A program made the position numbers and the translations under genes. From NCBI GenBank assembly GCA_029060215.1, contig JAIDUK010000033.1:1-64000 (forward strand): DNA of 64,000 nt, given 5' to 3'. This stretch comes from Alistipes sp. (GTDB lineage: Bacteria > Bacteroidota > Bacteroidia > Bacteroidales > Rikenellaceae). This document shows, one piece after another, positions 1-64,000 of this stretch. Below the pieces are notes generated by a model. The model worked only from the letters and a program-made list of their open reading frames with translations. It searched no databases and was not told where the DNA came from. Position 1 is the stretch's first letter, and every line of letters starts with the position of its first letter.

Positions 1-124
1 CAAATTTCAGACCAAAAGAATGACGGAAAGACCGTATTGCGTTATTTTATTAACAGATACAGACGGAATAATAGGATAAACGGACGTTGGAATTCGAACA
101 AACGGGGTACCCGGACGCTGAGGC

Positions 125-1048
125 CTAACGATGCCGGAGCCGGGGAAAGAGTTTGCGGAAGTGGGTGAGAGGGGCCGCGATGCTGCTGCCTGCGATGATG
201 AAAGTGACGGCGAAGATGATCAGGCAGATTCCGCAGACGATGCGCAGGCTGAGGGTCTCGCCGAAGAGCGACACCCCGAAGAAAACGGCGGTGACAGGCT
301 CGAGGGCGCCGAGGATGGCGGTGGGTGTGGACCCGATGATATGGATGGCGCGGGTGGTGCAGAGGAACGAAATGGCGGTGGGGAAGAGAGCAAGGGCGAA
401 CAGGTTGCCCCACAGATACCAAGCACCGGGCAAGATGAGCGAACGCCCGAAACCGACGCGGGGCAAAAAGAGCAGCAGTCCGAAAGCCAATACGTAGAAC
501 GTGACGGCGAGCGTATGGATCTCTTTGAGCCGTGTCTGCCGGACGGCGACGATGTAGATGGCGTAGGAGAGGGCAGAGACGAAGACGAGCAAAGTGCCCG
601 AAAGGCTGAGCGTAGATCCGTCGCCGGACCGGTACAACAACCCGATGCCGCCGACGGCGAGGAGAATGCACAACACCGTGATCGGGGGCAGCTTTTCTTT
701 GAACCCGACGGCCATGATAAGGGCGACAAGGATGGGGTAGACGAAGAGCAGGGTCGATGCGATGCCCGCGTCCATGCAGTTGTAACTCAGAAAGAGCGCC
801 AACGACGAAAGTGCGACGAGCATCCCCATGACGAAGAGCAGCGGCAGATCGCGGCGTGGAACCCCGAAACTGTGGCCACGGACCCGGAGCATGAACCCGA
901 GGATGGGAATGGCGAAGAGGTAGCGGAAAAACAACACCGAATCGGGGTTCATCCCGGCGCTGTAGAGCGGCAGGGCGAAGAGCGGGTTGGTGCCGTAAGC
1001 AATGGCGGCGAGGGCGCCGATGAAATAACCTTTGGCTTGGGGATTCAT
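125..1048 (-). CDS. DMT-family (EamA) transporter
   Basis: This is a 307-residue polytopic inner-membrane protein of the drug/metabolite transporter type. It shows about ten hydrophobic segments arranged as two EamA repeats, roughly residues 8-140 and 150-290. The second repeat contains the family-typical stretch ILGALEPVTAVFFGVSLFGE, and small residues line the helices. Length matches the family norm of about 300. The substrate cannot be read from sequence; family members export amino acids, nucleobases or metabolites. It is transcribed alone, leftwards. A TACCTTTG -7 box ends only about 6 bases before the ATG, so the message may be nearly leaderless or the true start may lie slightly downstream. 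The reverse-strand frames over it have only compositional coding appearance and were left out. Confidence 0.88.
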   Translation of the reverse strand: MNPQAKGYFIGALAAIAYGTNPLFALPLYSAGMNPDSVLFFRYLFAIPILGFMLRVRGHSFGVPRRDLPLLFVMGMLVALSSLALFLSYNCMDAGIASTLLFVYPILVALIMAVGFKEKLPPITVLCILLAVGGIGLLYRSGDGSTLSLSGTLLVFVSALSYAIYIVAVRQTRLKEIHTLAVTFYVLAFGLLLFLPRVGFGRSLILPGAWYLWGNLFALALFPTAISFLCTTRAIHIIGSTPTAILGALEPVTAVFFGVSLFGETLSLRIVCGICLIIFAVTFIIAGSSIAAPLTHFRKLFPRLRHR

Positions 1049-1053
1049 GGCGA

Positions 1054-1061
1054 CAAAGGTA
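1054..1061 (-). promoter_or_regulatory. Bacteroidetes -7 box for the DMT transporter
   Basis: Read on the minus strand the bases are TACCTTTG, matching the Bacteroidetes sigma-70 consensus TAnnTTTG. It sits 5 to 13 bases upstream of the transporter ATG, which implies a very short or absent 5' leader. Confidence 0.5.
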
Positions 1062-1154
1062 GTGAATAATATGGGAGATTGGTGCGGAAATTTTGGAAGG
1101 GAATTAATTGGGAAAGATTCTTAACAAGCACAACGTAGTTGTCTGTTCGGTGAT

Positions 1155-1690
1155 AGATTCTGCGCTGCGTTCAGAATGACAAAGAGAAGTTCAGAATGAC
1201 AAGACAATGAATAGTGTATAGTTAATAATGAATAGTTGTTCTGCGACAAAATATATTCACTATTCACTATTAATTATTCATTGAAAACAACTTTGCGCGG
1301 TGCCCGGCTCGCGCTACGCGCGACCGCCCCAGCCGGGCCCGCGAGGGGTTGGGGCGGCGGAAGAAAAGATTCTTCGCTGCGCTCAGAATGACGTAGTGAG
1401 TTGTACTCGCTCGCAATGACAGAGGGTAGCAGTATGTCATTCTGAACGAAGTGAAGAATCTGCTTTGTTGGAAAAACGGATTCTTCGTGAAGGCTTCGCT
1501 TTTCCTCAGAATGACACAGAGCGGCAGTATGCCATGTTGAACGAAGTGAAACATCTGTGGACATTGGATGCTTGACTGCACTGCGCCCCTCGCAATGACG
1601 ATGCTGCGAAGCAGATTCTTCGCTATCGCTCAGAATGACACTTGTTTATTAGATTCTTCGTCGCCTGCGGTTCCTCAGAATGACAGAGGG
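1155..1690. repeat. Degenerate dispersed intergenic repeat, both orientations
   Basis: The 770-base gap 1049-1819 holds no convincing gene. It contains several imperfect copies of a unit ending in CTCAGAATGAC: near 1155-1180, 1190-1200, 1367-1392, 1487-1514, 1611-1639 and 1650-1683, plus inverted copies near 1436-1461 and 1530-1555 (CATTCTGAACGAAGTGAAGA). Short ORFs of about 100 codons across the region consist of translated repeat (HSEE/RHSERSEE-like) and are judged spurious. Similar CAGAATGAC-type repeats are common between genes in several bacterial groups; the function is unknown. Confidence 0.65.
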
Positions 1691-1753
1691 GAAAGGGCGG
1701 GGCGGAATGACGGGGAAGGGCGGCACCGAAAAAACACGGGATGAAGAAAATGG

Positions 1754-1792
1754 AACAAAAAACAAGGAGCAACCGAGAAAAACGGCTGCTCC
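1754..1792 (-). terminator. Terminator downstream of the CoA-transferase gene
   Basis: The stem ggagcaaccg (1766-1775) pairs with cggctgctcc (1783-1792), with one G-U pair. On the minus strand it is followed by a T-rich run (A-rich 1754-1765 on the plus strand). It lies just past the stop codon of the leftward gene ending at 1820. Confidence 0.7.
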
Positions 1793-1819
1793 CTGCGAAG
1801 AGAGGATATTTGTCCGGAA

Positions 1820-3139
1820 TTACTTGGACATGTAGCTTTTGATGTAGTGGTGGTGCGATCCCCAACGCTCGAAGGCAGCGCGGTCGAGCTCTTCCTGAGC
1901 GGACGGGTGGGCGATGGAAATCAAGAGCCGTGCGCGCTCCTGCATGGTTTTGCCATAGAGGTCGACAGCGCCGAACTCGGTGACGAACCAGTGGATGTGG
2001 TTGCGCGTAGTGACGACACCGGCGCCGTCCAGCAGTGTGGGGCAAATCTTCGAAACGCCCTTGTTGGTGATCGAGGGCATGGCGATGATGGCTTTGCCGC
2101 CCTTGGAGAGCGACGCTCCGTAGACGAAGTCGATCTGCCCGCCGACGCCCGACCAGAACTTGGTGCCGAGCGAATCGGCGCAAACCTGCCCGGTGAGGTC
2201 GATCTGCAAAGCGGAATTGATGGCCACGAAGCGGTCGTTCTGCGAAATGATGTAGGGATCGTTGGTATAGCCTACGTCCATCATCAGGACCCCGGGGTTG
2301 TCGTCGATGAAGTCGTAGACGGCCTTGGAACCCATGAGGAACGTGGAAACCATCTTACCCGGGTCGGTCTTCTTGGCTTCGCCGTTGACCACGCCCTTCT
2401 CGACGAGCGGCAGGACACCGTCGGCGAACATCTCGGTGTGGATACCCAAGTTCTTGTGGCCGCCGAGCTGGCTCAACACGGCGTTGGGGATGGCTCCGAT
2501 ACCCATCTGGAGCGTGGCGCCGTCCTCGATCAGCGCAGCGCAATGCTTGCCGATGGCGGTTTCCACCTCGTTGGGCGCAGCGAAATGGGCTTCGATGAGC
2601 GGCGTGTCGTCTTCGACGAACATGTCGATCTTCGACATGGGAATCATGGCCTGACCGAAAGCGCGCGGCACGTTCTTGTTGACCACGGCAATGACATGTT
2701 CGGCGCACTCGACGGCCGCGAGCGTAGCGTCGACCGAGGTGCCGAGCGACACGTACCCGTGTTTGTCGGGCGGGCAGACCTGAATCATGGCGACGTTGCA
2801 CGGCACGGCCCCGCAGCGGTAGAGCTTCTGCGTCTCGCTGAGGAAGATGGGTATGTAGTCGGCGTCGCCGCTCTGGGTGACCTTGCGGACGTTGGCCCCG
2901 ACGAAGAACGAATCGAGCTGGAAGACCCCGCTGAACTTGGGATCGGCATAGGGAGCCGGGCCCTCGGTGTGCAGATGGTGGACATGGACGTCTTTCAACT
3001 CGCCGGCCTCGCCGCGCGCGCACATGGCGTTGATCAGACACTGCGGAGCCGATGCCACGGAACTCAGGTGGACGTGGTCGCCCGACTTGATCACCTTGAC
3101 CGCCTCTTCGGGGGTGATGAAATGGATTTGGGTGTTCAT
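1820..3139 (-). CDS. Acetyl-CoA hydrolase/transferase family protein (4-hydroxybutyrate CoA-transferase type)
   Basis: This 439-residue cytosolic enzyme belongs to the class I CoA-transferase fold (AcetylCoA_hydro). The N-terminal half contains the family LSSVASAP region. The C-terminal half contains the GIGAIPNAV oxyanion-loop motif (about residues 216-224), then IHTEMFADG, where the Glu is the expected catalytic residue that forms the glutamyl-CoA thioester. Later motifs GVGGQIDFVYGA and TTRNHIHWFVTEFGAVDL are characteristic of the family. Relatives move CoA between acetate and butyrate, succinate or 4-hydroxybutyrate in fermentation, so the exact acyl donor is uncertain. It lies 29 bases downstream of infB in the same direction, so some read-through from the rimP-nusA-infB cluster is likely. 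It ends at a clear hairpin terminator. Confidence 0.88.
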   Translation of the reverse strand: MNTQIHFITPEEAVKVIKSGDHVHLSSVASAPQCLINAMCARGEAGELKDVHVHHLHTEGPAPYADPKFSGVFQLDSFFVGANVRKVTQSGDADYIPIFLSETQKLYRCGAVPCNVAMIQVCPPDKHGYVSLGTSVDATLAAVECAEHVIAVVNKNVPRAFGQAMIPMSKIDMFVEDDTPLIEAHFAAPNEVETAIGKHCAALIEDGATLQMGIGAIPNAVLSQLGGHKNLGIHTEMFADGVLPLVEKGVVNGEAKKTDPGKMVSTFLMGSKAVYDFIDDNPGVLMMDVGYTNDPYIISQNDRFVAINSALQIDLTGQVCADSLGTKFWSGVGGQIDFVYGASLSKGGKAIIAMPSITNKGVSKICPTLLDGAGVVTTRNHIHWFVTEFGAVDLYGKTMQERARLLISIAHPSAQEELDRAAFERWGSHHHYIKSYMSK

Positions 3140-3168
3140 GTTCTATGGTTTGAGATTAGCAATCGGTT

Positions 3169-5997
<2,829 letters not shown>

Positions 5998-6029
5998 ATC
6001 GTGTGTTCTCCTTTTTTAGCGTAAACGGT

Positions 6030-7259
6030 TTATTCGAACTCGGCCTTCAGAATCTCGACCACCTTCTGCGCCTGCTCCAGCTCGAGGTCGGCGCGTGCGG
6101 CGATCTCCTCGACGGGCAGTTCCAGCACACTCTTGGCGGTGTCGCAACCGACGCCCTTGAGGGCTTCGATGATCCACGGTTCGATTTCGTCGGCGAATTC
6201 GGTCAGGGCGACGTCTTCTTCCTCTACCTCGCGGTAGACGTCGATGTCGTAGCCGGTGAGCATCTTGGACAGCCGGATGTTGAGACCTCCCTTGCCGATG
6301 GCCAGCGACACCTGATCGGGCTTGAGGTAGACGGCTGCGGTCTGCTTCTCCTCGTCGAGAACGATGGACGAAATCTTGGCCGGGTTCAGCGCGCGCTGGA
6401 TCATGAGCTGCGTATTGGCCGTGTAGTTGACCACGTCGATGTTTTCGTTGCGCAGCTCCTTGACGATGGAGTAGATGCGCGAACCCTTCATGCCGACGCA
6501 AGCGCCCACGGGGTCGATGCGGTCGTCGTACGACTCGACGGCGACCTTGGCCCGTTCGCCGGGGATGCGGACGATCTTCTTGATGGTGATCAGCCCGTCG
6601 AAAATCTCGGGCACCTCTTGCTCGAAGAGCCGTTCGAGGAACTGGCTGGCCGTACGCGAAAGGATGATGCGCGGCTGGTTGTTGTTCATCTCGACCGACT
6701 TGACGATGGCCTTGATGGTGTCGCCCTTGCGGTAGAAGTCGTTGGGAATCTGCTCGCTTTTGGGGAGGATCAGTTCGTTCTCGTCGTCGTCGAGGATCAG
6801 AACCTCTTTCTTCCAGACCTGATAAACCTCGCCGGTGATGATCTCGCCGACCTTCTCGGAGTACTTTTCGTAGAGGTTGGCCTTCTCGAGGTCGAGGATG
6901 CGCGATGCGAGGTTCTGCCGCAGCGACAGGACGGTGCGCCGTCCGAACGACGCGAGTTTGATTTCATCGGCATACTCGTCGCCGACCTCGTAGGTCGGGT
7001 CGATGGCCTTGACTTCCGAAACGGCGATCTGCGTGTTGGGATTCTCGACGGCTCCGTCTTCGACGACCGTACGGTTGCGCCAGATTTCGAGGTCGCCCTT
7101 TTCGGGGTTGATGATCACGTCGAAATTCTCGTCGCTCTCGTACTGCTTCTGCAAGGCATGCCGGAATACGTCTTCCAGCACGCCGATCATGGTGGGCTTG
7201 TCGATGTTCTTCAACTCCTTGAATTCCGCGAAGTTGCTGATGAGATTGAGATTGTCCAT
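6030..7259 (-). CDS. nusA: Transcription termination/antitermination factor NusA
   Basis: This 409-residue RNA-polymerase-associated factor acts in pausing, termination and antitermination. The N-terminal domain (1-125) contacts polymerase. An S1 domain (about 135-205) is followed by KH1 and KH2 RNA-binding domains (about 230-375; GACVGMKGSRI and ISLAIGKGGLNIRLS-type GxxG loops are visible). A short C-terminal helix-hairpin-helix-like tail includes VGCDTAKSVLELPVEEIAA. It lacks the two acidic repeats found at the C-terminus of the E. coli protein, which is normal for Bacteroidetes. It lies between rimP and infB, all leftward. Confidence 0.96.
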   Translation of the reverse strand: MDNLNLISNFAEFKELKNIDKPTMIGVLEDVFRHALQKQYESDENFDVIINPEKGDLEIWRNRTVVEDGAVENPNTQIAVSEVKAIDPTYEVGDEYADEIKLASFGRRTVLSLRQNLASRILDLEKANLYEKYSEKVGEIITGEVYQVWKKEVLILDDDENELILPKSEQIPNDFYRKGDTIKAIVKSVEMNNNQPRIILSRTASQFLERLFEQEVPEIFDGLITIKKIVRIPGERAKVAVESYDDRIDPVGACVGMKGSRIYSIVKELRNENIDVVNYTANTQLMIQRALNPAKISSIVLDEEKQTAAVYLKPDQVSLAIGKGGLNIRLSKMLTGYDIDVYREVEEEDVALTEFADEIEPWIIEALKGVGCDTAKSVLELPVEEIAARADLELEQAQKVVEILKAEFE

Positions 7260-7419
7260 GGGAAGATATTTTTGTTATTTTGTTTATTCCTGCTTTTATG
7301 AAAAACTCCCCGCCTTCAATGCTCCCTGTGGTTGGGGCGAGGGAAAATCGAAAGGTGAAACGTGAAATGTTCGGGAAAGGGCGTTCCTGCTTTTCACCTT
7401 TCGCTTTCGGCCTTTCGCC

Positions 7420-7887
7420 TTACTTGAAGTCCAAGAATTCGCGGGTGGACTTGATTTCGGCGAAAGGGTAGGAGCGGGTGACGGTAACGAGCTGCCTGCG
7501 TTTCTTGCCCTCGACGGCCTGCTTCTCCTCGTAGGACAGCGTGAGCCCCTCGTCGTCGACAGCTTCGAGCCGGGCGGTGATCTTCACACCGCTGAGGAGC
7601 AGCACCTCGACGGGCCGCCCGACGAGCTTGCGGTACTGCCTGAGACACCGGAGTTCGGAGCCGATGCCGGCCGAAGCCACGGTGAGCGAGAAATCCTCGG
7701 CATCGCGGTCGAACTCCGCTTCGATGGCGCGGCTCAACTCCACACAGGCGTCGATGGAGACCGATGTGTCGCTGTCGATCAAAAGTTCGATTTCGTTGCC
7801 GGGAGAACAATTGCACCCCACCACGAACATGTCGGAACCTTCCAGCCGATGCTCGGCGGCGGCGATGATTTTCTTAGGGTCGATCAT
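7420..7887 (-). CDS. rimP: Ribosome maturation factor RimP
   Basis: This protein of about 155 residues assists 30S subunit assembly. The N-terminal alpha/beta domain carries the family stretch ELSRAIEAEFDRDAEDFSLTVASAG, and the C-terminal half is the SH3-like domain (GRPVEVLLLSGVKITARLEAV). The reading frame is open to 7917, but the internal Met at 7887 (MIDPKKIIAAAEHRL) gives the usual family length and N-terminus, so it is preferred. It is the first gene of rimP-nusA-infB. The 160-base gap to nusA has no obvious terminator. The separate promoter was not firmly identified. Confidence 0.93.
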   Translation of the reverse strand: MIDPKKIIAAAEHRLEGSDMFVVGCNCSPGNEIELLIDSDTSVSIDACVELSRAIEAEFDRDAEDFSLTVASAGIGSELRCLRQYRKLVGRPVEVLLLSGVKITARLEAVDDEGLTLSYEEKQAVEGKKRRQLVTVTRSYPFAEIKSTREFLDFK

Positions 7888-7922
7888 ACTGCAAAAACGT
7901 AAGTCAACATTGTACAACTATG

Positions 7923-7951
7923 AAATAAGGGGACCTTGCGTCCCCTTATTT
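7923..7951 (-). terminator. Terminator of the lpxC/fabZ-lpxA operon
   Basis: A perfect 12-bp stem, aaataaggggac (7923-7934) with gtccccttattt (7940-7951), encloses a five-base loop. It lies between lpxA and rimP, which are both leftward. The AT-rich foot of the stem supplies the U-rich end. Confidence 0.75.
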
Positions 7952-8022
7952 CGTGCGTCCTGTCTTTCGACACGACAAATGTACGAAAAAAATCCGATAT
8001 ACCAATATTTATGCGGATTTTT

Positions 8023-8811
8023 TTACTCCCGGCCCGAAGCGTAGGGCTTGATGATGCCGCGCTTGGATGAGCGGATGAACTCCACGAGGTAATCGCGTTC
8101 GGGACTCTGGGGCACCTGCTGCTCGACCTCGCTGCATCCGTTGAGATAGTTCATGCCGCTTTGGAAAAGGATGCGGCAGGCTTCGTGGATCTCGGCGATG
8201 CGTTCGGGGGTGAACCCGCGGCGCGAAAGCCCGACCTTGTTGATGCCGGCAAAACGGAGCGTATCGTTGCGGACGATGACGAACGGCGGCAAATCCTGTC
8301 CCAAGAGGGCGCCGCCCTGAATCATGGAATGGGCGCCGATGCGGGTCCACTGGTGGATGGCCGCATGACCGCCGATGACGACCCAGTCGTCGACGTGGAC
8401 TTCTCCGGCAAGCGAGACGCGGTTGGCGATGACGCAATGGCTGCCCACGACGCAATCGTGGCCGACGTGGACGTAGGCCATCAAGAGATTGCCGTCGCCG
8501 ATGATGGTGGTGCCGGTGGACTTGGTGCCGCGGCTGATGGTGACGTACTCGCGGATGTCGTTGTTGTCGCCGATTCGGCACGTGGTCACCTCGCCGTCGA
8601 ACTTGAGGTCCTGCGGCAGGCACGAAACCGAAGCCGCGGTGTGGATTTTGCAATTCTTGCCGATGCGGGCTCCGTCGTGGATGACGGCCCCGGGGCCGAT
8701 CCAGCACCCGTCGCCGATTTGCACGTCGCCCGCAATGTAGGCGAACGGTTCGACCGTCACCCCTGCGCCCAGCTTGGCGTCGGGGTGGATGTAAGCAAGC
8801 GGACTGATCAT
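8023..8811 (-). CDS. lpxA: UDP-N-acetylglucosamine acyltransferase
   Basis: This 262-residue cytosolic enzyme catalyses the first step of lipid A synthesis, moving a hydroxyacyl chain from acyl carrier protein to the 3-OH of UDP-GlcNAc. The N-terminal two thirds is a left-handed beta helix made of hexapeptide repeats (for example IGDGCWIGPGAVIHDGARIG). The catalytic-region motif HVGHDCVVGSHCVIAN lies at about 121-136. The C-terminal helical domain (about 195-262) carries NKVGLSRRGFTPERIAEI, typical of LpxA. It starts 2 bases after the LpxC-FabZ stop, so the two genes are probably translationally coupled. Confidence 0.96.
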   Translation of the reverse strand: MISPLAYIHPDAKLGAGVTVEPFAYIAGDVQIGDGCWIGPGAVIHDGARIGKNCKIHTAASVSCLPQDLKFDGEVTTCRIGDNNDIREYVTISRGTKSTGTTIIGDGNLLMAYVHVGHDCVVGSHCVIANRVSLAGEVHVDDWVVIGGHAAIHQWTRIGAHSMIQGGALLGQDLPPFVIVRNDTLRFAGINKVGLSRRGFTPERIAEIHEACRILFQSGMNYLNGCSEVEQQVPQSPERDYLVEFIRSSKRGIIKPYASGRE

Positions 8812-8813
8812 CG

Positions 8814-10205
8814 CTACTGCCGGTTTTTAACGACCTGAGCCATCAGCACGGCCTCGCAGGCGAGCGTTTCGCCCACGAACGCCTTGGCTTCGACCAGCGC
8901 CACGCCGCGGCGGATGGGTTCCAGCAGATGGATCTCGAATTGGAGCGTATCGCCCGGCACCACCTTGCGCTTGAACTTCACACCGTCGATCTTCATGAAA
9001 TAGGTGGAGTAGTTCTCGGGGTCGGGTACGCTGTTGAGCACCATGATGCCGGAGCATTGGGCCATGGCTTCGACGATCAGCACGCCCGGCATGACGGGTT
9101 CTTCGGGGAAGTGGCCCACGAAGAAGGGTTCGTTCATGGTGACGTTCTTGATGCCGGCCACCGACGATGCGTCGCAATGGAAAATCCGGTCGACCAACAG
9201 GAACGGCGGCCGGTGGGGCAGCATGCGGCGGATGGCGTTGATGTCGTAGAGCGCGGGCTTGCGGCAGTCGTAGGTGTAGCGGGGTTTCTCCCCGGCCTTG
9301 CGGATGGAGCGCTTGAGCTGCTTCATGAACTCCGTATTGGCGAAGTGTCCGGGGCGGGTGGCCCATACGCGGCCCTTGATGCGCACGCCCAGCAGCGCGA
9401 AGTCGCCGAGCAAATCGAGCAGCTTGTGCCGTGCAAGTTCGTTGTTGCAGCGCAGTTCGAGGTTGTTGAGATAGCCGGGTTTGATTTCGATGCCCGACTT
9501 GTTGAAGATCTTCTTGAGGTTGTCCTGCTCCTCTTCGGGTACGGGATTCTCCACCACCACGATGGCGTTGTCGAGATCGCCGCCCTTGATGAGGTTGGCC
9601 TTGATCAGGGGCTCCAGCTCGTGGAGGAAGACGAACGTGCGGCAGGGCGCGATTTTCGACGCGTAATCGTCGGCGGGTTCGAAGGTGGCATATTGGTTGC
9701 CGATGACCTTGGAATTGTAGTCGACGTGCAGCGATACGGAGAATTCGTCGTCGGGGTAGAGGATGATGGCCACGCCCTTCTCGGGGATGGTGTAGACCAT
9801 CTTTTCGGTGACGTGGTAATACTTGCGTTCGGCTTCCTGCTCGACGACGCCCGTACGGACGATGGCTTCGGCGTACTCGCGGGCCGAACCGTCCATGATG
9901 GGGGCTTCGGGACCGTCGATGTCGATCAGGGCGTTGTCCACGCCGAGCGTCCAGAGCGCCGACATGATGTGTTCGATGGTGCTGACGCGATGGCCCCCGA
10001 CCTCGATGGTGGTGCCGCGCGAAGTATCGGTGACGTTGTCGCACAGAGCGGGGATTATGGGCTGTCCCTCGAGGTCGACGCGGCGGAATGCGATACCCGT
10101 GTCGGCGTCGGCCGGGCGGACGGTCATGGTCACTCGGACGCCCGTATGCAACCCTTTGCCCGAAAAGGTAAGGGGCGCCGCAAGCGTTTGCTGTTTGGTT
10201 GACAT
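8814..10205 (-). CDS. lpxC/fabZ: Bifunctional UDP-3-O-acyl-GlcNAc deacetylase / 3-hydroxyacyl-ACP dehydratase
   Basis: This 463-residue fusion is characteristic of Bacteroidetes. Residues 1 to about 300 are LpxC, the zinc deacetylase that commits to lipid A synthesis. IEHIMSALW supplies one zinc-site histidine and [14 protein letters not shown] includes further zinc-site and catalytic residues. Residues about 310-463 are FabZ, the fatty-acid dehydratase, with [13 protein letters not shown] and [20 protein letters not shown], including its catalytic His and Glu. The frame is open to 11111, but [20 protein letters not shown] at 10205 is the family start and lies about 30 bases downstream of a TATCTTTG -7 box. 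First gene of the operon with lpxA. Confidence 0.96.
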
Positions 10206-10233
10206 AAGCGTAGGTTTCTGAATATTTTGTGCC

Positions 10234-10241
10234 CAAAGATA
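10234..10241 (-). promoter_or_regulatory. -7 box of the lpxC/fabZ-lpxA operon
   Basis: Reads TATCTTTG on the minus strand, an exact TAnnTTTG match, about 30 bases upstream of the LpxC start. It supports the start chosen at 10205. Confidence 0.6.
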
Positions 10242-10262
10242 TAAAAAATCGCTAAAAAAAAC

Positions 10263-10270
10263 TATTTTTG
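10263..10270 (+). promoter_or_regulatory. -7 box of the TonB-like/antiporter pair
   Basis: Reads TATTTTTG, matching TAnnTTTG, 22 bases before the ATG at 10293. It forms a divergent pair with the lpxC promoter within an AT-rich gap. Confidence 0.55.
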
Positions 10271-10292
10271 TCCGAAATTCCGACCGCCTGCC

Positions 10293-11096
10293 ATGACAGA
10301 GAAGCCTACAGACGACCAGCTGAACCCGGCCCGACGCCCGCGGCTGAAACTGCCGTTCGACAACCGTCGCCAAGATGCCGGGACGTGGGCCTACGACCAT
10401 CGGATAGGGTTGTGCGTGACGCTGATAGCCTATCTGGTGCTGATGATCGTCTTCGTGTCGTCGAAGATCGTGGTCGGGCGCCGCGCCTCGACGCAGGGGA
10501 TGTTTGTGGACATACAGACGCTGGCCGAGCTGGAGCGCGAGCGCGACAGGCTCGCAGAGGAAGTCCGCCGCCGGCAGGAGCAGGATCCCGTCGATTGGAA
10601 AAGCATCCGCAATGCCGCCTCGAACGAGAATGCGTTGAACGAAGCGTTGAAGGACGACCGCGGGACCAATGCCGCGGCCATCAACGAAGCGGCCAGCGAA
10701 GCCGCCGAACGGATGCGCGCCAACCGCGAGGCCTACGAGCAGGGGTTGGCCGAAGAAGAGGCGATCCGCCAGCGGCACGGCACGGAGGAGGGGACCGAAC
10801 ATCAGGACCGCAAATTGAAGGGCCGCGTGACGGTGTCGTTCTCGTTGACCGACCCGGTGCGGACGTCGCGGCGGCTGGTGGTTCCGGCCTACCAGTGCGA
10901 GGGCGGCGGCGAGGTGGAAGTGGCCGTGACGGTGAACCGTTCGGGCGAAGTGGTGGCTGCGCACGTCGAATACGGCGGCGATGCGTGTATGCGCGAAACG
11001 GCGTTGCGGGCTGCCCGGGCGTCGCTTTTCAACATCGACCAGTCGGCTCCGGCTCGCCAGCAGGGAACCGTTACCTATATATTCATACCGCAATAG
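10293..11096 (+). CDS. TonB-like energy transducer protein
   Basis: This 267-residue protein has a basic cytoplasmic N-terminus (1-37), one transmembrane helix (about 38-58) and a charged periplasmic region rich in Glu, Arg and Ala (about 70-180), predicted to be largely helical or coiled coil. A C-terminal alpha/beta domain (about 185-267) resembles the TonB C-terminus (RRLVVPAYQCEGGGEVEVAVTVNRSG; ending VTYIFIPQ). Two Cys in the C-terminal domain, in YQCEG and DACMR, may form a disulfide. No exbB or exbD is adjacent, so partners must be elsewhere; a second exbB-exbD-tonB set lies at 61.2-63.0 kb. It is followed after one base by the antiporter gene. Confidence 0.75.
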   Translation: MTEKPTDDQLNPARRPRLKLPFDNRRQDAGTWAYDHRIGLCVTLIAYLVLMIVFVSSKIVVGRRASTQGMFVDIQTLAELERERDRLAEEVRRRQEQDPVDWKSIRNAASNENALNEALKDDRGTNAAAINEAASEAAERMRANREAYEQGLAEEEAIRQRHGTEEGTEHQDRKLKGRVTVSFSLTDPVRTSRRLVVPAYQCEGGGEVEVAVTVNRSGEVVAAHVEYGGDACMRETALRAARASLFNIDQSAPARQQGTVTYIFIPQ

Positions 11097-11097
11097 G

Positions 11098-12591
11098 ATG
11101 ATCGATTTCACGAGCGAACATATCGTATTGGTGGGGGCGCTGCTGCTGTTCGTGGCGGTGATCGCCGGAAAGGCGGCCTATCGTTTCGGAGCTCCGGCGT
11201 TGTTGCTGTTCCTCGGGGTGGGCATGCTCTTCGGGCTGGACTTCATCACCTACCGTTCGGTCGAAATGACCCAGTTCGTGGGGATGGTCTCGCTCTGCAT
11301 CATCCTCTTTACGGGCGGTATGGACACCAAGTTCTCGCAGATCAAGCCCATCATCGGCCCGGGCGTGGTGCTGGCAACGGCAGGCGTGGCGGTGACGGCT
11401 TTGATATTGGGTACTTTCGTGTGGCTCGCGGCACCGTTGGTCGGTCCCGAGATCTCGTTTGCTACGGCGCTGCTGCTGGCAGCTACGATGTCGTCGACCG
11501 ACTCGGCGTCGGTCTTCTCGATCCTGCGAAGCAAGAAGCAGGGGTTGCGGCAGAACCTGCGTCCGCTGTTGGAGTTGGAGAGCGGTTCGAACGACCCCAT
11601 GGCTTACATGCTGACGGTGTTGCTCGTGGGGGTGCTTTCGCGCAGCGAGGGCGAGATGGGCATCGGGATGAATCTGGTGCTTTTCGTGGTGCAGATGGTG
11701 GTCGGGGCTTTGTCGGGCTACCTGATCGGACAGGCGGCCGTGTGGCTCATCAACCGCATCAATCTGGCCAACCGTTCGCTCTACTCGGTGTTGCTGCTGG
11801 CTTTCATCTTCTTCGCCTTTGCCTTTACGGACCTGATCCGCGGCAACGGCTACTTGGCGGTCTATCTGGCCGGATTGGTGGTGGGAAACCGCAAGTTGGC
11901 GCAGAAGCAGCCCATGACCATCTTTTTCGACGGTTTCACGTGGCTGATGCAGATCATGATGTTCCTGATGCTGGGTCTGTTCGTCGATATCGACGATTTG
12001 CTGCGGCCCGACGTACTGCTGCTGGGGCTGTTGGTGGGGGTCTTCATGATCGCGGTGGCGCGCCCGGTGTCGGTGTTCCTTTGTCTGGCCCCGTTCCGCA
12101 AGTTCACGACCAAGGCGCGGCTCTATGTTTCGTGGGTGGGCCTGCGCGGTGCGGTGCCGATTCTGTTTGCGCTCTATCCGATGATCGCCAAACTGCCGCA
12201 CGCCGATCTCTTGTTCAACGTCGTGTTCCTGTCGACCATCATTTCGTTGTTGGTGCAGGGCACCACCGTGAGCGTGATGGCCAATCTGTTGGGGCTCTCG
12301 TACGAAGAACACGAGTCGGCTTTCAACGTCAACATGCACGAGGACATGAAGTCCGTGCTGACGGAGGTCGAGGTCAACGAGAGCATGCTCGGCAGCGGGC
12401 AGTTGCTCAAGGATATCTCCTTGCCCGAGAATACGTTGGTGATGATGGTCTGCCGCGGCGGCGATTACTTCGTGCCGAAGGGCAATACGGGGTTGTCGGT
12501 GGGCGACAAATTGTTGGTTATCTCCAACCGCGACGAAGAGTTGGCCGCATCCTACAAGCACATGGGTATCTCCGAGGTGAGGAAACTATAG
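11098..12591 (+). CDS. cvrA: Potassium/proton antiporter, CPA1 family (NhaP2/CvrA type)
   Basis: This 497-residue inner-membrane antiporter has about 12 hydrophobic segments (residues 1-390, Na_H_Exchanger domain). The motif TMSSTDSASVFSILR is the family equivalent of the cation-binding region. A soluble C-terminal TrkA_C (RCK_C) domain covers about 415-495 (ISLPENTLVMMVCRGGDYFVPKGNT...GDKLLVISNRDEE), which in relatives senses nucleotides or cations. The role is cytoplasmic K+/Na+ and pH homeostasis. The start at 11098 lies one base after the stop of the TonB-like gene, implying co-translation. It ends at a short hairpin terminator. Confidence 0.9.
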   Translation: MIDFTSEHIVLVGALLLFVAVIAGKAAYRFGAPALLLFLGVGMLFGLDFITYRSVEMTQFVGMVSLCIILFTGGMDTKFSQIKPIIGPGVVLATAGVAVTALILGTFVWLAAPLVGPEISFATALLLAATMSSTDSASVFSILRSKKQGLRQNLRPLLELESGSNDPMAYMLTVLLVGVLSRSEGEMGIGMNLVLFVVQMVVGALSGYLIGQAAVWLINRINLANRSLYSVLLLAFIFFAFAFTDLIRGNGYLAVYLAGLVVGNRKLAQKQPMTIFFDGFTWLMQIMMFLMLGLFVDIDDLLRPDVLLLGLLVGVFMIAVARPVSVFLCLAPFRKFTTKARLYVSWVGLRGAVPILFALYPMIAKLPHADLLFNVVFLSTIISLLVQGTTVSVMANLLGLSYEEHESAFNVNMHEDMKSVLTEVEVNESMLGSGQLLKDISLPENTLVMMVCRGGDYFVPKGNTGLSVGDKLLVISNRDEELAASYKHMGISEVRKL

Positions 12592-12613
12592 GGAGGGGCA
12601 ATAGAATAGAAAG

Positions 12614-12642
12614 GCAGCCGGGGTATCTTGGCTGCTTTTTTT
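12614..12642 (+). terminator. Terminator of the antiporter gene
   Basis: gcagcc (12614-12619) pairs with ggctgc (12630-12635), followed by seven T residues. It lies 23 bases past the antiporter stop. Confidence 0.7.
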
Positions 12643-12906
12643 ATGGGGCAGTGCTTGCAGATGCAGTGTTTGCAGTGGCGCGGAATCGACCTCGCGCAAC
12701 TCGGCCTTTCCTCTTTGCTGCCGCAGGCTGTGCGGAGAACGGGAATCGAAGTGCGCAGTACTCGCGGGGCGACCTATGAAAATCAATATGTTTTCGCCCC
12801 GCAGTGCTATTGTGAGAGCTTGTTGTATCCGCAAAAGATTGCGACAGTGCAACGGCTTTTTGGCGGCGCGGGGAAAGGAAAGCTATTTCCCGGGAACAGC
12901 GCCGAC
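12643..12906. other. Non-coding gap before the integrated element
   Basis: I see no supported gene in this chromosomal flank. The frames that are open here give arginine-rich or cysteine-rich peptides without family features. It borders the displaced tRNA-Ala terminator on its right. Confidence 0.5.
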
Positions 12907-12935
12907 AAAAAAACGGCAGAACATCGGTTCTGCCG
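12907..12935 (-). terminator. Original tRNA-Ala terminator, displaced from its gene
   Basis: On the minus strand cggcagaac/gttctgccg (12914-12922 and 12927-12935) forms a 9-bp stem followed by seven T residues (A run 12907-12913 on the plus strand). It lies 12 bases beyond the 16-bp copy of the tRNA-Ala 3' end at 12948-12963. Before integration it would have followed the tRNA gene directly. Confidence 0.72.
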
Positions 12936-12947
12936 TCGCAATCTTTG

Positions 12948-12963
12948 GAAGTGGAGAATACGA
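12948..12963. repeat. attL: 16-bp copy of the tRNA-Ala 3' end
   Basis: gaagtggagaatacga here is identical to 44974-44989, which covers the 3' acceptor end of tRNA-Ala(GGC) plus four flanking bases. Identity stops on both sides, as expected for the crossover repeat created by tRNA-directed integration. Confidence 0.8.
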
Positions 12964-13022
12964 TTCGTGAACCCATCCTCCAAAATCCTTATTATCAAGG
13001 TGATAAATATGTCAATAATCGC

Positions 13023-13043
13023 GTAGTAACGCTTTTGTAACGG
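13023..13043. repeat. GTAACG repeats near the left end (putative integrase arm sites)
   Basis: Two GTAACG units occur in succession (gtagtaacgcttttgtaacg), spaced about like the three copies near the right end at 44808-44852. Matching subterminal repeats at both ends are typical arm-type binding sites of tyrosine integrases; that role here is inferred. Confidence 0.45.
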
Positions 13044-13171
13044 TTTCTTGTCGGCAATAGGCAAGCTATTGTCAGTCAAGTGTCTGCTCGTTTAGTTTAC
13101 TACAATGCAAAGATATACATTCTTATGAGATTTCCCAATAAAATAGTAAATGTATTTTTGAAACAAAGTAT

Positions 13172-13777
13172 TTAGCATGTCCTAAAAAGCTCATCTTTTC
13201 CCTGCGAAAAAGCATCCAAATAATTATAGGCAATTTGTATGTACTTTTCTTTGAACAGATGTTTTTTGCGGGGAGACCATTCCTGTATTTTAGAGATGGT
13301 TTGCATCAAATCAATACAAGGATTTTCTTTTCGGACATAAGCTACCGAGGCAAGTACTTCGAGAGACAATGCCGATTGAAATCCTGTTATCAATTTAATC
13401 AACTGTTTCAGTCGCGCAATTTGTTCCGGTTTCAACTTGGTTTTTACGTACTCGCTGACTTCTTTCATGGTGCTGTATTGCAATTCTAACGCATCGAAAG
13501 CACCGATATTCATTTGCTCAAGCCCTTTGAGGTATTTCCCATTCACATCATGGAGAATATGTCCTACTTGCGGGCAATAAGGCCCATAATGGGTTACAGC
13601 GAAGTTCAACTTCCCGAACGATGGTTCACCGAGAAGCTGCATGAAGTAGGCTAATTTGTTTGCAACGAACAAACTGCTGTTTTCACCCAAAGACTCGTAG
13701 TAGAATAATGCATATAGCAACAAGGCTCTGGCTGGAGTCAGTTTTGCTTCCTTATGATTGGTTTCTCGTTTTAACAA
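13172..13777 (-). CDS. DarG C-terminal-domain-like fragment (antitoxin remnant)
   Basis: The translated 201 residues resemble the region that follows the macro domain in DarG, the antitoxin of the DarT DNA ADP-ribosyltransferase. Visible features are KLTPARALLLYALFYYESLG, then LFVANKLAYFMQLLGEP and HYGPYCPQVGHILHDVNGKY, a pattern also reminiscent of Panacea (DUF4065) antitoxin domains. The macro domain (the ADP-ribosyl glycohydrolase) is missing. The frame has no ATG, only a TTG at 13777, and an in-frame TAA lies about 35 bases upstream. No DarT gene is in the window. It may be a 5'-truncated relic or a stand-alone inhibitor domain. It lies 120 bases after the radical SAM gene in the same direction, at the extreme left of the ICE. 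Confidence 0.55.
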   Translation of the reverse strand: MLKRETNHKEAKLTPARALLLYALFYYESLGENSSLFVANKLAYFMQLLGEPSFGKLNFAVTHYGPYCPQVGHILHDVNGKYLKGLEQMNIGAFDALELQYSTMKEVSEYVKTKLKPEQIARLKQLIKLITGFQSALSLEVLASVAYVRKENPCIDLMQTISKIQEWSPRKKHLFKEKYIQIAYNYLDAFSQGKDELFRTC

Positions 13778-13898
13778 TTCGCTGACAGCTTTGTTAGTTG
13801 GACATTTCCGATATTAATATAGTTCGGATCGCAAGTTGCGCTCATCATTAACGGATGCAATTTTAATCATTGCATCAGAAAGATCTGTTATTTCAATA

Positions 13899-15839
13899 TC
13901 AATAATTCATTTTAAATTTATTATATGAACTATACCGACCGGATTCATCAAAATCTTTTTTGAGTTTGTACAGGTCTGATCTTGGGTCAGCAATATCTCC
14001 GCGATAATTCTTATAGAATTGCAATATATGCAGATACTTTTTGTTATCCGTCAACTCTTCTATGTGGTTAAAGTCATTCTTAAAGATTATCGGATATAGT
14101 TCTGCTCGCTCTGCATTAGTCAACTCTGACATCGCTTTCCGCCACTCCTGAGTATACCCTAAATATTCAAAGAAGAACCTGAACAATAGAAATGTCTCAG
14201 GCATAATGAGCAATTCCATATACTCCTCTTCATTGCGACCAAAGGCTTTCTCAAAGAAGGAAACACCTCTGCCTATTTTACCTTTAGTAGCATTGAGAAT
14301 AGCTTGAACAGCACGGATATATTTGCGATTCCAATACTTACCTATATAATCCCTGTCGTGGCTATGTTCACCTGTAATTGGGTGATACTTCATCGGGAAT
14401 GAATATATGCTAACATTTAATTTTTCACATAGATCCACATTTATTCGCATACGATGATACAATTCTTCCGGCTTATCGGTAAAATTGTAGAGAAGGTAAT
14501 TGGAAAAGTCTTTCATTCCATACTTTTCACTCATCTTAATAGCCTTCGTATATTCAGGTTCTGTTTTAATATTATCGAATGCTATACGAAGTGGACGTAC
14601 CGGTATCTCTGCCAATAATTTAACAATACGCCTATTAAATAATCTTGCATCAACCCCTTGATTGAAGTCTACAAAACGCAGGCGCCCAAAACGTTTCTTG
14701 AACTTAACATCAAAATAAGGTGCAAAATCCTTATATGTAGCGATCAACGCTTCACGGGTGCAAGTTTCGGGATGCAAAAGCCCATGTTTTTCTCGTAATG
14801 CATATATTTCAGTTCTCGTATTTTCGTTGAACGATTGGAAGGTGCTAAGTTCTTGTAGCAGCTTGAAAGATTTGCAAATGTACGCACGGTTATTGATTCC
14901 TAGCCGAAGATTCCTGATAGCGATTGTATACCAATTCGGCTCAAAATATTTAGCTCCTTTTGTAAACCCACAAGATTTGATGTCCTCGATAATGTCTTCT
15001 AATCTGTTTGAGGCTAACACATTATTGTCCATCAGCAAAAGATTTTGCTGCTCGCCATAAAGTCTCCGTGTTCGATCAATGCGCTCCCGTAAAGGCAAAT
15101 ATTCTTGATATTCTGGTTCAATGCGCCATACTGCACAAAAAGAACACTTGCGAATACAGCCTCTTGTAGAGTAGCTGTAATATGCACCACTATCTGGATA
15201 GACATAATCTATCTCATCAAGGATAGAGTAATCCAACGGCAGTTCATCAATAATATATGGATTATCTTTGTCAATATCTTTATACGGTGTATGGAGTGTG
15301 CCGATATGAGGACGAATGCCTGTCGCCTTTTCAATCTCATCCGGTTGGATAGATGCCATTACACCTCCAACCATAATGTTCTTCGTATCTTTCACCATTG
15401 ATTTTGCAAACTCAATAGTCTCAATGGTGATATCCCAATAGAAAGTAAATAGCGTTGTTACTCCAATCCAATCCCAACGAGGGTATTTCTTATACTCTCC
15501 TGAATGGTAGAATTTCTTATAATATTCGACCCAAGGTTCTAATATCGGAGCAATCTCGGAATCCTCAATGCCTACCTGTTCTAAATACGCATACTTCCTA
15601 TATCTGATATATAGAGCAATTTTGTCTGAACGCAGCTTCCAGTTTATGGAGCCGTCAAGATCTGACAGTTTTGCCACGCATTCCTCGGTGATTTGATTGA
15701 TAACAAACTCTTTCAAATCCCCTTTGTAAAAGACGACATCATCTCCACGCAACCTAAAATAGGTCGCGAGTTTCATTAGCCCGATTGGAGGAAATTTATT
15801 CTTGTAATTGGGCTCAAGCAGTAATACCCGGCGATTCAT
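13899..15839 (-). CDS. Radical SAM protein with N-terminal Rossmann-like (B12-binding-type) domain
   Basis: This 646-residue protein begins RRVLLLEPNYKNKFPPIGLMKLATYFRLRGDDV, the opening of the cobalamin-binding-type Rossmann fold seen in B12-dependent radical SAM enzymes. No DxHxxG cobalamin motif is visible, so B12 binding is doubtful. The radical SAM core carries CxxxCxxC at Cys228, Cys232 and Cys235 (TRGCIRKCSFC), which should hold the 4Fe-4S cluster. The remaining 350 residues include a long helical C-terminal region without a SPASM-like cysteine cluster. The substrate is unknown. Its ATG overlaps the stop of the upstream GHKL ATPase gene by 4 bases, so both are probably translationally coupled in the NurA-HerA-GHKL operon. 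Base composition is AT-rich compared with the tra genes. Confidence 0.8.
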   Translation of the reverse strand: MNRRVLLLEPNYKNKFPPIGLMKLATYFRLRGDDVVFYKGDLKEFVINQITEECVAKLSDLDGSINWKLRSDKIALYIRYRKYAYLEQVGIEDSEIAPILEPWVEYYKKFYHSGEYKKYPRWDWIGVTTLFTFYWDITIETIEFAKSMVKDTKNIMVGGVMASIQPDEIEKATGIRPHIGTLHTPYKDIDKDNPYIIDELPLDYSILDEIDYVYPDSGAYYSYSTRGCIRKCSFCAVWRIEPEYQEYLPLRERIDRTRRLYGEQQNLLLMDNNVLASNRLEDIIEDIKSCGFTKGAKYFEPNWYTIAIRNLRLGINNRAYICKSFKLLQELSTFQSFNENTRTEIYALREKHGLLHPETCTREALIATYKDFAPYFDVKFKKRFGRLRFVDFNQGVDARLFNRRIVKLLAEIPVRPLRIAFDNIKTEPEYTKAIKMSEKYGMKDFSNYLLYNFTDKPEELYHRMRINVDLCEKLNVSIYSFPMKYHPITGEHSHDRDYIGKYWNRKYIRAVQAILNATKGKIGRGVSFFEKAFGRNEEEYMELLIMPETFLLFRFFFEYLGYTQEWRKAMSELTNAERAELYPIIFKNDFNHIEELTDNKKYLHILQFYKNYRGDIADPRSDLYKLKKDFDESGRYSSYNKFKMNY

Positions 15840-17410
15840 CGCGTCAAATCCTCCTCGATAACTTTTATCAGAGCATCTCTTTGACGCTCATCAGGTATAG
15901 CATTCGCAATAGACGCATATATCCGTCCAATGAGTTTTCGTTCAGCCTTACTAAACCGTGAGTATGTAGGACTATCTGTTCTAAATTTCGTTTTCTCGGT
16001 TGTTTCTTGTCCTTCTGGTTTTGGCGGGACAGATTTAAATGAATCATCTTTCTGTTCCGCTTTGGGAGTTAAATTATCAATAATCTTTTTGAGAGAAGAA
16101 TCTGTTTCTTCTATCTTTTGCTTTTTGCGTTCAAGTTGTTTTAGTGCCTCATCAGACTTCCGCTTATAGTCTTCAAGTTGTTGCTGCAAATCCTCTTTCT
16201 CCTTTGTGGAGAAATAGCTATCCTTCTGCTTTATCTTTTCCTCGATTTCCTCTTTTTTGGCGATTATCTTTAAGTTCTTATTGATATCTGATGCGTCATA
16301 GCATAATTCTCGAAGTTTTAGAAAATTCTGTTTTACGCTTTTTTCAAATGAGGCAAGTGCGGCATTTTCCCCAAAATAATCTCTACGCGAGTTCGGAATA
16401 AGATCTTTGCTTATAGCATGAATTTCCCCGAAATAATAAAATGAGAATCGCTGGTCAGATGTGTTAGCAAAGAATTTTTTGCAGATTTCCTCATCGCCAA
16501 TCTGAATATTCTCTTTACGCAATCGAATACCACGAGCGATATTCTTCTGCTTCATCTGTCCTTTCAGTCGAGACAACGAATACCATCCCCAATAAATAAT
16601 ATTGCCATTATCATCCTTTGAAAGCAGAAAGTCTACTCCGAGAATATCATCGACTTTTTTCTTCCCGCCCTGATTGTCTTCGTAGATGCCGGGCGTGTAT
16701 GGCTTATAAATTTGCTCTCCGTTGATGTAAATATTATAAATATCGACTTTTAAACCATTTTCCCTCGCAAATTCATTGATCTGGTAACGATAATAAAATT
16801 GCGAGGATATATCAACAGGCGCAACCATCGAGAGATAATTCTTGACGCGCTCAACATTGAGCAATTCGTCAGAGGTTACATTTTCCAGAATAACCTTGAA
16901 ATAGTGTTTATCCGACGCCTCTTTTTTTGTAATAGTGCCTGTTACACGTGCCAAAACATCAACCGCCTCTTCCGAATTATCGCGGTCATTGATAATTTGC
17001 TTTAAGAGGTCTGCATCCCAAGTCATAATTGATTTGACTTCCTCGTCGACATATGAGGTTTCAAATATCAATTTTGAACAATAGCCCAATCCGCCTAAAC
17101 GACCAATGCCTCGAAATCCTTTATCTTCTCCTCTTTTCTTTGTCGAATGAGCAATGTTCCTTAGAATAGGAATGACCTTGTCAGATGATATCCCTGTTGC
17201 GTTGTCTTCAATAATAATACAACGTTCTTCGGGGCTAATAGTAATGTGAATCTCATCTTCACCTGCATTTATCAGCCCTTCAGCAACAGCCTTATCAACT
17301 TGATCCGCAGAGTTCTGTATATATTCTCGATATATAAATCGACAATCTTCATACATACCGAGAGTTAAGGATTCTATAACATCTTTTCCTATTCTTGGGT
17401 TATCAGTCAT
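15836..17410 (-). CDS. GHKL (Hsp90/MutL/MORC-like) ATPase
   Basis: This 524-residue protein has an N-terminal ATP-binding fold with the three GHKL motifs: ExxxN in REYIQNSADQ (Glu29, Asn33), DxxxG in EDNATG (Asp69, Gly73) and the glycine-rich lid GFRGIGRLGGLG (98-109). A transducer-like region follows to about 370. Residues about 385-455 are a charged, heptad-like helix likely to form a coiled coil. The C-terminal 50 residues form a separate helical tail. Such proteins act as ATP-gated clamps or switches on DNA or protein partners, and MutL/MORC-like ATPases recur in anti-phage systems. It follows HerA by 6 bases and overlaps the radical SAM gene by 4. The molecular role is inferred only from the family. 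Confidence 0.82.
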   Translation of the reverse strand: MTDNPRIGKDVIESLTLGMYEDCRFIYREYIQNSADQVDKAVAEGLINAGEDEIHITISPEERCIIIEDNATGISSDKVIPILRNIAHSTKKRGEDKGFRGIGRLGGLGYCSKLIFETSYVDEEVKSIMTWDADLLKQIINDRDNSEEAVDVLARVTGTITKKEASDKHYFKVILENVTSDELLNVERVKNYLSMVAPVDISSQFYYRYQINEFARENGLKVDIYNIYINGEQIYKPYTPGIYEDNQGGKKKVDDILGVDFLLSKDDNGNIIYWGWYSLSRLKGQMKQKNIARGIRLRKENIQIGDEEICKKFFANTSDQRFSFYYFGEIHAISKDLIPNSRRDYFGENAALASFEKSVKQNFLKLRELCYDASDINKNLKIIAKKEEIEEKIKQKDSYFSTKEKEDLQQQLEDYKRKSDEALKQLERKKQKIEETDSSLKKIIDNLTPKAEQKDDSFKSVPPKPEGQETTEKTKFRTDSPTYSRFSKAERKLIGRIYASIANAIPDERQRDALIKVIEEDLTR

Positions 17411-17416
17411 AGCGGT

Positions 17417-19090
17417 TTAATCAAAATATTTATAGATAGGTAGCGGGAATTTTATATTTAGCATGGAACGAAATATAGGATTTTGAATAATGTATTCACC
17501 TTGTTTCATTCTGGTCAGCATTGTCTTATACACACTGGGGACAAAGCGGAAATCTTCGCGTGATATCTCTATCGCGTTTGTCCGACCAAATGCCTGTGTC
17601 GCACAGTTTCCTTTTATTCGGCGGTGTATATCGCTAACAAATTGCTCTGCTCCAAATAATACAATACCTAACGAGCGACCTCGTTCAGTGATGTCAAGCA
17701 ACTGATGGAGGATGGGTGAGGATTTTGGAACATCCGTAGATGCGTATTTGTTCAACTCATCAATAAAGATTACTATGCGGTCAGGAATATCGGAATCTAC
17801 ACGGTTCGTAGAACCCAACTTGAGATTATAGACTGCTCGCATAACATCGCCGAAAACAAAGCCTTGTGATTCTTCGTCAAGTTTAGCAACATCAATTACC
17901 ATCACATCATTTTTACCAATCTTTGCAATTTGGTCACGGAGACGGACTCCATTTCCTAATTGATTGGTAAACATCTGCTGACATTTTTGATAACTTTTAT
18001 TGAATAGGCGAAAGAATTTACGCCAACTCATCACGGAAATCTCATTGTCTCCACCTTTGCTATTTTTTCCAGCCTGAGTTTTTTGAGATAGTTCGTTCTT
18101 GAAATCCTCCCAATTATCTATACCGCCAAAACCCTTACTATTCGATAATATAGTATTGATGATTGACTCTATTGTGTCATTAGGGTCGTCAACATTGGCA
18201 AACAACAGGTCAAGACATTCTTTATCCTCGTCTGTTTCAAATAGATATTTATATTGCAATGCATTCCCAGCATCAAGCCGAGTCTTTATAACATCTTCTT
18301 TTTCGTAAGTGTAAGAAGTAAGATCTTTTGAATATGGATAAAAGTATTTTACCTGTTTGAATGGCTCTAACTCCAATGCTAATATATCATAGATGGGTTT
18401 TATCTTTTTCAGTTCATCCTTGCGAGTGTTCTTCTGGTCAATCTTCAGCAAATCCGTACCCTTTACGTTCATCATGATGAAAGCAACAGACTCTTTCTTA
18501 TCTTTAGCTGCATAATCTTGGATTGCTTTCATCAGGAACATGGCATATGAGGTCTTGGAAGCTAAACCGGATATACCAGATATGTTTAAATGCGCACCCT
18601 CCGGCCCAATAAGGAAATGGGAGTTGAAAAATACCGGAAGCGTCTGCTTGTTTGCGCCTTCATACATTTCGATATATCCAGCCGGAAGTTTATGTTTCAC
18701 ATTATTCAAGCCAAGAGCCTCCATTATCTCATCGCGTTCGGCGAGATATACTTTTCTACCCTCCTGAACAGGAATGTAGATATTCTTCGTGTTGCCTACT
18801 ACTTTACACTTCACATAGTTCATACCGATACGCTCTGTGTATGAAGTGGAATCCACCTGTCCAAAATCACTTGATATATAGCCGGCCAATGCACTTGGAG
18901 AATCCGTCATATGGGAGATTTCCTCAATCACACCAAATGTCTTTGTCGGTTCTCCATCTGTATCCTTTACATGCTCGACGACGACAACATCAAAAGGCTT
19001 TAATTTCAAATCCTTTCGAGTCCAAAAAGTAAACTCTTCAATCGTTGACGGCTGTTTCTCGGTTGCTATGATTTTGCCAATCGCTTCCAT
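17417..19090 (-). CDS. HerA-like DNA-translocating ATPase
   Basis: This 557-residue P-loop ATPase belongs to the HerA/FtsK class. An N-terminal beta-rich HAS-barrel-like domain covers about residues 1-140. The P-loop is GISGLASKTS (172-181), Walker B is IVIFIDEL (439-446), and a conserved segment ITERGRSLGIVLFGAEQF (467-484) holds the arginine and glutamine sensor positions. HerA rings pump DNA into their partner nuclease NurA. Here the gene lies 4 bases downstream of a NurA-like gene and 6 bases upstream of a GHKL ATPase, strongly suggesting a working complex. An insertion of about 100 residues (roughly 265-370) between Walker A and B separates it from minimal archaeal HerA. Confidence 0.85.
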   Translation of the reverse strand: MEAIGKIIATEKQPSTIEEFTFWTRKDLKLKPFDVVVVEHVKDTDGEPTKTFGVIEEISHMTDSPSALAGYISSDFGQVDSTSYTERIGMNYVKCKVVGNTKNIYIPVQEGRKVYLAERDEIMEALGLNNVKHKLPAGYIEMYEGANKQTLPVFFNSHFLIGPEGAHLNISGISGLASKTSYAMFLMKAIQDYAAKDKKESVAFIMMNVKGTDLLKIDQKNTRKDELKKIKPIYDILALELEPFKQVKYFYPYSKDLTSYTYEKEDVIKTRLDAGNALQYKYLFETDEDKECLDLLFANVDDPNDTIESIINTILSNSKGFGGIDNWEDFKNELSQKTQAGKNSKGGDNEISVMSWRKFFRLFNKSYQKCQQMFTNQLGNGVRLRDQIAKIGKNDVMVIDVAKLDEESQGFVFGDVMRAVYNLKLGSTNRVDSDIPDRIVIFIDELNKYASTDVPKSSPILHQLLDITERGRSLGIVLFGAEQFVSDIHRRIKGNCATQAFGRTNAIEISREDFRFVPSVYKTMLTRMKQGEYIIQNPIFRSMLNIKFPLPIYKYFD

Positions 19091-19094
19091 GCCC

Positions 19095-20267
19095 TTAAAA
19101 TAAATTGATAAAACTTATATCACTCTTAAAACGGCTTTTACAATAACATTCAGTCATATAGACTGGATAAAGATGATTTGCCCATCGAGCATCATTGCCA
19201 TAACAAACCGGGTTACGTTCATTTATGATGTTAGCTGTAATCATATCTATTTCATCAGATTCAAGCCCGTTTTCTGCTTCTGTACCAGTCATAAGCATTT
19301 TTTCAATCTTTAAGATGCCAGAGTAAGGGGTTGTTGTATATTTACGATCTCGAATCCGTACATACCAAATGGCGAAATTTACATTTCCCCATTCCTCTCC
19401 CGGTTTCCACATAAAGGCAGGCGTCCGATAGAATAACGGCAGTTTCGCAATTTGTCCCGCACTGCTTTGATTTTTATTATCTTTCATCAGATTGGGATTA
19501 AACCGTTTAGACACACCGACTACATGCCGATAGTTGTTGCGAATTCGTGCCAATTCTTTATAATCGCCCGTTTTCATGGGCTTATATTGTATTGAGCCAT
19601 CTTTGATAAGATAGTGCTCTTGCGTAAGCAAATGCTTACTCATCATCTCGGCCACAATGCGCTTTTCGCATTCAATCATCTCATCTTGAATTCGGGCGAT
19701 GCCTTTGTTTTCAAGGGTTTCATTGCCTTCAATCTTCGTTAAGTAGGAAAGCACTTTCCCAAACTTGTTTCCGGAGTTCTTAATAAAAGGCAACTCGTTT
19801 AGCTTGTTACACAGATTATTAAAATATACTCCATTATCGATACCTTCATCGTTAGCTGTTACTGGTAAGCAAACTACCGGATATGCTTCTTCGAAAACTT
19901 TACCAAAATTGCGAAACGTATTGTCATCGTTCATTTCTCTGCCACAGCAGGAAACGGATATTTGACCGCTAACAATTGGGAATACTTTTTTATCATATTG
20001 TATATCATCAACCTTATAGACTCGGCGCGAACCATCAAGAAAGAATTTGAACAGTGGAGGCATTGCTTTCATCTTTTCAGCCAACGGTCTCATATCTCTC
20101 ATTTGAGAGTCATGTATGCTCTCTGCAAATTCTTTCATATTGATATATGAATCCTCTCTCGCCTCGTATTCAATATTCGGGGGCAACACATTGTCATAGC
20201 AATACTTGAACGACGCAAAACATTCGCCTTGCGTTTCCTTTGCTATATAGTCCAAAAGTTTGCCCAT
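19095..20267 (-). CDS. NurA-like nuclease
   Basis: This 390-residue protein has NurA-domain features: FFLDGSRRVYKVDD with the metal-binding Asp-Gly-Ser at 78-80, a second IKDGS at 221-225, the VVGVSKRF signature at 249-256 and a C-terminal WANHLYPVYMTECYCKSRF-like motif. NurA is a Mn-dependent single-strand endonuclease and 5'-3' exonuclease that works inside a HerA ring. It is the first gene of a tight operon (spacings of 4, 6 and -4 bases) with HerA, GHKL ATPase and radical SAM genes. No Mre11 or Rad50 is present, which argues against the archaeal end-resection role and for a defence role. The upstream promoter is weak: only TTCCTTTG is seen near 20295. Confidence 0.78.
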   Translation of the reverse strand: MGKLLDYIAKETQGECFASFKYCYDNVLPPNIEYEAREDSYINMKEFAESIHDSQMRDMRPLAEKMKAMPPLFKFFLDGSRRVYKVDDIQYDKKVFPIVSGQISVSCCGREMNDDNTFRNFGKVFEEAYPVVCLPVTANDEGIDNGVYFNNLCNKLNELPFIKNSGNKFGKVLSYLTKIEGNETLENKGIARIQDEMIECEKRIVAEMMSKHLLTQEHYLIKDGSIQYKPMKTGDYKELARIRNNYRHVVGVSKRFNPNLMKDNKNQSSAGQIAKLPLFYRTPAFMWKPGEEWGNVNFAIWYVRIRDRKYTTTPYSGILKIEKMLMTGTEAENGLESDEIDMITANIINERNPVCYGNDARWANHLYPVYMTECYCKSRFKSDISFINLF

Positions 20268-20326
20268 ACTTTTTATACTTTATTGCATCCCAAAGGAACT
20301 TATCTATTCCCAGAAATATGGATTAG

Positions 20327-20596
20327 TTACAAAAATAATAAATTTTCTATTTGCTGATACATACAACATTTGCTATTTCTTTTCAATTTAAGATAATGCC
20401 GCACCTCACTCAAAAGCACGACTAAGGTACTGGCGAACGCACCGCTGGAAAGCGTAAAAAAGAGATCATTGGATATCCAATCGGATTGTACAATGATTAA
20501 CTTCATTTCCGCATTGATGAAGATGAAGTAAGTCAGTATCATGAGTATTCCCGACAAAAATATCAGAAACCTAATCATTTTCACACTTGCGCTCAT
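20327..20596 (-). CDS. Small two-helix membrane protein, possibly truncated
   Basis: These 89 residues contain two hydrophobic segments (about 8-28 and 45-65) followed by a basic amphipathic stretch SEVRHYLKLKRNSK and then a stop. The arrangement (two helices, FASTLVVLLSEV, then a positively charged helix) looks like the N-terminus of larger Bacteroides ICE membrane proteins with a cytoplasmic helical tail, so it may be cut short. It lies 60 bases before the NurA gene, same strand, and could belong to the candidate defence operon as a membrane component. Function unknown. Confidence 0.5.
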   Translation of the reverse strand: MSASVKMIRFLIFLSGILMILTYFIFINAEMKLIIVQSDWISNDLFFTLSSGAFASTLVVLLSEVRHYLKLKRNSKCCMYQQIENLLFL

Positions 20597-20622
20597 AGAT
20601 CTTATATTTATTATATTGAATT

Positions 20623-21807
20623 TCAGAAGAGTTTCCGTATATCCATCGATAGAAACTCCTCGGCACTTATACCGCCATCTCCGACGATCAAAGTCGTTCG
20701 AGGGGTGAATATCCTTTTGAATGTTTCCAGTCCAGCCGTATTTTTCTCGGCATTACTCTTGACCTCTATGGCGACGACCGAACCTTTCTTGCGCAGCACG
20801 AAATCCACTTCGTCGTTGCGTTCTCGCCAGTAGAAGACCTCGAACCGATGCACAAACGCTTGGCTGATGATATATGCTCCGATTCCCGATTCGAAAACAT
20901 GTCCCCAAACTTTGCGGTCGAGGATTGTTTGCTCAAATGTATTGGGGTTGTATATTGTTTTCAGTGCATTGTTGTAGACCTGAAATTTAGGGATGCTCGA
21001 TCTTCTGCGAGCTGTGTCGATGCTATACTTCTGCAATCCATTCAGCATTCCTGATTCGTCTAACAACTGAACATAGCCTGCCAGTGTGGCAGTGTTACCT
21101 GCGTCCTGCAATGCCCCCAACATTTTTGTCAACGATAAGAGTTGTCCGGAATAGGCAGCACCCAATTCGAAAGTCTGACGCAGCAAAGCCGGCTTGCCGA
21201 TGGGGGTATCCATCAGAATATCTTTGTTAATAGTTGCCTCCACAATGGCTGACTGAATGTACTGCCGATACCGTTCTTCGTCGCCAATAAGGGACGCTGC
21301 ACCCGGGTAGCCGCCGTAAAAGAGGTACTGGTCGAGCGTAAATCCGAAACTGTCCCGCATCTCGGAATAACTCCAATGCGTCATCCGAATTTCCTCGAAA
21401 CGGCCGCCTAACGACTCCGAAAGTCCTTTCTCCAGCAATACACGGCTGCTGCCGAGCAGCAAAACTTTTATATTGCGGTCGTGGAAAGTGTCGTCATCCC
21501 ATTCTTTTTTGACAACCTCACTCCAATTGTATATTTTCTGTATCTCATCGATAACAAGAAGTATACTTTCCTGTCCTCGACTCTCTTTCAGACTACGCAC
21601 GGCAGCCCAACAATTCGATACCCACGCGCTGTTCGTCGCAGGAACATTGTCGGCAGAATAGAATTGGTAAGGTATGTCCAACTCCTGCAAGACCTGTTTC
21701 ACGATGGTCGATTTACCCACTTGGCGGGGCCCCATAACAACCTGAATGAACTTGCGTGGTTCTTCAATACGTTTCCTAATTGTAAGATATTCAATTCTTT
21801 TATACAT
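20623..21807 (-). CDS. AAA ATPase with DUF4143 domain
   Basis: This 394-residue protein has an AAA_14 ATPase domain with Walker A GPRQVGKST (26-34) and Walker B LLVIDEIQK. The C-terminal DUF4143 domain has a PD-(D/E)XK-like core (RNDEVDFVLRKKGSVVAIEVKS). Such proteins are abundant in Bacteroidales and often carried on mobile elements; the function is not established, with roles suggested in element maintenance or toxin-like modules. It has its own promoter-operator region at 21830-21858 and stops 27 bases before the small membrane protein gene, so transcription may continue into the NurA-HerA operon. Confidence 0.85.
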   Translation of the reverse strand: MYKRIEYLTIRKRIEEPRKFIQVVMGPRQVGKSTIVKQVLQELDIPYQFYSADNVPATNSAWVSNCWAAVRSLKESRGQESILLVIDEIQKIYNWSEVVKKEWDDDTFHDRNIKVLLLGSSRVLLEKGLSESLGGRFEEIRMTHWSYSEMRDSFGFTLDQYLFYGGYPGAASLIGDEERYRQYIQSAIVEATINKDILMDTPIGKPALLRQTFELGAAYSGQLLSLTKMLGALQDAGNTATLAGYVQLLDESGMLNGLQKYSIDTARRRSSIPKFQVYNNALKTIYNPNTFEQTILDRKVWGHVFESGIGAYIISQAFVHRFEVFYWRERNDEVDFVLRKKGSVVAIEVKSNAEKNTAGLETFKRIFTPRTTLIVGDGGISAEEFLSMDIRKLF

Positions 21808-21829
21808 GTATTTACATTTTACGCAGCGT

Positions 21830-21858
21830 ATTGCGTATATTTACGCAATGCAAATATA
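21830..21858 (-). promoter_or_regulatory. Promoter and palindromic operator of the AAA/DUF4143 gene
   Basis: On the minus strand a TATATTTG -7 box (21851-21858) is followed at once by an inverted repeat, attgcgta (21830-21837) with tacgcaat (21842-21849). A further half-site, acgcagcgta, lies at 21821-21830. The palindrome sits where a repressor would block initiation, 23 bases before the ATG. Confidence 0.45.
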
Positions 21859-22221
21859 GTGATAAAATTTATATGAATACGCTTGATTCATTTAGAATAT
21901 TAACAAATCACTCAGGGTATTACGAACCGCTGTTCTGAAAAACGACTAAGAGCAAAAGGATAAACTTTCTTAACAAGTAACAAGCAGTCGAGAGATTATG
22001 CGCTTGACAAATAGTTAAAATATACGGGAACTTTACGGTATCATTCGGCTGCCCCGATCCCCTGATAATAATTATAGTAATTGGCAATTATACCACATTG
22101 CTTTTTTCAATATTACCGTTTCGAATCTGCCTAATAATTCGTTTACCTCCATTTTGCTGTCTTCCTATCGTGCCGTGTCGTCGTTACGTTGCCGGTGCGA
22201 AGGTGTTTACGAGGTCTTCAC

Positions 22222-22312
22222 GGACGTACAAGGTCGAGCCTTGCGGTTCGGCGAAAAATCTTCCCTGCGTCCTGCGGTTGCGAGGTATTTTTCGTCGAAA
22301 CCTTGTACGTCC
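22222..22312 (+). ncRNA. Large imperfect RNA hairpin upstream of the small accessory genes
   Basis: The outer arms ggacgtacaaggt (22222-22234) and accttgtacgtcc (22300-22312) pair perfectly over 13 bp. They continue after a 12-base bulge into ttcggcgaaaaat (22247-22259) with atttttcgtcgaa (22287-22299), one G-U pair. The apical loop is about 27 bases. It lies in the 656-base gap between the leftward AAA gene and the rightward accessory genes, about 150 bases before the first ATG. The overlapping 96-codon frame (22098-22388) looks spurious. Possible roles are structured leader, regulatory RNA or transfer-related site. The strand is chosen only by the direction of the downstream genes. Confidence 0.45.
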
Positions 22313-22463
22313 TAACCTCTACACCGGAAAGCCCCTGAAACGAAACGACCGATACGACCGAAAGACGCATAAAAAAAATGTCGGATAAACGAGAGGCAGA
22401 TTAGGATAAGAAACTCACTTCCTCCACTCTCAAATCCGCATCAAATTCAAAAAAGCAGCAGAC

Positions 22464-22667
22464 ATGAAAGCGATAAAGATTTTCAAAACAGCATTACGCG
22501 CCCTTGCAGCCGTACCGTGTGCCCTTGTGCTTTGGGTGGTGTATTTCATCGTCGGGATGATCGAAGCCCTGTTAAGCGGCGTGTTGCAAATCGTGTGGGG
22601 TATTGTCCTGTTCGGTGTCTCTCTCGCAGCCGTCATTGGGGCTTTCGTATGGATATTAACGCTTTAA
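22464..22667 (+). CDS. Small membrane protein (ICE accessory)
   Basis: These 67 residues form a short basic N-terminus followed by two hydrophobic helices (about 14-40 and 42-66), with almost no soluble part. It is the first of six same-strand small genes in the ICE accessory cluster. I do not recognise a function; similar short membrane proteins accompany many Bacteroidales conjugative elements. Confidence 0.6.
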   Translation: MKAIKIFKTALRALAAVPCALVLWVVYFIVGMIEALLSGVLQIVWGIVLFGVSLAAVIGAFVWILTL

Positions 22668-22679
22668 TTTAGACAGATT

Positions 22680-22937
22680 ATGAATGTAACAATCGAATCA
22701 TCCTTTTGTCCTTATTGCGACGAAGTAACGGAGATCTATTTCCGTCTTACAAATACGATTCTTTTCGCCAGCAACGAAACCGAACTGCGGCGAGGTATCG
22801 AGAATCTGCGAACCAAAGTTTCGCTCGACGACTATTTCGTGTACGGCTACGGCTCGCACCATCTGTGGGTACACCAGCGCAAGGTCAGCGACCAGACGCA
22901 GCCGTTCAGACACAGACTATTGAAAGCAGAATTTTAA
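22680..22937 (+). CDS. Small accessory protein with CPYC motif
   Basis: This is an 85-residue soluble protein. It has an N-terminal Cys-x-x-Cys (SFCPYCDEV) that could bind metal or act in redox, followed by a mixed alpha/beta region. It starts 12 bases after the small membrane gene and precedes the DUF3873-like gene by 14 bases. No function is recognised. Confidence 0.6.
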   Translation: MNVTIESSFCPYCDEVTEIYFRLTNTILFASNETELRRGIENLRTKVSLDDYFVYGYGSHHLWVHQRKVSDQTQPFRHRLLKAEF

Positions 22938-22951
22938 CCCCTTAAAACACT

Positions 22952-23188
22952 ATGACACTGGAAACAAGAATGACGATAAACGGCGTGTCGGTATGCCCGA
23001 CGGGAGAGGAACGACACGAGTATTTCACCCTTGCCTTCGCCCGCAGGACGAAGAAGCGGTTCTGCCAATACGATTACCGCCATACGGACGGCGAATTGTT
23101 CTCATGCGTCGCTCCGACTTTGGAGGAGTGCCGCCGCAAGCGGGATGAGTGGTTGCAACGTAAAACGGATAAGGAGACAAGACGATGA
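22952..23188 (+). CDS. DUF3873-like small protein
   Basis: This is a 78-residue basic protein. The pattern TINGVSVCPTGEERHEYF...FCQYDYRHTDGELFSCVAPTLEECRRKRDEW resembles the DUF3873 proteins common on Bacteroides conjugative transposons. The stop overlaps the next ATG by 4 bases, indicating translational coupling. Function unknown. Confidence 0.7.
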   Translation: MTLETRMTINGVSVCPTGEERHEYFTLAFARRTKKRFCQYDYRHTDGELFSCVAPTLEECRRKRDEWLQRKTDKETRR

Positions 23189-23490
23189 TAGCGGTAACGA
23201 TATTACAGCAGATCGGCGGCAGGCGGTTCGTCGCCATGACAGGAAGCCGCGATTTCATGGACTTGGGGGACGGGGTTCGCATGAACCTCTCCCGCAACAA
23301 GACCTCCGCCAACCGTCTGGCCATAACGCTCGACAAGGAGACGGACACCTATCGGATGCGGTTCTACCGCATGACGGTCGGCAAGCATTTCGAGGTCAAG
23401 ACGAAAGACATCGCAGTTTACGAGGGCGTCTATTGCGATATGTTGGAGGTGATTTTTACCTCCGTAACGGGACTTTACACGAAATTCTAA
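23185..23490 (+). CDS. Small accessory protein, unknown
   Basis: This is a 101-residue protein predicted to be mostly beta strands (VTILQQIGGRRFVAMTGSRDF; LAITLDKETDTYRMRFYRMT). Its start overlaps the preceding gene by 4 bases. It belongs to the ICE accessory cluster; the function is not recognised. Confidence 0.62.
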   Translation: MIAVTILQQIGGRRFVAMTGSRDFMDLGDGVRMNLSRNKTSANRLAITLDKETDTYRMRFYRMTVGKHFEVKTKDIAVYEGVYCDMLEVIFTSVTGLYTKF

Positions 23491-23509
23491 TTATTAACGA
23501 GTTGATATT

Positions 23510-23764
23510 ATGAAAACGACAGCAGCCAATTACGAAACATTGATAGTCATTTTCGCGGAGCCTATCCGCACGTTAGACAACATCTTCGACGACCCCGAAG
23601 CGTGGGGTGTCGCCTCGCTCAAAGAGTGGATCGACAGCTATGAAAGCTCGCGCTTCACGCAGACGGACGAGCGGACGGCGGTCATAACCTCCGAATACAA
23701 CATGACCCATGTAAAGGAGTGGTTGGAACGAAACACCGACATCGACCGCCTCGTTTCGGCCTAA
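23510..23764 (+). CDS. Small acidic accessory protein, unknown
   Basis: This 84-residue acidic protein contains LIVIFAEPIRTLDNIFDDPEA and several aromatic residues. It lies 19 bases after the preceding gene. No domain is recognised. Small acidic proteins on mobile elements sometimes counter host nucleases or regulators, but nothing here shows that directly. Confidence 0.58.
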   Translation: MKTTAANYETLIVIFAEPIRTLDNIFDDPEAWGVASLKEWIDSYESSRFTQTDERTAVITSEYNMTHVKEWLERNTDIDRLVSA

Positions 23765-23795
23765 CCCCGAATATCGACTCATAAAATCGGAAACC

Positions 23796-24389
23796 ATGAA
23801 ACCCATACAGGAATATACCAAGCAGGAGAAATTAGCGGCGATATTGGAGTATAATCCGTGCCGCGTGGAGCGTAACGCAGTCTTGCGTTACCTCCTCGCC
23901 GTCCGCGGGGACGATGCCGACGAAATCGCCTATTTCGAGAGTTTCGGCGACTGCGTACACCACATCATCCGTAACGTGCGCACCTACGAACGCGGCCTGC
24001 TGTTCGGCTACACGGCCAAGCAGTTCGACGAGTACGGTTGGCTTCGGGGTATGCTTCCGATTGTCGAGCGCATCGAGTTGGACATCCATAATACGATCCA
24101 TATCGGGCAGTCCATCGACGGGACATATGCCGTAACAGTCGATTGGAGCACGGGCGGAGCCGGGGGCGGCAGCCATCCGTCGGTGTGGGACGAGCCGATA
24201 GCCGATTATAAGGAGGCTGTTAAAAACGGCATCGGGCAGTTGGAGCGGCAATACGCCTATGCGATGAAGCATAGCTCAGACAGCTCCAACTACAACGCCA
24301 AGAGAATCCGCAAACTTATCGCCAAGCTCGCCGAAATCAAGAGGCGGTATTTGGAGCCGAAACAACTATCCTTGTTCGAGTGTGCGTGA
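23796..24389 (+). CDS. ICE accessory protein, unknown
   Basis: This is a 197-residue soluble protein. The N-terminal half (EYTKQEKLAAILEYNPCRVERNAVLRYLLAV) is helical. The middle has a Gly-rich strand pair (WSTGGAGGGSHPSVWDEP), and the C-terminus is a basic helix ending SLFECA. It is the last gene of the small rightward cluster and converges on the AT-rich gene at 24465, separated by a hairpin. Function not recognised. Confidence 0.6.
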   Translation: MKPIQEYTKQEKLAAILEYNPCRVERNAVLRYLLAVRGDDADEIAYFESFGDCVHHIIRNVRTYERGLLFGYTAKQFDEYGWLRGMLPIVERIELDIHNTIHIGQSIDGTYAVTVDWSTGGAGGGSHPSVWDEPIADYKEAVKNGIGQLERQYAYAMKHSSDSSNYNAKRIRKLIAKLAEIKRRYLEPKQLSLFECA

Positions 24390-24418
24390 TATATCAAAAG
24401 GAATTTTTGACTTAAAAC

Positions 24419-24442
24419 GGCAGTAGCGATTTATCTGCTGCC
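24419..24442. terminator. Hairpin between convergent genes
   Basis: ggcagtag (24419-24426) pairs with ctgctgcc (24435-24442), with one G-U pair. It is flanked by AT-rich sequence on both sides, so it could terminate both convergent genes. Confidence 0.5.
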
Positions 24443-24464
24443 ATTATTCTTGAAGTATTTATCT

Positions 24465-25316
24465 TCACACTTGGTGCTGCTTATATATTTGAGATAAAAA
24501 TCTATTGATTTCCATAATGGTAACACAATCATTGCCATCTACGAAATTGTTACATATAGTTATTATTGGAAGTGAAATTTCTTTGGGTGTTTCTACATCA
24601 AATTTCTCCATTCCTTTCTTGTATTCTATAATAGGAAGAATCCTAAAAACGCCGTTTTCAGTAACTCCGCCGAATTTATCGTCATATTTCCTTTGGATTC
24701 TATTCTTGATAAAATCATTAAATGTTTCAGATGTTTCGTGTTTAGCAGGATCAATCTTTTGTAGCGTAACAATATCTATATAAAAATCTTCATTGGTGGT
24801 ATTATGTCTAAATAAGTAGTCTGCACTTTTTCCATTAGACAAGCGACGTTCCATATCTACGATAGTATAATTGGGACAAGTTAACAAGAAATTAAAAACG
24901 AATAATTCATTTATCCAATTCTTAAAATCCTCATTGAGATTCTGTATGTAATTATCATCTATTGAGGTAATCATATTAGTAATGATATTCTTAACTTTAT
25001 ATTTATATTTAGGATGGGTGGTTGCAAATGCTAACGCTTTGTCTATTTCTGTATTTATTGCCTTTATAAAATATTGATATTTGGATGAAATATCAAAATC
25101 TGGATGTGCACTAACTATTATAAAATCAAATAAATGTTGCTTGCGTACTTTTTGTGAAATTAAAATATCTTCAAGAATATCTTTATATTTCGATTGTATT
25201 TTGTTCCATTCTCTATCCCTTAAATTATTTGCATAAGGGATATGTGTAGTTATTAAATTTTTGATGGGTTGAAAATCGGCTTCAAGATCTGCAATAAGAG
25301 AGGTAATTCGTTTCAT
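24465..25316 (-). CDS. AT-rich unknown protein, possible degenerate PD-(D/E)XK fold
   Basis: This is a 283-residue protein whose start is taken at MKRITSLIADLEADF (the frame is open further upstream, to 25718, but only through antisense of traQ). The N-terminal 160 residues are helical. The segment NGKSADYLFRHNTTNEDFYIDIVTLQK has the spacing of a PD-(D/E)XK nuclease core but lacks a clear E-x-K. Codon use is far more AT-rich than in neighbouring tra genes, indicating later acquisition. It sits alone between the accessory cluster and traQ, a typical cargo position. Function unknown; nuclease or defence use is speculation. Confidence 0.6.
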   Translation of the reverse strand: MKRITSLIADLEADFQPIKNLITTHIPYANNLRDREWNKIQSKYKDILEDILISQKVRKQHLFDFIIVSAHPDFDISSKYQYFIKAINTEIDKALAFATTHPKYKYKVKNIITNMITSIDDNYIQNLNEDFKNWINELFVFNFLLTCPNYTIVDMERRLSNGKSADYLFRHNTTNEDFYIDIVTLQKIDPAKHETSETFNDFIKNRIQRKYDDKFGGVTENGVFRILPIIEYKKGMEKFDVETPKEISLPIITICNNFVDGNDCVTIMEINRFLSQIYKQHQV

Positions 25317-25386
25317 ATTTGTTCTTATTAGTTCTTCGAAGATACAAAAAAGCACCGAGATGCATAGTGTCTCGATGCTTTTATTG

Positions 25387-25812
25387 TTATTTTTCCTCAT
25401 TCTTGTTATTAAACCTGAACGACCGTTGTTCGCACTGCCCGAAATTGTCCTCGACGTAAATGTCGATGGTCTGTTGATCCGACGACGCGGAAGTATAGTA
25501 AAGTCTAAATTCCTCCCTCGTGAGCGGATAGCGGTCGTTAGGCAGGAATACTGTTCCGTCGTCCATGCGGAGTTCGCCCTTGCCGTCGGGTTGGAAATAG
25601 CGAATTGTGTACCGCGCTCCGTCGTATTTGCCTTCACGGACGAGCGTGCAGCGTATCTCGGCTGTTTCGCCACGCACGATGCGCGTCTGCACGGGCATCG
25701 TCTCCAATCGGAACGCATACGCCTGTTTCACGTCCAGTTCATCGTCGCAGGCGGTCAGCAGCGTACCGACCGCCGCGAGTGCGAGCATCAGAAATCCTTT
25801 CATCTTCTTCAT
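25387..25812 (-). CDS. traQ: Conjugative transfer protein TraQ (DUF3872)
   Basis: This 141-residue lipoprotein has a signal peptide and a lipobox ending LLTACDD (Cys22). The rest is a beta-rich periplasmic domain matching the TraQ/DUF3872 pattern (RIVRGETAEIRCTL; EEFRLYYTSASSDQQTIDIYVEDNFGQ). In CTnDOT it is the last tra gene, and it is the last gene of the leftward operon here too. Its precise role in the Bacteroidetes type IV secretion apparatus is not known. Confidence 0.8.
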   Translation of the reverse strand: MKKMKGFLMLALAAVGTLLTACDDELDVKQAYAFRLETMPVQTRIVRGETAEIRCTLVREGKYDGARYTIRYFQPDGKGELRMDDGTVFLPNDRYPLTREEFRLYYTSASSDQQTIDIYVEDNFGQCEQRSFRFNNKNEEK

Positions 25813-25838
25813 GTTGTTTCCTTTTTACGAGTTTTACA

Positions 25839-26030
25839 TTATTTGCCTATCGGGATGTCGGGTTGCGGAATCGAATCCCACTCCGCCGGCGCGGGGATTT
25901 CGATGTCGTATGGAGGATGTTGTTCAATATACCGCTCTTCGATCTCTTCGTGCAGCTTGGCGCACCCCATGCACCCCGCCGCGACGGCCAATGCCAGCAG
26001 GCCGTATTTGATTTTTCGTTTCATTGTCAT
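25839..26030 (-). CDS. Small lipoprotein in the tra operon
   Basis: These 63 residues (or 61, from the second Met) carry a signal peptide and lipobox (LAVAAGCMGC), followed by an acidic, Pro-rich mature part. Start codons at 26030 and 26024 are both plausible. It lies 26 bases upstream of traQ. Function not known. Confidence 0.6.
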   Translation of the reverse strand: MTMKRKIKYGLLALAVAAGCMGCAKLHEEIEERYIEQHPPYDIEIPAPAEWDSIPQPDIPIGK

Positions 26031-26050
26031 TGTGTTGTTATAGTTGATGT

Positions 26051-26587
26051 TCAGAACAGGTAGGAAAATGCCACCTCGATTTTCGATGGCGCGAGGACGA
26101 TGCGGCGGCAATGTTCGTAGCGGATTGTTTCGTAGGGCGACGGGTCGGGATGCCAGCGCAGGTCGTCCATGTAGTAGATGCCTGCGCCGCCTTCGAGGGT
26201 CAGGTTCCACCGTTTAGCCAGCATCCACGAGTAGCCGACCGAGGAGCCTATGCCCGTCGTCCAGCCGTTGTAGCGGGTACTGCTGTTGCCGACCTTGTAC
26301 TTGGCGAGGGTCGAGTGCAGACCCCAGAACAGCCCCACATGCGGCTCGAAGCGCCAGCGGCGCACGCCGACTGTCGCAGCGAGGATGTTGGCCCGCAGGC
26401 TCTCCGTAGAAATAGGATTCCAGTAGCCCGAAACATCTACCGACCACTTCTCCGCCACGGCGACATCGACGCCCGCGTTGAGCGTTCCCGTTGCCCAGCC
26501 CAGTGCATTGACGCGCACGGCAGTGTATTGGGCCGATGCCGTGTGCGCCGCAAGAACGCACAGCAGCAGGATAAATAACTTTTTCAT
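26051..26587 (-). CDS. DUF3575-type outer-membrane protein
   Basis: This 178-residue protein has a signal peptide ending AHTASA and alternating beta strands ending in an aromatic residue (VAFSYLF), typical of a small outer-membrane barrel. The pattern NALGWATGTLNAGVDVAVAEKWSVDVSGYWNP fits DUF3575 proteins, which accompany fimbrillin operons in Bacteroidales. It follows the fimbrial genes in the same direction with an 11-base gap, and is likely part of their assembly or anchoring. Confidence 0.75.
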   Translation of the reverse strand: MKKLFILLLCVLAAHTASAQYTAVRVNALGWATGTLNAGVDVAVAEKWSVDVSGYWNPISTESLRANILAATVGVRRWRFEPHVGLFWGLHSTLAKYKVGNSSTRYNGWTTGIGSSVGYSWMLAKRWNLTLEGGAGIYYMDDLRWHPDPSPYETIRYEHCRRIVLAPSKIEVAFSYLF

Positions 26588-26598
26588 CTTCGTAGGGT

Positions 26599-28437
26599 TT
26601 AATCGGTGGAGGTTGTAGTCCGGTTGTTCGTCAGTTCTTCTTTCGACACGGCATCATAGCCCGGGATAAGGGTCAGGTTGGCTGTTGCGGTAAAGCTGTA
26701 CGGATTGTCGGTCGATACGATACGGCGTATCATGGACGTTTCCGGCTTGTCCCACCATACCGAAACGAGTCGCCCGTCTTTGCCGGATATGGTGCACCGA
26801 CTGCCCGGCAGGACGATGAATGCTTGCTTGGATTCGTCTATCTGGTATCCGCTCGAACAGGTGAACGACACTTCCTTGATCCGCGTGTAAATGTACACTC
26901 TCTCCGACTGGAATTTCGCATAGAGGGTGTCTACCCGAAAGTTCATCGGATGCCGATACGGATTTGCATCCGATACCTTTTGCGTCAGCTCTTTGTCGGC
27001 ATACCATCCTTGGAACGTGAAGCCGTCGTCGGGTACCGCGCGCATCTGCGGCCCGTCGTCGAGGGCGAGCATACGGACATAAGAAACACTTGCATTGGAA
27101 TGTGAAATAGTGCGCACAGCCGAAATATCGTCAAGATAGCCGCCTTGGTGTTCGCGTCCGTTCCAATAGGTGTAGACGGTCAGATGGTTGTAAAAATCAT
27201 GCGTAAACCGTTTCGTATAGGAGTAGCCGTTCCCGTTGGAGAGCGACACGTCGTAGATCAGCCGATTGTTGGCGGACGTAAACACGCGCGGGTCGTAACA
27301 TACGTTGAAAACGTAGTTGCCGGAGGGATCGGCCAGCCGAAGCGATAGTCCGGGGGTGAGTGTTTTTTCATTGATATGGAAAGCATATTGCTGTCCCTGC
27401 ATGAAGAGTATGTTTCCCGTCAATTCGCCCGTAATGTTGGGCTTGTCAACTTTGATGGTCAGATTATTCATGCCGCTTTTGTACCAGCAATACTCGTTCA
27501 ATGTCGTACTGAAATCCGGGTCAGGAAGTTCGTCCGTAATCTCCACGCCGAATGAATGCACCCGTGTGTCGACTTCGTTTTTGCCTTTGATGATGATGTT
27601 GAGCGTCTGTACCGAGTTGCGCCGCACATCGAAGTTCGATGTGTTGTTCTCGCCCAGATAGACGTCGTATGTCAGTTGCAAGCCCTCTTGTTGTGCTTTG
27701 ATCCGTACGAAAGTAGCACCTTGCGGAGCGTTCTCGGAGCACTTCTGCTGCTGGGTCGTGATGGACGGCACGTCGCCCTGACAATTTTCCAATAGATAAA
27801 ACATTCGTGTTGCCGAGCGTAATTCCGACGATGCGATTGCCGCTGAGTTCATTGTGATGAAATTCTTGGCGACCTGCTCCGCCTCGAACAGCTTCGTCGT
27901 GGCAGAGGCATCTACGATCTGCACGGACTGCAATTCCATCGTGCTTGCGACGGCCGGATCTATGGATACGTTGCAGATGATTTTCGCAACGGTACGTCGC
28001 ACGGTAATGACGGGTGCAGGCATTCGGTCTTCGACCGTGAGCGTCGTGTGTCCCGACATCGGAAGCATGGTGTATCGGGTTACCGACGGAAGCTGAACGG
28101 CGTGCAGCTGTTCTCGGGTCATCGTACCCATATCCCGATGGACGTTCGCCACGGCATAGGCTTCGTAGCTGCCGGGCAGCACGGAGCACTCCACCGTGCC
28201 AGTTTCGACATAGAAATGGCGGTCGGGCAGCACCCCGCGCGGGTCGTAGAGGAAGAGATTGACGTCGCGCACGGTTTGCTCGTCCGTTGCGCGGGTAACG
28301 TACTGCACGCCCTCCTCCTGAATCTGTAACGAGAAGCGCACCTCGTCCTGCAAGGACGGGCGATCCTCCATCTCGTCTTTGTTACAGCTGCTCATCATCG
28401 CGAGCAGCGGTATGATAAACAATAAGATTTTTTTCAT
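26599..28437 (-). CDS. Fimbrial accessory/tip lipoprotein (FimB/Mfa2-like, DUF4906-type)
   Basis: This 612-residue protein begins MKKILLFIIPLLAMMSSCNK, a lipoprotein signal with Cys18. The N-terminal half has the fimbrillin-type pattern DVNLFLYDPRG...YEAYAVANVHRD...TVRRTVAKIICNVSI. The C-terminal half contains further beta domains, one with a short InlB-repeat-like GFTFQGWYADKELTQKV. This suggests a surface tip or anchor subunit of a type V (Mfa/Fim) pilus. It lies between the major fimbrillin gene and the DUF3575 gene inside the tra operon. Adhesion during mating or to host surfaces is possible. Confidence 0.72.
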   Translation of the reverse strand: MKKILLFIIPLLAMMSSCNKDEMEDRPSLQDEVRFSLQIQEEGVQYVTRATDEQTVRDVNLFLYDPRGVLPDRHFYVETGTVECSVLPGSYEAYAVANVHRDMGTMTREQLHAVQLPSVTRYTMLPMSGHTTLTVEDRMPAPVITVRRTVAKIICNVSIDPAVASTMELQSVQIVDASATTKLFEAEQVAKNFITMNSAAIASSELRSATRMFYLLENCQGDVPSITTQQQKCSENAPQGATFVRIKAQQEGLQLTYDVYLGENNTSNFDVRRNSVQTLNIIIKGKNEVDTRVHSFGVEITDELPDPDFSTTLNEYCWYKSGMNNLTIKVDKPNITGELTGNILFMQGQQYAFHINEKTLTPGLSLRLADPSGNYVFNVCYDPRVFTSANNRLIYDVSLSNGNGYSYTKRFTHDFYNHLTVYTYWNGREHQGGYLDDISAVRTISHSNASVSYVRMLALDDGPQMRAVPDDGFTFQGWYADKELTQKVSDANPYRHPMNFRVDTLYAKFQSERVYIYTRIKEVSFTCSSGYQIDESKQAFIVLPGSRCTISGKDGRLVSVWWDKPETSMIRRIVSTDNPYSFTATANLTLIPGYDAVSKEELTNNRTTTSTD

Positions 28438-28505
28438 AACGAATACTCTGATTAAAAGTTCCCGCCCCGACGTAGGCCGGAGCGGAAACGGGTTCGATTT
28501 GCGGT

Positions 28506-29510
28506 TTATGCTCCCAGCTCCACGTTCTGCGTTACGGGCAATTCCCACTCGGCAGGCGTGATGGTCAGCGAGGCGTCGTTGCCCGAAAGGCCGTTGATCG
28601 TGATGTCTACGCGGTAGTAGCCGTTTCGGCGAATCTCACCGCCCGACGTGCCGTCGAGTTCCACCTCGTAGGTCATCGACGACTGACCGGCTGCGGTCGA
28701 GAAATCGCCGTCCATATCGTAGGTCGCATGGATGGTCGCTTTCACGCGGTTGCCGACGTTGCGGGCGGGACACTCGAACAGGTAAAAGAGGTTGCGGTAC
28801 TTGCCCGAGGCGGCGTCCGAGGCCTGCGTCGCCGAGAAATTGAAGGCTCCCGGATTGTAGTCGGAGTGGAACACCGGTGTCTGCGTCGCGCCATTGGAGA
28901 GCGTGATGCTGTTGATCCGCACGGCTCCCTGATAGAGCGTCCCGAACCGGGGCGAGGGCGTAACCTGAACGGCCACCTTCGCTACGGTGCGCTTGAGCGT
29001 GATAGCTACGTCGGTCGTCGAACCTGCGGCCGCGACGGCTTTCGAGGTCGTGCCCGACATCACGAACCCGCCGTCGCGCGCGGCTTTCGTCGAAACTTCG
29101 GCGAACGTACCGTTGTACGAGGCCGCATCGCGCTCCAGCAGAGCCGTGAGCGTCGTCTTGTCGCCGACGTTCGCTACATCGAGGTTCGCCACGGCGTAGA
29201 ACTCGCACACGTTGCCCGGCACGGCATCCGGCAGGGCGAAAGTCGCCTTCTTGGCCGAGAGTTCGGCTGCCGAGAACGAACGCTTGACCATCAGGTCGCC
29301 AGACGGGTCGAAGACGAACATCGTAACCGTGTTGAGCGTCTTTTCCCACGGCTCGGCCTCGGCCGTCGCGCTGCGGGTCGCAGGCTCTCCGTCGGTGAAC
29401 GACACGGTGGCTACCGCACCTTTCGAGGTCGCGTAAATTTCGTTTTCTTCCTTGTTGCACGAGACGAGAAGTCCCAAGGCGACCGCAGCCGCCAAAAATA
29501 AGTGTTTCAT
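28506..29510 (-). CDS. Fimbrillin-family major subunit (FimA/Mfa1-like)
   Basis: This 334-residue lipoprotein has the signal MKHLFLAAAVALGLLVSCNK with Cys18. Family-type motifs are TVTMFVFDPSGDL, VCEFYAVANLDVANVG and ITLKRTVAKVAVQVTP; the C-terminus NGYYRVDITINGL matches fimbrillin donor/acceptor strands. Type V pilins are processed by gingipain-like or other proteases at an Arg in the first strand; ATRSATAE near residue 48 is a possible site. The start at 29510 is chosen for the signal peptide, though the frame is open further upstream. It sits directly after traO, where CTnDOT has traP. Confidence 0.78.
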   Translation of the reverse strand: MKHLFLAAAVALGLLVSCNKEENEIYATSKGAVATVSFTDGEPATRSATAEAEPWEKTLNTVTMFVFDPSGDLMVKRSFSAAELSAKKATFALPDAVPGNVCEFYAVANLDVANVGDKTTLTALLERDAASYNGTFAEVSTKAARDGGFVMSGTTSKAVAAAGSTTDVAITLKRTVAKVAVQVTPSPRFGTLYQGAVRINSITLSNGATQTPVFHSDYNPGAFNFSATQASDAASGKYRNLFYLFECPARNVGNRVKATIHATYDMDGDFSTAAGQSSMTYEVELDGTSGGEIRRNGYYRVDITINGLSGNDASLTITPAEWELPVTQNVELGA

Positions 29511-29563
29511 ATAAAAAGTTGGTTTTATGCTACTTGCGTAGCTGTTTGATAAAAATATTCGTG

Positions 29564-30142
29564 TCAGTTGATGATGAACTTTACACCGATGCCGTATTGC
29601 GTGTGGAAGTGTCCCGTCGTCGTACCCCACAAACAGCGTTCACGTCCCGACAACGAGAGGATGATTCTGTCCGTGAGATAGGCGTCCACTTCCAGCGTAA
29701 CGGCCCCGCCGTAGAGAAACCGGTCGCGGTTGCGTATCGTCGCACCGTCGTAGAGCCGCTTGTCGCCCCAATTCACGGTTTCGTATCCCGTCATGGCGGA
29801 ACCTCCGACGTAGAAGAGAAACGTGTGCGAGGGATCGGCGAAGAACTTGTAGTAGTAGCCGCCCTCGGCCGTAAACTGCGCCATCGGAATGCGTCCGGCC
29901 TTGTAGGGATAGTAGCGCGACAGGTACTCGACGCCGAAGACCCACTTGTCGGCATGCTTCGCGTAGCGGCTCATCGCAACGCCGAAATAGTACCCCGCAT
30001 CCGTGCTTGCGGAGGTGCAGAACCCGTCGACCATGCCGCTCCGAAGCTCGATGCTGCGCATCCGCGGCAGGGCACGCTGGGCGTGCACCGTCCCTGTAAA
30101 GAGAGTGAGCGATGCGACGAGAAGAAACAGAAATCGCTTCAT
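29564..30142 (-). CDS. traO: Conjugative transfer protein TraO
   Basis: This 192-residue protein has a signal peptide (cleavage near VHA-QR) followed by alternating strands characteristic of an outer-membrane barrel. RALPRMRSIELRSGMVDGF at the mature N-terminus and the C-terminal HTQYGIGVKFIIN fit TraO of CTnDOT-type elements. It probably belongs to the outer part of the mating apparatus with TraN. It starts 2 bases after traN. Confidence 0.82.
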   Translation of the reverse strand: MKRFLFLLVASLTLFTGTVHAQRALPRMRSIELRSGMVDGFCTSASTDAGYYFGVAMSRYAKHADKWVFGVEYLSRYYPYKAGRIPMAQFTAEGGYYYKFFADPSHTFLFYVGGSAMTGYETVNWGDKRLYDGATIRNRDRFLYGGAVTLEVDAYLTDRIILSLSGRERCLWGTTTGHFHTQYGIGVKFIIN

Positions 30143-30144
30143 GA

Positions 30145-31145
30145 TTACCGCACTTTGAGTTCGTTGATAACGTTGGCACGCACGAGGTCTTCATTCTCGA
30201 CGGTGAATCTCTGATGCCGGCCTCCCTGCTGTTCGTGCAGCTCCACGACGAGGTGCTTGTCGTCGGCCAGCGTGAACTTCGGAAGCGTGAAGACCATGTG
30301 CTCGCTATGTCTGCCGTCGATTACTTGTACGTTGTTGTAAGCCCGTACCGGCCATACGACCTGCTCCTGAATGGCCGTGCGTTTGGCGACCTTCTTATCG
30401 ACGATCTTGAATGTGAGGTAGTCCACATCGAACGGCACGTTGGACGAGTTTTTTATAATTGCACGTGGAAATAGAGCAGGCCGTTATGCGAGTAAATACC
30501 TTTGAGCAGGTACTGTACGCCGAAGCGCTTGCAGCCGATATGCTTGATTTCGCGGCGGTCGTTTTTGTAGATGGACTTCATGATGAGCTTGACCAGCAAC
30601 GGCGATTCGCTCCCCAGCTCCGAGAGGTATACCTCCATCGCGTTGTTGGGGCGATTGAGCGTGCTGCCGTCGTGGATGAAGTCGCACATCTCAACGTTGA
30701 GCAGCAGCGGCTCGGCCGCATAGCGGACGTTGAACGTGTAGAACGAGCCGTCTTCGGTGATGACCGACATATTGGTCTCGGCGTGGAAATCGCGCAGTGC
30801 GGCCTTCACGCGGATGACGTTCTCCGCACCGTCGGCCTTGCCTGCGATCAGATTCGGAGAGCCGAGATCGACGTAGCGCACCGCTGCCGGAAAGATGACG
30901 TGCACGGTTTTGTCGTAGGTAACCTCCAACCCGTGCGGCGGGATCATGCGGTCGAAGGAGAGTTTGCGCGTGAGACCGTGATAAAGGCCGCTGTCCCGCT
31001 CCGCGTTGGGATAGACCTCCTTGCAGAACGATACCGTCTGCATCTGTTCCGTCGTCCTGACGGCCTCGGTGTTGGTTACTTCCTGTGCGTTCGTCGCACC
31101 CGCGCCCAGCGCGAGGGCGAACATCATTACAAAATACTTTTTCAT
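30145..31145 (-). pseudogene. traN: Conjugative transfer protein TraN, frameshifted
   Basis: TraN is the VirB9-like component of the Bacteroidetes mating channel. The 5' part (31145-30453) encodes a signal peptide and 230 residues ending GIYSHNGLLYFHVQL, then stops. The expected continuation NVPFDVDYLTFKIVDKKVAKRT resumes in another frame and runs to 30145 (97 residues from GTG at 30438). Reading one base back at the break gives HVQL-IKNSSNVPFDVDY, which restores a protein of about 333 residues. The break is beside a run of six A (minus strand, near 30450). Either the gene is broken, or the base call in the homopolymer is wrong. The slippery A-AAA-AAC heptamer lies after the stop in the zero frame, so programmed slippage is unlikely. 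Confidence 0.8.
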
Positions 31146-31219
31146 TTTACTGTGGATTTAGTGGCGGGGTTAAGAACCCCGATTTAATAAATGGTTACTT
31201 GCTGATTATCCTTTTCTCT

Positions 31220-32566
31220 TTAATCTTCCGGCTGATAAAGCATGACCCTGTATCCGGCTTTCAGATGCACTTTGACGGTGCGCATCTTCTTGGCGATATA
31301 TTGGCTCGTGCCTTGAATCAATCCCTTGCCGAGGTCGGAGGCGAGCTGCGCTCCCGCGTCGGTGGAGATGTTGATGCTGCTGCCGAGCGACGACCCCATG
31401 TTGGCAGCCACCTCTTTGGCTGCACTTACCTCCATTGAGTTGGGGATGAAGATGCCCTCCTGTCCGTCGCTGTCGAAAATGGCCAGCTCGACGGGGATGA
31501 TCGTCCCCCGATATTCCAACGAGGTGATGTCGATGCCGAGCCGTTCGCCCTGCACCCGCGCCGTACCCACGACGACCGTGTTGTGGGGGATGCGCACTCC
31601 GGCTACCTGCATCGGCTCCGCGATCCGCAGGCGGACGGCCTGCCCGTCGGTTACGGTCTGATTGCCGTGTACGCACGCCGGAATGGTATTGCGTTCGACT
31701 GCCGCCGAGGTTCCGATCGCCGTTTGGAATCCGAAATTCCGCTCGGCGGTCTGCGCTGTGATGAACTCGCTGCCGGTCATAGGCTGCGCGAGTGCGGAGA
31801 CGATGCGTTCGGCAACCTGCCCGACGGGTTGTGCTATCGCTTTGCCGTTGCGCACTGCTTTCTTATCCTCCTCGGTATCGGCTGCCGACGAGTGTCGCGT
31901 CGTGCCACCGTGTCCAGCGGGCATGTATTTGGCCGCCAGTTCGTAGGACTTTTCAAGCAGAGCCACTTGGTCGTCGAGCGTCGGGCCGGACGGCTCCGCG
32001 TGCTGTGCCATCATCACCTCCAGCTCCTCGATGCGCTTGCGCAACTCCTCTTTTTCGGAGTCGTCTTTCGGTGTTTCGTAGAACGTATCCAGCGTACGGT
32101 TGATCTCCTCGTAGGCCGCCGCCGAGGAGCGGATCGGCTGTCGCACAGAGCCTCCACCATAGGTGCGGGCGGGTTGCTGCGGTGCGGGATCGAGCAGGTC
32201 GAACTCCTCCGTCGGCGAATCGTGCTCCGCCTCCTTGTCCGAGAAGAGCGCAGCAAGGTCGTTCATTTGCGCCCGCCGCTCTTTTTGTTTCTCCTCCATT
32301 TGCGCCTGCTCATAAGCGGTACGCTTGTCGGCGATGATACCCGATTGGGCGGGCAAGGGCATTTCGGTGTTGAAGCCGACGCCCTGCTGCGCTTCGGTTT
32401 TGTCCTTGTCGGAGGGTGCGAAGATCAGCCACATGGAACCGATGAAAAGCAGCCCCATAAGCGGGTATACGAGCATCTTGCGGCGGCGTTGCCGCTGCTC
32501 CTCCGTGAGCGGCTGTTCAGGCTTCGCCTCTTTCATGTTAGTCGTGGGATTTTTGTTCTGTGCCAT
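31220..32566 (-). CDS. traM: Conjugative transfer protein TraM
   Basis: This 448-residue VirB10-like protein spans the envelope. A cytoplasmic N-terminus is followed by one transmembrane helix (about 32-48, LVYPLMGLLFIGSMWLIF) and a long charged and Pro-containing periplasmic linker. The C-terminal beta domain (about 270-448) contains VAGVRIPHNTVVVGTARVQGERLGIDI and ends in an amphipathic KKMRTVKVHLKAGYRVMLYQ segment. Its start overlaps traL by 29 bases. Confidence 0.9.
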   Translation of the reverse strand: MAQNKNPTTNMKEAKPEQPLTEEQRQRRRKMLVYPLMGLLFIGSMWLIFAPSDKDKTEAQQGVGFNTEMPLPAQSGIIADKRTAYEQAQMEEKQKERRAQMNDLAALFSDKEAEHDSPTEEFDLLDPAPQQPARTYGGGSVRQPIRSSAAAYEEINRTLDTFYETPKDDSEKEELRKRIEELEVMMAQHAEPSGPTLDDQVALLEKSYELAAKYMPAGHGGTTRHSSAADTEEDKKAVRNGKAIAQPVGQVAERIVSALAQPMTGSEFITAQTAERNFGFQTAIGTSAAVERNTIPACVHGNQTVTDGQAVRLRIAEPMQVAGVRIPHNTVVVGTARVQGERLGIDITSLEYRGTIIPVELAIFDSDGQEGIFIPNSMEVSAAKEVAANMGSSLGSSINISTDAGAQLASDLGKGLIQGTSQYIAKKMRTVKVHLKAGYRVMLYQPED

Positions 32567-32834
32567 AATCGTAGTGGTTGAAAAGGTGGATACTGTCCTG
32601 CTTCTGCGGCAGGTTGAATTGCTCGATATGTTCGATCTCTATCCGTCGTCCGTTTTCCCGTCCGATTTGGTAGAGCGCCGCCCCGAACGTGAAGAGGGCG
32701 CCGGTGGCGAACAAGCTGAAAATGACGAATACGACAATGTTTTTCGTGCGCTGCGGGAGTGCTTCGAGCCATACCCGCAACCGCTCGTCCTGTCTGTCCG
32801 CCCAGTCGTTCAGACGTTCGATTAACTTTTTCAT
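32538..32834 (-). CDS. traL: Conjugative transfer protein TraL (DUF3989)
   Basis: This 98-residue protein has a charged N-terminus (MKKLIERLNDWADRQDERLRVWLEALP), one membrane helix (about 32-54) and a polar C-terminus, as in TraL/DUF3989. It overlaps traM by 29 bases and lies 4 bases after traK. It is probably a small inner-membrane part of the mating channel. Confidence 0.82.
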   Translation of the reverse strand: MKKLIERLNDWADRQDERLRVWLEALPQRTKNIVVFVIFSLFATGALFTFGAALYQIGRENGRRIEIEHIEQFNLPQKQDSIHLFNHYDYGTEQKSHD

Positions 32835-32838
32835 AGGC

Positions 32839-33462
32839 TTATCTGTCCAATGTTTGCAGGTCGCGGTTTTCCAGAATCGTGAATCCCTCGATGGTAAATC
32901 CGTTGGGGTTGTCGTCCGAGCGCGAGGCGTTCAGCAGGCGGCACGCCGTTACGAGGCTGCGCTGCGTTACGTTGCTTTCGCGGATAATCATCTGCCGCGC
33001 ATAGGTGTTCACCCGATAGGGATAGCGGTCGAAATCGCAGACCACCGAATCGACCTGCAACACCTGATTGATGTTGCCCGCAATGATGCGGTTGTAATAA
33101 CCCTTCTCGGAGAAGTCCGAATAGTAGTTATATACGCTCTTGTCGGCCAGCAGCAGGGCGCGTTTGATGTTGTGCTCGATCGCGCTCTTTTCGGGCGAGA
33201 GGGTGAAAAACAGCTCGTGAAAGCGGCGCACGTGCTCGCGCGCTTCGGCGGGACGGTTCTGCGTGAGGTCTTGCGAAAGGGCGAGCATCAGCGACTTGCC
33301 GCCGTCGAGGACGTAGATTTTCTCCCTCTGCTGCTCCGCGAAGCGGTAGGAACTCCATACCGAGTACACCACGACGAGGGCGCATAACGAGAGGAAGACC
33401 ATGCTGAACAGCCGTATCTGGCGGAACGAGGATTCGATATTCTTCAATGATTTGAATTCCAT
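32839..33462 (-). CDS. traK: Conjugative transfer protein TraK
   Basis: This 207-residue bitopic protein has a cytoplasmic start MEFKSLKNIESSFRQIRLFS, a transmembrane helix (about 19-38) and a periplasmic alpha/beta domain. It fits TraK, the VirB8-like scaffold in CTnDOT-type systems. The motif EQQREKIYVLDGGKSLMLALSQD after the helix is family typical. Confidence 0.9.
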   Translation of the reverse strand: MEFKSLKNIESSFRQIRLFSMVFLSLCALVVVYSVWSSYRFAEQQREKIYVLDGGKSLMLALSQDLTQNRPAEAREHVRRFHELFFTLSPEKSAIEHNIKRALLLADKSVYNYYSDFSEKGYYNRIIAGNINQVLQVDSVVCDFDRYPYRVNTYARQMIIRESNVTQRSLVTACRLLNASRSDDNPNGFTIEGFTILENRDLQTLDR

Positions 33463-33483
33463 AATTTTTTGATTTCTGGTTAT

Positions 33484-34497
33484 TTATCGTTTGAACAGGC
33501 GGCCCGTAATATTGCCGGTCGTCGCTCCGGCGACGCTGCCGGCCAACCCTCCGGCGCGGCCTGCGACTTGGCTTACGTTGCGTCCGTATGCGCCTGCGCC
33601 TCCGGCTTGGATGATCCACCCCGCGACGGTCGGAATCGTGAAATACCCGATAATGCCGATAATCAGGAAGACGATATAAACGCCGTTGGAGGCTTCGAGC
33701 GAGAAATTCGGGTTGTTCTGCAACTCCGAGATGTCGTTTTGCAGCATCAGCACCTGAATCTTTGCCAGCACGGTACTGAACAGGTCGGCGATGGGCAGCC
33801 ATAGGTAGACTTGTACATAACGGCATATCCACTGCGTGAGCGTGGAGTGAAAGCCGTCCCACACGGAGATGGCGAACGCGATCGGGCCGAGGATGGAGAG
33901 CACGACGAGGAAGAACGTGCGCACGGTGTCGATGACGAGCGCCGCAGCTGCGAACATCAGTTCCAGTATCTCGCGGAAGAAGTCGCGGATACTTTTCTTC
34001 ATGTTGTACATCCCGCGTTCGATATACATGCCGGCCATCGTAACCATGTCGCCGGGCGACCAGCCTAATTCTTCGAGCTGACGGTCGAACTCCTCGTTCG
34101 AGACGAGGTAGGCCGTTTCGGGGTTGCGCATCATCGCCTCGTATTCGAGCTTGTCTTTCTGCTCGCGGTACTGGTTCATGTCCATCGTCTGCATTTCGAG
34201 CATCCGGTTCGTGCCCTGCACGACGGGGCTCAACACTCCGTTGATCGTGCCGAGGACGAATGTCGGAAAAAACATGATGCAGAAACCGACGGCGAAAGGC
34301 CGCAGCAGCGGATATACGTCGATGGCTTCGGCGCGGGCAAGCGACTGCCACACGCGCACGGCCACGTAGAACAGCGCACCCAGCCCCGCGATGCCTTTCG
34401 CCACGCCCGCCATGTTGGAGCAGAGCGGCATCATCTCGGAATATAGCGAGCGCAGGATGGTGTGCAGGTTGTCGAACTCTATGGTTAGCAACATCAT
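33484..34497 (-). CDS. traJ: Conjugative transfer protein TraJ
   Basis: This 337-residue polytopic inner-membrane protein is VirB6-like. Several hydrophobic segments span residues about 28-320, with the recognisable stretches VRVWQSLARAEAIDVYPLLRPFAVGFCIMFFP and FHSTLTQWICRYVQVYLWLPIADLFSTVLAKI. The C-terminus is glycine- and alanine-rich. It lies between traI and traK. Confidence 0.92.
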   Translation of the reverse strand: MMLLTIEFDNLHTILRSLYSEMMPLCSNMAGVAKGIAGLGALFYVAVRVWQSLARAEAIDVYPLLRPFAVGFCIMFFPTFVLGTINGVLSPVVQGTNRMLEMQTMDMNQYREQKDKLEYEAMMRNPETAYLVSNEEFDRQLEELGWSPGDMVTMAGMYIERGMYNMKKSIRDFFREILELMFAAAALVIDTVRTFFLVVLSILGPIAFAISVWDGFHSTLTQWICRYVQVYLWLPIADLFSTVLAKIQVLMLQNDISELQNNPNFSLEASNGVYIVFLIIGIIGYFTIPTVAGWIIQAGGAGAYGRNVSQVAGRAGGLAGSVAGATTGNITGRLFKR

Positions 34498-34516
34498 AAT
34501 CGTTACGGATTAAGGG

Positions 34517-35146
34517 TTACCAATAGCGTTCGTTGCGGCTGCCGTAGAGAGCCAGCACCCTGTCCATATCGTTCTTCTTGCGCGAGCGCAGGTAGCTGAC
34601 CGAAATGTTCTTGTTGGTGTAGTACATCACCAGATTGCGGTATCGCCGCACGCTGTTGTAGCACCTGTCCACCACGTCCATGCGCTCCTTGTCGGTCATC
34701 GAGAGCGTCGTGATGTTCACCACGTCTTTCATCTCTTTGAGGACGTCGTTGCTCTCCTCCAAGAGCTTCGTATAGCCGAACGCGATAGCCGACAACTCTT
34801 CGGGCGTGAAATTCCCGTCGCGTAGCATAAGCTGGAAGTTCGTAACGTAGATGTCCGATATTTCCCCGATCATCAAAATCGTGTTCCTGACCTTGACGGC
34901 ATCTTTGACGAGGTTGTTCACCGATTTGAGGGCGTCGTAATACTTCTTGCCCTGCTCGTAGATTTTTACCGTCTCCTGAAAATTCGACACCATATTGGCC
35001 GCCGTCTTCGAGGTGTGGATGATGTTTTCCGAGGCGTTTATGATGCTTTGTGCGAGGTTGCCCGGATCGCTGACGACCCATTGCGCTCGTACCGAGCCCG
35101 CCAGCAACAGACATGCGCTGAAAAGCAGGATTATTTTCTGTTTCAT
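34517..35146 (-). CDS. traI: Conjugative transfer protein TraI (DUF4141)
   Basis: This 209-residue secreted protein has the signal peptide MKQKIILLFSACLLLAGSVRA followed by QWVVSDPGNLAQSIINASENI. The body is helical, in the manner of VirB5-like proteins, and matches DUF4141/TraI of Bacteroides elements. A TAAATCCATA leader motif shared with traN, traE and mobA lies just upstream. Confidence 0.9.
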   Translation of the reverse strand: MKQKIILLFSACLLLAGSVRAQWVVSDPGNLAQSIINASENIIHTSKTAANMVSNFQETVKIYEQGKKYYDALKSVNNLVKDAVKVRNTILMIGEISDIYVTNFQLMLRDGNFTPEELSAIAFGYTKLLEESNDVLKEMKDVVNITTLSMTDKERMDVVDRCYNSVRRYRNLVMYYTNKNISVSYLRSRKKNDMDRVLALYGSRNERYW

Positions 35147-35168
35147 TCTCTTATGGATTTAGCGGTTA

Positions 35169-35534
35169 TTATTGTTTTTCGCTCGCACGGGTATAGTCGC
35201 CGTGCGGCGAGAAGGTCAGCACGTCCGTCGCTTCGTTGTAGGCGATGTCGATGCGGTAGCCCGTGTTGATGAAGAGGTTGCCATCTTCCTCGCGCAGCAG
35301 GTAGGTTTCGGGCTTCGGCTTGCGGCGAATGCCGCTGCGCTTGAAGACCGTAACCTTGTAGGCGTCGCCCTCGCGGTAGATCAGTACGTCGGGCTTGCCC
35401 TGCGTGCTGACCCAGTTGCCGCAGAGCTTGCCGCAGTCGGTCTCTTTCGTTTCGGTGCAGGCTTGCAGCATCATGGCCGCCAAGCCCACTAAATAGCCGC
35501 TCAACGTGAGCAGCCGTTGTTTATTCATACTCAT
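35169..35534 (-). CDS. DUF3876-like lipoprotein at the traH position
   Basis: These 121 residues carry a signal peptide with a lipobox (AAMMLQACTE, Cys26). A small beta-rich domain contains CGNWVSTQGKPDVLIYREGDAYKVTVFKR and ends DVLTFSPHGDYTRA. Such DUF3876 proteins occupy the place between traG and traI in this element family. The role is not known. Confidence 0.75.
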   Translation of the reverse strand: MSMNKQRLLTLSGYLVGLAAMMLQACTETKETDCGKLCGNWVSTQGKPDVLIYREGDAYKVTVFKRSGIRRKPKPETYLLREEDGNLFINTGYRIDIAYNEATDVLTFSPHGDYTRASEKQ

Positions 35535-35558
35535 ACGCTTTCTTTTTTGGATGATTGA

Positions 35559-38060
35559 TTACTGTTTGTTTCTGCGCCGCTCGGCCAGCTGCCGGATCGC
35601 TGCCTCGATGTCGCCGCCTAATTTCTCGGCAAGGGCATAGACCTCCATCTTCTCCGTCTCTTCGGTCGTGTAGGCAAGATACTCCTCGGCACTCACTTCG
35701 GTGGCGTAGACCGTCGACTGCGTGCCGCCCAACCCGATCCACACCTCCTTGTAGAGCCGCGAGGGGTGGTTGGCCATGTTGATCGAGAGAATCTGTCCTT
35801 TCTCCTTGTCCGTCAGTCCGAGCAGCGCCTGAATCTGGTCGAACTTGTTCATGTACTTGCGCTGGTCGAGAAGTATCTTGCAGTCGGAGTTGTTGATGAT
35901 GCTCTCCTTGACGATCGGCGACGAGATGATATCGTCCACCTCCTGCGTAACTACGACGGCTTCGCCGTAGAACTTGCGGACGGTCTTGTAGAGATACTTG
36001 ATGTAAGAAGCCATATTCGCCGAAGCGATGGCTTTCCACGCCTCCTCGATAAGTATCATCTTGCGGATGCCTTTCAGTCGGCGCATCTTGTTGATGAACA
36101 GCTCCATGATGATAATCGTCGTAACGGGAAAGAGAATCGGGTGGTCTTTGATGGCGTCGATCTCGAAGACGATGAACCGCTTCTGCAACAGATCCAACTG
36201 CTTGTCGCTGTTCAGCAGGTAGTCGTACTCTCCGCCGCGATAATAGGGTTCGAGGACGTTGAGAAAGCCCGCGATGTCGAAATCCTTCTCCCGCACCTGT
36301 TTCTCTTCCAGCAGGGCGCGGTAGTCGGTCTTCACGAACTCGTAGAAGGTGTTGAACGACGGTTCGATGCTGGTGTCGCGCTTGATGCGTTCGATATAGA
36401 GCGCGACGGCGTTCGAGAGGGCGACCTCCTCCGCACGGGTGGCCGGTTCGTTGTCCTTTTTCCACAGCGTCAGCAGCAGCGTCTTGATGCTCTCCCTCTT
36501 TTCGATGTCGAACACCTTGTCGTCCGTGAAAAAGGGGTTGAACGATATGGGGTTCTCGTCGGTGTAGGTGTAGTAGATGCCGTCTTCTCCGCCCGTTTTG
36601 CGGCGGATCATCTCGCACAACCCTTGATAGGAATTGCCCGTGTCGATCAATACGATATGCGTTCCTTGTTCGTAATACTGCCGCGTGAGGTGGTTGGTGA
36701 AAAACGACTTGCCGCTGCCCGACGGCCCCAGTACGAATTTGTTGCGGTTCGTCGTAACGCCGCGCTTCATCGGCAGGTCGGAGATGTCCAAATGCAGCGG
36801 CTTCCCTGTGAGTCTGTCGACCATCTTGATACCGAACGGCGAGAGCGACGAGCGGTAGTTGGTCTCCTCGGTAAAGAAGCAGACCGCCTGTTCGATGAAG
36901 GTGTAGAACGATTCTTCGGCGGGGAAGTCGGCTGCATTCCCCGGTATGGCCGCCCAAAAGAGCGTCGGACAGTCCACCGTGTTATGGCGCGGGGTACACT
37001 CCATCGCCGCGAGCTGGCTGCCTGTGTCGTTCTTGATGCGTTTGAGTTCCTCGCGGTCGTCCGACCATGCCATGACGTTGAAGTGGGCGCGAACGGAGGT
37101 GAGACCGAGGCTGTGCGCCTCGTTCAGATATTCGTCGATCCACTCCTTGTTGATCTGATTGGAGCGCGAGTAGCGTGAGAGCGACTGCATGTTGCGGGCA
37201 CTCTTCTCGAACCGTTGCAAGTTCTCTTCGCTATTGTCGATGAACAGATACTGGTTGTAAATGTGGTTGCACGGCAGCAGCAGCCCGACGGGCGAGGCGA
37301 ACGACAGGCGGCAGTCGCTCCGGTCGGTCGAGAGTTTCTCGTAGCGGGTGTCGGTCGCCACCGACGAGGGCATATCCTCCGCATCGGAGAGCGTATGCAG
37401 GCACAGAATGTTGTCGCCGATGCGCATCTCGTCCGGCGCAAGGGCGATGTCCTGCAAGCAGGCGGTGTTCTCCGGCGTGAGGGAGAAGTATTTCTCGATC
37501 AACCCGGCTTCGGTCGCCGTGCCGGTAATCTCGTCCGACGTCAGACGGCGCAGGCGGATGAAGCCCGAATCGTTCATGATGCGCTCGAATTGCTCCGTCG
37601 CTTCGATGAACTTGGCTGTAGTGTCCTTGTCGCGGATCTCCTTCGGGATGATATGGCCCCGACAGAGGGTGCTCCAGTTGCTCTGTCGGCGGCTGCGTTC
37701 TTTGGTCGTCTTCGTCAGGAACAGGTAGCACGAGTGGTCGAGATAGGGTCGTTCGTTGAAATGCCGCTCGAACGAACGGGAAAGGAAACTCATATCGTCT
37801 TTCTGTACTTCCGGGCGGTACTCCTCGCGCACGAACCAGTCCTGCTTGTGCACGATGCTGAAATCGGGCAGCACGCGGATCGCCTTGCACCACGCGGCGT
37901 GTATCGCTTCGTACTCGGCGGCGGTTACGGTGTACAGCTCCGGCAGCTCCACCGCGAACGCCACCGTGATGTCGGCCTCTTTGGAGAGGATGCACCCCTC
38001 CTCGACAGACAGCAGCGGGAATTTCGATTCGAGGGTCGCAGCTTTAAGTGTATTTCTCAT
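35559..38060 (-). CDS. traG: Conjugation system ATPase TraG (VirB4-like)
   Basis: This 833-residue ATPase powers assembly of the mating channel. The N-terminal region (1-400) is the VirB4/CagE-type domain. Walker A is GPSGSGKS (445-452), followed by FNPFFTDDKVFDIEKRE, a Walker B with IRKMILIEEAWKAIA and the arginine-finger-region motif VVTQEVDDII. Full length for the family. It overlaps traF by 17 bases, supporting coupled translation. Confidence 0.95.
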   Translation of the reverse strand: MRNTLKAATLESKFPLLSVEEGCILSKEADITVAFAVELPELYTVTAAEYEAIHAAWCKAIRVLPDFSIVHKQDWFVREEYRPEVQKDDMSFLSRSFERHFNERPYLDHSCYLFLTKTTKERSRRQSNWSTLCRGHIIPKEIRDKDTTAKFIEATEQFERIMNDSGFIRLRRLTSDEITGTATEAGLIEKYFSLTPENTACLQDIALAPDEMRIGDNILCLHTLSDAEDMPSSVATDTRYEKLSTDRSDCRLSFASPVGLLLPCNHIYNQYLFIDNSEENLQRFEKSARNMQSLSRYSRSNQINKEWIDEYLNEAHSLGLTSVRAHFNVMAWSDDREELKRIKNDTGSQLAAMECTPRHNTVDCPTLFWAAIPGNAADFPAEESFYTFIEQAVCFFTEETNYRSSLSPFGIKMVDRLTGKPLHLDISDLPMKRGVTTNRNKFVLGPSGSGKSFFTNHLTRQYYEQGTHIVLIDTGNSYQGLCEMIRRKTGGEDGIYYTYTDENPISFNPFFTDDKVFDIEKRESIKTLLLTLWKKDNEPATRAEEVALSNAVALYIERIKRDTSIEPSFNTFYEFVKTDYRALLEEKQVREKDFDIAGFLNVLEPYYRGGEYDYLLNSDKQLDLLQKRFIVFEIDAIKDHPILFPVTTIIIMELFINKMRRLKGIRKMILIEEAWKAIASANMASYIKYLYKTVRKFYGEAVVVTQEVDDIISSPIVKESIINNSDCKILLDQRKYMNKFDQIQALLGLTDKEKGQILSINMANHPSRLYKEVWIGLGGTQSTVYATEVSAEEYLAYTTEETEKMEVYALAEKLGGDIEAAIRQLAERRRNKQ

Positions 38061-38382
38061 TCGTTGCTTTTTTACGGATAAATAATCGGGAGATGCGGCG
38101 GCGGTTCAGGAGGTATCGGGGGCGGCTGCGCTGTGCGCCCAACTTCATCAGTCCGTGTTCGCCGTATCGGGCATTCAGGGCGAATGTCTGCCACACCAGA
38201 ATAGAGGCCGACATAGCCCCGAAGCCGATACAGAACCATTGGTCGATGCCGACCATGTACAGGATGACGAACAGGACGAACAAGGCAAGTAGCCCACCGC
38301 AGAAGATGAAGAGGTACTGCGCCTTCAATCCCTTGAATTCTACCGAACGGCCGATCCCCTTGTTGATAGGGTACTCTGCCAT
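38044..38382 (-). CDS. traF: Conjugative transfer protein TraF (DUF4133)
   Basis: This 112-residue VirB3-like inner-membrane protein has two adjacent hydrophobic helices (about 26-45 and 47-68) after the N-terminal INKGIGRSVEFKGLKAQYLF, a DUF4133 hallmark. It overlaps traG by 17 bases and follows traE by 10. Confidence 0.92.
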   Translation of the reverse strand: MAEYPINKGIGRSVEFKGLKAQYLFIFCGGLLALFVLFVILYMVGIDQWFCIGFGAMSASILVWQTFALNARYGEHGLMKLGAQRSRPRYLLNRRRISRLFIRKKATNEKYT

Positions 38383-38392
38383 AGTCGCCGGA

Positions 38393-38692
38393 TTAGAGGA
38401 AGAACGAACGCAGAATCGTCGCCGCCACGATCAGGAAGATACATGCCCCGAACCACGAGGCGGCGGTCTTCGACGTGTCGGGGTCGCCCGACGAGAATTT
38501 GCCGTAGACCTTGACGCCGCCGATCAGTCCTACTACCGCGCCGATAGCGTAGATCAGCTTCGTCGCAGGGTCGAAATAGCTCGTTACCATGCTTGTGGCT
38601 TCGTTGATACCCGAAAGGCCGTTGCCCTGCGCAAAGGCCGAGGAGGCAGCCAGTAGAAGGGCTGCCGAGAAAAGAAGATGCTTCTTCGTCAT
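38393..38692 (-). CDS. traE: Conjugative transfer protein TraE (DUF4134, pilin-like)
   Basis: This 99-residue VirB2-like protein has a signal peptide ending in SSAFAQG and two hydrophobic helices (about 46-66 and 80-99) separated by a short loop with DPDTSKTAASWFGAC. It fits DUF4134/TraE, the presumed conjugative pilin. An upstream hairpin (38711-38737) and a shared leader motif suggest its own regulation. Confidence 0.92.
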   Translation of the reverse strand: MTKKHLLFSAALLLAASSAFAQGNGLSGINEATSMVTSYFDPATKLIYAIGAVVGLIGGVKVYGKFSSGDPDTSKTAASWFGACIFLIVAATILRSFFL

Positions 38693-38710
38693 AGATTGTT
38701 CTTCGATTGT

Positions 38711-38737
38711 GCCGGACGGGTGGATAGTCCGTCCGGC
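38711..38737 (-). promoter_or_regulatory. Hairpin in the leader of traE
   Basis: gccggacgg (38711-38719) and ccgtccggc (38729-38737) form a 9-bp GC-rich stem, 19 bases before the traE ATG, with no following T run. The shared leader motif CCACTAAATCCACA (minus strand) lies at 38759-38772. It may control read-through from traA-D into the structural genes. Confidence 0.4.
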
Positions 38738-38836
38738 GGGTTGATACTGATTTTTACTTGTGGATTTAGTGGTCTGTTTTGTCGTGGGACAGCTACCCGT
38801 ACTCTTTCTCTTTCATCGTTCGTCCGTTTTTAATCG

Positions 38837-39559
38837 TTACACAAAATCCCGAATGTCGAATTCGTCCGTATCGTCCGGCGCATCGGTCATGTTTTGGGGC
38901 CGGACTGCTACCGCCCCCGCGTCCCTTTCCGTTGAGATCGGCAGGTTTAAATAGCAGTCCATTAACCCCGATACTTTCTCTCCGACAGCAGCCGAGCTAC
39001 TGACCAGACGGTCGTACAGCTCCGTGCCCTCTATCTGCTCGAAGACCTGTCCCGCTTCTCTGCGCTCTGCGTCGGTCGCCGAGGTGTCGGAGGCGGTTCT
39101 GACCGCTCGGTCGATCTGCTCGAAGCTCACGCCGGAGGCGTAACCTGTAGGGTGTACCGCGAGCGACATCTCTTCATCCGCACCTGCCGCCTCGTCGTCT
39201 TCGTATTCGAGCGGCACGTCGGGAATTTCCAGATGCTCGAACGCCGCATCCAGCTCCGCTTCGGTAAGCTGGACGGGTCTCCGATTATCGGCATCGGGGG
39301 CAAATGTAGACGGTTTTTCCTCCGCAGATTCCGTTTCTGCGGGCGTGATGGTTTGTGGCGTCGGAATGATAGGCTTTGGCGTCGTCGGCTTCATGCGGAA
39401 GCTGCTCTTGCCAACAATATCCGGCACGTCGTCCTCGTGTTTCGGCGGCCCGACATCCGCCGGAGACGCTGCATGTTTCGACTGTCGCCTCTCCCAAAGC
39501 AGATACGCCGCCAGCCATACGCCGTAACCCGCGAACAGGCATACCAACAGTGTTTCCAT
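38837..39559 (-). CDS. TraC/TraD-like conjugal protein of the tra operon
   Basis: This 240-residue protein has one N-terminal membrane helix (about 3-20) followed by a long, acidic, Pro/Thr-rich cytoplasmic tail with TPKPIIPTPQTITPAE and a conserved helical end (VFEQIEGTELYDRLVSSSAAVGEKVSGLMD). Proteins of this shape (DUF4122-like) lie between traB and traE in CTnDOT-type elements. A decayed copy of its Pro-rich segment lies at about 41029-41110. Confidence 0.62.
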   Translation of the reverse strand: METLLVCLFAGYGVWLAAYLLWERRQSKHAASPADVGPPKHEDDVPDIVGKSSFRMKPTTPKPIIPTPQTITPAETESAEEKPSTFAPDADNRRPVQLTEAELDAAFEHLEIPDVPLEYEDDEAAGADEEMSLAVHPTGYASGVSFEQIDRAVRTASDTSATDAERREAGQVFEQIEGTELYDRLVSSSAAVGEKVSGLMDCYLNLPISTERDAGAVAVRPQNMTDAPDDTDEFDIRDFV

Positions 39560-39562
39560 AGG

Positions 39563-39970
39563 CTAAAAGATGGAGCGGTTGTGTTCGTTGTACAATTCGG
39601 TGATTTCGGCCTGATAGGTCTCGAAATGGTGCGCCAGCACGTTGTCTATGTAGCTGAATAGCGACACTTCGTCCTTGCCGATGACCCGCAGGATAAGTTG
39701 TATCCGCTCATGGTACTCCTTGCGGATATAGACCGTCTTGCCGATACGTGCGGGGATGGCTGCCTCTCTCAGAAACAGCGAGCGGTAATCCGTCTCCTTG
39801 TTTCTGGACTTGCGACGGCGGGGTTCTTCCCGCTGCAACGGCTCTGCATCTTCGCTTTCGGATGCGATTTCCGTTGCTCGTGCCGCTGGCGGAATCGTCA
39901 AGTCGTCCTGCCGGAACGAGTTGATGATGAAGTTCTCGTCGATCTCTTCGATATTCGTTTTCTTGGCCAT
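39563..39970 (-). CDS. traB: Conjugal protein TraB (DUF3408)
   Basis: This 135-residue basic protein has a C-terminal ribbon-helix-helix-like segment (GKTVYIRKEYHERIQLILRVIGKDEVSLFSYIDNVLAHHFE), a DUF3408 hallmark. It is probably DNA-binding and a partner of the ParA-like TraA, encoded 4 bases upstream. It may act in regulation or partition. Confidence 0.82.
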   Translation of the reverse strand: MAKKTNIEEIDENFIINSFRQDDLTIPPAARATEIASESEDAEPLQREEPRRRKSRNKETDYRSLFLREAAIPARIGKTVYIRKEYHERIQLILRVIGKDEVSLFSYIDNVLAHHFETYQAEITELYNEHNRSIF

Positions 39971-39974
39971 GTCG

Positions 39975-40730
39975 CTACTGTTTTATGATGTTCAGTATTT
40001 CATCGACGAGCGCATCGAGGTTGCTGCCCCGCACGAGGGACTTCTCCGCCGGAAAGAGCGTCGAGCGGAACACCGCTTTACGCTCCGTCGCCGCCTCCTT
40101 GCGGAATCGCTTGCTGTCCGGCAGAAAGGTTTTCAGAATGGGCAGCGCCAATTCGGCGCAGATTTTCTCATAGGCGGCATACAGTTCCGTCTTTTCGCGT
40201 CCGTCCACCATGTTCCACAGCAGATGCAACCCCTTGACGGCGGTTCTGCCGGTGCTTATCATGTGCTCGTTGATGACGGTGGCGAACTGCATGGAACTCG
40301 TCATGACCACTCGGTCAGCGGCGATCGGGCAAAAGATATAGTTCATTGCGGCGATGGTCTTCACGACGCTCGGATTGTTGATCGTACCCGGCAGGTCGAA
40401 GAAGACGAAATCCAGCGGGATGCCCGATTCAGCAAGGCGTACTGCCGCGTCCACAGCATCGTCCGGCTTGCTGCACACCACCGGATAGGCTTTCTTCGCA
40501 AGGCGTTTGAACTGCTCGTAGGCCAGCGCCTTGTAGTGGTCGTCTTTCATTGTCATGTCCATGTCGCGTTTGCGCATGTCGTGGATGCTGTACTGCGGGA
40601 AGTTGCAATCGACTACTGCGACATTGTACCCCTTGACGTAGTGCAGGTAGCTTGCAACCAGCACCGTGATGGTCGTTTTTCCGGCTCCTCCCTTTTGCGT
40701 GGAGAAAGCGACATAGGTTGGTTTGTTCAT
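39975..40730 (-). CDS. traA: ParA-like ATPase TraA
   Basis: This 251-residue deviant-Walker ATPase has KGGAGKTT at residues 13-20, AVVDCNFPQYS as the Walker A' region and FVFFDLPGTINN as Walker B. It starts at MNKPTYVAFSTQ; the frame is open further upstream but without homology. It is the first gene of the leftward tra operon and is divergent from mobA across the probable origin of transfer. The role is likely element partition or positioning of the transfer machinery. Confidence 0.9.
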   Translation of the reverse strand: MNKPTYVAFSTQKGGAGKTTITVLVASYLHYVKGYNVAVVDCNFPQYSIHDMRKRDMDMTMKDDHYKALAYEQFKRLAKKAYPVVCSKPDDAVDAAVRLAESGIPLDFVFFDLPGTINNPSVVKTIAAMNYIFCPIAADRVVMTSSMQFATVINEHMISTGRTAVKGLHLLWNMVDGREKTELYAAYEKICAELALPILKTFLPDSKRFRKEAATERKAVFRSTLFPAEKSLVRGSNLDALVDEILNIIKQ

Positions 40731-41222
40731 ACCGTTGTAAATTTTAATAGTTATACATAGAGTTATCCGTTTCTGCGAACGTTCGTTTTTACCACCGGCC
40801 CGATGCAGAGCCGTAGGTGCGGACGGATGTTTCGCCCAATGGCCCAACGGCCCGACATCGGTCGGTTGTAACATTGGGCGGTCGGTTGCGATCGTCCTTG
40901 CGACGTATGTCTGTCGGGCGAATCGATCGGTTGTCCGTCGAGTTGTTCCGTTCAATATCCGTTCGTTGCGACCAATGGCCATTCGTTGGTTCGTATGGCA
41001 AATAAACAAGGAAAAATCACAGCTTTTATCACTCGGAAAGTGGATGATAGCTTGTGGCGTCGGGATGACAGCGTTTGGCGTTTTCGGCTTCGGGGACGCT
41101 GCATCGTAAGCCTCTACCTTTGTGCCCAAGCGACAGGGTACATCGCGCGGCTTCAGGCTGCGGTCGAAATCGGCTCTCCCGCAATCTGTCCGAAGACGGA
41201 TTTTTATGTTCGTCGGAACATA
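40731..41222. other. Intergenic region between traA and mobA with inverted repeats
   Basis: No supported gene is present. The region includes an inverted repeat cgcccaatg (40833-40841) with cattgggcg (40872-40880), and numerous short GGTTG/CGTTCG motifs between 40820 and 40995. At about 41029-41110 there is a diverged copy of part of the gene at 38837-39559. Promoters for traA and mobA must lie here, but no clear TAnnTTTG box was fixed. Confidence 0.5.
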
Positions 41223-41319
41223 GCAAGGTGTCCTTTGAGTAACTCAAAAGGTTTCGGGTAACCCGAAATGCACCTTGCCCTTGCAGGGGGCCGGGCTTCC
41301 CCTCCGAAGTCGGGAAGCC
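41223..41319. other. Candidate origin of transfer (oriT)
   Basis: A cluster of nested inverted repeats lies 65-160 bases upstream of mobA. The outer pair is gcaaggtg (41223-41230) with caccttgc (41271-41278). Inside are cctttgagt/actcaaaagg (41232-41251) and tttcgggt/acccgaaa (41252-41268). Beside them lie ggcttccc (41294-41301) and gggaagcc (41312-41319). Location next to the relaxase genes and stacked hairpins are typical of oriT; the nick site is not identified. Confidence 0.55.
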
Positions 41320-41384
41320 TGATCTCGAACCAACGGTCGATAAGGGGGCGGTGGTTTATGTTGCGCAACCACTAAATCTGCAGT

Positions 41385-41816
41385 ATGACGAACAAAGGAA
41401 AACAAATTGTCGGCGGTCGTCCGTCCAAATCCGACAAGGCCAGCCACCCCGTGATGGTGCGCTTTACGGACGAGGAATATGCCCGATTCCTCACTATGTA
41501 CGAACAGTCGGGCGTCTATGCGAAAGCGGTTTTTATCAAAGCCCGCGTTTTCGGGGCCGAGTTCCGCGTGTTGAAAATCGACAAAACACTCGTCGATTAT
41601 TACACGAAGCTCGCCTCCCTGCACGCACAATTCCGTGCCGTCGGCGTGAATTACAACCAGACCGTCAAGGAGCTGAAGAGCCGTTTTTCGGAGAAAAAGG
41701 CGATGGCTCTGCTTTACAAATTGGAAAAACAGACCGTAGAACTCGTCGCCTTGAGCCGCCGGATTCTCGATTTAACCCACGAATTTCAGCAACGATGGTT
41801 GCCAAAATTAACGTAG
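41385..41816 (+). CDS. mobA: Mobilization accessory protein MobA
   Basis: This is a 143-residue basic protein. The N-terminal GRPSKSDKASHPVMVRFTDEEYARF segment resembles a ribbon-helix-helix DNA-binding fold, followed by helices including FRAVGVNYNQTVKEL, a MobC/NikA-type signature. It should bind oriT and help load the relaxase. Its 3' end overlaps the relaxase start by 22 bases. In this element family the accessory protein is called MobA and the relaxase MobB. Confidence 0.82.
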   Translation: MTNKGKQIVGGRPSKSDKASHPVMVRFTDEEYARFLTMYEQSGVYAKAVFIKARVFGAEFRVLKIDKTLVDYYTKLASLHAQFRAVGVNYNQTVKELKSRFSEKKAMALLYKLEKQTVELVALSRRILDLTHEFQQRWLPKLT

Positions 41817-43042
41817 GAAGCTCGCTTTACGGCGCGTTGGCCTATAACGGCGAGAAGATCAACGAGGGGCAGGGACGGCTGCTCGCCACGCACAAAATCT
41901 TCGACGAGGGGACGGGACGCCTCGACATCCGGCGGGCGGCGGAGGATTTCTCTCGCTGCATGCCCGCGCAGGTGCGTACCCGGAATACGGTTATTCATAT
42001 CTCGCTCAATCCGCACCCCGACGACCGTTTGACCGATACGGAGCTGACTGCCGTCGCCGAGGAGTATCTTGCACGGCTCGGTTACGGCGACCAACCTTAC
42101 GTGGTATTCAAGCACGAAGACATCGGTCGCCACCATCTGCACATCATCTCCGTAAACGTCGATGAAGACGGACGGCGTTTGAATAAAGATTTCCTGCATC
42201 GTCGAAGCAAGCGTATTACCGATGGTCTGGAATGCAAGTACGGGCTGCACATCGCCGAACGCAAGCGGCAGATGCCGATAGAACCGCTCCACGCGGTGGA
42301 TGCGACAGCGGGCGACGTGAAACGACAGATCGGCAATGTCCTGAAAGGCATATCGGGCAAATACCGGTTTCAGACGCTCGGAGAATACCGCGCCTTGCTC
42401 TCACTATACAATGTAACCGTCGAGGAGTGTCGCGGCGAGGTGCGCGGCAGGGAGTATCGGGGCTTCGTCTATTCCGCCACCGACGACAAGGGCGAAAAAG
42501 TCGGCACGCCGTTCAAAGCCTCCCGCTTCGGTAAACGATACGGGTACGAGGCGTTCGAGCGGTGGTGTGCTGTGAGTAAGGAACAAATCAAGGCGCGGAA
42601 GCTCGGCGGTATGACCCAAGCGACAGCGATGGCCGCACTGCGCCGCACGAAAGACCGAGCAGAGTTCATCGCTCTGCTGAAAGCCAAAGGTGTGGACGTC
42701 GTACTGCGCGAGACCGATACGGGGCGTATCTATGGCGCTACGTTCATCGACCACCACACGGGATGCGTGCAGAATGGTTCTCGGCTTGGAAAGGAGCTTT
42801 CCGCGAACTCCTTGCAGGAACATTTTGCACCTCCGGCGGCCGGCATACCGCTCCCGATTGTCTTCTCGCAGCAATCGGGCACAGCGGACGTGCCGACGCA
42901 TGCGTCCCTTTACGACGACGCAGCAAGTGGCGGTTTGGGACTATTGTCCACCGACATGCAGGGTGCGGATGCCGAGGAGGAAGCTTTCATGCGTGAGATG
43001 CAGCGGCGAAAAAAGAGAAAGAAGAAAACCAGAAAACTTTAA
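41795..43042 (+). CDS. mobB: Relaxase MobB
   Basis: This 415-residue relaxase nicks oriT and leads the strand into the recipient. The N-terminal SSLYGALAYN region supplies candidate catalytic tyrosines (Tyr12, Tyr17). The metal-binding histidine cluster is HEDIGRHHLHI (His107, His113, His114, His116), the PF03432-type arrangement. The C-terminus is lysine-rich (MQRRKKRKKKTRKL). The start MVAKINVGSS at 41795 is the family start inside a longer open frame. It overlaps mobA and is followed by the mobC remnant after 3 bases. Confidence 0.88.
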   Translation: MVAKINVGSSLYGALAYNGEKINEGQGRLLATHKIFDEGTGRLDIRRAAEDFSRCMPAQVRTRNTVIHISLNPHPDDRLTDTELTAVAEEYLARLGYGDQPYVVFKHEDIGRHHLHIISVNVDEDGRRLNKDFLHRRSKRITDGLECKYGLHIAERKRQMPIEPLHAVDATAGDVKRQIGNVLKGISGKYRFQTLGEYRALLSLYNVTVEECRGEVRGREYRGFVYSATDDKGEKVGTPFKASRFGKRYGYEAFERWCAVSKEQIKARKLGGMTQATAMAALRRTKDRAEFIALLKAKGVDVVLRETDTGRIYGATFIDHHTGCVQNGSRLGKELSANSLQEHFAPPAAGIPLPIVFSQQSGTADVPTHASLYDDAASGGLGLLSTDMQGADAEEEAFMREMQRRKKRKKKTRKL

Positions 43043-43045
43043 ATT

Positions 43046-43675
43046 ATGCAACAAGAAGATGATTTGAGGGCATTGGCGAAAATCATGGATTTTCTGCGGG
43101 CCGTAAGTATATTGTTAGTCGTGATGAATATCTATTGGTATTGTTACGAGTCGATTCTCGCGTGGGGCGTGAATATCGGCGTGGTCGATAAAATCCTGAT
43201 GAATTTCGACCGCACAGCGCATCTGTTCCACTCCATGCTCTACACGAAGTTCTTTGCCGTCGTGCTGCTCGGCCTCTCGTGCTTGGGCACGATGGGCGTG
43301 AAAGACGAGAAGATAACATGGCTGCGAATCGGCACGGCACTCGCTGCGGGCTTCGTGCTGTTTTTTCTGAATGGGTGGCTGCTGGCTTTGCCGTTCCCGC
43401 TTACGGCGACAATGCTGCTCTATGTCGCAACGACGACCGCAGGGTATGTCTGCCTGCTGATGGCCGGATTATGGGCGAGCCGGCTTTTGAAGAACAACCT
43501 CATGGACGACGTGTTCAATAACGAAAACGAATCCTTTCAGCAGGAAACACGTCTCCTGACCAACGAATATTCCGTGAATCTGCCTACGCGCTTCTACTAT
43601 CGCAAGCGGTGGAACAGAGGTTGGATCAATATTGTAAATCCGTTCCGCGCTACGATCGTGCTGGGGACGCCGGTC
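43046..43675 (+). pseudogene. mobC: Coupling protein MobC (TraG/VirD4-like), truncated inside Walker A
   Basis: The first 209 residues match the N-terminus of the Bacteroidetes type IV coupling protein. There is a YWFCY-type membrane domain (IYWYCYESILAWGVNIGVV), four hydrophobic helices, then INIVNPFRATIVLGTP, which normally continues into the Walker A GTPGSGKS. Here the sequence changes at about 43672, exactly at GTP, into antisense integrase DNA. The frame then runs on meaninglessly to 44374. About two thirds of the protein, including the whole ATPase, is missing, so self-transfer should be blocked. Confidence 0.85.
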
Positions 43676-44674
43676 GGCAATCTCTTTCAGATACGAATTG
43701 AGTTTCTGATTACTCAGTACAGGCAGCAATCGACCGTCGGGCAGCGTTCCTTCGTATTTCTTCAAAAGCATTTCAGGTACTTTCAGCAGCGGCACGTTTA
43801 CCGGCGTCTGCGTCTTATGTCTGTGCGTCATGATCCACAGCTTGCCGTCGAACGAGGTGCGGATATTTTCTTGGGTCAGATTCCGTACGTCGATATAGGC
43901 CAATCCCGTAAAGCACGCGAAGATAAATACGTCACGCACTTGTTCCAGCCGTACGCACGGCATCTTCTTTTGAAGAATGCGTTGCAGTTCTTCTTCGGTC
44001 AGATAGCCGCGGTCTACTTTCTTCAACCGGATGCGATAGTTGGCGAACGGATCGTTGAAGATCCAGCCGTTGTTCTTCGCCTCGATGATAATCATGCGGA
44101 GCGTTTGCAGAAACTTGGCCGCTGTATTTTGACAGCATTGCTTTTCCGTCCGCAGATATTGTTCGAAGCTCACAAGAAACGAATGCGTTACTTCTTTCAG
44201 TGCCACATCTTTCACCCGATATTTCGTTTGAATGAACTCTTCCACTCTTCGGAAGCAGCGGTCGTATTTGCGATAAGTGGCCGCACTCTTGCTGATGCCT
44301 ACCAGCTTCTGTACATCTTCGTTATGTCTGCGGAATGTTCCCAGCAGCGTTTGCTGGCGAATCGTTATCCCTAAAAAGGCGTTACGTACCTTTTCCGCCG
44401 TTACATAGGCTTCGTATTTCTCGATTTCCCGATAGTGGTTGCGTAGGCTCGTCCGTATTTCGTCGAGCAGCGCGTTGAACTCGCGTGCGGCTTTCGTCGT
44501 GCCGAGCATCTTTTGATTCGTCGCATCCCACAGCTCCGGCTCGATGTCCAGCTTCGAGCTGAATTGTACGGATTCGCCATTAACCGAGACTCGAATCATA
44601 ATGCCCGCTTTACCAGCTCTGTTTACTTGATTCTTTCGGGCATAGAAAAGAATCGTGAATGTGCTTTTGCTCAT
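43671..44674 (-). pseudogene. int: Tyrosine integrase, C-terminal catalytic part deleted
   Basis: From MSKSTFTILFYARKNQ (44674) about 333 residues of a phage-type integrase remain. They comprise the N-terminal arm-binding domain, a SAM-like core-binding domain (SAATYRKYDRCFRRVEEFIQTKY) and the first part of the catalytic domain (FACFTGLAYIDVRNLTQENI; like IntDOT, it lacks the usual Arg in this box). The gene is authentic to KLNSYLKEIAD, then runs into antisense mobC at about 43672 and stops at 43469. The downstream HxxR box and nucleophilic Tyr are gone, so it cannot catalyse strand exchange. It lies directly beside the tRNA attachment site. Confidence 0.87.
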
Positions 44675-44807
44675 AATACCTCTCGTTTTGTTCCCGCCGG
44701 GCGATTTCTGTAACGAATCGCTGCCGGCAAAGAACCGGTTAATAATTGGTTTATGAGCAGACACTGTCAGGACAATAGGCGACAAATCAGCGACTTGCAT
44801 CGTAAAT

Positions 44808-44852
44808 CGTTACTAAAATCCCAAAGCCGTTTTAGTAACGGTTTTAGTAACG
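44808..44852. repeat. GTAACG repeats near the right end (putative integrase arm sites)
   Basis: Three copies of TTTAGTAACG occur: one inverted at 44808-44819 and two direct at 44829-44840 and 44841-44852. Related units lie near the left end at 13023-13043. They lie in the 300-base gap between int and the tRNA, where no gene is seen. Confidence 0.5.
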
Positions 44853-44911
44853 CGACTTTGTCCGAACGGGGCTTTTTCGTGTCTTCCGGATGTCCGAGAG
44901 AAGAAAACGAA

Positions 44912-44941
44912 AATCCCGCAAAACCTTGATTTTGCGGGATT
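44912..44941 (-). terminator. Element-borne terminator now serving tRNA-Ala
   Basis: aatcccgcaaaa (44912-44923) pairs with ttttgcgggatt (44930-44941) over 12 bp. On the minus strand it is followed by a T-rich stretch. It lies 37 bases beyond the tRNA 3' end, inside the element, and replaces the displaced chromosomal terminator at 12907-12935. Confidence 0.7.
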
Positions 44942-44977
44942 TGTCTTTGATTGGCTCCGATTTGTCTCGGATCGAAG

Positions 44978-45051
<74 letters not shown>

Positions 45052-45061
45052 GTTGCGAGTG

Positions 45062-45069
45062 CAAAGGTA
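45062..45069 (-). promoter_or_regulatory. -7 box of tRNA-Ala
   Basis: Reads TACCTTTG on the minus strand, 11 bases upstream of the tRNA 5' end. Confidence 0.6.
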
Positions 45070-45168
45070 AGACGAATTTTTGAAAAACCAAACGAAGCGG
45101 CGAAAACTTTGCGGTTGCAGGGGAAAATATTCCGAAAAACCGGTGTGCAGGCTGCGGAGATGCTGCGC

Positions 45169-45202
45169 AAAAAGACGCCACCGTCCATACAGGCGGTGGC
45201 GT
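45169..45202 (-). terminator. Terminator of korAB
   Basis: acgccaccg (45175-45183) pairs with cggtggcgt (45194-45202). On the minus strand a CTTTTT run follows (A run 45169-45173). It lies 29 bases past the korB stop. Confidence 0.78.
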
Positions 45203-45230
45203 GGGTGCTGGTTGTGTGCGGAATCGGCCG

Positions 45231-46259
45231 TTACACTTCCCATGTGGCGCCGGAGCGCAGCAGGTCGTCGACGCAACGGATTTTCGATGCAGCTTTCACT
45301 TCTTCGACCTGCCGTTCGACCGCCAAGTCGTAGACCGCGTCATCTTCGACAGTGCGGATGACCCCCACAGCTACGGGGTAGTCGGGGTATTTCATGGCGG
45401 CGAGCATCGAGTGCAGCGTGGTGTCGCGTTCGTGGGCGTCGTGCGTCAGTACGTTGTCGAGCGTGTAGCCGTCTTGTCCCACGGTCACGACCTTGAGTTT
45501 CATGTTCTCGAAGACGAGGCCTTTTTCGTTGTTTGCGCCGAAAAGCATCTTCTCGCCGTGGCGCAGCGTAATGGTATGCTCGGCGCGCGTGGCTTTGTCG
45601 GCGGCGAATGCGGCGTGGGTCTTGTCGTTGAATATCACGCAGTTCTGCAACACCTCGACTACCGACATGCCCTTGTGCAGCGCCGCGGCCACCATGCACT
45701 CCTTGGAGAGGTTCGCTTCCATGTCGATCGAGCGGGCGAAGAACGTGCCCTTGGCGCCGATGACCAGTTCGCCCGGGTTGAACGGCTTCTCGACCGTGCC
45801 GTAGGGCGAAGTCTTGGTGATCTTGCCCAGCTTCGAGGTGGGCGAGTACTGGCCTTTGGTCAGACCGTAGATTTCGTTGTTGAACAGAATCACGTTGAGG
45901 TCGACGTTGCGGCGGATGGCGTGGATGAAGTGGTTGCCGCCGATGGCCAGCGAATCGCCGTCGCCGGTGGTCACCCACACCGCCAGCCGCGGGTTGGCTA
46001 CCTTGACGCCCGTGGCCACTGCGTTGGCGCGCCCGTGGACGGAGTGGAAGCCGAAGGTCTTCATGTAGTAGATGAAGCGCGATGAGCAGCCGATGCCCGA
46101 GACGAACGTAAAGAGGTTGTGGGGCGTGTCGGTGCGGTCGGCCACTTCGGGCAGGGCGCGCTGCACGGCGTTCAGAATGGCATGGTCGCCGCAGCCGGGG
46201 CACCAGCGCACCTCCTGATCGCTTTTGAAATCGGCCGGAGTATATTTGTAGTCTGCCAT
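45231..46259 (-). CDS. korB: 2-oxoacid:ferredoxin oxidoreductase, beta subunit
   Basis: This 342-residue thiamine-diphosphate-binding subunit starts FKSDQEVRWCPGCGDHAILNAVQ with the CPGCG motif. It has the ThDP-binding GDGDSLAIGGNHFIHAIRRNVDLNVILFNN stretch (GDG...N) and ITKTSPYGTVEKPFNP, typical of KorB. With KorA it oxidises 2-oxoglutarate (or related 2-oxoacids) to the acyl-CoA, reducing ferredoxin, or runs in reverse for CO2 fixation. It lies 4 bases after korA. The cysteine pattern is compatible with an Fe-S site in this subunit. Confidence 0.92.
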   Translation of the reverse strand: MADYKYTPADFKSDQEVRWCPGCGDHAILNAVQRALPEVADRTDTPHNLFTFVSGIGCSSRFIYYMKTFGFHSVHGRANAVATGVKVANPRLAVWVTTGDGDSLAIGGNHFIHAIRRNVDLNVILFNNEIYGLTKGQYSPTSKLGKITKTSPYGTVEKPFNPGELVIGAKGTFFARSIDMEANLSKECMVAAALHKGMSVVEVLQNCVIFNDKTHAAFAADKATRAEHTITLRHGEKMLFGANNEKGLVFENMKLKVVTVGQDGYTLDNVLTHDAHERDTTLHSMLAAMKYPDYPVAVGVIRTVEDDAVYDLAVERQVEEVKAASKIRCVDDLLRSGATWEV

Positions 46260-46263
46260 AGCT

Positions 46264-48108
46264 TTACTTCAGTAAGGATTCGAATTTCTGTTTGAGTTCG
46301 ACCACCGTGAACGGCTGGCCTTCGCACTTGTTGAACTGTTCGTAGCTGAACTTCTGGAGCTGCTGGCGCAGGTAGGCGGCGAATTGTCCTTCGTTCAGTT
46401 CGCATACGACGATGCGGCGGAACCGGGAGAAGATCTCTTCTACACCGTGGGGCAGCGGGTTGATGTAGTTGAAATGGCAGAGCGAGACGCGTTTGCCCTC
46501 GCGGCGCATTTCGTCGACGGCGTTTTGCAGATGGCCGCGCGTGCCGCCCCAGCCCACGACCAGCAGGTCGCCCTCGGCATCGCCGTAGACCTCTTGCCGG
46601 GGGATGTAGTCGGCCGCTTTGGCGACTTTGGCCGCACGGGTCGACACCATCTTCTGGTGGTTGGCCGGGTCGTGCGAGATGCACCCTTTCACGCAGTCCT
46701 TTTCCAGTCCGCCCACACGGTGCTCCAACCCGGGTTTGCCGGGGAACGCCCAGCCGCGGGCGAGTTTTTCGTTGCGTACGTAGGGCATGAATCCGCCCTC
46801 GGGCGCCTCGTCGACGATCGGCGGGCAGATGGCGGGGAAGTCTTTCATTTGCGGGATGCGCCACGGCTCGGAGCCGTTGGCGATGAATCCGTCGGTGAGC
46901 AGCACCACGGGCGTCATGTGTTCCATGGCCAGCCGCCCGGCTTCGAATGCGAAGCGGAAGCAGTCGCTCGGCGACGATGCGGCGACGACGATGACCGGAC
47001 ACTCGCCGTTGCGGCCGTAGAGCGCCTGCTGGAGATCGCTCTGCTCGGTCTTGGTCGGCAGACCCGTCGAGGGGCCGCCGCGCTGCACGTCGACCACCAC
47101 CAGCGGCAGTTCGGTCATGACGGCCAGACCCAGCGCCTCGCTCTTGAGCGAAAGGCCGGGGCCCGAGGTGGTCGTTACGGCGAAGTTGCCGGCGAAAGCG
47201 GCGCCGATGGCGGTGCAGATGCCTGCGATTTCGTCTTCGGCCTGTACGGTCTTCACCCCGAGGTCCTTGCGCTTGGCCAGTTCTTCGAGAATGACCGTGG
47301 CGGGCGTGATAGGGTAGGAGCCGCAGAAGAGCGGCAGTCCGGCTTTCTCGGCGGCGGCGCAAAGGCCCCACGCCGTGGCCACGTTGCCGTTGATGGAGCG
47401 GTAGGTGCCTTTTTCGAGCGGGGCGGGAGCCACGCGGTAGTTGTTGGCGAATTGGTGGGTGTTGGCGGCGTAGTTGTAGCCCGCCTTGATGGCCAGTTTG
47501 TTGGCTTCGGCCACGGCGGGGTTCTTCTTGGCGAATTTGCCGTCGATATATTTGAACGCGTGTTCTTCGGGCCGGTCGAAGAGCCAGAAACAGATGCCCA
47601 GCGCGAACATGTTCTTGCACTTGACCACCGATTTGTTGTCGAGCCCCGTCTCCTTGAGCGCTTCGCGGGTCAGCGACGTGATGTCGGGCACCACGACGTT
47701 GTATTCGTCGAGCTTGAGTTCGGCCAGCGGATCGAGCGTTGCGAATCCGGCTTTGCGGATGTGTTCTTCGGTGAGCGAATCGCCGTCGAGGATGACCGTG
47801 GCGCCCGGCTTGAGCCATTTGCGGTTGGCTTTCAGGGCGGCGGGGTTCATGGCCACCAGCACGTCGCAATAGTCGCCGGGATTCAGTTCGCGGCGGTCGC
47901 CGAAGTGGACTTGAAAACCCGAGACGCCTGCCACGGTGCCTTGCGGGGCTCGGATTTCGGCGGGGTAGTCGGGGAAGGTCGAGATGCCGTTGCCCATCAG
48001 AGCCGAGGTGTCGGAGAAGAGCGTGCCCGTCAGCTGCATGCCGTCGCCCGAGTCGCCCGAAAAGCGGATCACGACGTCTTGCAGTTCCTGCACAGAATGC
48101 TGTTCCAT
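46264..48108 (-). CDS. korA: 2-oxoacid:ferredoxin oxidoreductase, alpha (gamma-alpha fused) subunit
   Basis: This 614-residue protein combines the gamma domain (about 1-190, VVIRFSGDSGDGMQLTGTLFSD) and the pyrimidine-binding alpha domain (about 215-560, GLCAAAEKAGLPLFCGSYPITPATVILEELAKRKDLGVKTVQAEDEIAGI). GWGGTRGHLQNAVDEMRREG starts the C-terminal domain. The frame extends to 48147, but a TATATTTG -7 box occupies 48147-48154, so the start at MEQHSVQELQDVVIRF (48108) is preferred. First gene of korAB. Confidence 0.92.
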   Translation of the reverse strand: MEQHSVQELQDVVIRFSGDSGDGMQLTGTLFSDTSALMGNGISTFPDYPAEIRAPQGTVAGVSGFQVHFGDRRELNPGDYCDVLVAMNPAALKANRKWLKPGATVILDGDSLTEEHIRKAGFATLDPLAELKLDEYNVVVPDITSLTREALKETGLDNKSVVKCKNMFALGICFWLFDRPEEHAFKYIDGKFAKKNPAVAEANKLAIKAGYNYAANTHQFANNYRVAPAPLEKGTYRSINGNVATAWGLCAAAEKAGLPLFCGSYPITPATVILEELAKRKDLGVKTVQAEDEIAGICTAIGAAFAGNFAVTTTSGPGLSLKSEALGLAVMTELPLVVVDVQRGGPSTGLPTKTEQSDLQQALYGRNGECPVIVVAASSPSDCFRFAFEAGRLAMEHMTPVVLLTDGFIANGSEPWRIPQMKDFPAICPPIVDEAPEGGFMPYVRNEKLARGWAFPGKPGLEHRVGGLEKDCVKGCISHDPANHQKMVSTRAAKVAKAADYIPRQEVYGDAEGDLLVVGWGGTRGHLQNAVDEMRREGKRVSLCHFNYINPLPHGVEEIFSRFRRIVVCELNEGQFAAYLRQQLQKFSYEQFNKCEGQPFTVVELKQKFESLLK

Positions 48109-48146
48109 GTCTTTAGTGAAGAAGGTTAGTTTTTCGTACGGATACA

Positions 48147-48154
48147 CAAATATA
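48147..48154 (-). promoter_or_regulatory. -7 box of korAB
   Basis: Reads TATATTTG on the minus strand, exact TAnnTTTG, 38 bases upstream of the chosen korA start. It rules out translation from 48147. Confidence 0.6.
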
Positions 48155-48231
48155 GAAATTTATTGTTAGATTATTCACAGTCCGCAGAAATTATTTGTCT
48201 CTTCAGGCATTGTCTCTGCCCGGGCGGCAAT

Positions 48232-48259
48232 AAAAAAGAGGTGCTTCGAAAAGCACCTC
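48232..48259 (-). terminator. Terminator of the kduI-dehydrogenase pair
   Basis: gaggtgctt (48238-48246) pairs with aagcacctc (48251-48259), followed on the minus strand by a run of six T (48232-48237 on the plus strand). Confidence 0.82.
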
Positions 48260-48279
48260 CGAAAGAAAAGGCTTGCCGT

Positions 48280-49074
48280 TTATTTCGGCTGCTTGCCGAT
48301 GTAGGCGAGGATACCGCCGTCGACGTAGAGCACATGGCCGTTGACGAAGTTCGAGGCGTCCGAGGCGAGGAACACGGCCGGACCCATCAGATCCTCGGGC
48401 GTGCCCCAGCGTGCGGCAGGCGTCTTGGCCACGATGAACGCATCGAACGGATGGCGCGAGCCGTCGGGCTGCTTTTCGCGCAGGGGCGCGGTCTGCGGCG
48501 TGGCGATGTAGCCCGGGCCGATGCCGTTGCACTGGATGTTGTATTCGCCGTACTCCGAAGCGATGTTGCGCGTGAGCATCTTCAGACCGCCTTTGGCTGC
48601 GGCGTAGGCCGATACGGTCTCGCGGCCCAGCTCGGACATCATCGAGCAGATGTTGATGATCTTGCCGTGGCCTTTCTTGATCATCGACGGTATGACGGCC
48701 TTCGATACGATGAACGGGCCGTTGAGGTCGATGTCGATCACTTGGCGGAACTCGGCGGCCGTCATCTCGTGCATGGGGATGCGTTTGATGATGCCGGCGT
48801 TGTTGACCAGAATGTCGATCGTGCCGACTTCCTTTTCGATCTGCGCCACGAGGGCGTTGACCTGTTCTTCGTTCGTTACGTCGCAGACGTAGCCGTGGGC
48901 TTCGATGCCTTCGGCCTTATAGGCTTCCAGCCCTTTGTCCACCAGTTCCTGTTTGATGTCGTTGAAGACGATTTTGGCGCCTTGGCGCGCGAATGCCGTG
49001 GCCAGCGCGAATCCGATGCCGTAGGAGGCGCCCGTTACGAGCGCGACCTTGCCTTCCAAAGAAAAGTTTACCAT
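48280..49074 (-). CDS. kduD: Short-chain dehydrogenase, KduD/gluconate 5-dehydrogenase-like
   Basis: This 264-residue Rossmann-fold oxidoreductase has the cofactor motif TGASYGIG (about 14-21), NNAG (about 91-94), the catalytic Ser region INICSMMSE and YAAAKGG (catalytic Tyr and Lys). It lies downstream of kduI in the same direction, the usual pairing in uronate degradation, where it reduces the KduI product to 2-keto-3-deoxygluconate. Annotation systems often call such proteins gluconate 5-dehydrogenase; the pairing with kduI favours the KduD role. Confidence 0.85.
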   Translation of the reverse strand: MVNFSLEGKVALVTGASYGIGFALATAFARQGAKIVFNDIKQELVDKGLEAYKAEGIEAHGYVCDVTNEEQVNALVAQIEKEVGTIDILVNNAGIIKRIPMHEMTAAEFRQVIDIDLNGPFIVSKAVIPSMIKKGHGKIINICSMMSELGRETVSAYAAAKGGLKMLTRNIASEYGEYNIQCNGIGPGYIATPQTAPLREKQPDGSRHPFDAFIVAKTPAARWGTPEDLMGPAVFLASDASNFVNGHVLYVDGGILAYIGKQPK

Positions 49075-49218
49075 TTTTATAAGGTGAAAAGTTAAATGTT
49101 AAAGGTGAACTTTGCGATTAAGCCGAGGGCAGAGATTGCCGTAAGCGAGTTCTGCCGAGCAGGAGCAAAGTCAAACCCCATCAAGGGGGATTGAAAGTTA
49201 AATATTAAAGGTACCTGC

Positions 49219-50061
49219 CTATTTCAAGTCCGTAATCTTCGAGAAGTCCTGATCGCCGTAATCGAGATTCTCGCCGCCCATGCCCCAGATGAAGGTGTAG
49301 TTGTGCGTGGCTGCGGCGCTGTGGATCGACCATTCGGGCGAGAGCACGGCCTGATCGCCCTTCATCCAGATGTGGCGCGTCTCCTCGACCTCGCCCATCA
49401 GGTGGCATACGGCGTGTTCCTCGGGCACCTCGAAGTAGAAGTAGGCTTCCATGCGGCGCGAGTGCACGTGGGCAGGCATGGTGTTCCACACGCTGCCCGG
49501 CAGCAGCTCGGTCATGCCCATCTGCAGCTGGCACGTGGGCAGCACTTGGTTGACCAGCATCTTGTTGATGTTGCGGTCGTTCGAGCCTTCGAGCGAACCC
49601 ATGCGCACCACTACGGCGTCGGATTTCGTCACCTTGCGGTCGGGGTAGGTGCAGTGGGCTGTCGTCGAATTGAAGTAGAACTTGGCCGGGTGCTGCGGGT
49701 CTGCGCTCTCGAAAGTCACCTCGCGGTCGCCCGCACCGAGGTAGAGGGCTTCCTTGTAGTCGAGTTCGAAGACGGTGTCGCCCGACTTCACGCGGCCCTT
49801 GCCGCCGACGTTGAAGATGCCCATTTCGCGGCGCGTGAGGAAATGCGGCGCCTTGAGCGGGTCGATGGCTTCGAGTGCCAGCGTTTCGTGCACCGGCATG
49901 GCGCCGCCCACGATCATGCGGTCGTACATCGAGTAGACCATGTTCACCTCGTCGGCCGCAAAGACCTTTTCGATCAGGAAGTCGCGGCGCAGGCGCGCGG
50001 TGTCGTAGTGCTTCGCATCTTCGGGATGCGCAGCATAGCGGATTTCGTAGTTGGTTTTCAT
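49219..50061 (-). CDS. kduI: 5-dehydro-4-deoxy-D-glucuronate isomerase
   Basis: This 280-residue cupin-fold isomerase acts in the breakdown of unsaturated uronates from pectin or glycosaminoglycans. It has the zinc-site motif PAHVHSRRMEAYFYFEVPEEHAVCHLMGE and an N-terminal TARLRRDFLIEKVFAADEVNMVYSMYDRMIVGG, both family typical. The start MKTNYEIRYAAHPEDAKHYD (50061) is chosen over the longer open frame because a TATCTTTG promoter lies at 50164-50171. A 143-base gap with a short direct repeat (gttaaatNttaaaggt near 49091 and 49195) precedes the dehydrogenase. Confidence 0.93.
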   Translation of the reverse strand: MKTNYEIRYAAHPEDAKHYDTARLRRDFLIEKVFAADEVNMVYSMYDRMIVGGAMPVHETLALEAIDPLKAPHFLTRREMGIFNVGGKGRVKSGDTVFELDYKEALYLGAGDREVTFESADPQHPAKFYFNSTTAHCTYPDRKVTKSDAVVVRMGSLEGSNDRNINKMLVNQVLPTCQLQMGMTELLPGSVWNTMPAHVHSRRMEAYFYFEVPEEHAVCHLMGEVEETRHIWMKGDQAVLSPEWSIHSAAATHNYTFIWGMGGENLDYGDQDFSKITDLK

Positions 50062-50163
50062 AACTGTATGCAGGTAATTCGGTTGCGTTTCGGGGTTGCC
50101 GGCCGTCGGCTTCGGCAATCGGTTGGCGGATCGAATTGGTAGACCAATTATTTTCAATCTATG

Positions 50164-50171
50164 CAAAGATA
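50164..50171 (-). promoter_or_regulatory. -7 box of kduI
   Basis: Reads TATCTTTG on the minus strand, about 100 bases upstream of the kduI ATG. The 295-base gap 50062-50356 holds nothing else that I recognise. Confidence 0.55.
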
Positions 50172-50356
50172 GGAAAAAATAATTACAAATTCCGAATTCG
50201 CAGTCGTTTTTCTCGATTATGCGTTTGGCCATGCTGACGCTCCGGGTTCCGTACGTGCCGACGGTTTCGGCCGGAGTTCCGGTGCGCACGGCCCGGCTGT
50301 CCCTTTTCCCCGGCAGGCGTTCCGCGCTCCGAGATTCGAATGCCTGCGGCCGGGGG

Positions 50357-51028
50357 CTACCGCATGGAATTCATGCGGATCGAGGCCTTGACCAGCGCCA
50401 GCGCCCGGATGCGGCCCACGGCCACTTCCTTGTCGGCGTGGTGGGGGTTCTGGCTCACCAGCTTCACATAGCCCTCGCGGTCGGATTTCTGAATGTATTT
50501 CACCGTCACGTATTCCTCGCCGTCGATGTCGATCGAAAGCAGGTACATGTCGCCCCAGAAGATGTCGTTGAGGTCGCTGAGTTGTTTGTAGAGCACGATG
50601 TCGCCGCTCTTGAGCAGGGGGTACATCGAATCGCCTACTATATATATGGCCCCGTCGCATTTGGGCAGGTTGGGGATGTGGATGAAGTTGACGGGTTTGG
50701 CCTGCGCCCGGTCGGTGAAGAGCGGCACCAGCCCCGCCGTTCCCTCGATCGAGTAGAGCGGCACGCTCTGCATCGGCAGCGAGTTGTCGGTGCGGTGCAT
50801 GTAGGCCGTCAGGTCGGGTTCGGCATTGAACATCGCGCCGCGGCCGCATTCGAGCCACTCCGGATTGACGTTCAATTCTTGTACAAGGATGTGGCGGTTG
50901 CGCGACGACAGACCCGTCTTGCCGGTCTCGATCATCGAAAGGGCCGCTTTGCCGATGCCAAGTCGCTGTGCAAGTTGTTCTTGGGTCATTCCGAGCTGCT
51001 TGCGTATCATTTTTACCCGTTCGTTCAT
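50357..51028 (-). CDS. cI/LexA-like repressor (XRE HTH plus S24 peptidase domain)
   Basis: This 223-residue regulator has an N-terminal helix-turn-helix (about 1-60, MIRKQLGMTQEQLAQRLGIGKAALSMIETG). The C-terminal S24 domain has the catalytic Ser134 in VGDSMYP and Lys177 in VTVKYIQK. An Ala-Gly pair (EGTAGL, Ala98-Gly99) lies 36 residues before Ser134, close to LexA geometry (Ala84-Gly85, Ser119), so RecA-stimulated self-cleavage is plausible. It is divergent from a small gene and a lone terminase gene across a palindrome-containing promoter region, a phage-immunity-like layout. Confidence 0.85.
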   Translation of the reverse strand: MNERVKMIRKQLGMTQEQLAQRLGIGKAALSMIETGKTGLSSRNRHILVQELNVNPEWLECGRGAMFNAEPDLTAYMHRTDNSLPMQSVPLYSIEGTAGLVPLFTDRAQAKPVNFIHIPNLPKCDGAIYIVGDSMYPLLKSGDIVLYKQLSDLNDIFWGDMYLLSIDIDGEEYVTVKYIQKSDREGYVKLVSQNPHHADKEVAVGRIRALALVKASIRMNSMR

Positions 51029-51081
51029 GGCTGTTCTATCGGAAAATATTATAATAAAAAATTGTATTTTCTGGTATCGAA

Positions 51082-51118
51082 ATTCAATTTTTGAATATAT
51101 CTTTGCCTTGCAAAGTTA
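51082..51118. promoter_or_regulatory. Divergent promoters with operator-like palindromes
   Basis: Rightward -7 box TATCTTTG (51098-51105) and leftward TAACTTTG (51111-51118, minus strand) face each other 5 bases apart. Between and over them is ctttgc-ctt-gcaaag (51101-51115). Next to them is the perfect palindrome attcaa-ttt-ttgaat (51082-51096). Both palindromes are candidates for binding by the adjacent repressor. Confidence 0.5.
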
Positions 51119-51173
51119 AGCAATTTATTCTTTCGTGCAAATCCACTCTTCAAAAAACCTTTCATTTTCCGTT

Positions 51174-51467
51174 ATGTATCCGGTTTCAACTGAATTTTAC
51201 AGGCAGGTGGCGGCCCGTCTCTCGGAAGCTGTCGGGGGCCGCGGTTATTATTCCGGGTCGATCGAGGGCGAGACGTCGGGCGCCGCGTGGCGCCTGACGG
51301 TTTCGGTCATCGTCTATCGCAGCCGCCTCTCGCAGCCCGAGGGCGTTTCCGAGCCCGTTTCCGACTTCGTGCCCGTGTGGTGGGAGTTCCATACTTTCGT
51401 CGACGGCAGTGAGCTGCTCAACGATTTTTCGTTCGCCCGCCTGCGCGAAATCGTTAAAAATCAATAG
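51174..51467 (+). CDS. Small protein upstream of the lone terminase
   Basis: This 97-residue protein begins MYPVSTEFYRQVAARLSEAV (Met at 51174 preferred to 51135). It contains alternating strands (AWRLTVSVIVYRSRL, FVPVWWEFHTFVDG) and ends in a helix. It lies between the divergent promoter and the terminase, in the same direction. No family is recognised; a small structural or terminase-associated phage protein is possible. Confidence 0.55.
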   Translation: MYPVSTEFYRQVAARLSEAVGGRGYYSGSIEGETSGAAWRLTVSVIVYRSRLSQPEGVSEPVSDFVPVWWEFHTFVDGSELLNDFSFARLREIVKNQ

Positions 51468-51630
51468 TCGGCAACGGTCGGGCGGCTTCTCCGACCCGCG
51501 ATAAAATCGATCGTTCGCTTCTCATCTTGTCTGAGTTCCGGCTTTTTCCCGCCTTTCGGGTGCGGCGCCGCCCGCCGGAATTCTTCACTCCGAACCCGCC
51601 CGCCGCGGCGCCGCGCATCGGGTTCGACCC

Positions 51631-53283
51631 ATGAACCGTACCATGAATTCCAAAATCGATTTTTCCTCTGCGGGACATCCTTCCGCAGAGGTTTTTGTTG
51701 CCGGAGCTCCGAACACCGCCGTTCAGCACACCGCCCGGCACAATCCCCAGCCGACGGCCGATTTCCCGGCAGAGCCCGTTCCCGCCGCACACGCCGCCGG
51801 TCCCATCCCGACCAGCCGCCCTGACAAATACCCCGCAGAACCGGCCCCGTCCGAATCCCCGTCCGGCCCCTCTGCCGCTTCGCCGTTCGTCGATTTTGCC
51901 CGGGCGGTCTACCCCTTTCTGGAGTTGCAGCCCTTCCACCTCGCTTATTACCGGTTGTTGGAGGCTTTCGCCCGCGGGCAGGTGCGGCGGTTGATCGTCA
52001 CCATGCCGCCCCAGCACGGCAAAAGCGTCGGGGCCGCCACCTTGCTGCCGGCCTACGTCCTCGGGCTCGACCCCGACTGCCGCGTGGCCATCGCTTCCTA
52101 TTCGGGGGCCTTGGCTTCGAAGTTCAACCGCCGCGTGCAGCGCATCATCGAGTCGCGCGAGTACGGCGCTCTCTTTCCCGGGACGACGATCAAATGCGGC
52201 AACAAGCCGCCCAATTACATCCGCACGGCCGACGAGGTCGAAATCATCGACCGCCGGGGCGGACTTCTGTCGGTCGGCCGCGAGGGCTCGCTCACCGGCA
52301 ACCGGGTCGATTGTTTCGTTCTCGACGACCTCTACAAGGATGCCCTCGAGGCCAATTCGCCGCTTATCCGCGCCAATTGCTGGGAGTGGTACACTTCGGT
52401 CGTGCGGACCCGCATGCACAACACCTCGCGCGAGTTGATCGTCTTCACCCGTTGGCACGAGGAGGACCTCATCGGCACCATCATGCAGCGCGAGCGGGTC
52501 GTCGAGTTCCGGCGTTGGGAGCAGCTCGCAGCGTTGCGGCCCGACGAGTGGCTCCACCTCAATTTCGAGGCGCTCAAGGCGTCGCCGCCCTCGGCCGTCG
52601 ATCCCCGGATGCCGGGCGAGGCTTTGTGGGAATCGCAGCACGGGGCGGCTTTGCTCGCAGCCCGGCGGCGGCTCGACCCCGTGCAGTTCGAGGCCATGTA
52701 TCAGGGGCGCCCTTCGGCCCGCGAGGGGTTGCTCTACGGCTGCGGATTCGTCGAGTACGACCAGTTGCCCCGCGAAATCGTCCGTTGCGGCAATTACACC
52801 GACACCGCCGATACGGGCGACGATTATCTGTGTTCGATTTCGTATGCGGTCGATGCCGACGGGGCGGTCTACGTCACCGACGCCGTTTATTCGCGTGAGC
52901 CGATGGAGACCACCGAGACGCTCGTGGCCGAGATGTGGGTCCGGTCGGGTACGCGGCAGGCCGCCGTCGAGAGCAACAACGGCGGCCGGGGTTTCGCCCG
53001 CGCCGTGCAGCGGTTGGCGCCCGACGTGCGGGTGGAGTGGTTCCACCAGCATGGCAACAAGGAAGCGCGCATCCTCTCCAATGCCGCTACGGTGCTTCAT
53101 CTGCTGCGGTTTCCGCGCGGCTGGCAGTTGCGGTGGCCCGAACTCCATGCCCACCTGACCGCCTACCGGCGGCAGTTCCGGGCCAATCGTTGGCACGATG
53201 CGGCCGACGTGCTGACCGGGATCGTCGAGCGCGAATTGGCCGACGAGGGGCGTCGCCGGATGCGGGGGCTGCGCTTTCTTTGA
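51631..53283 (+). CDS. Phage terminase large subunit (isolated)
   Basis: These 550 residues (550 from 51631, or 546 from Met at 51643) have a Pro/Ala-rich N-terminal 80 residues that look unstructured, then a terminase ATPase with Walker A-like MPPQHGKS (125-132) and VDCFVLDDLYKD as Walker B. A C-terminal RNase H-like nuclease includes GNYTDTADTGDDYLC, VESNNGGRGF and HDAADVLTGI, supplying the three expected acidic residues. All catalytic motifs look intact. No portal, capsid or tail gene is adjacent. It may be a prophage remnant or a domesticated packaging motor. Confidence 0.85.
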   Translation: MNRTMNSKIDFSSAGHPSAEVFVAGAPNTAVQHTARHNPQPTADFPAEPVPAAHAAGPIPTSRPDKYPAEPAPSESPSGPSAASPFVDFARAVYPFLELQPFHLAYYRLLEAFARGQVRRLIVTMPPQHGKSVGAATLLPAYVLGLDPDCRVAIASYSGALASKFNRRVQRIIESREYGALFPGTTIKCGNKPPNYIRTADEVEIIDRRGGLLSVGREGSLTGNRVDCFVLDDLYKDALEANSPLIRANCWEWYTSVVRTRMHNTSRELIVFTRWHEEDLIGTIMQRERVVEFRRWEQLAALRPDEWLHLNFEALKASPPSAVDPRMPGEALWESQHGAALLAARRRLDPVQFEAMYQGRPSAREGLLYGCGFVEYDQLPREIVRCGNYTDTADTGDDYLCSISYAVDADGAVYVTDAVYSREPMETTETLVAEMWVRSGTRQAAVESNNGGRGFARAVQRLAPDVRVEWFHQHGNKEARILSNAATVLHLLRFPRGWQLRWPELHAHLTAYRRQFRANRWHDAADVLTGIVERELADEGRRRMRGLRFL

Positions 53284-53401
53284 GCCGCAGCCGGGGCGTC
53301 GAAGAGCCGGCCGGTCGCGGAACCCGCTGCCGCATTCCGGAGCGCTGGATCCGGGAACGAAAAAATATCCTGAAATTCCGAATTTTTAGTCCGAAAATAC
53401 C

Positions 53402-53409
53402 TATCTTTG
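53402..53409 (+). promoter_or_regulatory. -7 box of the nitronate-monooxygenase-like gene
   Basis: Reads TATCTTTG, an exact TAnnTTTG match, 27 bases before the ATG at 53436. It supports that start within a longer open frame. Confidence 0.6.
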
Positions 53410-53435
53410 GCCGGAAACATTCCAAGCAAAAACAG

Positions 53436-54527
53436 ATGAAAACACTGAAAATCGGAAATTTATGCGCTCAGCTCCCCATCGTGCAGGGCGGTATGGGCGT
53501 AGGCATATCCCTTGCGGGGCTCGCCTCGGCCGTGGCCGACGAGGGCGGCATCGGGGTGATCTCTTCGGCCGGGTTGGGCGTCATCTACGGCAGCCGGGCC
53601 GACGAGTATCGGGAGGCTTCGATCCGGGGTCTGAAAGAGGAGTTGCGCAAGGCGCGCGAAGCTACGCGCGGCATCATCGGCGTCAACGTCATGGTCGCCA
53701 TGTCCAACTTCGCCGACATGGTCCGCACGGCCATCGCCGAGCGTGCCGACATCATCTTCTCGGGTGCCGGGCTGCCGCTCAACCTGCCGTCGTTCCTCAC
53801 GGAGGGTGCCCGCACCAAGCTGGCGCCCATCGTCTCGTCGGCCCGGGCTGCCGCCTTGTTGTGCCGCAAGTGGTTCGAGGAGTACCGCTACGTGCCCGAC
53901 GCCATCGTGGTCGAGGGTCCCAAGGCGGGCGGCCATCTGGGCTACAAGCGCGACCAGATCGACAGCGCCGACTATGCGTTGGAGAAGCTCGTGCCCGAAA
54001 TCGTGGCCGAGGTGTCGCGGTTCGGCGCCGAGCACGACCGCCATATTCCCGTCATCGCCGGCGGCGGCATCTACACGGGCGAGGACATCTACCGCATCAT
54101 GGAGTTGGGGGCCGAGGGGGTGCAGATGGGCACGCGTTTCGTCACCACCGACGAGTGCGACGCCGATCCGGCGTTCAAGCAGAGCTACATTGACGCTTCG
54201 CGCGAGGATATCGAGATCATCGAAAGTCCCGTCGGCATGCCCGGCCGGGCGTTGCGGAGTTCGTTTCTGGAGCGTGTGAAAGAGGGGTTGAAGCGCCCGA
54301 AAGCCTGCCCCTTCGATTGCATCAAGACCTGCGACGTGACGCGCAGTCCCTATTGCATCATGTTGGCGCTCTACAACGCTTTCCGCGGCAAGTTGCAGAA
54401 CGGCTACGCTTTTTGCGGCGCCAATGCGTGGCGGGCCGAGAAGATCCAGTCGGTGCGCGAACTGATGACTTCGCTGAGCGCCGAGTACGACCGTTTTGCG
54501 CAGAAAGTCAAGGGATTGTCCCGGTAG
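53436..54527 (+). CDS. Nitronate monooxygenase/2-nitropropane dioxygenase-like flavoprotein
   Basis: This 363-residue TIM-barrel FMN enzyme has PIVQGGMGVGISLAGLASAVADEGGIGVISSAGLG at the N-terminus. It also has VNVMVAMSNFADMV, VVEGPKAGGHLGY (the family Gly-Gly-His), VIAGGGIYTGEDIYRIMELGAEGVQMGTRF for phosphate binding, and a four-Cys C-terminal segment (ACPFDCIKTCDVTRSPYC) that may hold metal. Reported activities are nitronate oxidation, enoyl-ACP reduction (FabK) or NAD(P)H:quinone reduction; the physiological one is not evident. Monocistronic, ending at a strong terminator. Confidence 0.88.
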   Translation: MKTLKIGNLCAQLPIVQGGMGVGISLAGLASAVADEGGIGVISSAGLGVIYGSRADEYREASIRGLKEELRKAREATRGIIGVNVMVAMSNFADMVRTAIAERADIIFSGAGLPLNLPSFLTEGARTKLAPIVSSARAAALLCRKWFEEYRYVPDAIVVEGPKAGGHLGYKRDQIDSADYALEKLVPEIVAEVSRFGAEHDRHIPVIAGGGIYTGEDIYRIMELGAEGVQMGTRFVTTDECDADPAFKQSYIDASREDIEIIESPVGMPGRALRSSFLERVKEGLKRPKACPFDCIKTCDVTRSPYCIMLALYNAFRGKLQNGYAFCGANAWRAEKIQSVRELMTSLSAEYDRFAQKVKGLSR

Positions 54528-54553
54528 GTACCGGTGTTCCGCTTTTGGTTTCG

Positions 54554-54585
54554 GCGCGGCTGCTTCGGCGGCCGCGCTTTTTTTT
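54554..54585 (+). terminator. Terminator after the flavoprotein gene
   Basis: gcgcggctgc pairs with gcggccgcgc around a TTCG tetraloop, followed by eight T residues. It lies 26 bases past the stop. Confidence 0.82.
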
Positions 54586-54651
54586 GGGTGGTTCCGGCGG
54601 GGTGGTCGTATGCGCCGCGGGGCCCGACATCAGAAAAGCGTCAGAAGAGCG

Positions 54652-55512
54652 TCAGAACAACGTCGGATGCGGCGTCGGTTCCAAGGTGCGGAGCCAGTCG
54701 AAAATCTGCCGGTTGTCGTGCATGATGCCGCGGCGGTCGCATTCGGCATGGAACAGGGCCGTCAGCCGTTCGTCGTCGGGGCTCGCGAGGGCGTAGCGGT
54801 TGCCGAAAGTACGGATGTAGCGCTCTTTCATGCCGGGGAAAAGCCGGTCGAGCCGGCTGTAGAAGTAGTCGCGGCTCCCCTCGCGCAGGGTCATGCCCAT
54901 GCCGAAGAAGACGATGCCGCGCACACGGGCCTCGATGCAGTAGTCGAGTATGCCGCGCAGGTTCTCTTCGGTGTCGTTGATGAAAGGCAGCAGGGGCGTG
55001 AGCCACACCACGGTGGGGAGCCCGGCGTCGCGCAGGGTGCGGAGCGCTTCGAAACGTTCGCGCGTGGTGCTGACATGGGGTTCTATCTTGCGGCAGAGGG
55101 CTTCGTCGCAGGTGGTGAGGGTCATCTGCACCACGCACTTGGCCTTGCGGTGGATGCTTTGCAGCAGGTCGAGGTCGCGCAGCACGCGGGCCGACTTGGT
55201 GATGAGCGTGAAGCCGAACCCGTAGCGGTCGGCCACTTCCAGCGCCCGGCGTACCAAGCGGAACTCTTCTTCGAGCGGGATGTAGGGGTCGGTCATCGAG
55301 CCTGTGCCCAGCATGCAGCGGGTGCGGCGGCGCCGGAGCGCCTGTTCGAGCAGTTCGACGGCGTTGGTCTTGACTTCGACGTCGTCGAACGGGTGGCCGA
55401 AGCCGTAGCAGGCGCTGCGCGAATCGCAGTAGATGCAGCCGTGGGTGCACCCGCGGTAGAGATTCATGCCGTTTTGCGGCGAGAGAATCGTCTTGGCTTC
55501 GACCGGGTGCAT
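54652..55512 (-). CDS. SPL-family (Rv2578c-type) radical SAM protein
   Basis: This 286-residue radical SAM protein has CxxxCxxC in YRGCTHGCIYCDSR (Cys22, Cys26, Cys29) and the family stretches GTGSMTDPYIPLEEE, FTLITKSARVLRDLDLL and VVQMTLTT. It matches the spore-photoproduct-lyase-related group whose members in non-spore-formers have no agreed substrate. The start at 55512 (MHPVEAKTILSPQNGMN) is family typical; the longer open frame is antisense to tsaD domain content. It begins 2 bases after the tsaD stop, so it is co-transcribed with tsaD. Confidence 0.85.
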   Translation of the reverse strand: MHPVEAKTILSPQNGMNLYRGCTHGCIYCDSRSACYGFGHPFDDVEVKTNAVELLEQALRRRRTRCMLGTGSMTDPYIPLEEEFRLVRRALEVADRYGFGFTLITKSARVLRDLDLLQSIHRKAKCVVQMTLTTCDEALCRKIEPHVSTTRERFEALRTLRDAGLPTVVWLTPLLPFINDTEENLRGILDYCIEARVRGIVFFGMGMTLREGSRDYFYSRLDRLFPGMKERYIRTFGNRYALASPDDERLTALFHAECDRRGIMHDNRQIFDWLRTLEPTPHPTLF

Positions 55513-55514
55513 GG

Positions 55515-56537
55515 CTACAGCTCTTCGAGCCGCGCTTCGGGCGAGACGTCGAGCGTCGAGAATTCGCCGTTGCGGTAGCGGTAGTAGCCCGTCATGGCGA
55601 TCATGGCGGCGTTGTCGGTCGTGAACTTGAATTCGGGCAGGAACGTCCGCCAGCCGCGTTTTTTGCCCTCGGCCACGATGCCGTCGCGCAGCCCCGAGTT
55701 GGCCGATACGCCGCCCGCTATGGCTATGTCGCGGATGCCTGTCTGCTTCGACGCTTTGACGAGTTTGTCCAGCAGGATGCTCACCACTGTGTGTTGCAGC
55801 GATGCGCACAGGTCGGCTTTGTGCCGTTCGATGAAGTCGGGATCCTCGGCCACGCGGTCGCGCAGCGTGTAGAGGAACGAGGTCTTCAGTCCCGAGAACG
55901 AGTAGTCGTAGCCCTCGACCCGCGGCCGGGCGAAGCGGAACGCCTCGGGGTCGCCCTCTTTGGCCAGCCGGTCGATCACCGGTCCGCCCGGGTAGGGCAG
56001 CCCCATCACTTTGGCACATTTATCGAAGGCTTCGCCTGCGGCGTCGTCGATGGTCGTGCCGATGATCTCCATCTCCAGCGGCGAGTCGACCCGTACGATC
56101 TGCGTATGCCCGCCGCTCACCAGCAGCGTGAGGAACGGGAATCCGGGGTGGGGCAGTTCCCGGTCCGGCAGGTCGATGAAGTGCGACAGGATATGGCCTT
56201 GCAGGTGGTTGACTTCGACCAGCGGGATGTTGCCCGCAATCGAAAGCCCCTTGGCGAACGAGACGCCCACCAGCAGCGAGCCCACCAGCCCCGGGCCGCG
56301 CGTGAAAGCTATGGCGTCCACTTCTTCGAGTTTCACGCCCGCTTCGCGCAGGGCCGTGTCCACCACCGGTACGATGTTCTGCTGGTGGGCGCGCGAGGCC
56401 AGTTCGGGGATCACTCCGCCGTATTTCACGTGTACGGCCTGCGAGGCGATGACGTTCGACAGCAGTACGCGGTTGCGCAGTACGGCGGCCGAGGTGTCGT
56501 CGCACGAGGATTCGATGCCGAGTATGGTAATATCCAT
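55515..56537 (-). CDS. tsaD: tRNA N6-threonylcarbamoyladenosine synthase TsaD
   Basis: This 340-residue ASKHA-fold protein transfers threonylcarbamoyl to A37 of ANN-decoding tRNAs. Metal-site and nucleotide motifs are visible: HLQGHILSHF (about 111-120), SGGHTQIV, GEAFDKCAKVMGLPYPGGP and AGGVSANSGLRD. The N-terminus ILGIESSCDDTSAAV is diagnostic. It is divergent from tamB across a 58-base gap. Confidence 0.97.
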   Translation of the reverse strand: MDITILGIESSCDDTSAAVLRNRVLLSNVIASQAVHVKYGGVIPELASRAHQQNIVPVVDTALREAGVKLEEVDAIAFTRGPGLVGSLLVGVSFAKGLSIAGNIPLVEVNHLQGHILSHFIDLPDRELPHPGFPFLTLLVSGGHTQIVRVDSPLEMEIIGTTIDDAAGEAFDKCAKVMGLPYPGGPVIDRLAKEGDPEAFRFARPRVEGYDYSFSGLKTSFLYTLRDRVAEDPDFIERHKADLCASLQHTVVSILLDKLVKASKQTGIRDIAIAGGVSANSGLRDGIVAEGKKRGWRTFLPEFKFTTDNAAMIAMTGYYRYRNGEFSTLDVSPEARLEEL

Positions 56538-56568
56538 CGGAAGTTTCGTTTTTTTAACTATAAATAGT

Positions 56569-56576
56569 TAATTTTG
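56569..56576 (+). promoter_or_regulatory. -7 box of tamB
   Basis: Reads TAATTTTG, matching TAnnTTTG, 19 bases before the GTG start at 56596, within the tsaD-tamB divergent gap. Confidence 0.5.
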
Positions 56577-56595
56577 CAGATTATTACGGCTGTTC

Positions 56596-59500
56596 GTGCA
56601 CAAAGGTATAAAAATATTGGGAAAGGTGTTCTCGGCGATCGTCCTGACGGTCGTCGTTCTGCCCCTCGCCGTGTCGTTTCTGCTGGGCCTTCCCGCCGTG
56701 CAGAATTTCGTCGTGCACAAGGCCGCCGGGGTCGTTTCGCGCAAGTTGGAGACAACGGTGGCCATCCGGCGCATCGACGTCGGGTGGTTCGGCAAGGCCC
56801 GCATCGAGGGTTTCTACGTCGAGGATTACCAGCGCGATACGCTTCTCTACGTCGACCGGCTCGATGCTTACATCACCCGGCTGAGCATCTTCGGCGGGGG
56901 GCTGACGCTGAGCCGCGGCGAGATTGCCGGCGCCAAGTTGTGCCTGCGCGAGACGCCCGAAGGCGAGATGAACATCAAGCAGATCGTCGGCCGCCTTTCC
57001 GACCCCGACCGCCCCAAGAAGGGCGGCTTCGGACTTTCCCTGCGCAAGGCATCGATTTCCGCAATGGAGTTGTGCCTCGAGCGTTTGGAGCACCGCAATC
57101 CCCCCTACGGCATCGACTTCGGCCACATGCACCTCTCCGACATGACCGCCTATGTCGACGACTTCACCATCGACGGGCAGACCATCCATGCGTCCATCTC
57201 CTCTTTTTCGGCGCGCGAGCGCAGCGGGTTCGTCCTCGACCGGCTCTCGGGGCGGTTCTATCTGGTCAACGGGTGCCTCGGGTTCGAGGACGCCACCATT
57301 CTCACGCCGCGGTCCCACATTTCGCTGCCCTACGTTTCGTTGGTCGGCAATTCGTGGGCCGATTACAAGAATTTCATCGGCGAGGTCCGCATCGACGGGG
57401 CTTTGCGTCATTCGACCCTCTCTTCCGACGATCTGGCTTTCTTCGCGCCCAAGTTGCGCGAGTGGCATGCGCTTTTCAGCGAGATCAACGCCGACATCGC
57501 CGGTACGGTGGCCGATTTCGGCGCCGAGGTCCGCAGCTTGCGCGTCGGGCAGCATACTTCGCTCGTCGCCAAGGCCAAGGTGAAGGGGTTGCCCGACATC
57601 CGGCAGACCCGCTTCGAGTTGGACATCCCCCGGTTGTCCACCACCGCAGACGATCTGGAGTTGCTGGCCCGCAGCATCGCCCGGCAGCAGTTGCCCGGCA
57701 ACCTCACCGATTTGCTCGGCCGGGCCGGGCCGATCGGTTTGAACGCCCGGTTCAGCGGGTCGCTTTCGGCTTTCGACCTGCGGGCCGCGCTTGCTTCCGG
57801 GGTGGGCGGCGCCGATCTCAATCTGGCTTTGAAGCCTTTGGGCGGCGGCCGCAGTGCTTTGCAGGGCGATCTCTCGGCCCGGCAGTTCCGGTTGGGGCAG
57901 TTGCTCGGCCGCGAGGGGTTGTTGGGCGAGGCTTCGCTCACGGCCGCCATCAACGGGTCGGTGGGCCGCGGCATGACTGACGCCATGGTCGTCGGCGACG
58001 TGTCGAAGCTGGAGTTCAACGGTTATACCTACGATTCGTTCCGGCTCGACGGGCGCCTGCGCAACCGCGGGTTCGACGGCACGGTCACGGCGCGCGATCC
58101 GGCCCTCGACTTCGATTTCGCCGGAGCCGTCGATTTCAACGGGGCCGTTCCCCGCTACGACTTCACGCTCGATTTGCGGCGGGCCGATCTGGCGGCCCTG
58201 CATGTCAATCCGCGCGATTCGGTGTCGGTGCTCGCCGCCCGCATCGAGGCCAACGCCGGCGGGCGTACGCTCGACGACCTGAACGGCATCATCCGCGTCA
58301 GCGACGCTTCCTACCGTTACAACGACAAGATCATCGAGACCCGCAGCGCCACGGTCACCGGCGAGAATTCGGCCCACAGCAAGTTCGTTGAGCTGCGTTC
58401 CGACTTCGCCGACGTCACGTTCCGTTCCAAAACCAGCTACCGCACCGTCTTCCAGTATCTGCGTCAGAGTGCTTGGAAGTACCTGCCCCTGCTCGGCCGG
58501 GGCGGGCGCGAACCGTCGGCAGCGGCGGCCGAAACCGCCGTCGCCGACGATTATTCGTTGTTGTCGGTCTACATCCGCGACTTCAACCCCGTCGCCGATG
58601 CCGTGTCGTCGGGGTTGCAGATCGCCGACGGTTCGTCGTTGCAGTTGCTTTTCAACCCTGCCAGCGACCAGTTGTCGCTCAAGGCCGTTTCGGAGTTCGT
58701 CGAGCGCAAGCGGCTCTTGGCCACACGGCTCAACATCAACGCTTCCAACCGCGGCGATTCGCTCACGGTCTACGGTTCGGCCGAGGACCTCTACGCCGGG
58801 CCGCTCCACTTGCCCCATTTTTCCGTCACGGGCGGGGCCAAGCAGAACCGCATGCAGCTCTCCACCGGGTTCGAGGATTCGCTGCGGCGTTTCTCGGGGT
58901 TGGTGAGCGTGCGGGCCGAGGCTGCCGAGAGCTCCGACGGGCGGACGATCGACTTGCGCATTCTGCCTTCGCACATCACCCGCGGCGACAAGCGGTGGCA
59001 GATCTTCGCCAACCGCATCCAGATCGACACGGCGCGCGTGTTGATCGACCGTTTCTTCGTCTCCCACCGCGATCAGGACCTCCTGCTCAACGGCATCGCT
59101 TCGCGCAGCCGCGACGATTCGCTCACCCTCCGCCTGCGCAACTTCGACATCGCCCCCTTGTCGCAGATCGTCGAGCGCATGGGTTATCTGGTCGAGGGGC
59201 GTACCAACGGCAGCGCCACCATGAAGTCGGTGTTGCGCGGCGGTGAGTTCCAAGCCGACATCCTGTTCGATTCGTTGGAGGTCAACGACATCCCCGGGCC
59301 GCCGTTGAGGTTGGTTTCGCGTTGGGACTTCGCCCGCAGCCGGGCTCGCATGACCGTGCTCAACCGGCAGAAGCACGATACGCTCGTGCGCGGGTATTTC
59401 GCCCCCGACAAGATGCGTTATTACGCCCGCATGAACGTCGACAGCCTCGACATGGGGTTGCTCGACCCGGTGCTTTCGGGGGTCGTCTCGTCCACCCGGG

Positions 59501-61176
59501 GCGTGGCTTCGGCCGAGCTCGTCGTGCAGGGCGAGCACCGCCATGCCGAGCTCACGGGGCAGGTCCGCGTCAAGGGGCTCTCCACCACGGTCGATTTCAC
59601 TCAGGTCAACTACCGCGTGCCCGAGGCCGTGCTCGACGTGCGCGGCAACCGCTTCCGGGCCGTCAACGTGCCCGTGTTCGACCCCGAGGGCAACCGCGGG
59701 CGGTTCGATGTCGATCTCAATCTCCAGCACCTCTCCAACATCGCCTACGACTTGCGCGTGGCGCCCGACGCCATGCTGGTGCTCAACACCACGGCCGACG
59801 ACAACGATTTCTTTTACGGCCGCGTCTACGCTTCCGGCGTGGCCCGCATCGCCGGCGACAAGGGGCAGGTCGGATTGGACATCGCCGCCCGCACCGACGA
59901 CAATTCGTTCTTCTCGATGCCGCTTTCGAACAAGGCCAACATCTCCTACGCCGATTTCGTCGTCTTCGAGAAGCCCGCTCCGGCCGATACGCTCGACAAG
60001 GTCATGCGCAAGAAGCTCTCGTTCGAGCGGCGGAGCGACCGCAAGACCCGCGAGGGCAGCCGCATGAACATCGCGCTCGCACTCGAGGTGCGGCCCAACG
60101 TCGAGGTCGAGATCTCCGTCTCGGGCAACGACATCAAGGGGCGCGGCGAGGGGACGCTCAACCTCCAGATCGACCCGCGTTCCAACATCTTCGAGATGTA
60201 CGGCGACTATACCATCCGCGAGGGCAGTTACCAGCTTTCGTTGCAGAATATCATCAACAAGCGTTTCACCATCGAGAACGGCTCCACCATCCAGTGGACC
60301 GGCGCTCCGATGAACGCCGTGCTCGACATCGACGCCGTCTACAAGGTCAAGGCGTCGTTGCAGCCTTTGTTGCAGGGTACTTCGGACAAGGTCTCCACCG
60401 ACCGTTCCGTGCCCGTGGAGTGCGTCATCCATCTGGGCGATCGGCTCTCCAACCCGTCGGTCGGCTTCGAGGTCCACGTGCCGTCGTCCGACCCCGAGAC
60501 GCAGGCGGTGATCGCCAATGCGTTGGCCACGCCCGAGTCGGTCAACATGCAGTTCCTCTACCTGTTGCTCTTCAACAGTTTCCTCGCCGAGAACAATGCC
60601 GCAGGTTCCAACATCGGTGCTTCCGTCTCGGCCGCCACCGGTCTGGAGTTCCTCTCCAACCAGTTGAGCAATTGGCTGTCGATGAGCGATTACAATCTCA
60701 TGATCCGCTACCGTCCCAAGTCGGAGCTCACCGGCGACGAGGTCGATTTCGGCCTCTCCAAGAGTCTCATCGACGACCGGTTGCTCGTCGAGGTCGAGGG
60801 CAACTACCTGATCGACAACAAGCAGGCCGTCAATAGTTCGATGTCCAATTTCATGGGCGAGGCCTACGTCACCTACCTCATCGACCGGGCCGGGGCGCTC
60901 AAGTTGAAGGCCTTCACCCAGACCATCGACCGTTTCGACGAGAACCAAGGTTTGCAGGAGACCGGCATCGGAGTTTATTATAAGGAGGATTTCAACAACT
61001 TCCGCGACTTGCGGCGTCGGGTCCGGGAGCGTTTCACCAACAAGGCGCGGCAGGCCCGTCGCGCCGCACGCCGTGCCGAGAGGGCCGAAAATGCGGCCCG
61101 GGCCGGGCGCGACGACCAGTTCGGGCTTTGGTCCGACGAGGAGCCGTTCGACGGGGAGCCGGAGTTCGACCGATAG
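56596..61176 (+). CDS. TamB-like translocation and assembly module protein
   Basis: This 1526-residue protein has one N-terminal membrane anchor (about 10-30, VFSAIVLTVVVLPLAVSFLLG) followed by a very long beta-rich AsmA/TamB-type repeat region. The DUF490 C-terminal domain (about 1080-1440) includes GEGTLNLQIDPRSNIFEMYGDYTIREGSYQL and QFLYLLLFNSFL. A charged Arg/Ala-rich tail closes the protein. TamB bridges the periplasm and helps outer-membrane protein insertion or lipid transport. The start is GTG. Both strands are open over its length because of high GC; the reverse frame shows no domain features. Confidence 0.9.
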   Translation: MHKGIKILGKVFSAIVLTVVVLPLAVSFLLGLPAVQNFVVHKAAGVVSRKLETTVAIRRIDVGWFGKARIEGFYVEDYQRDTLLYVDRLDAYITRLSIFGGGLTLSRGEIAGAKLCLRETPEGEMNIKQIVGRLSDPDRPKKGGFGLSLRKASISAMELCLERLEHRNPPYGIDFGHMHLSDMTAYVDDFTIDGQTIHASISSFSARERSGFVLDRLSGRFYLVNGCLGFEDATILTPRSHISLPYVSLVGNSWADYKNFIGEVRIDGALRHSTLSSDDLAFFAPKLREWHALFSEINADIAGTVADFGAEVRSLRVGQHTSLVAKAKVKGLPDIRQTRFELDIPRLSTTADDLELLARSIARQQLPGNLTDLLGRAGPIGLNARFSGSLSAFDLRAALASGVGGADLNLALKPLGGGRSALQGDLSARQFRLGQLLGREGLLGEASLTAAINGSVGRGMTDAMVVGDVSKLEFNGYTYDSFRLDGRLRNRGFDGTVTARDPALDFDFAGAVDFNGAVPRYDFTLDLRRADLAALHVNPRDSVSVLAARIEANAGGRTLDDLNGIIRVSDASYRYNDKIIETRSATVTGENSAHSKFVELRSDFADVTFRSKTSYRTVFQYLRQSAWKYLPLLGRGGREPSAAAAETAVADDYSLLSVYIRDFNPVADAVSSGLQIADGSSLQLLFNPASDQLSLKAVSEFVERKRLLATRLNINASNRGDSLTVYGSAEDLYAGPLHLPHFSVTGGAKQNRMQLSTGFEDSLRRFSGLVSVRAEAAESSDGRTIDLRILPSHITRGDKRWQIFANRIQIDTARVLIDRFFVSHRDQDLLLNGIASRSRDDSLTLRLRNFDIAPLSQIVERMGYLVEGRTNGSATMKSVLRGGEFQADILFDSLEVNDIPGPPLRLVSRWDFARSRARMTVLNRQKHDTLVRGYFAPDKMRYYARMNVDSLDMGLLDPVLSGVVSSTRGVASAELVVQGEHRHAELTGQVRVKGLSTTVDFTQVNYRVPEAVLDVRGNRFRAVNVPVFDPEGNRGRFDVDLNLQHLSNIAYDLRVAPDAMLVLNTTADDNDFFYGRVYASGVARIAGDKGQVGLDIAARTDDNSFFSMPLSNKANISYADFVVFEKPAPADTLDKVMRKKLSFERRSDRKTREGSRMNIALALEVRPNVEVEISVSGNDIKGRGEGTLNLQIDPRSNIFEMYGDYTIREGSYQLSLQNIINKRFTIENGSTIQWTGAPMNAVLDIDAVYKVKASLQPLLQGTSDKVSTDRSVPVECVIHLGDRLSNPSVGFEVHVPSSDPETQAVIANALATPESVNMQFLYLLLFNSFLAENNAAGSNIGASVSAATGLEFLSNQLSNWLSMSDYNLMIRYRPKSELTGDEVDFGLSKSLIDDRLLVEVEGNYLIDNKQAVNSSMSNFMGEAYVTYLIDRAGALKLKAFTQTIDRFDENQGLQETGIGVYYKEDFNNFRDLRRRVRERFTNKARQARRAARRAERAENAARAGRDDQFGLWSDEEPFDGEPEFDR

Positions 61177-61222
61177 AATATATAGAGAACAAAACAAAAA
61201 CTTAAATAAATTTTCGTTCATT

Positions 61223-61897
61223 ATGATCTTTTTTTTGCAGGCTGCCGAGGCGGCGGCCATCAGCGGTGAGACCCGCATGGGTTTGTGGAGTTTGTTCATC
61301 AAGGGCGGTTGGTTGATGTGGCCGTTGTTGCTTTTGGGCGGCGTGACCATCTTCATCTTCGTCGAGCGTTTTCTGGCCATCCGGCGCGCTTCGGTCCTCG
61401 ACATGAATTTCATGAACCGCATCCGCGATTACATTTCCGACGGGAAGATCGCCATCGCCGTCAGCCTTTGCCGCAAGACCGACACCCCCATCGCCCGAAT
61501 GATCGAGAAGGGCATCGGCCGCATCGGACGTCCGATGGGCGACGTCCAGACCGCCATCGAGAACGTCGCCAATCTGGAGGTTTCCAAGCTCGAGAACGGA
61601 CTGCCGTTTCTGGCCACCATCGCCGGCGGCGCTCCCATGATCGGTTTCCTCGGTACGGTCCTCGGCATGGTCCAGACCTTCATGGACATGTCCGCCGCCG
61701 GGGGCACCGTCGACCTCGGGTTGCTCTCCAGCGGCATGTACGTCGCCATGGTCACCACCGTCATGGGTCTTTTGGTCGGCATCCCCGCTTACTTCGGCTA
61801 CAACTACCTCGTCGCCCGCATCGAGAAGCTCGTCTTCCAGATGGAGGCCAATTCCATCGCTTTCATGGATATCCTCAACCAACCCGTCCAAAAGTAG
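61223..61897 (+). CDS. exbB: ExbB/TolQ/MotA-family proton channel protein
   Basis: This 224-residue inner-membrane protein has three membrane helices (about 25-50, 125-150 and 163-190). It carries the family segments GLPFLATIAGGAPMIGFLGTVLGMVQTFMDM and GLLSSGMYVAMVTTVMGLLVGIPAYFGYNYL. It works with the ExbD and TonB-like proteins encoded next in line. The start MIFFLQAAEAAA at 61223 is chosen; the upstream frame overlaps tamB. Probably co-transcribed with tamB. Confidence 0.9.
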   Translation: MIFFLQAAEAAAISGETRMGLWSLFIKGGWLMWPLLLLGGVTIFIFVERFLAIRRASVLDMNFMNRIRDYISDGKIAIAVSLCRKTDTPIARMIEKGIGRIGRPMGDVQTAIENVANLEVSKLENGLPFLATIAGGAPMIGFLGTVLGMVQTFMDMSAAGGTVDLGLLSSGMYVAMVTTVMGLLVGIPAYFGYNYLVARIEKLVFQMEANSIAFMDILNQPVQK

Positions 61898-61903
61898 TTC
61901 GCC

Positions 61904-62308
61904 ATGGCCATCAAGCACGGTTCCAAGGTCGACAAGTCGTTTTCGGCTTCGTCGATGACCGACCTCATGTTCCTCTTGTTGTTGTTTTTGTTGATCGCCA
62001 CCACGCTCATCAATCCCAACGCCTTGAAGCTCATGTTGCCCAAAAGTTCCAACCAGCTCAAGGACAAGGCCGTCACCACGGTCTCCATCCAGCAGGTGGG
62101 TTCGGCTTATAATTATTATGTCGAGTTGGAGCGCGTCGACGGGTTGCAGGGCGTCGAGCAGGCATTGCAGTCGCGGCTCGACGGGCAGAAGGAGCCCACC
62201 GTTTCGTTGCATTGCGACAAGACCGTGGCCATCGACGAGGTGGTCAAGGTCATGAATATCGTCAATAAGAACGGTTACCGGTTGATCCTCGCTACGACCG
62301 CCAATTAG
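61904..62308 (+). CDS. exbD: ExbD/TolR-family protein
   Basis: This 134-residue protein has one membrane helix (about 16-38, SSMTDLMFLLLLFLLIATTL), preceded by Lys/Ser and including the essential Asp (MTD) for proton use. A periplasmic domain ends VKVMNIVNKNGYRLILATTAN. It lies 6 bases after exbB. Confidence 0.9.
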   Translation: MAIKHGSKVDKSFSASSMTDLMFLLLLFLLIATTLINPNALKLMLPKSSNQLKDKAVTTVSIQQVGSAYNYYVELERVDGLQGVEQALQSRLDGQKEPTVSLHCDKTVAIDEVVKVMNIVNKNGYRLILATTAN

Positions 62309-62318
62309 TCGCTCCGCC

Positions 62319-62993
62319 ATGTTCCCCGATTCCCCCGACAGAGTGCCCCGGTGGGCGGCGATCGTCGCTCTGGCGCTTTACGCCGCCTTGTTGGCCGTCG
62401 CTTTCCGCTGGGTGACGTTCGGTTTTTCCGCCCCGCAGCGGCCCGACCATACGATCTTCGTCGAGTTCGTCGAGCCCCGGCCCGAGCGTCCGCGGCCTAC
62501 GCAGGCCGCCGCCGAGCCGAGGACCCACGACGAGCCCGCCAACGTCGAGCGTTCGGCTCAGGTCTCCGGCGACGCGCAGGTTTCGCGGTCGCCCAATCCG
62601 CGTGCGCTCTTCAACATGAGCAAAAGCGGCAGCGAGCCCGCCGATACCGGCAATCCCCACGCCCGCGAGGGGCAGCAGCAGGACGCCGGCAAGGGCCCCG
62701 GTTCCAGTTACGAGGGGTTAGATCAGGTCGACAAAGGGTTGCAGGGGCGCGGTTTGGTCGGCAATTTGCCGCGGCCCGCTTATCCCGGCAGCCAGAGCGG
62801 CAAGATCGTTGTGCGGGTGGCCGTAGGGCCCAAGGGCAACGTCACCAGCGCCGTCTTCGAGCCCAAGGGTTCCACCGTCAGCGATCCGCAGTTGATCGAG
62901 GCGGCCATCGCCGCCGCACGCAAGGCCCGTTTTACCGAGAGTTCCGCCGCCGTGCAAGGCGGTACGATCACCTATGTCTTTAGAATGGAATGA
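62319..62993 (+). CDS. tonB: TonB-like energy transducer
   Basis: This 224-residue protein has one membrane helix (about 12-32), a linker rich in Pro, Arg and Glu (about 45-130), and a C-terminal TonB-type domain (about 145-224, LPRPAYPGSQSGKIVVRVAVGPKGNVTSAVFEPKGS, ending TITYVFRME). It lies 10 bases after exbD; the three form an energy-transducing complex for outer-membrane receptors. Confidence 0.88.
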   Translation: MFPDSPDRVPRWAAIVALALYAALLAVAFRWVTFGFSAPQRPDHTIFVEFVEPRPERPRPTQAAAEPRTHDEPANVERSAQVSGDAQVSRSPNPRALFNMSKSGSEPADTGNPHAREGQQQDAGKGPGSSYEGLDQVDKGLQGRGLVGNLPRPAYPGSQSGKIVVRVAVGPKGNVTSAVFEPKGSTVSDPQLIEAAIAAARKARFTESSAAVQGGTITYVFRME

Positions 62994-63003
62994 TTTTTTC
63001 GTT

Positions 63004-63429
63004 ATGAAGTTGATTCGTTTTTTGTTCTTCCTCGTTTTCGTCTGCGGCGGTTTTTCGGCCGTTCGGGCGCAGGAGAGTTCCGCTTCCGGCGGGCCGGTCG
63101 CCCCGAAGAAGGAGGCCCGGCTCGTCTTGCCCGTCGCTTCGCATAATTTCGGCGACGTCGCGCGCAAGGGCGGCAGTCTCGTGCAGGATTTCGTCTTCCG
63201 CAACGAGGGTTCGGCTCCGTTGGTCATCGTGCGCGTGCTCACTTCGTGTTCTTGTTTCAAGGCGTCGTTTCCCAAGCGGCCCGTCCCGCCCGGCGGCGAG
63301 GGGGTCATCCGCGTCACCTACGAGCCTCTCAAAAGCGAGCCCGGCACTTTCAGCAAGGTGTTGCAGATCTATTCCAATTCCGCTTCGGGCCGCGAGGTCA
63401 TCACCGTGCAGGGCAATTCCATAGAGTGA
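63004..63429 (+). CDS. DUF1573-domain secreted protein
   Basis: These 141 residues carry a signal peptide (about 1-20, cleavage near VRAQE) followed by an Ig-like DUF1573 domain: HNFGDVARKGGSLVQDFVFRNEGSAPLVIVRVLTSCSC. The two Cys in SCSC are family typical. Start at 63004, 10 bases after tonB. DUF1573 proteins are abundant in Bacteroidetes and of unknown function. Confidence 0.87.
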   Translation: MKLIRFLFFLVFVCGGFSAVRAQESSASGGPVAPKKEARLVLPVASHNFGDVARKGGSLVQDFVFRNEGSAPLVIVRVLTSCSCFKASFPKRPVPPGGEGVIRVTYEPLKSEPGTFSKVLQIYSNSASGREVITVQGNSIE

Positions 63430-63476
63430 ATAACGTTTGTTTTTCACCCTTAACCTTTCATTTTTTCCTTGTATCG

Positions 63477-64000
63477 ATGTCAGTGCTGCTTTTTACCAAC
63501 GCCATTATCCTGCCCATGACGGGCAGCGATCAACTGATTCCCTGCGGTTGCGTAGGGGTCGTAAACAACCGTATTTCGTTCGTCTCGGCCGACCCTGCCG
63601 CTGCGGTCGCGTTCCGGCTTGCCCATCCCGAGGCCCGGGAGTTCGATTGCCGCGGCAAGCTCCTCATGCCCGGGCTCATCGACACCCATTGCCACGCCGC
63701 CATGACTTTGCAGCGCAGCTATGCCGACGACATTCCGCTCATGGAGTGGCTCAACGAGCGCATATGGCCTTTCGAGGCCCGGCAGACGGCCGACGACGTG
63801 GTGTTGGGCATGACGCTCGGCATCGCCGAGATGTTGTTGGGCGGCGTCACTTCGTTCGTCGACATGTATTATTTCGAGAACCGTTGCGTCGAGACCGTCG
63901 ACCGGCTCGGCATCCGCGCCATGCTGGGGTGCAACTATTTCGATAGCAACATCGACGAGGTCTTGCCGCAGATCGAAGAAGCCGTGCGGCTCGCCGAGGG
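63477..64000 (+). CDS. Amidohydrolase, MTA/SAH deaminase-like (partial, cut by window end)
   Basis: The first 174 residues are present. The metal-site motif is MPGLIDTHCHAAMTLQRSYADDIPLMEWLNERIWPFE, with His-x-His from the first strand of the TIM barrel, as in 5'-methylthioadenosine/S-adenosylhomocysteine deaminases and chlorohydrolase-like enzymes. GGVTSFVDMYYF follows. The start is ATG at 63477. The C-terminal half, including the other metal ligands, lies outside the window. Confidence 0.82.
   Translation, partial: MSVLLFTNAIILPMTGSDQLIPCGCVGVVNNRISFVSADPAAAVAFRLAHPEAREFDCRGKLLMPGLIDTHCHAAMTLQRSYADDIPLMEWLNERIWPFEARQTADDVVLGMTLGIAEMLLGGVTSFVDMYYFENRCVETVDRLGIRAMLGCNYFDSNIDEVLPQIEEAVRLAE

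What the first reader, a model, noticed from the sequence alone, without database searches (positions are those of the whole stretch)
13899..20267. Candidate defence operon: NurA nuclease, HerA ATPase, GHKL ATPase and radical SAM protein
Four genes lie on one strand with spacings of 4, 6 and -4 bases, are AT-rich compared with the surrounding element, and sit in the cargo end of an ICE. Seen directly: NurA DGS motifs, HerA Walker A/B, the three GHKL motifs and CxxxCxxC. Known: HerA-NurA forms a DNA-pumping nuclease, and both HerA partners and MutL-like GHKL ATPases recur in anti-phage systems. I know of no named system combining them with a radical SAM enzyme. Inference: GHKL may act as sensor or clamp, HerA-NurA as effector, and the radical SAM protein may modify nucleic acid or a peptide to label self or arm the system.
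Basis: partly seen in the sequence, partly recalled or inferred. Interest (0 to 1): 0.87.

Follow-up and report, generated by a model that had tools for sequence, protein, structure and literature searches.

The report
Radical-SAM DNA-shredding defence operon
Four genes on a mobile element of a gut bacterium, kept together in the same order in many other bacteria, are predicted to form a defence machine in which a DNA-pumping nuclease would shred invading DNA and a radical-SAM enzyme likely marks the cell's own nucleic acid; no named system with these four parts turned up in the libraries searched.

Summary
NurA, HerA, GHKL and radical-SAM (rSAM) genes lie on one strand with gaps of 4, 6 and -4 bases, at one end of a ~32-kb conjugative element in tRNA-Ala. 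NurA is confirmed by profile and fold. HerA matches Deinococcus HerA. The GHKL is Hsp90/HtpG-type. The rSAM has the fold of B12-type enzymes.

Of the 80 closest rSAM loci in named genomes, 61 carry NurA-HerA-GHKL-rSAM contiguously. In 295 order-wide genomes rSAM and NurA each occur in 11, together in 8 (p = 2e-11). AbiP2, patatin or Schlafen-type genes can sit directly behind rSAM. In alphaproteobacterial plasmids the rSAM-GHKL pair follows a DndB-like gene; a distant phage rSAM branch lies among replication genes. Both point to DNA as its field of action.

Best reading: a restriction-like anti-invader system with HerA-NurA as DNA-degrading effector, GHKL as ATP switch and rSAM as nucleic-acid-marking enzyme. 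Defence role and chemistry are inferred, not shown. Searches of open papers showed no such named system. New variant of a known kind.

The parts
19095..20267 (-). NurA nuclease (390 aa), first gene of the operon
17417..19090 (-). HerA translocase ATPase (557 aa)
   Evidence: PDB 7f6d_B HerA E 9.7e-41 alone, 1.8e-58 by profile; K179, T180, D213, D444, E445 66/66
15836..17410 (-). GHKL ATPase (524 aa), Hsp90/HtpG-type N-terminal domain, variable C-terminal part
   Evidence: Pfam HATPase_c_3 7.3e-10; profile vs PDB best HtpG 8.4e-14; least conserved of the four, median identity 30% among 66 loci
13899..15839 (-). Radical SAM enzyme (646 aa) with N-terminal Rossmann (B12-binding-like) domain; C228xxxC232xxC235; overlaps the GHKL gene by 4 bases
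   Evidence: Pfam Radical_SAM 2.6e-5 and B12-binding 1e-4, both below the curated cut-off; phrog_9298 radical SAM 1.1e-37; model pLDDT 89.9; fold nearest TsrM, MgmA, AprD4, OxsB, MiaB
13172..13777 (-). Fifth gene, variable position: stand-alone C-terminal half of the DarG antitoxin (201 aa), 122 bases behind rSAM
   Evidence: PADLOC DarG 6.4e-36, model 153-326/329; NCBIfam NF048014 7.5e-37, model 159-338/338, 127.4 bits against cut-off 250; in the survey loci found only in the window and L014
12948..12963 (+). Direct repeat, one end of the integrated element, 208 bases beyond the fifth gene
   Evidence: the match to L014 begins at 12953
44974..44989 (+). Direct repeat at the 3' end of tRNA-Ala, other end of the element
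43469..44800 (-). Tyrosine-recombinase-like integrase next to tRNA-Ala
   Evidence: assigned by reading the translation, not by a family search

Best explanation
This is a four-gene operon, NurA-HerA-GHKL-radical SAM, that is predicted to act as a restriction-like anti-invader system in which HerA likely pumps double-stranded DNA into the NurA nuclease while the radical-SAM enzyme would mark nucleic acid and so separate self from non-self. Shown here: the four genes, their order, the NurA-like predicted fold, the kept catalytic residues, and co-inheritance. Inferred: the GHKL ATPase is an ATP-driven switch or clamp that gates HerA-NurA on DNA lacking (or bearing) the mark. Inferred: the radical-SAM enzyme acts on DNA bases or on DNA being replicated. 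Inferred: the variable gene behind the rSAM (here a DarG C-terminal domain; elsewhere AbiP2, patatin, Schlafen-type or large HTH-like proteins) is an accessory or back-up effector or a regulator. I give about 0.75 to a defence or anti-invader role and about 0.5 to DNA as the rSAM target, given that role.
For: 61 of 80 closest rSAM loci carry NurA-HerA-GHKL-rSAM contiguously, GHKL-rSAM gap most often -4 (32 of 61). Distances of the four proteins correlate over 66 loci (r 0.756-0.969, 0 of 999 permutations as high). rSAM 11/295 and NurA 11/295 genomes of the order, both in 8 (6 of these on one contig, G121 and G219 on two), Fisher p 2e-11; none of 36 same-genus relatives matched the rSAM: rare, patchy, linked. 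A phylum-wide sample gives 6 of 395 genomes with rSAM; of the 5 other than the window's own, 3 have all four genes, 1 has HerA and GHKL but no NurA, 1 only an rSAM piece. Tail genes overlapping rSAM: AbiP2 3e-182 (L015), patatin 4e-24 (L045), SLFN_AlbA_2 2.6e-16 (L060). Flanks hold PDC-S01/AAA_14, RhuM, Fic, AbiEii, DUF1016, IS21 genes, each in few of 149 proteins. Element ends and empty sites. DNA as target: DGQHR/DndB-like gene next to rSAM-GHKL in 4 of 4 alphaproteobacterial plasmid loci read (PF14072 shown for L008) and a DndB-domain gene before a lone rSAM (L099); phage branch beside DnaB, clamp and ParB-like genes. Archaeal HerA-NurA degrades both dsDNA strands and its authors suggest a possible defence role (PMC12977600, passages).
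Against: No phage or plasmid challenge, no DNA analysis. The rSAM model resembles enzymes acting on proteins, RNA and small molecules alike, so its fold does not tell the substrate. Cobalamin binding is untested. The 80 loci are those most like the window's rSAM (445 found, best 80 kept), which favours like architectures. Exceptions: L083 (same contig as L197 by length) has no NurA, L089 no open GHKL frame, G093/L162 has rSAM and GHKL with other genes in place of HerA-NurA. The tail gene is optional: 42 of 80 have one within 20 bases (some only 61-136 aa), 17 of 80 none on that strand. The phage-neighbour and flank counts have no background control, and the commonest phage family, phrog_498 (named DNA methylase), also matches ParB-like proteins, so part of its 8 hits may be those. 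HerA-NurA could equally serve repair.
Confidence: 0.5

Rival explanations
1. The rSAM does not mark DNA but makes a small molecule (a modified nucleotide, as viperin or OxsB do) or modifies a partner protein, and that product arms or triggers GHKL and HerA-NurA.
Against: MgmA (a protein methylase), AprD4 and TsrM score higher than OxsB, MiaB (tRNA) about equal. The rSAM neighbours in Alphaproteobacteria and phages include DNA-acting proteins. No widely conserved short peptide gene: largest shared cluster 4 loci, of 69 upstream and 68 downstream regions.
Confidence: 0.2
2. A DNA repair or element-maintenance operon: HerA-NurA resects breaks, GHKL acts as a MutL/Hsp90-like helper, and the rSAM repairs a lesion (like spore photoproduct lyase) or aids replication of the mobile element.
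For: Bacterial HerA-NurA has been studied as end-resection machinery (PMC9960219, abstract start and passages); the phage rSAM branch lies in replication modules; the operon lies in a conjugative element.
Against: Patchy presence (11 of 295 genomes) does not look like housekeeping repair; tail genes differ from locus to locus and some are defence-like; the carriers differ: of the loci compared, only L014 matches the window over a long stretch beyond the operon (L039 has two short matches in the element's far half).
Confidence: 0.17
3. A type IV-like system: GHKL/HerA-NurA attack DNA that carries a phage-type modification, and the rSAM strips or converts that modification, or the phage rSAM homologues are the cognate modifiers.
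For: Phages encode a distant branch of the same rSAM family (phrog_9298) inside replication modules.
Against: No direct evidence of any phage base made by these rSAMs; the phage contigs and the hosts of the operon were not shown to meet.
Confidence: 0.08

Closest known systems
HerA-NurA complex (Deinococcus 7f6d; Thermococcus 9x1m; Sulfolobus NurA 2ygk)
   Same: NurA fold and kept acidic and histidine residues, HerA ATPase motifs, adjacent genes
   Different: Here HerA-NurA is joined to GHKL and rSAM genes with overlapping or near-overlapping frames; Walker A is non-canonical; carried on mobile elements
TdpAB (8wet, 8wfd); recalled as the restriction part of the Tdp phosphorothioation-based system of thermophiles
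   Different: Here a radical-SAM enzyme and a GHKL ATPase stand where Tdp has, as recalled, the modification enzyme TdpC; no TdpC profile was available to test
HerA-Sir2 and HerA-DUF anti-phage pairs
   Same: HerA paired with an effector enzyme in phage defence (seen in the listing for PMC11291478 and in passages of PMC12926258 and PMC12977600)
   Different: Effector here is NurA, and GHKL and rSAM are added
Dnd / DndB systems
   Same: A DndB-like (DGQHR) gene precedes the rSAM in the alphaproteobacterial cousins
   Different: No Dnd protein match among the seven window proteins scanned, apart from a weak coiled-coil PbeC match of the GHKL (0.017)
DarTG
   Same: Fifth gene equals the C-terminal half of DarG
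   Different: Macrodomain half is missing; no DarT match among the seven proteins scanned

Membership tests
NurA nuclease | NurA (RNase H-like) fold | tested here: met
NurA nuclease | Conserved acidic and histidine residues of the active site | tested here: met
   D78, E201, D223, H365 66/66; equating them with the catalytic residues of known NurAs is recalled
HerA translocase | HerA sequence family with Walker A lysine and Walker B DE | tested here: met
   7f6d_B E 1.8e-58; K179, T180, D444, E445 66/66; the Deinococcus counterparts K175, T176, D487, E488 are from PMC9960219
HerA-NurA complex | Physical complex with ATP-dependent nuclease activity | not testable with these tools
   needs proteins
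GHKL ATPase (Hsp90/HtpG-type) | Bergerat-fold motifs | tested here: met
   HATPase_c_3 above cut-off; HtpG 8.4e-14; D69, G73, G101, G103 66/66
B12-type radical SAM | CxxxCxxC plus N-terminal Rossmann domain before the barrel | tested here: met
B12-type radical SAM | Cobalamin binding | not testable with these tools
   AprD4 and MiaB share the fold and, as recalled, bind no B12
DarTG | DarG with macrodomain, next to DarT | tested here: not met
   only model positions 159-338 match, 127 of 250 bits; no DarT among the seven proteins scanned
MADS | several mad genes side by side | tested here: not met
   only a partial mad8 match by HerA, 6.3e-9; no other mad model among the seven adjoining proteins; the rest of the window was not scanned
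Dnd phosphorothioation | DndB-E proteins beside the operon | tested here: not met
   no Dnd match among the seven adjoining window proteins; the rest of the window was not scanned
Tdp | TdpC modification enzyme next to TdpAB | not tested
   no TdpC model or usable paper was found
Anti-phage defence system | Measured protection | not testable with these tools
   needs phage or plasmid challenge

The most novel reading that the evidence does not exclude
A new class of restriction-modification: a B12-type radical-SAM enzyme writes a carbon-centred mark on self DNA, a GHKL ATPase reads it, and HerA-NurA pumps in and shreds DNA without it. The rSAM-GHKL pair is a portable reader-writer core whose effector is swapped (HerA-NurA in Bacteroidota and others, PIN or SNF2 modules with a DndB-like protein in Alphaproteobacteria), and phages carry the same writer inside their replication modules.
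Probability: 0.33. Interest if true: 0.92.

Novelty: new variant of a known kind. Interest (0 to 1): 0.75.

Why it matters
HerA-NurA has long been filed under repair, and its role in defence is only now argued. A widespread operon that ties it to a radical-SAM enzyme and a GHKL ATPase gives a direct handle on that question and points at an unknown chemistry. If the rSAM modifies DNA, radical chemistry would join methylation, phosphorothioation and deazaguanine insertion as a way to mark self, and gut Bacteroidales would hold it in patchy, mobile form, where it could shape phage and plasmid traffic. It is testable with one mass-spectrometry run and one plating assay.

Tried and rejected
Considered and rejected: (1) chance neighbourhood of two modules: rejected by 61 of 80 contiguous loci and correlated distances. 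(2) Only this ICE lineage: rejected; the four-gene order recurs in loci titled Prevotella, Parabacteroides, Bacteroides, Phocaeicola, Alistipes, Victivallales and Clostridia, and with extra genes inserted in Aminicenantes (titles, order; many are MAGs and may be misbinned). (3) MutL-like GHKL: HtpG/Hsp90 is closer. (4) RiPP-like peptide substrate: no small ORF shared by more than 4 loci. (5) DarTG: macrodomain half absent. (6) Decayed operon: open frames and dN/dS 0.025-0.079 against L014.

Led nowhere: papers on Tdp (searches gave none usable); solved relatives of the rSAM by sequence (best RimO 0.059); the 330-aa and 271-aa accessory proteins have no assignment; L162 (rSAM, GHKL, then 645- and 446-aa genes in place of HerA-NurA) was not followed. 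The promoter scan is uninformative. Of 182 flanking proteins I gave 149 to the family scans (150 drawn at random, one left out when typing the list). Of 158 phage neighbours the first 150 were scanned; duplicates L121, L140, L143 and L158 and loci without an rSAM call were dropped first. The list also holds terminase and HNH families, so those neighbourhoods are not of one kind. Absent families in the VIA lists exclude nothing.
Full report
WHAT IS THERE. GC per kilobase is 0.37-0.40 from 13 to 20 kb; most other kilobases are 0.54-0.66, and 20-26 kb is 0.40-0.54. A fifth gene on the same strand, 13172-13777, follows after 122 bases. It matches only the C-terminal half of DarG (PADLOC 6.4e-36; NCBIfam NF048014 model positions 159-338, 127 of the 250 bits needed).

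THE CARRIER. tRNA-Ala lies at 44977-45051. A 16-base exact repeat sits at 44974-44989, on its 3' end, and at 12948-12963, just beyond the fifth gene. Between them I read an integrase-like gene beside the tRNA, Tra-type genes and a relaxase-like gene (read by eye, no family scan). In three of 36 relatives of the genus (G013, G015, G025) matches to the two flanks lie 866, 651 and 207 bases apart on one contig instead of about 33 kb (places), that is, without the element; in the others the flanks lie on different contigs or farther apart. None of these 36 relatives matched the rSAM. A MAG titled Alistipes senegalensis (L014) matches 12953-20366 and 20628-23082 at 87 and 89% DNA identity. Against it the five genes show dN/dS 0.025-0.079, so they are intact and selected.

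CO-CONSERVATION. A scan of named genomes with the rSAM alignment gave 445 relatives, best 80 kept. Of these 61 have NurA-HerA-GHKL-rSAM contiguous on one strand; the GHKL-rSAM gap is -4 in 32 of the 61. The 19 others: nine with the contig starting shortly before the rSAM (L018, L021, L023, L033, L054, L065, L075, L084, L092; L065 still shows HerA and GHKL), two with less than 5 kb of contig upstream (L070, L090), L025 with a split GHKL frame, L019 with a broken HerA frame, four with all four genes but extra sequence between GHKL and rSAM (L081, L085, L088, L093), L083 without NurA and L089 without an open GHKL frame. In 66 loci (the window, L013, L095 and L108 among them) pairwise distances of the four proteins correlate (r 0.756 to 0.969; 0 of 999 permutations reach any). 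Median identities: GHKL 30%, NurA 40%, rSAM 53%, HerA 54%.

LESS BIASED SAMPLES. In 295 genomes drawn over the order the rSAM is in 11 (one, G330, a fragment) and this NurA in 11; both in 8, expected 0.4 (Fisher p 2.0e-11). In 6 of the 8 they share a contig; in G121 and G219 they lie on two. Of the three NurA-only genomes, two have NurA near a contig end (G306, G310) and one a truncated NurA (G170). rSAM without NurA: G093, G119 (contig end) and the G330 fragment. In 395 genomes over the phylum the rSAM is in 6; apart from the window's own, L198, L199 and L200 have all four genes, L197 has HerA and GHKL but no NurA, and L201 holds an rSAM piece only.

ARCHITECTURES. Core: NurA-HerA-GHKL-rSAM. 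Variant A inserts a second GHKL and a 330-aa protein of unknown fold before rSAM (for example L088, L165, L199); the 330-aa family was found in 8 survey loci. Variant B inserts an OLD-like AAA_15 ATPase (Pfam 3.8e-23), a 271-aa protein and a second GHKL (L093, L198); the AAA_15 and 271-aa genes were found in 7 loci, 5 after removing two that repeat a contig. Behind the rSAM, 42 of the 80 loci have a predicted gene within 20 bases (a few of only 61-136 aa), 6 within 20-100, 9 farther, 17 none on that strand, 6 end there. These tail genes differ: a family of large proteins with weak RNA-polymerase-alpha-CTD and sigma-type HTH matches (found in 26 survey loci), a 206-356-aa family (11 loci), AbiP2 reverse transcriptase (PADLOC 3e-182, L015), patatin (4e-24, L045), Schlafen/AlbA_2 with HATPase_c_4 (L060 overlapping; L062 and L048 107 and 158 bases behind), MazG (L037), RhuM (L025). 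Such swapping is typical of defence loci (general knowledge). Flanking genes (149 of 182 scanned) include PDC-S01/AAA_14 ATPases, RhuM, DUF1016, Fic, AbiEii and IS21 proteins, each in few: varied accessory regions, no single host element; no control was run.

BEYOND BACTEROIDOTA. Twelve plasmid records of Rhizobium, Mesorhizobium, Novosphingobium, Bradyrhizobium, Agrobacterium and Roseomonas hold an rSAM relative at 31.7-37.7% identity. I read four: in each the rSAM follows a gene annotated DGQHR (PF14072 DndB 1.8e-11 in L008) and overlaps a GHKL gene; three of the four also have a PIN-like gene beside a second GHKL, three have a DEAD/DEAH-type helicase (SNF2 by Pfam in L008), two of these with an annotated ParB-type gene. 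No HerA or NurA match was found among their genes compared or in the loci's frames. Marinitoga camini virus 1 has rSAM, HerA and NurA but no GHKL match. Phage contigs hold a distant branch (phrog_9298) beside DnaB helicase, polymerase clamp, ParB-like and exonuclease genes. Among 150 neighbours of 41 such loci the commonest families are phrog_498 (named DNA methylase, 8; it also matches ParB-like proteins), DnaB (6), DNA methylase phrog_67 (5), helicase phrog_16 (5), clamp (4), ParB (4); HNH and terminase families follow (no background control). One contig (L099) has a DndB-domain protein directly before the rSAM.

HOW IT LIKELY WORKS. Known biochemistry: the archaeal complex degrades both strands of dsDNA with ATP, and its authors think other roles, possibly defence, more likely than direct end resection (PMC12977600, passages read). 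TdpAB is, as I recall, the restriction half of a phosphorothioation-based system. The simplest model is that HerA-NurA is the DNA-shredding effector; GHKL, the least conserved and ATP-driven, is the switch or reader; the conserved rSAM supplies the mark; the tail gene is a back-up or regulator. The first part rests on homology; the GHKL role and the rSAM target are inference from neighbours. Rivals: a small-molecule or protein product of the rSAM, a repair role, and a type IV-like logic.

NOVELTY. No PADLOC v2 (2023) model matched NurA or rSAM, and only weak partial ones HerA and GHKL. Full-text searches: HerA + NurA + radical SAM + GHKL, 0 papers; DGQHR + radical SAM, 1 (passage); radical SAM + DNA modification + defense + DndB + phage, 3, one opened (PMC10853773, abstract and passages); HerA + NurA + anti-phage, 9, one opened (PMC12977600); radical SAM + HerA + defense system, 7, five opened for passages (PMC10853773, PMC4158269, PMC12926258, PMC11326445, PMC7159879); HerA + NurA + phosphorothio, 3, two opened (PMC9960219 and PMC12977600); HerA + GHKL + defense, 3, one opened (PMC7824862). 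None of the passages seen describes this set. Most subscription papers and later defence catalogues were not searchable. HerA-based defence is a known kind; the rSAM-GHKL coupling is the new part.

Noticed in passing
window 13172-13777: Stand-alone C-terminal half of DarG without macrodomain, and no DarT among the proteins scanned: an orphan antitoxin-like domain in the tail position of the operon.
   Followed up: partly
window 20623-21807: AAA_14/DUF4143 ATPase, PADLOC candidate PDC-S01 at 1.2e-183, 355 bases upstream of NurA; 6 of 149 flanking proteins of related loci also match PDC-S01.
   Followed up: partly
window 12948-12963 and 44974-44989: Ends of a ~32-kb conjugative element in tRNA-Ala; flanks adjacent in three of 36 relatives of the genus.
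   Followed up: yes
L010 11027-13336, L099 7654-9957: 769- and 767-aa DndB-domain proteins close to the rSAM; L010's also has a weak HEPN_Swt1 match (0.0008).
   Followed up: no
L110, L113, L120 (also L116, L137; L111 weakly): Phage rSAM genes followed by clamp-type genes (family of L110's phrog_947 protein), overlapping by a few bases in L110, L113 and L120; L111's neighbour has only a weak beta-clamp match (0.015). Possible replication-coupled radical chemistry in phages.
   Followed up: partly
L162 5745-9029: 645- and 446-aa genes stand upstream of GHKL-rSAM where HerA and NurA would be: a possible further effector swap.
   Followed up: no
L164 7793-11074: HerA is interrupted by a 428-aa frame on the other strand, possibly an inserted element.
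   Followed up: no
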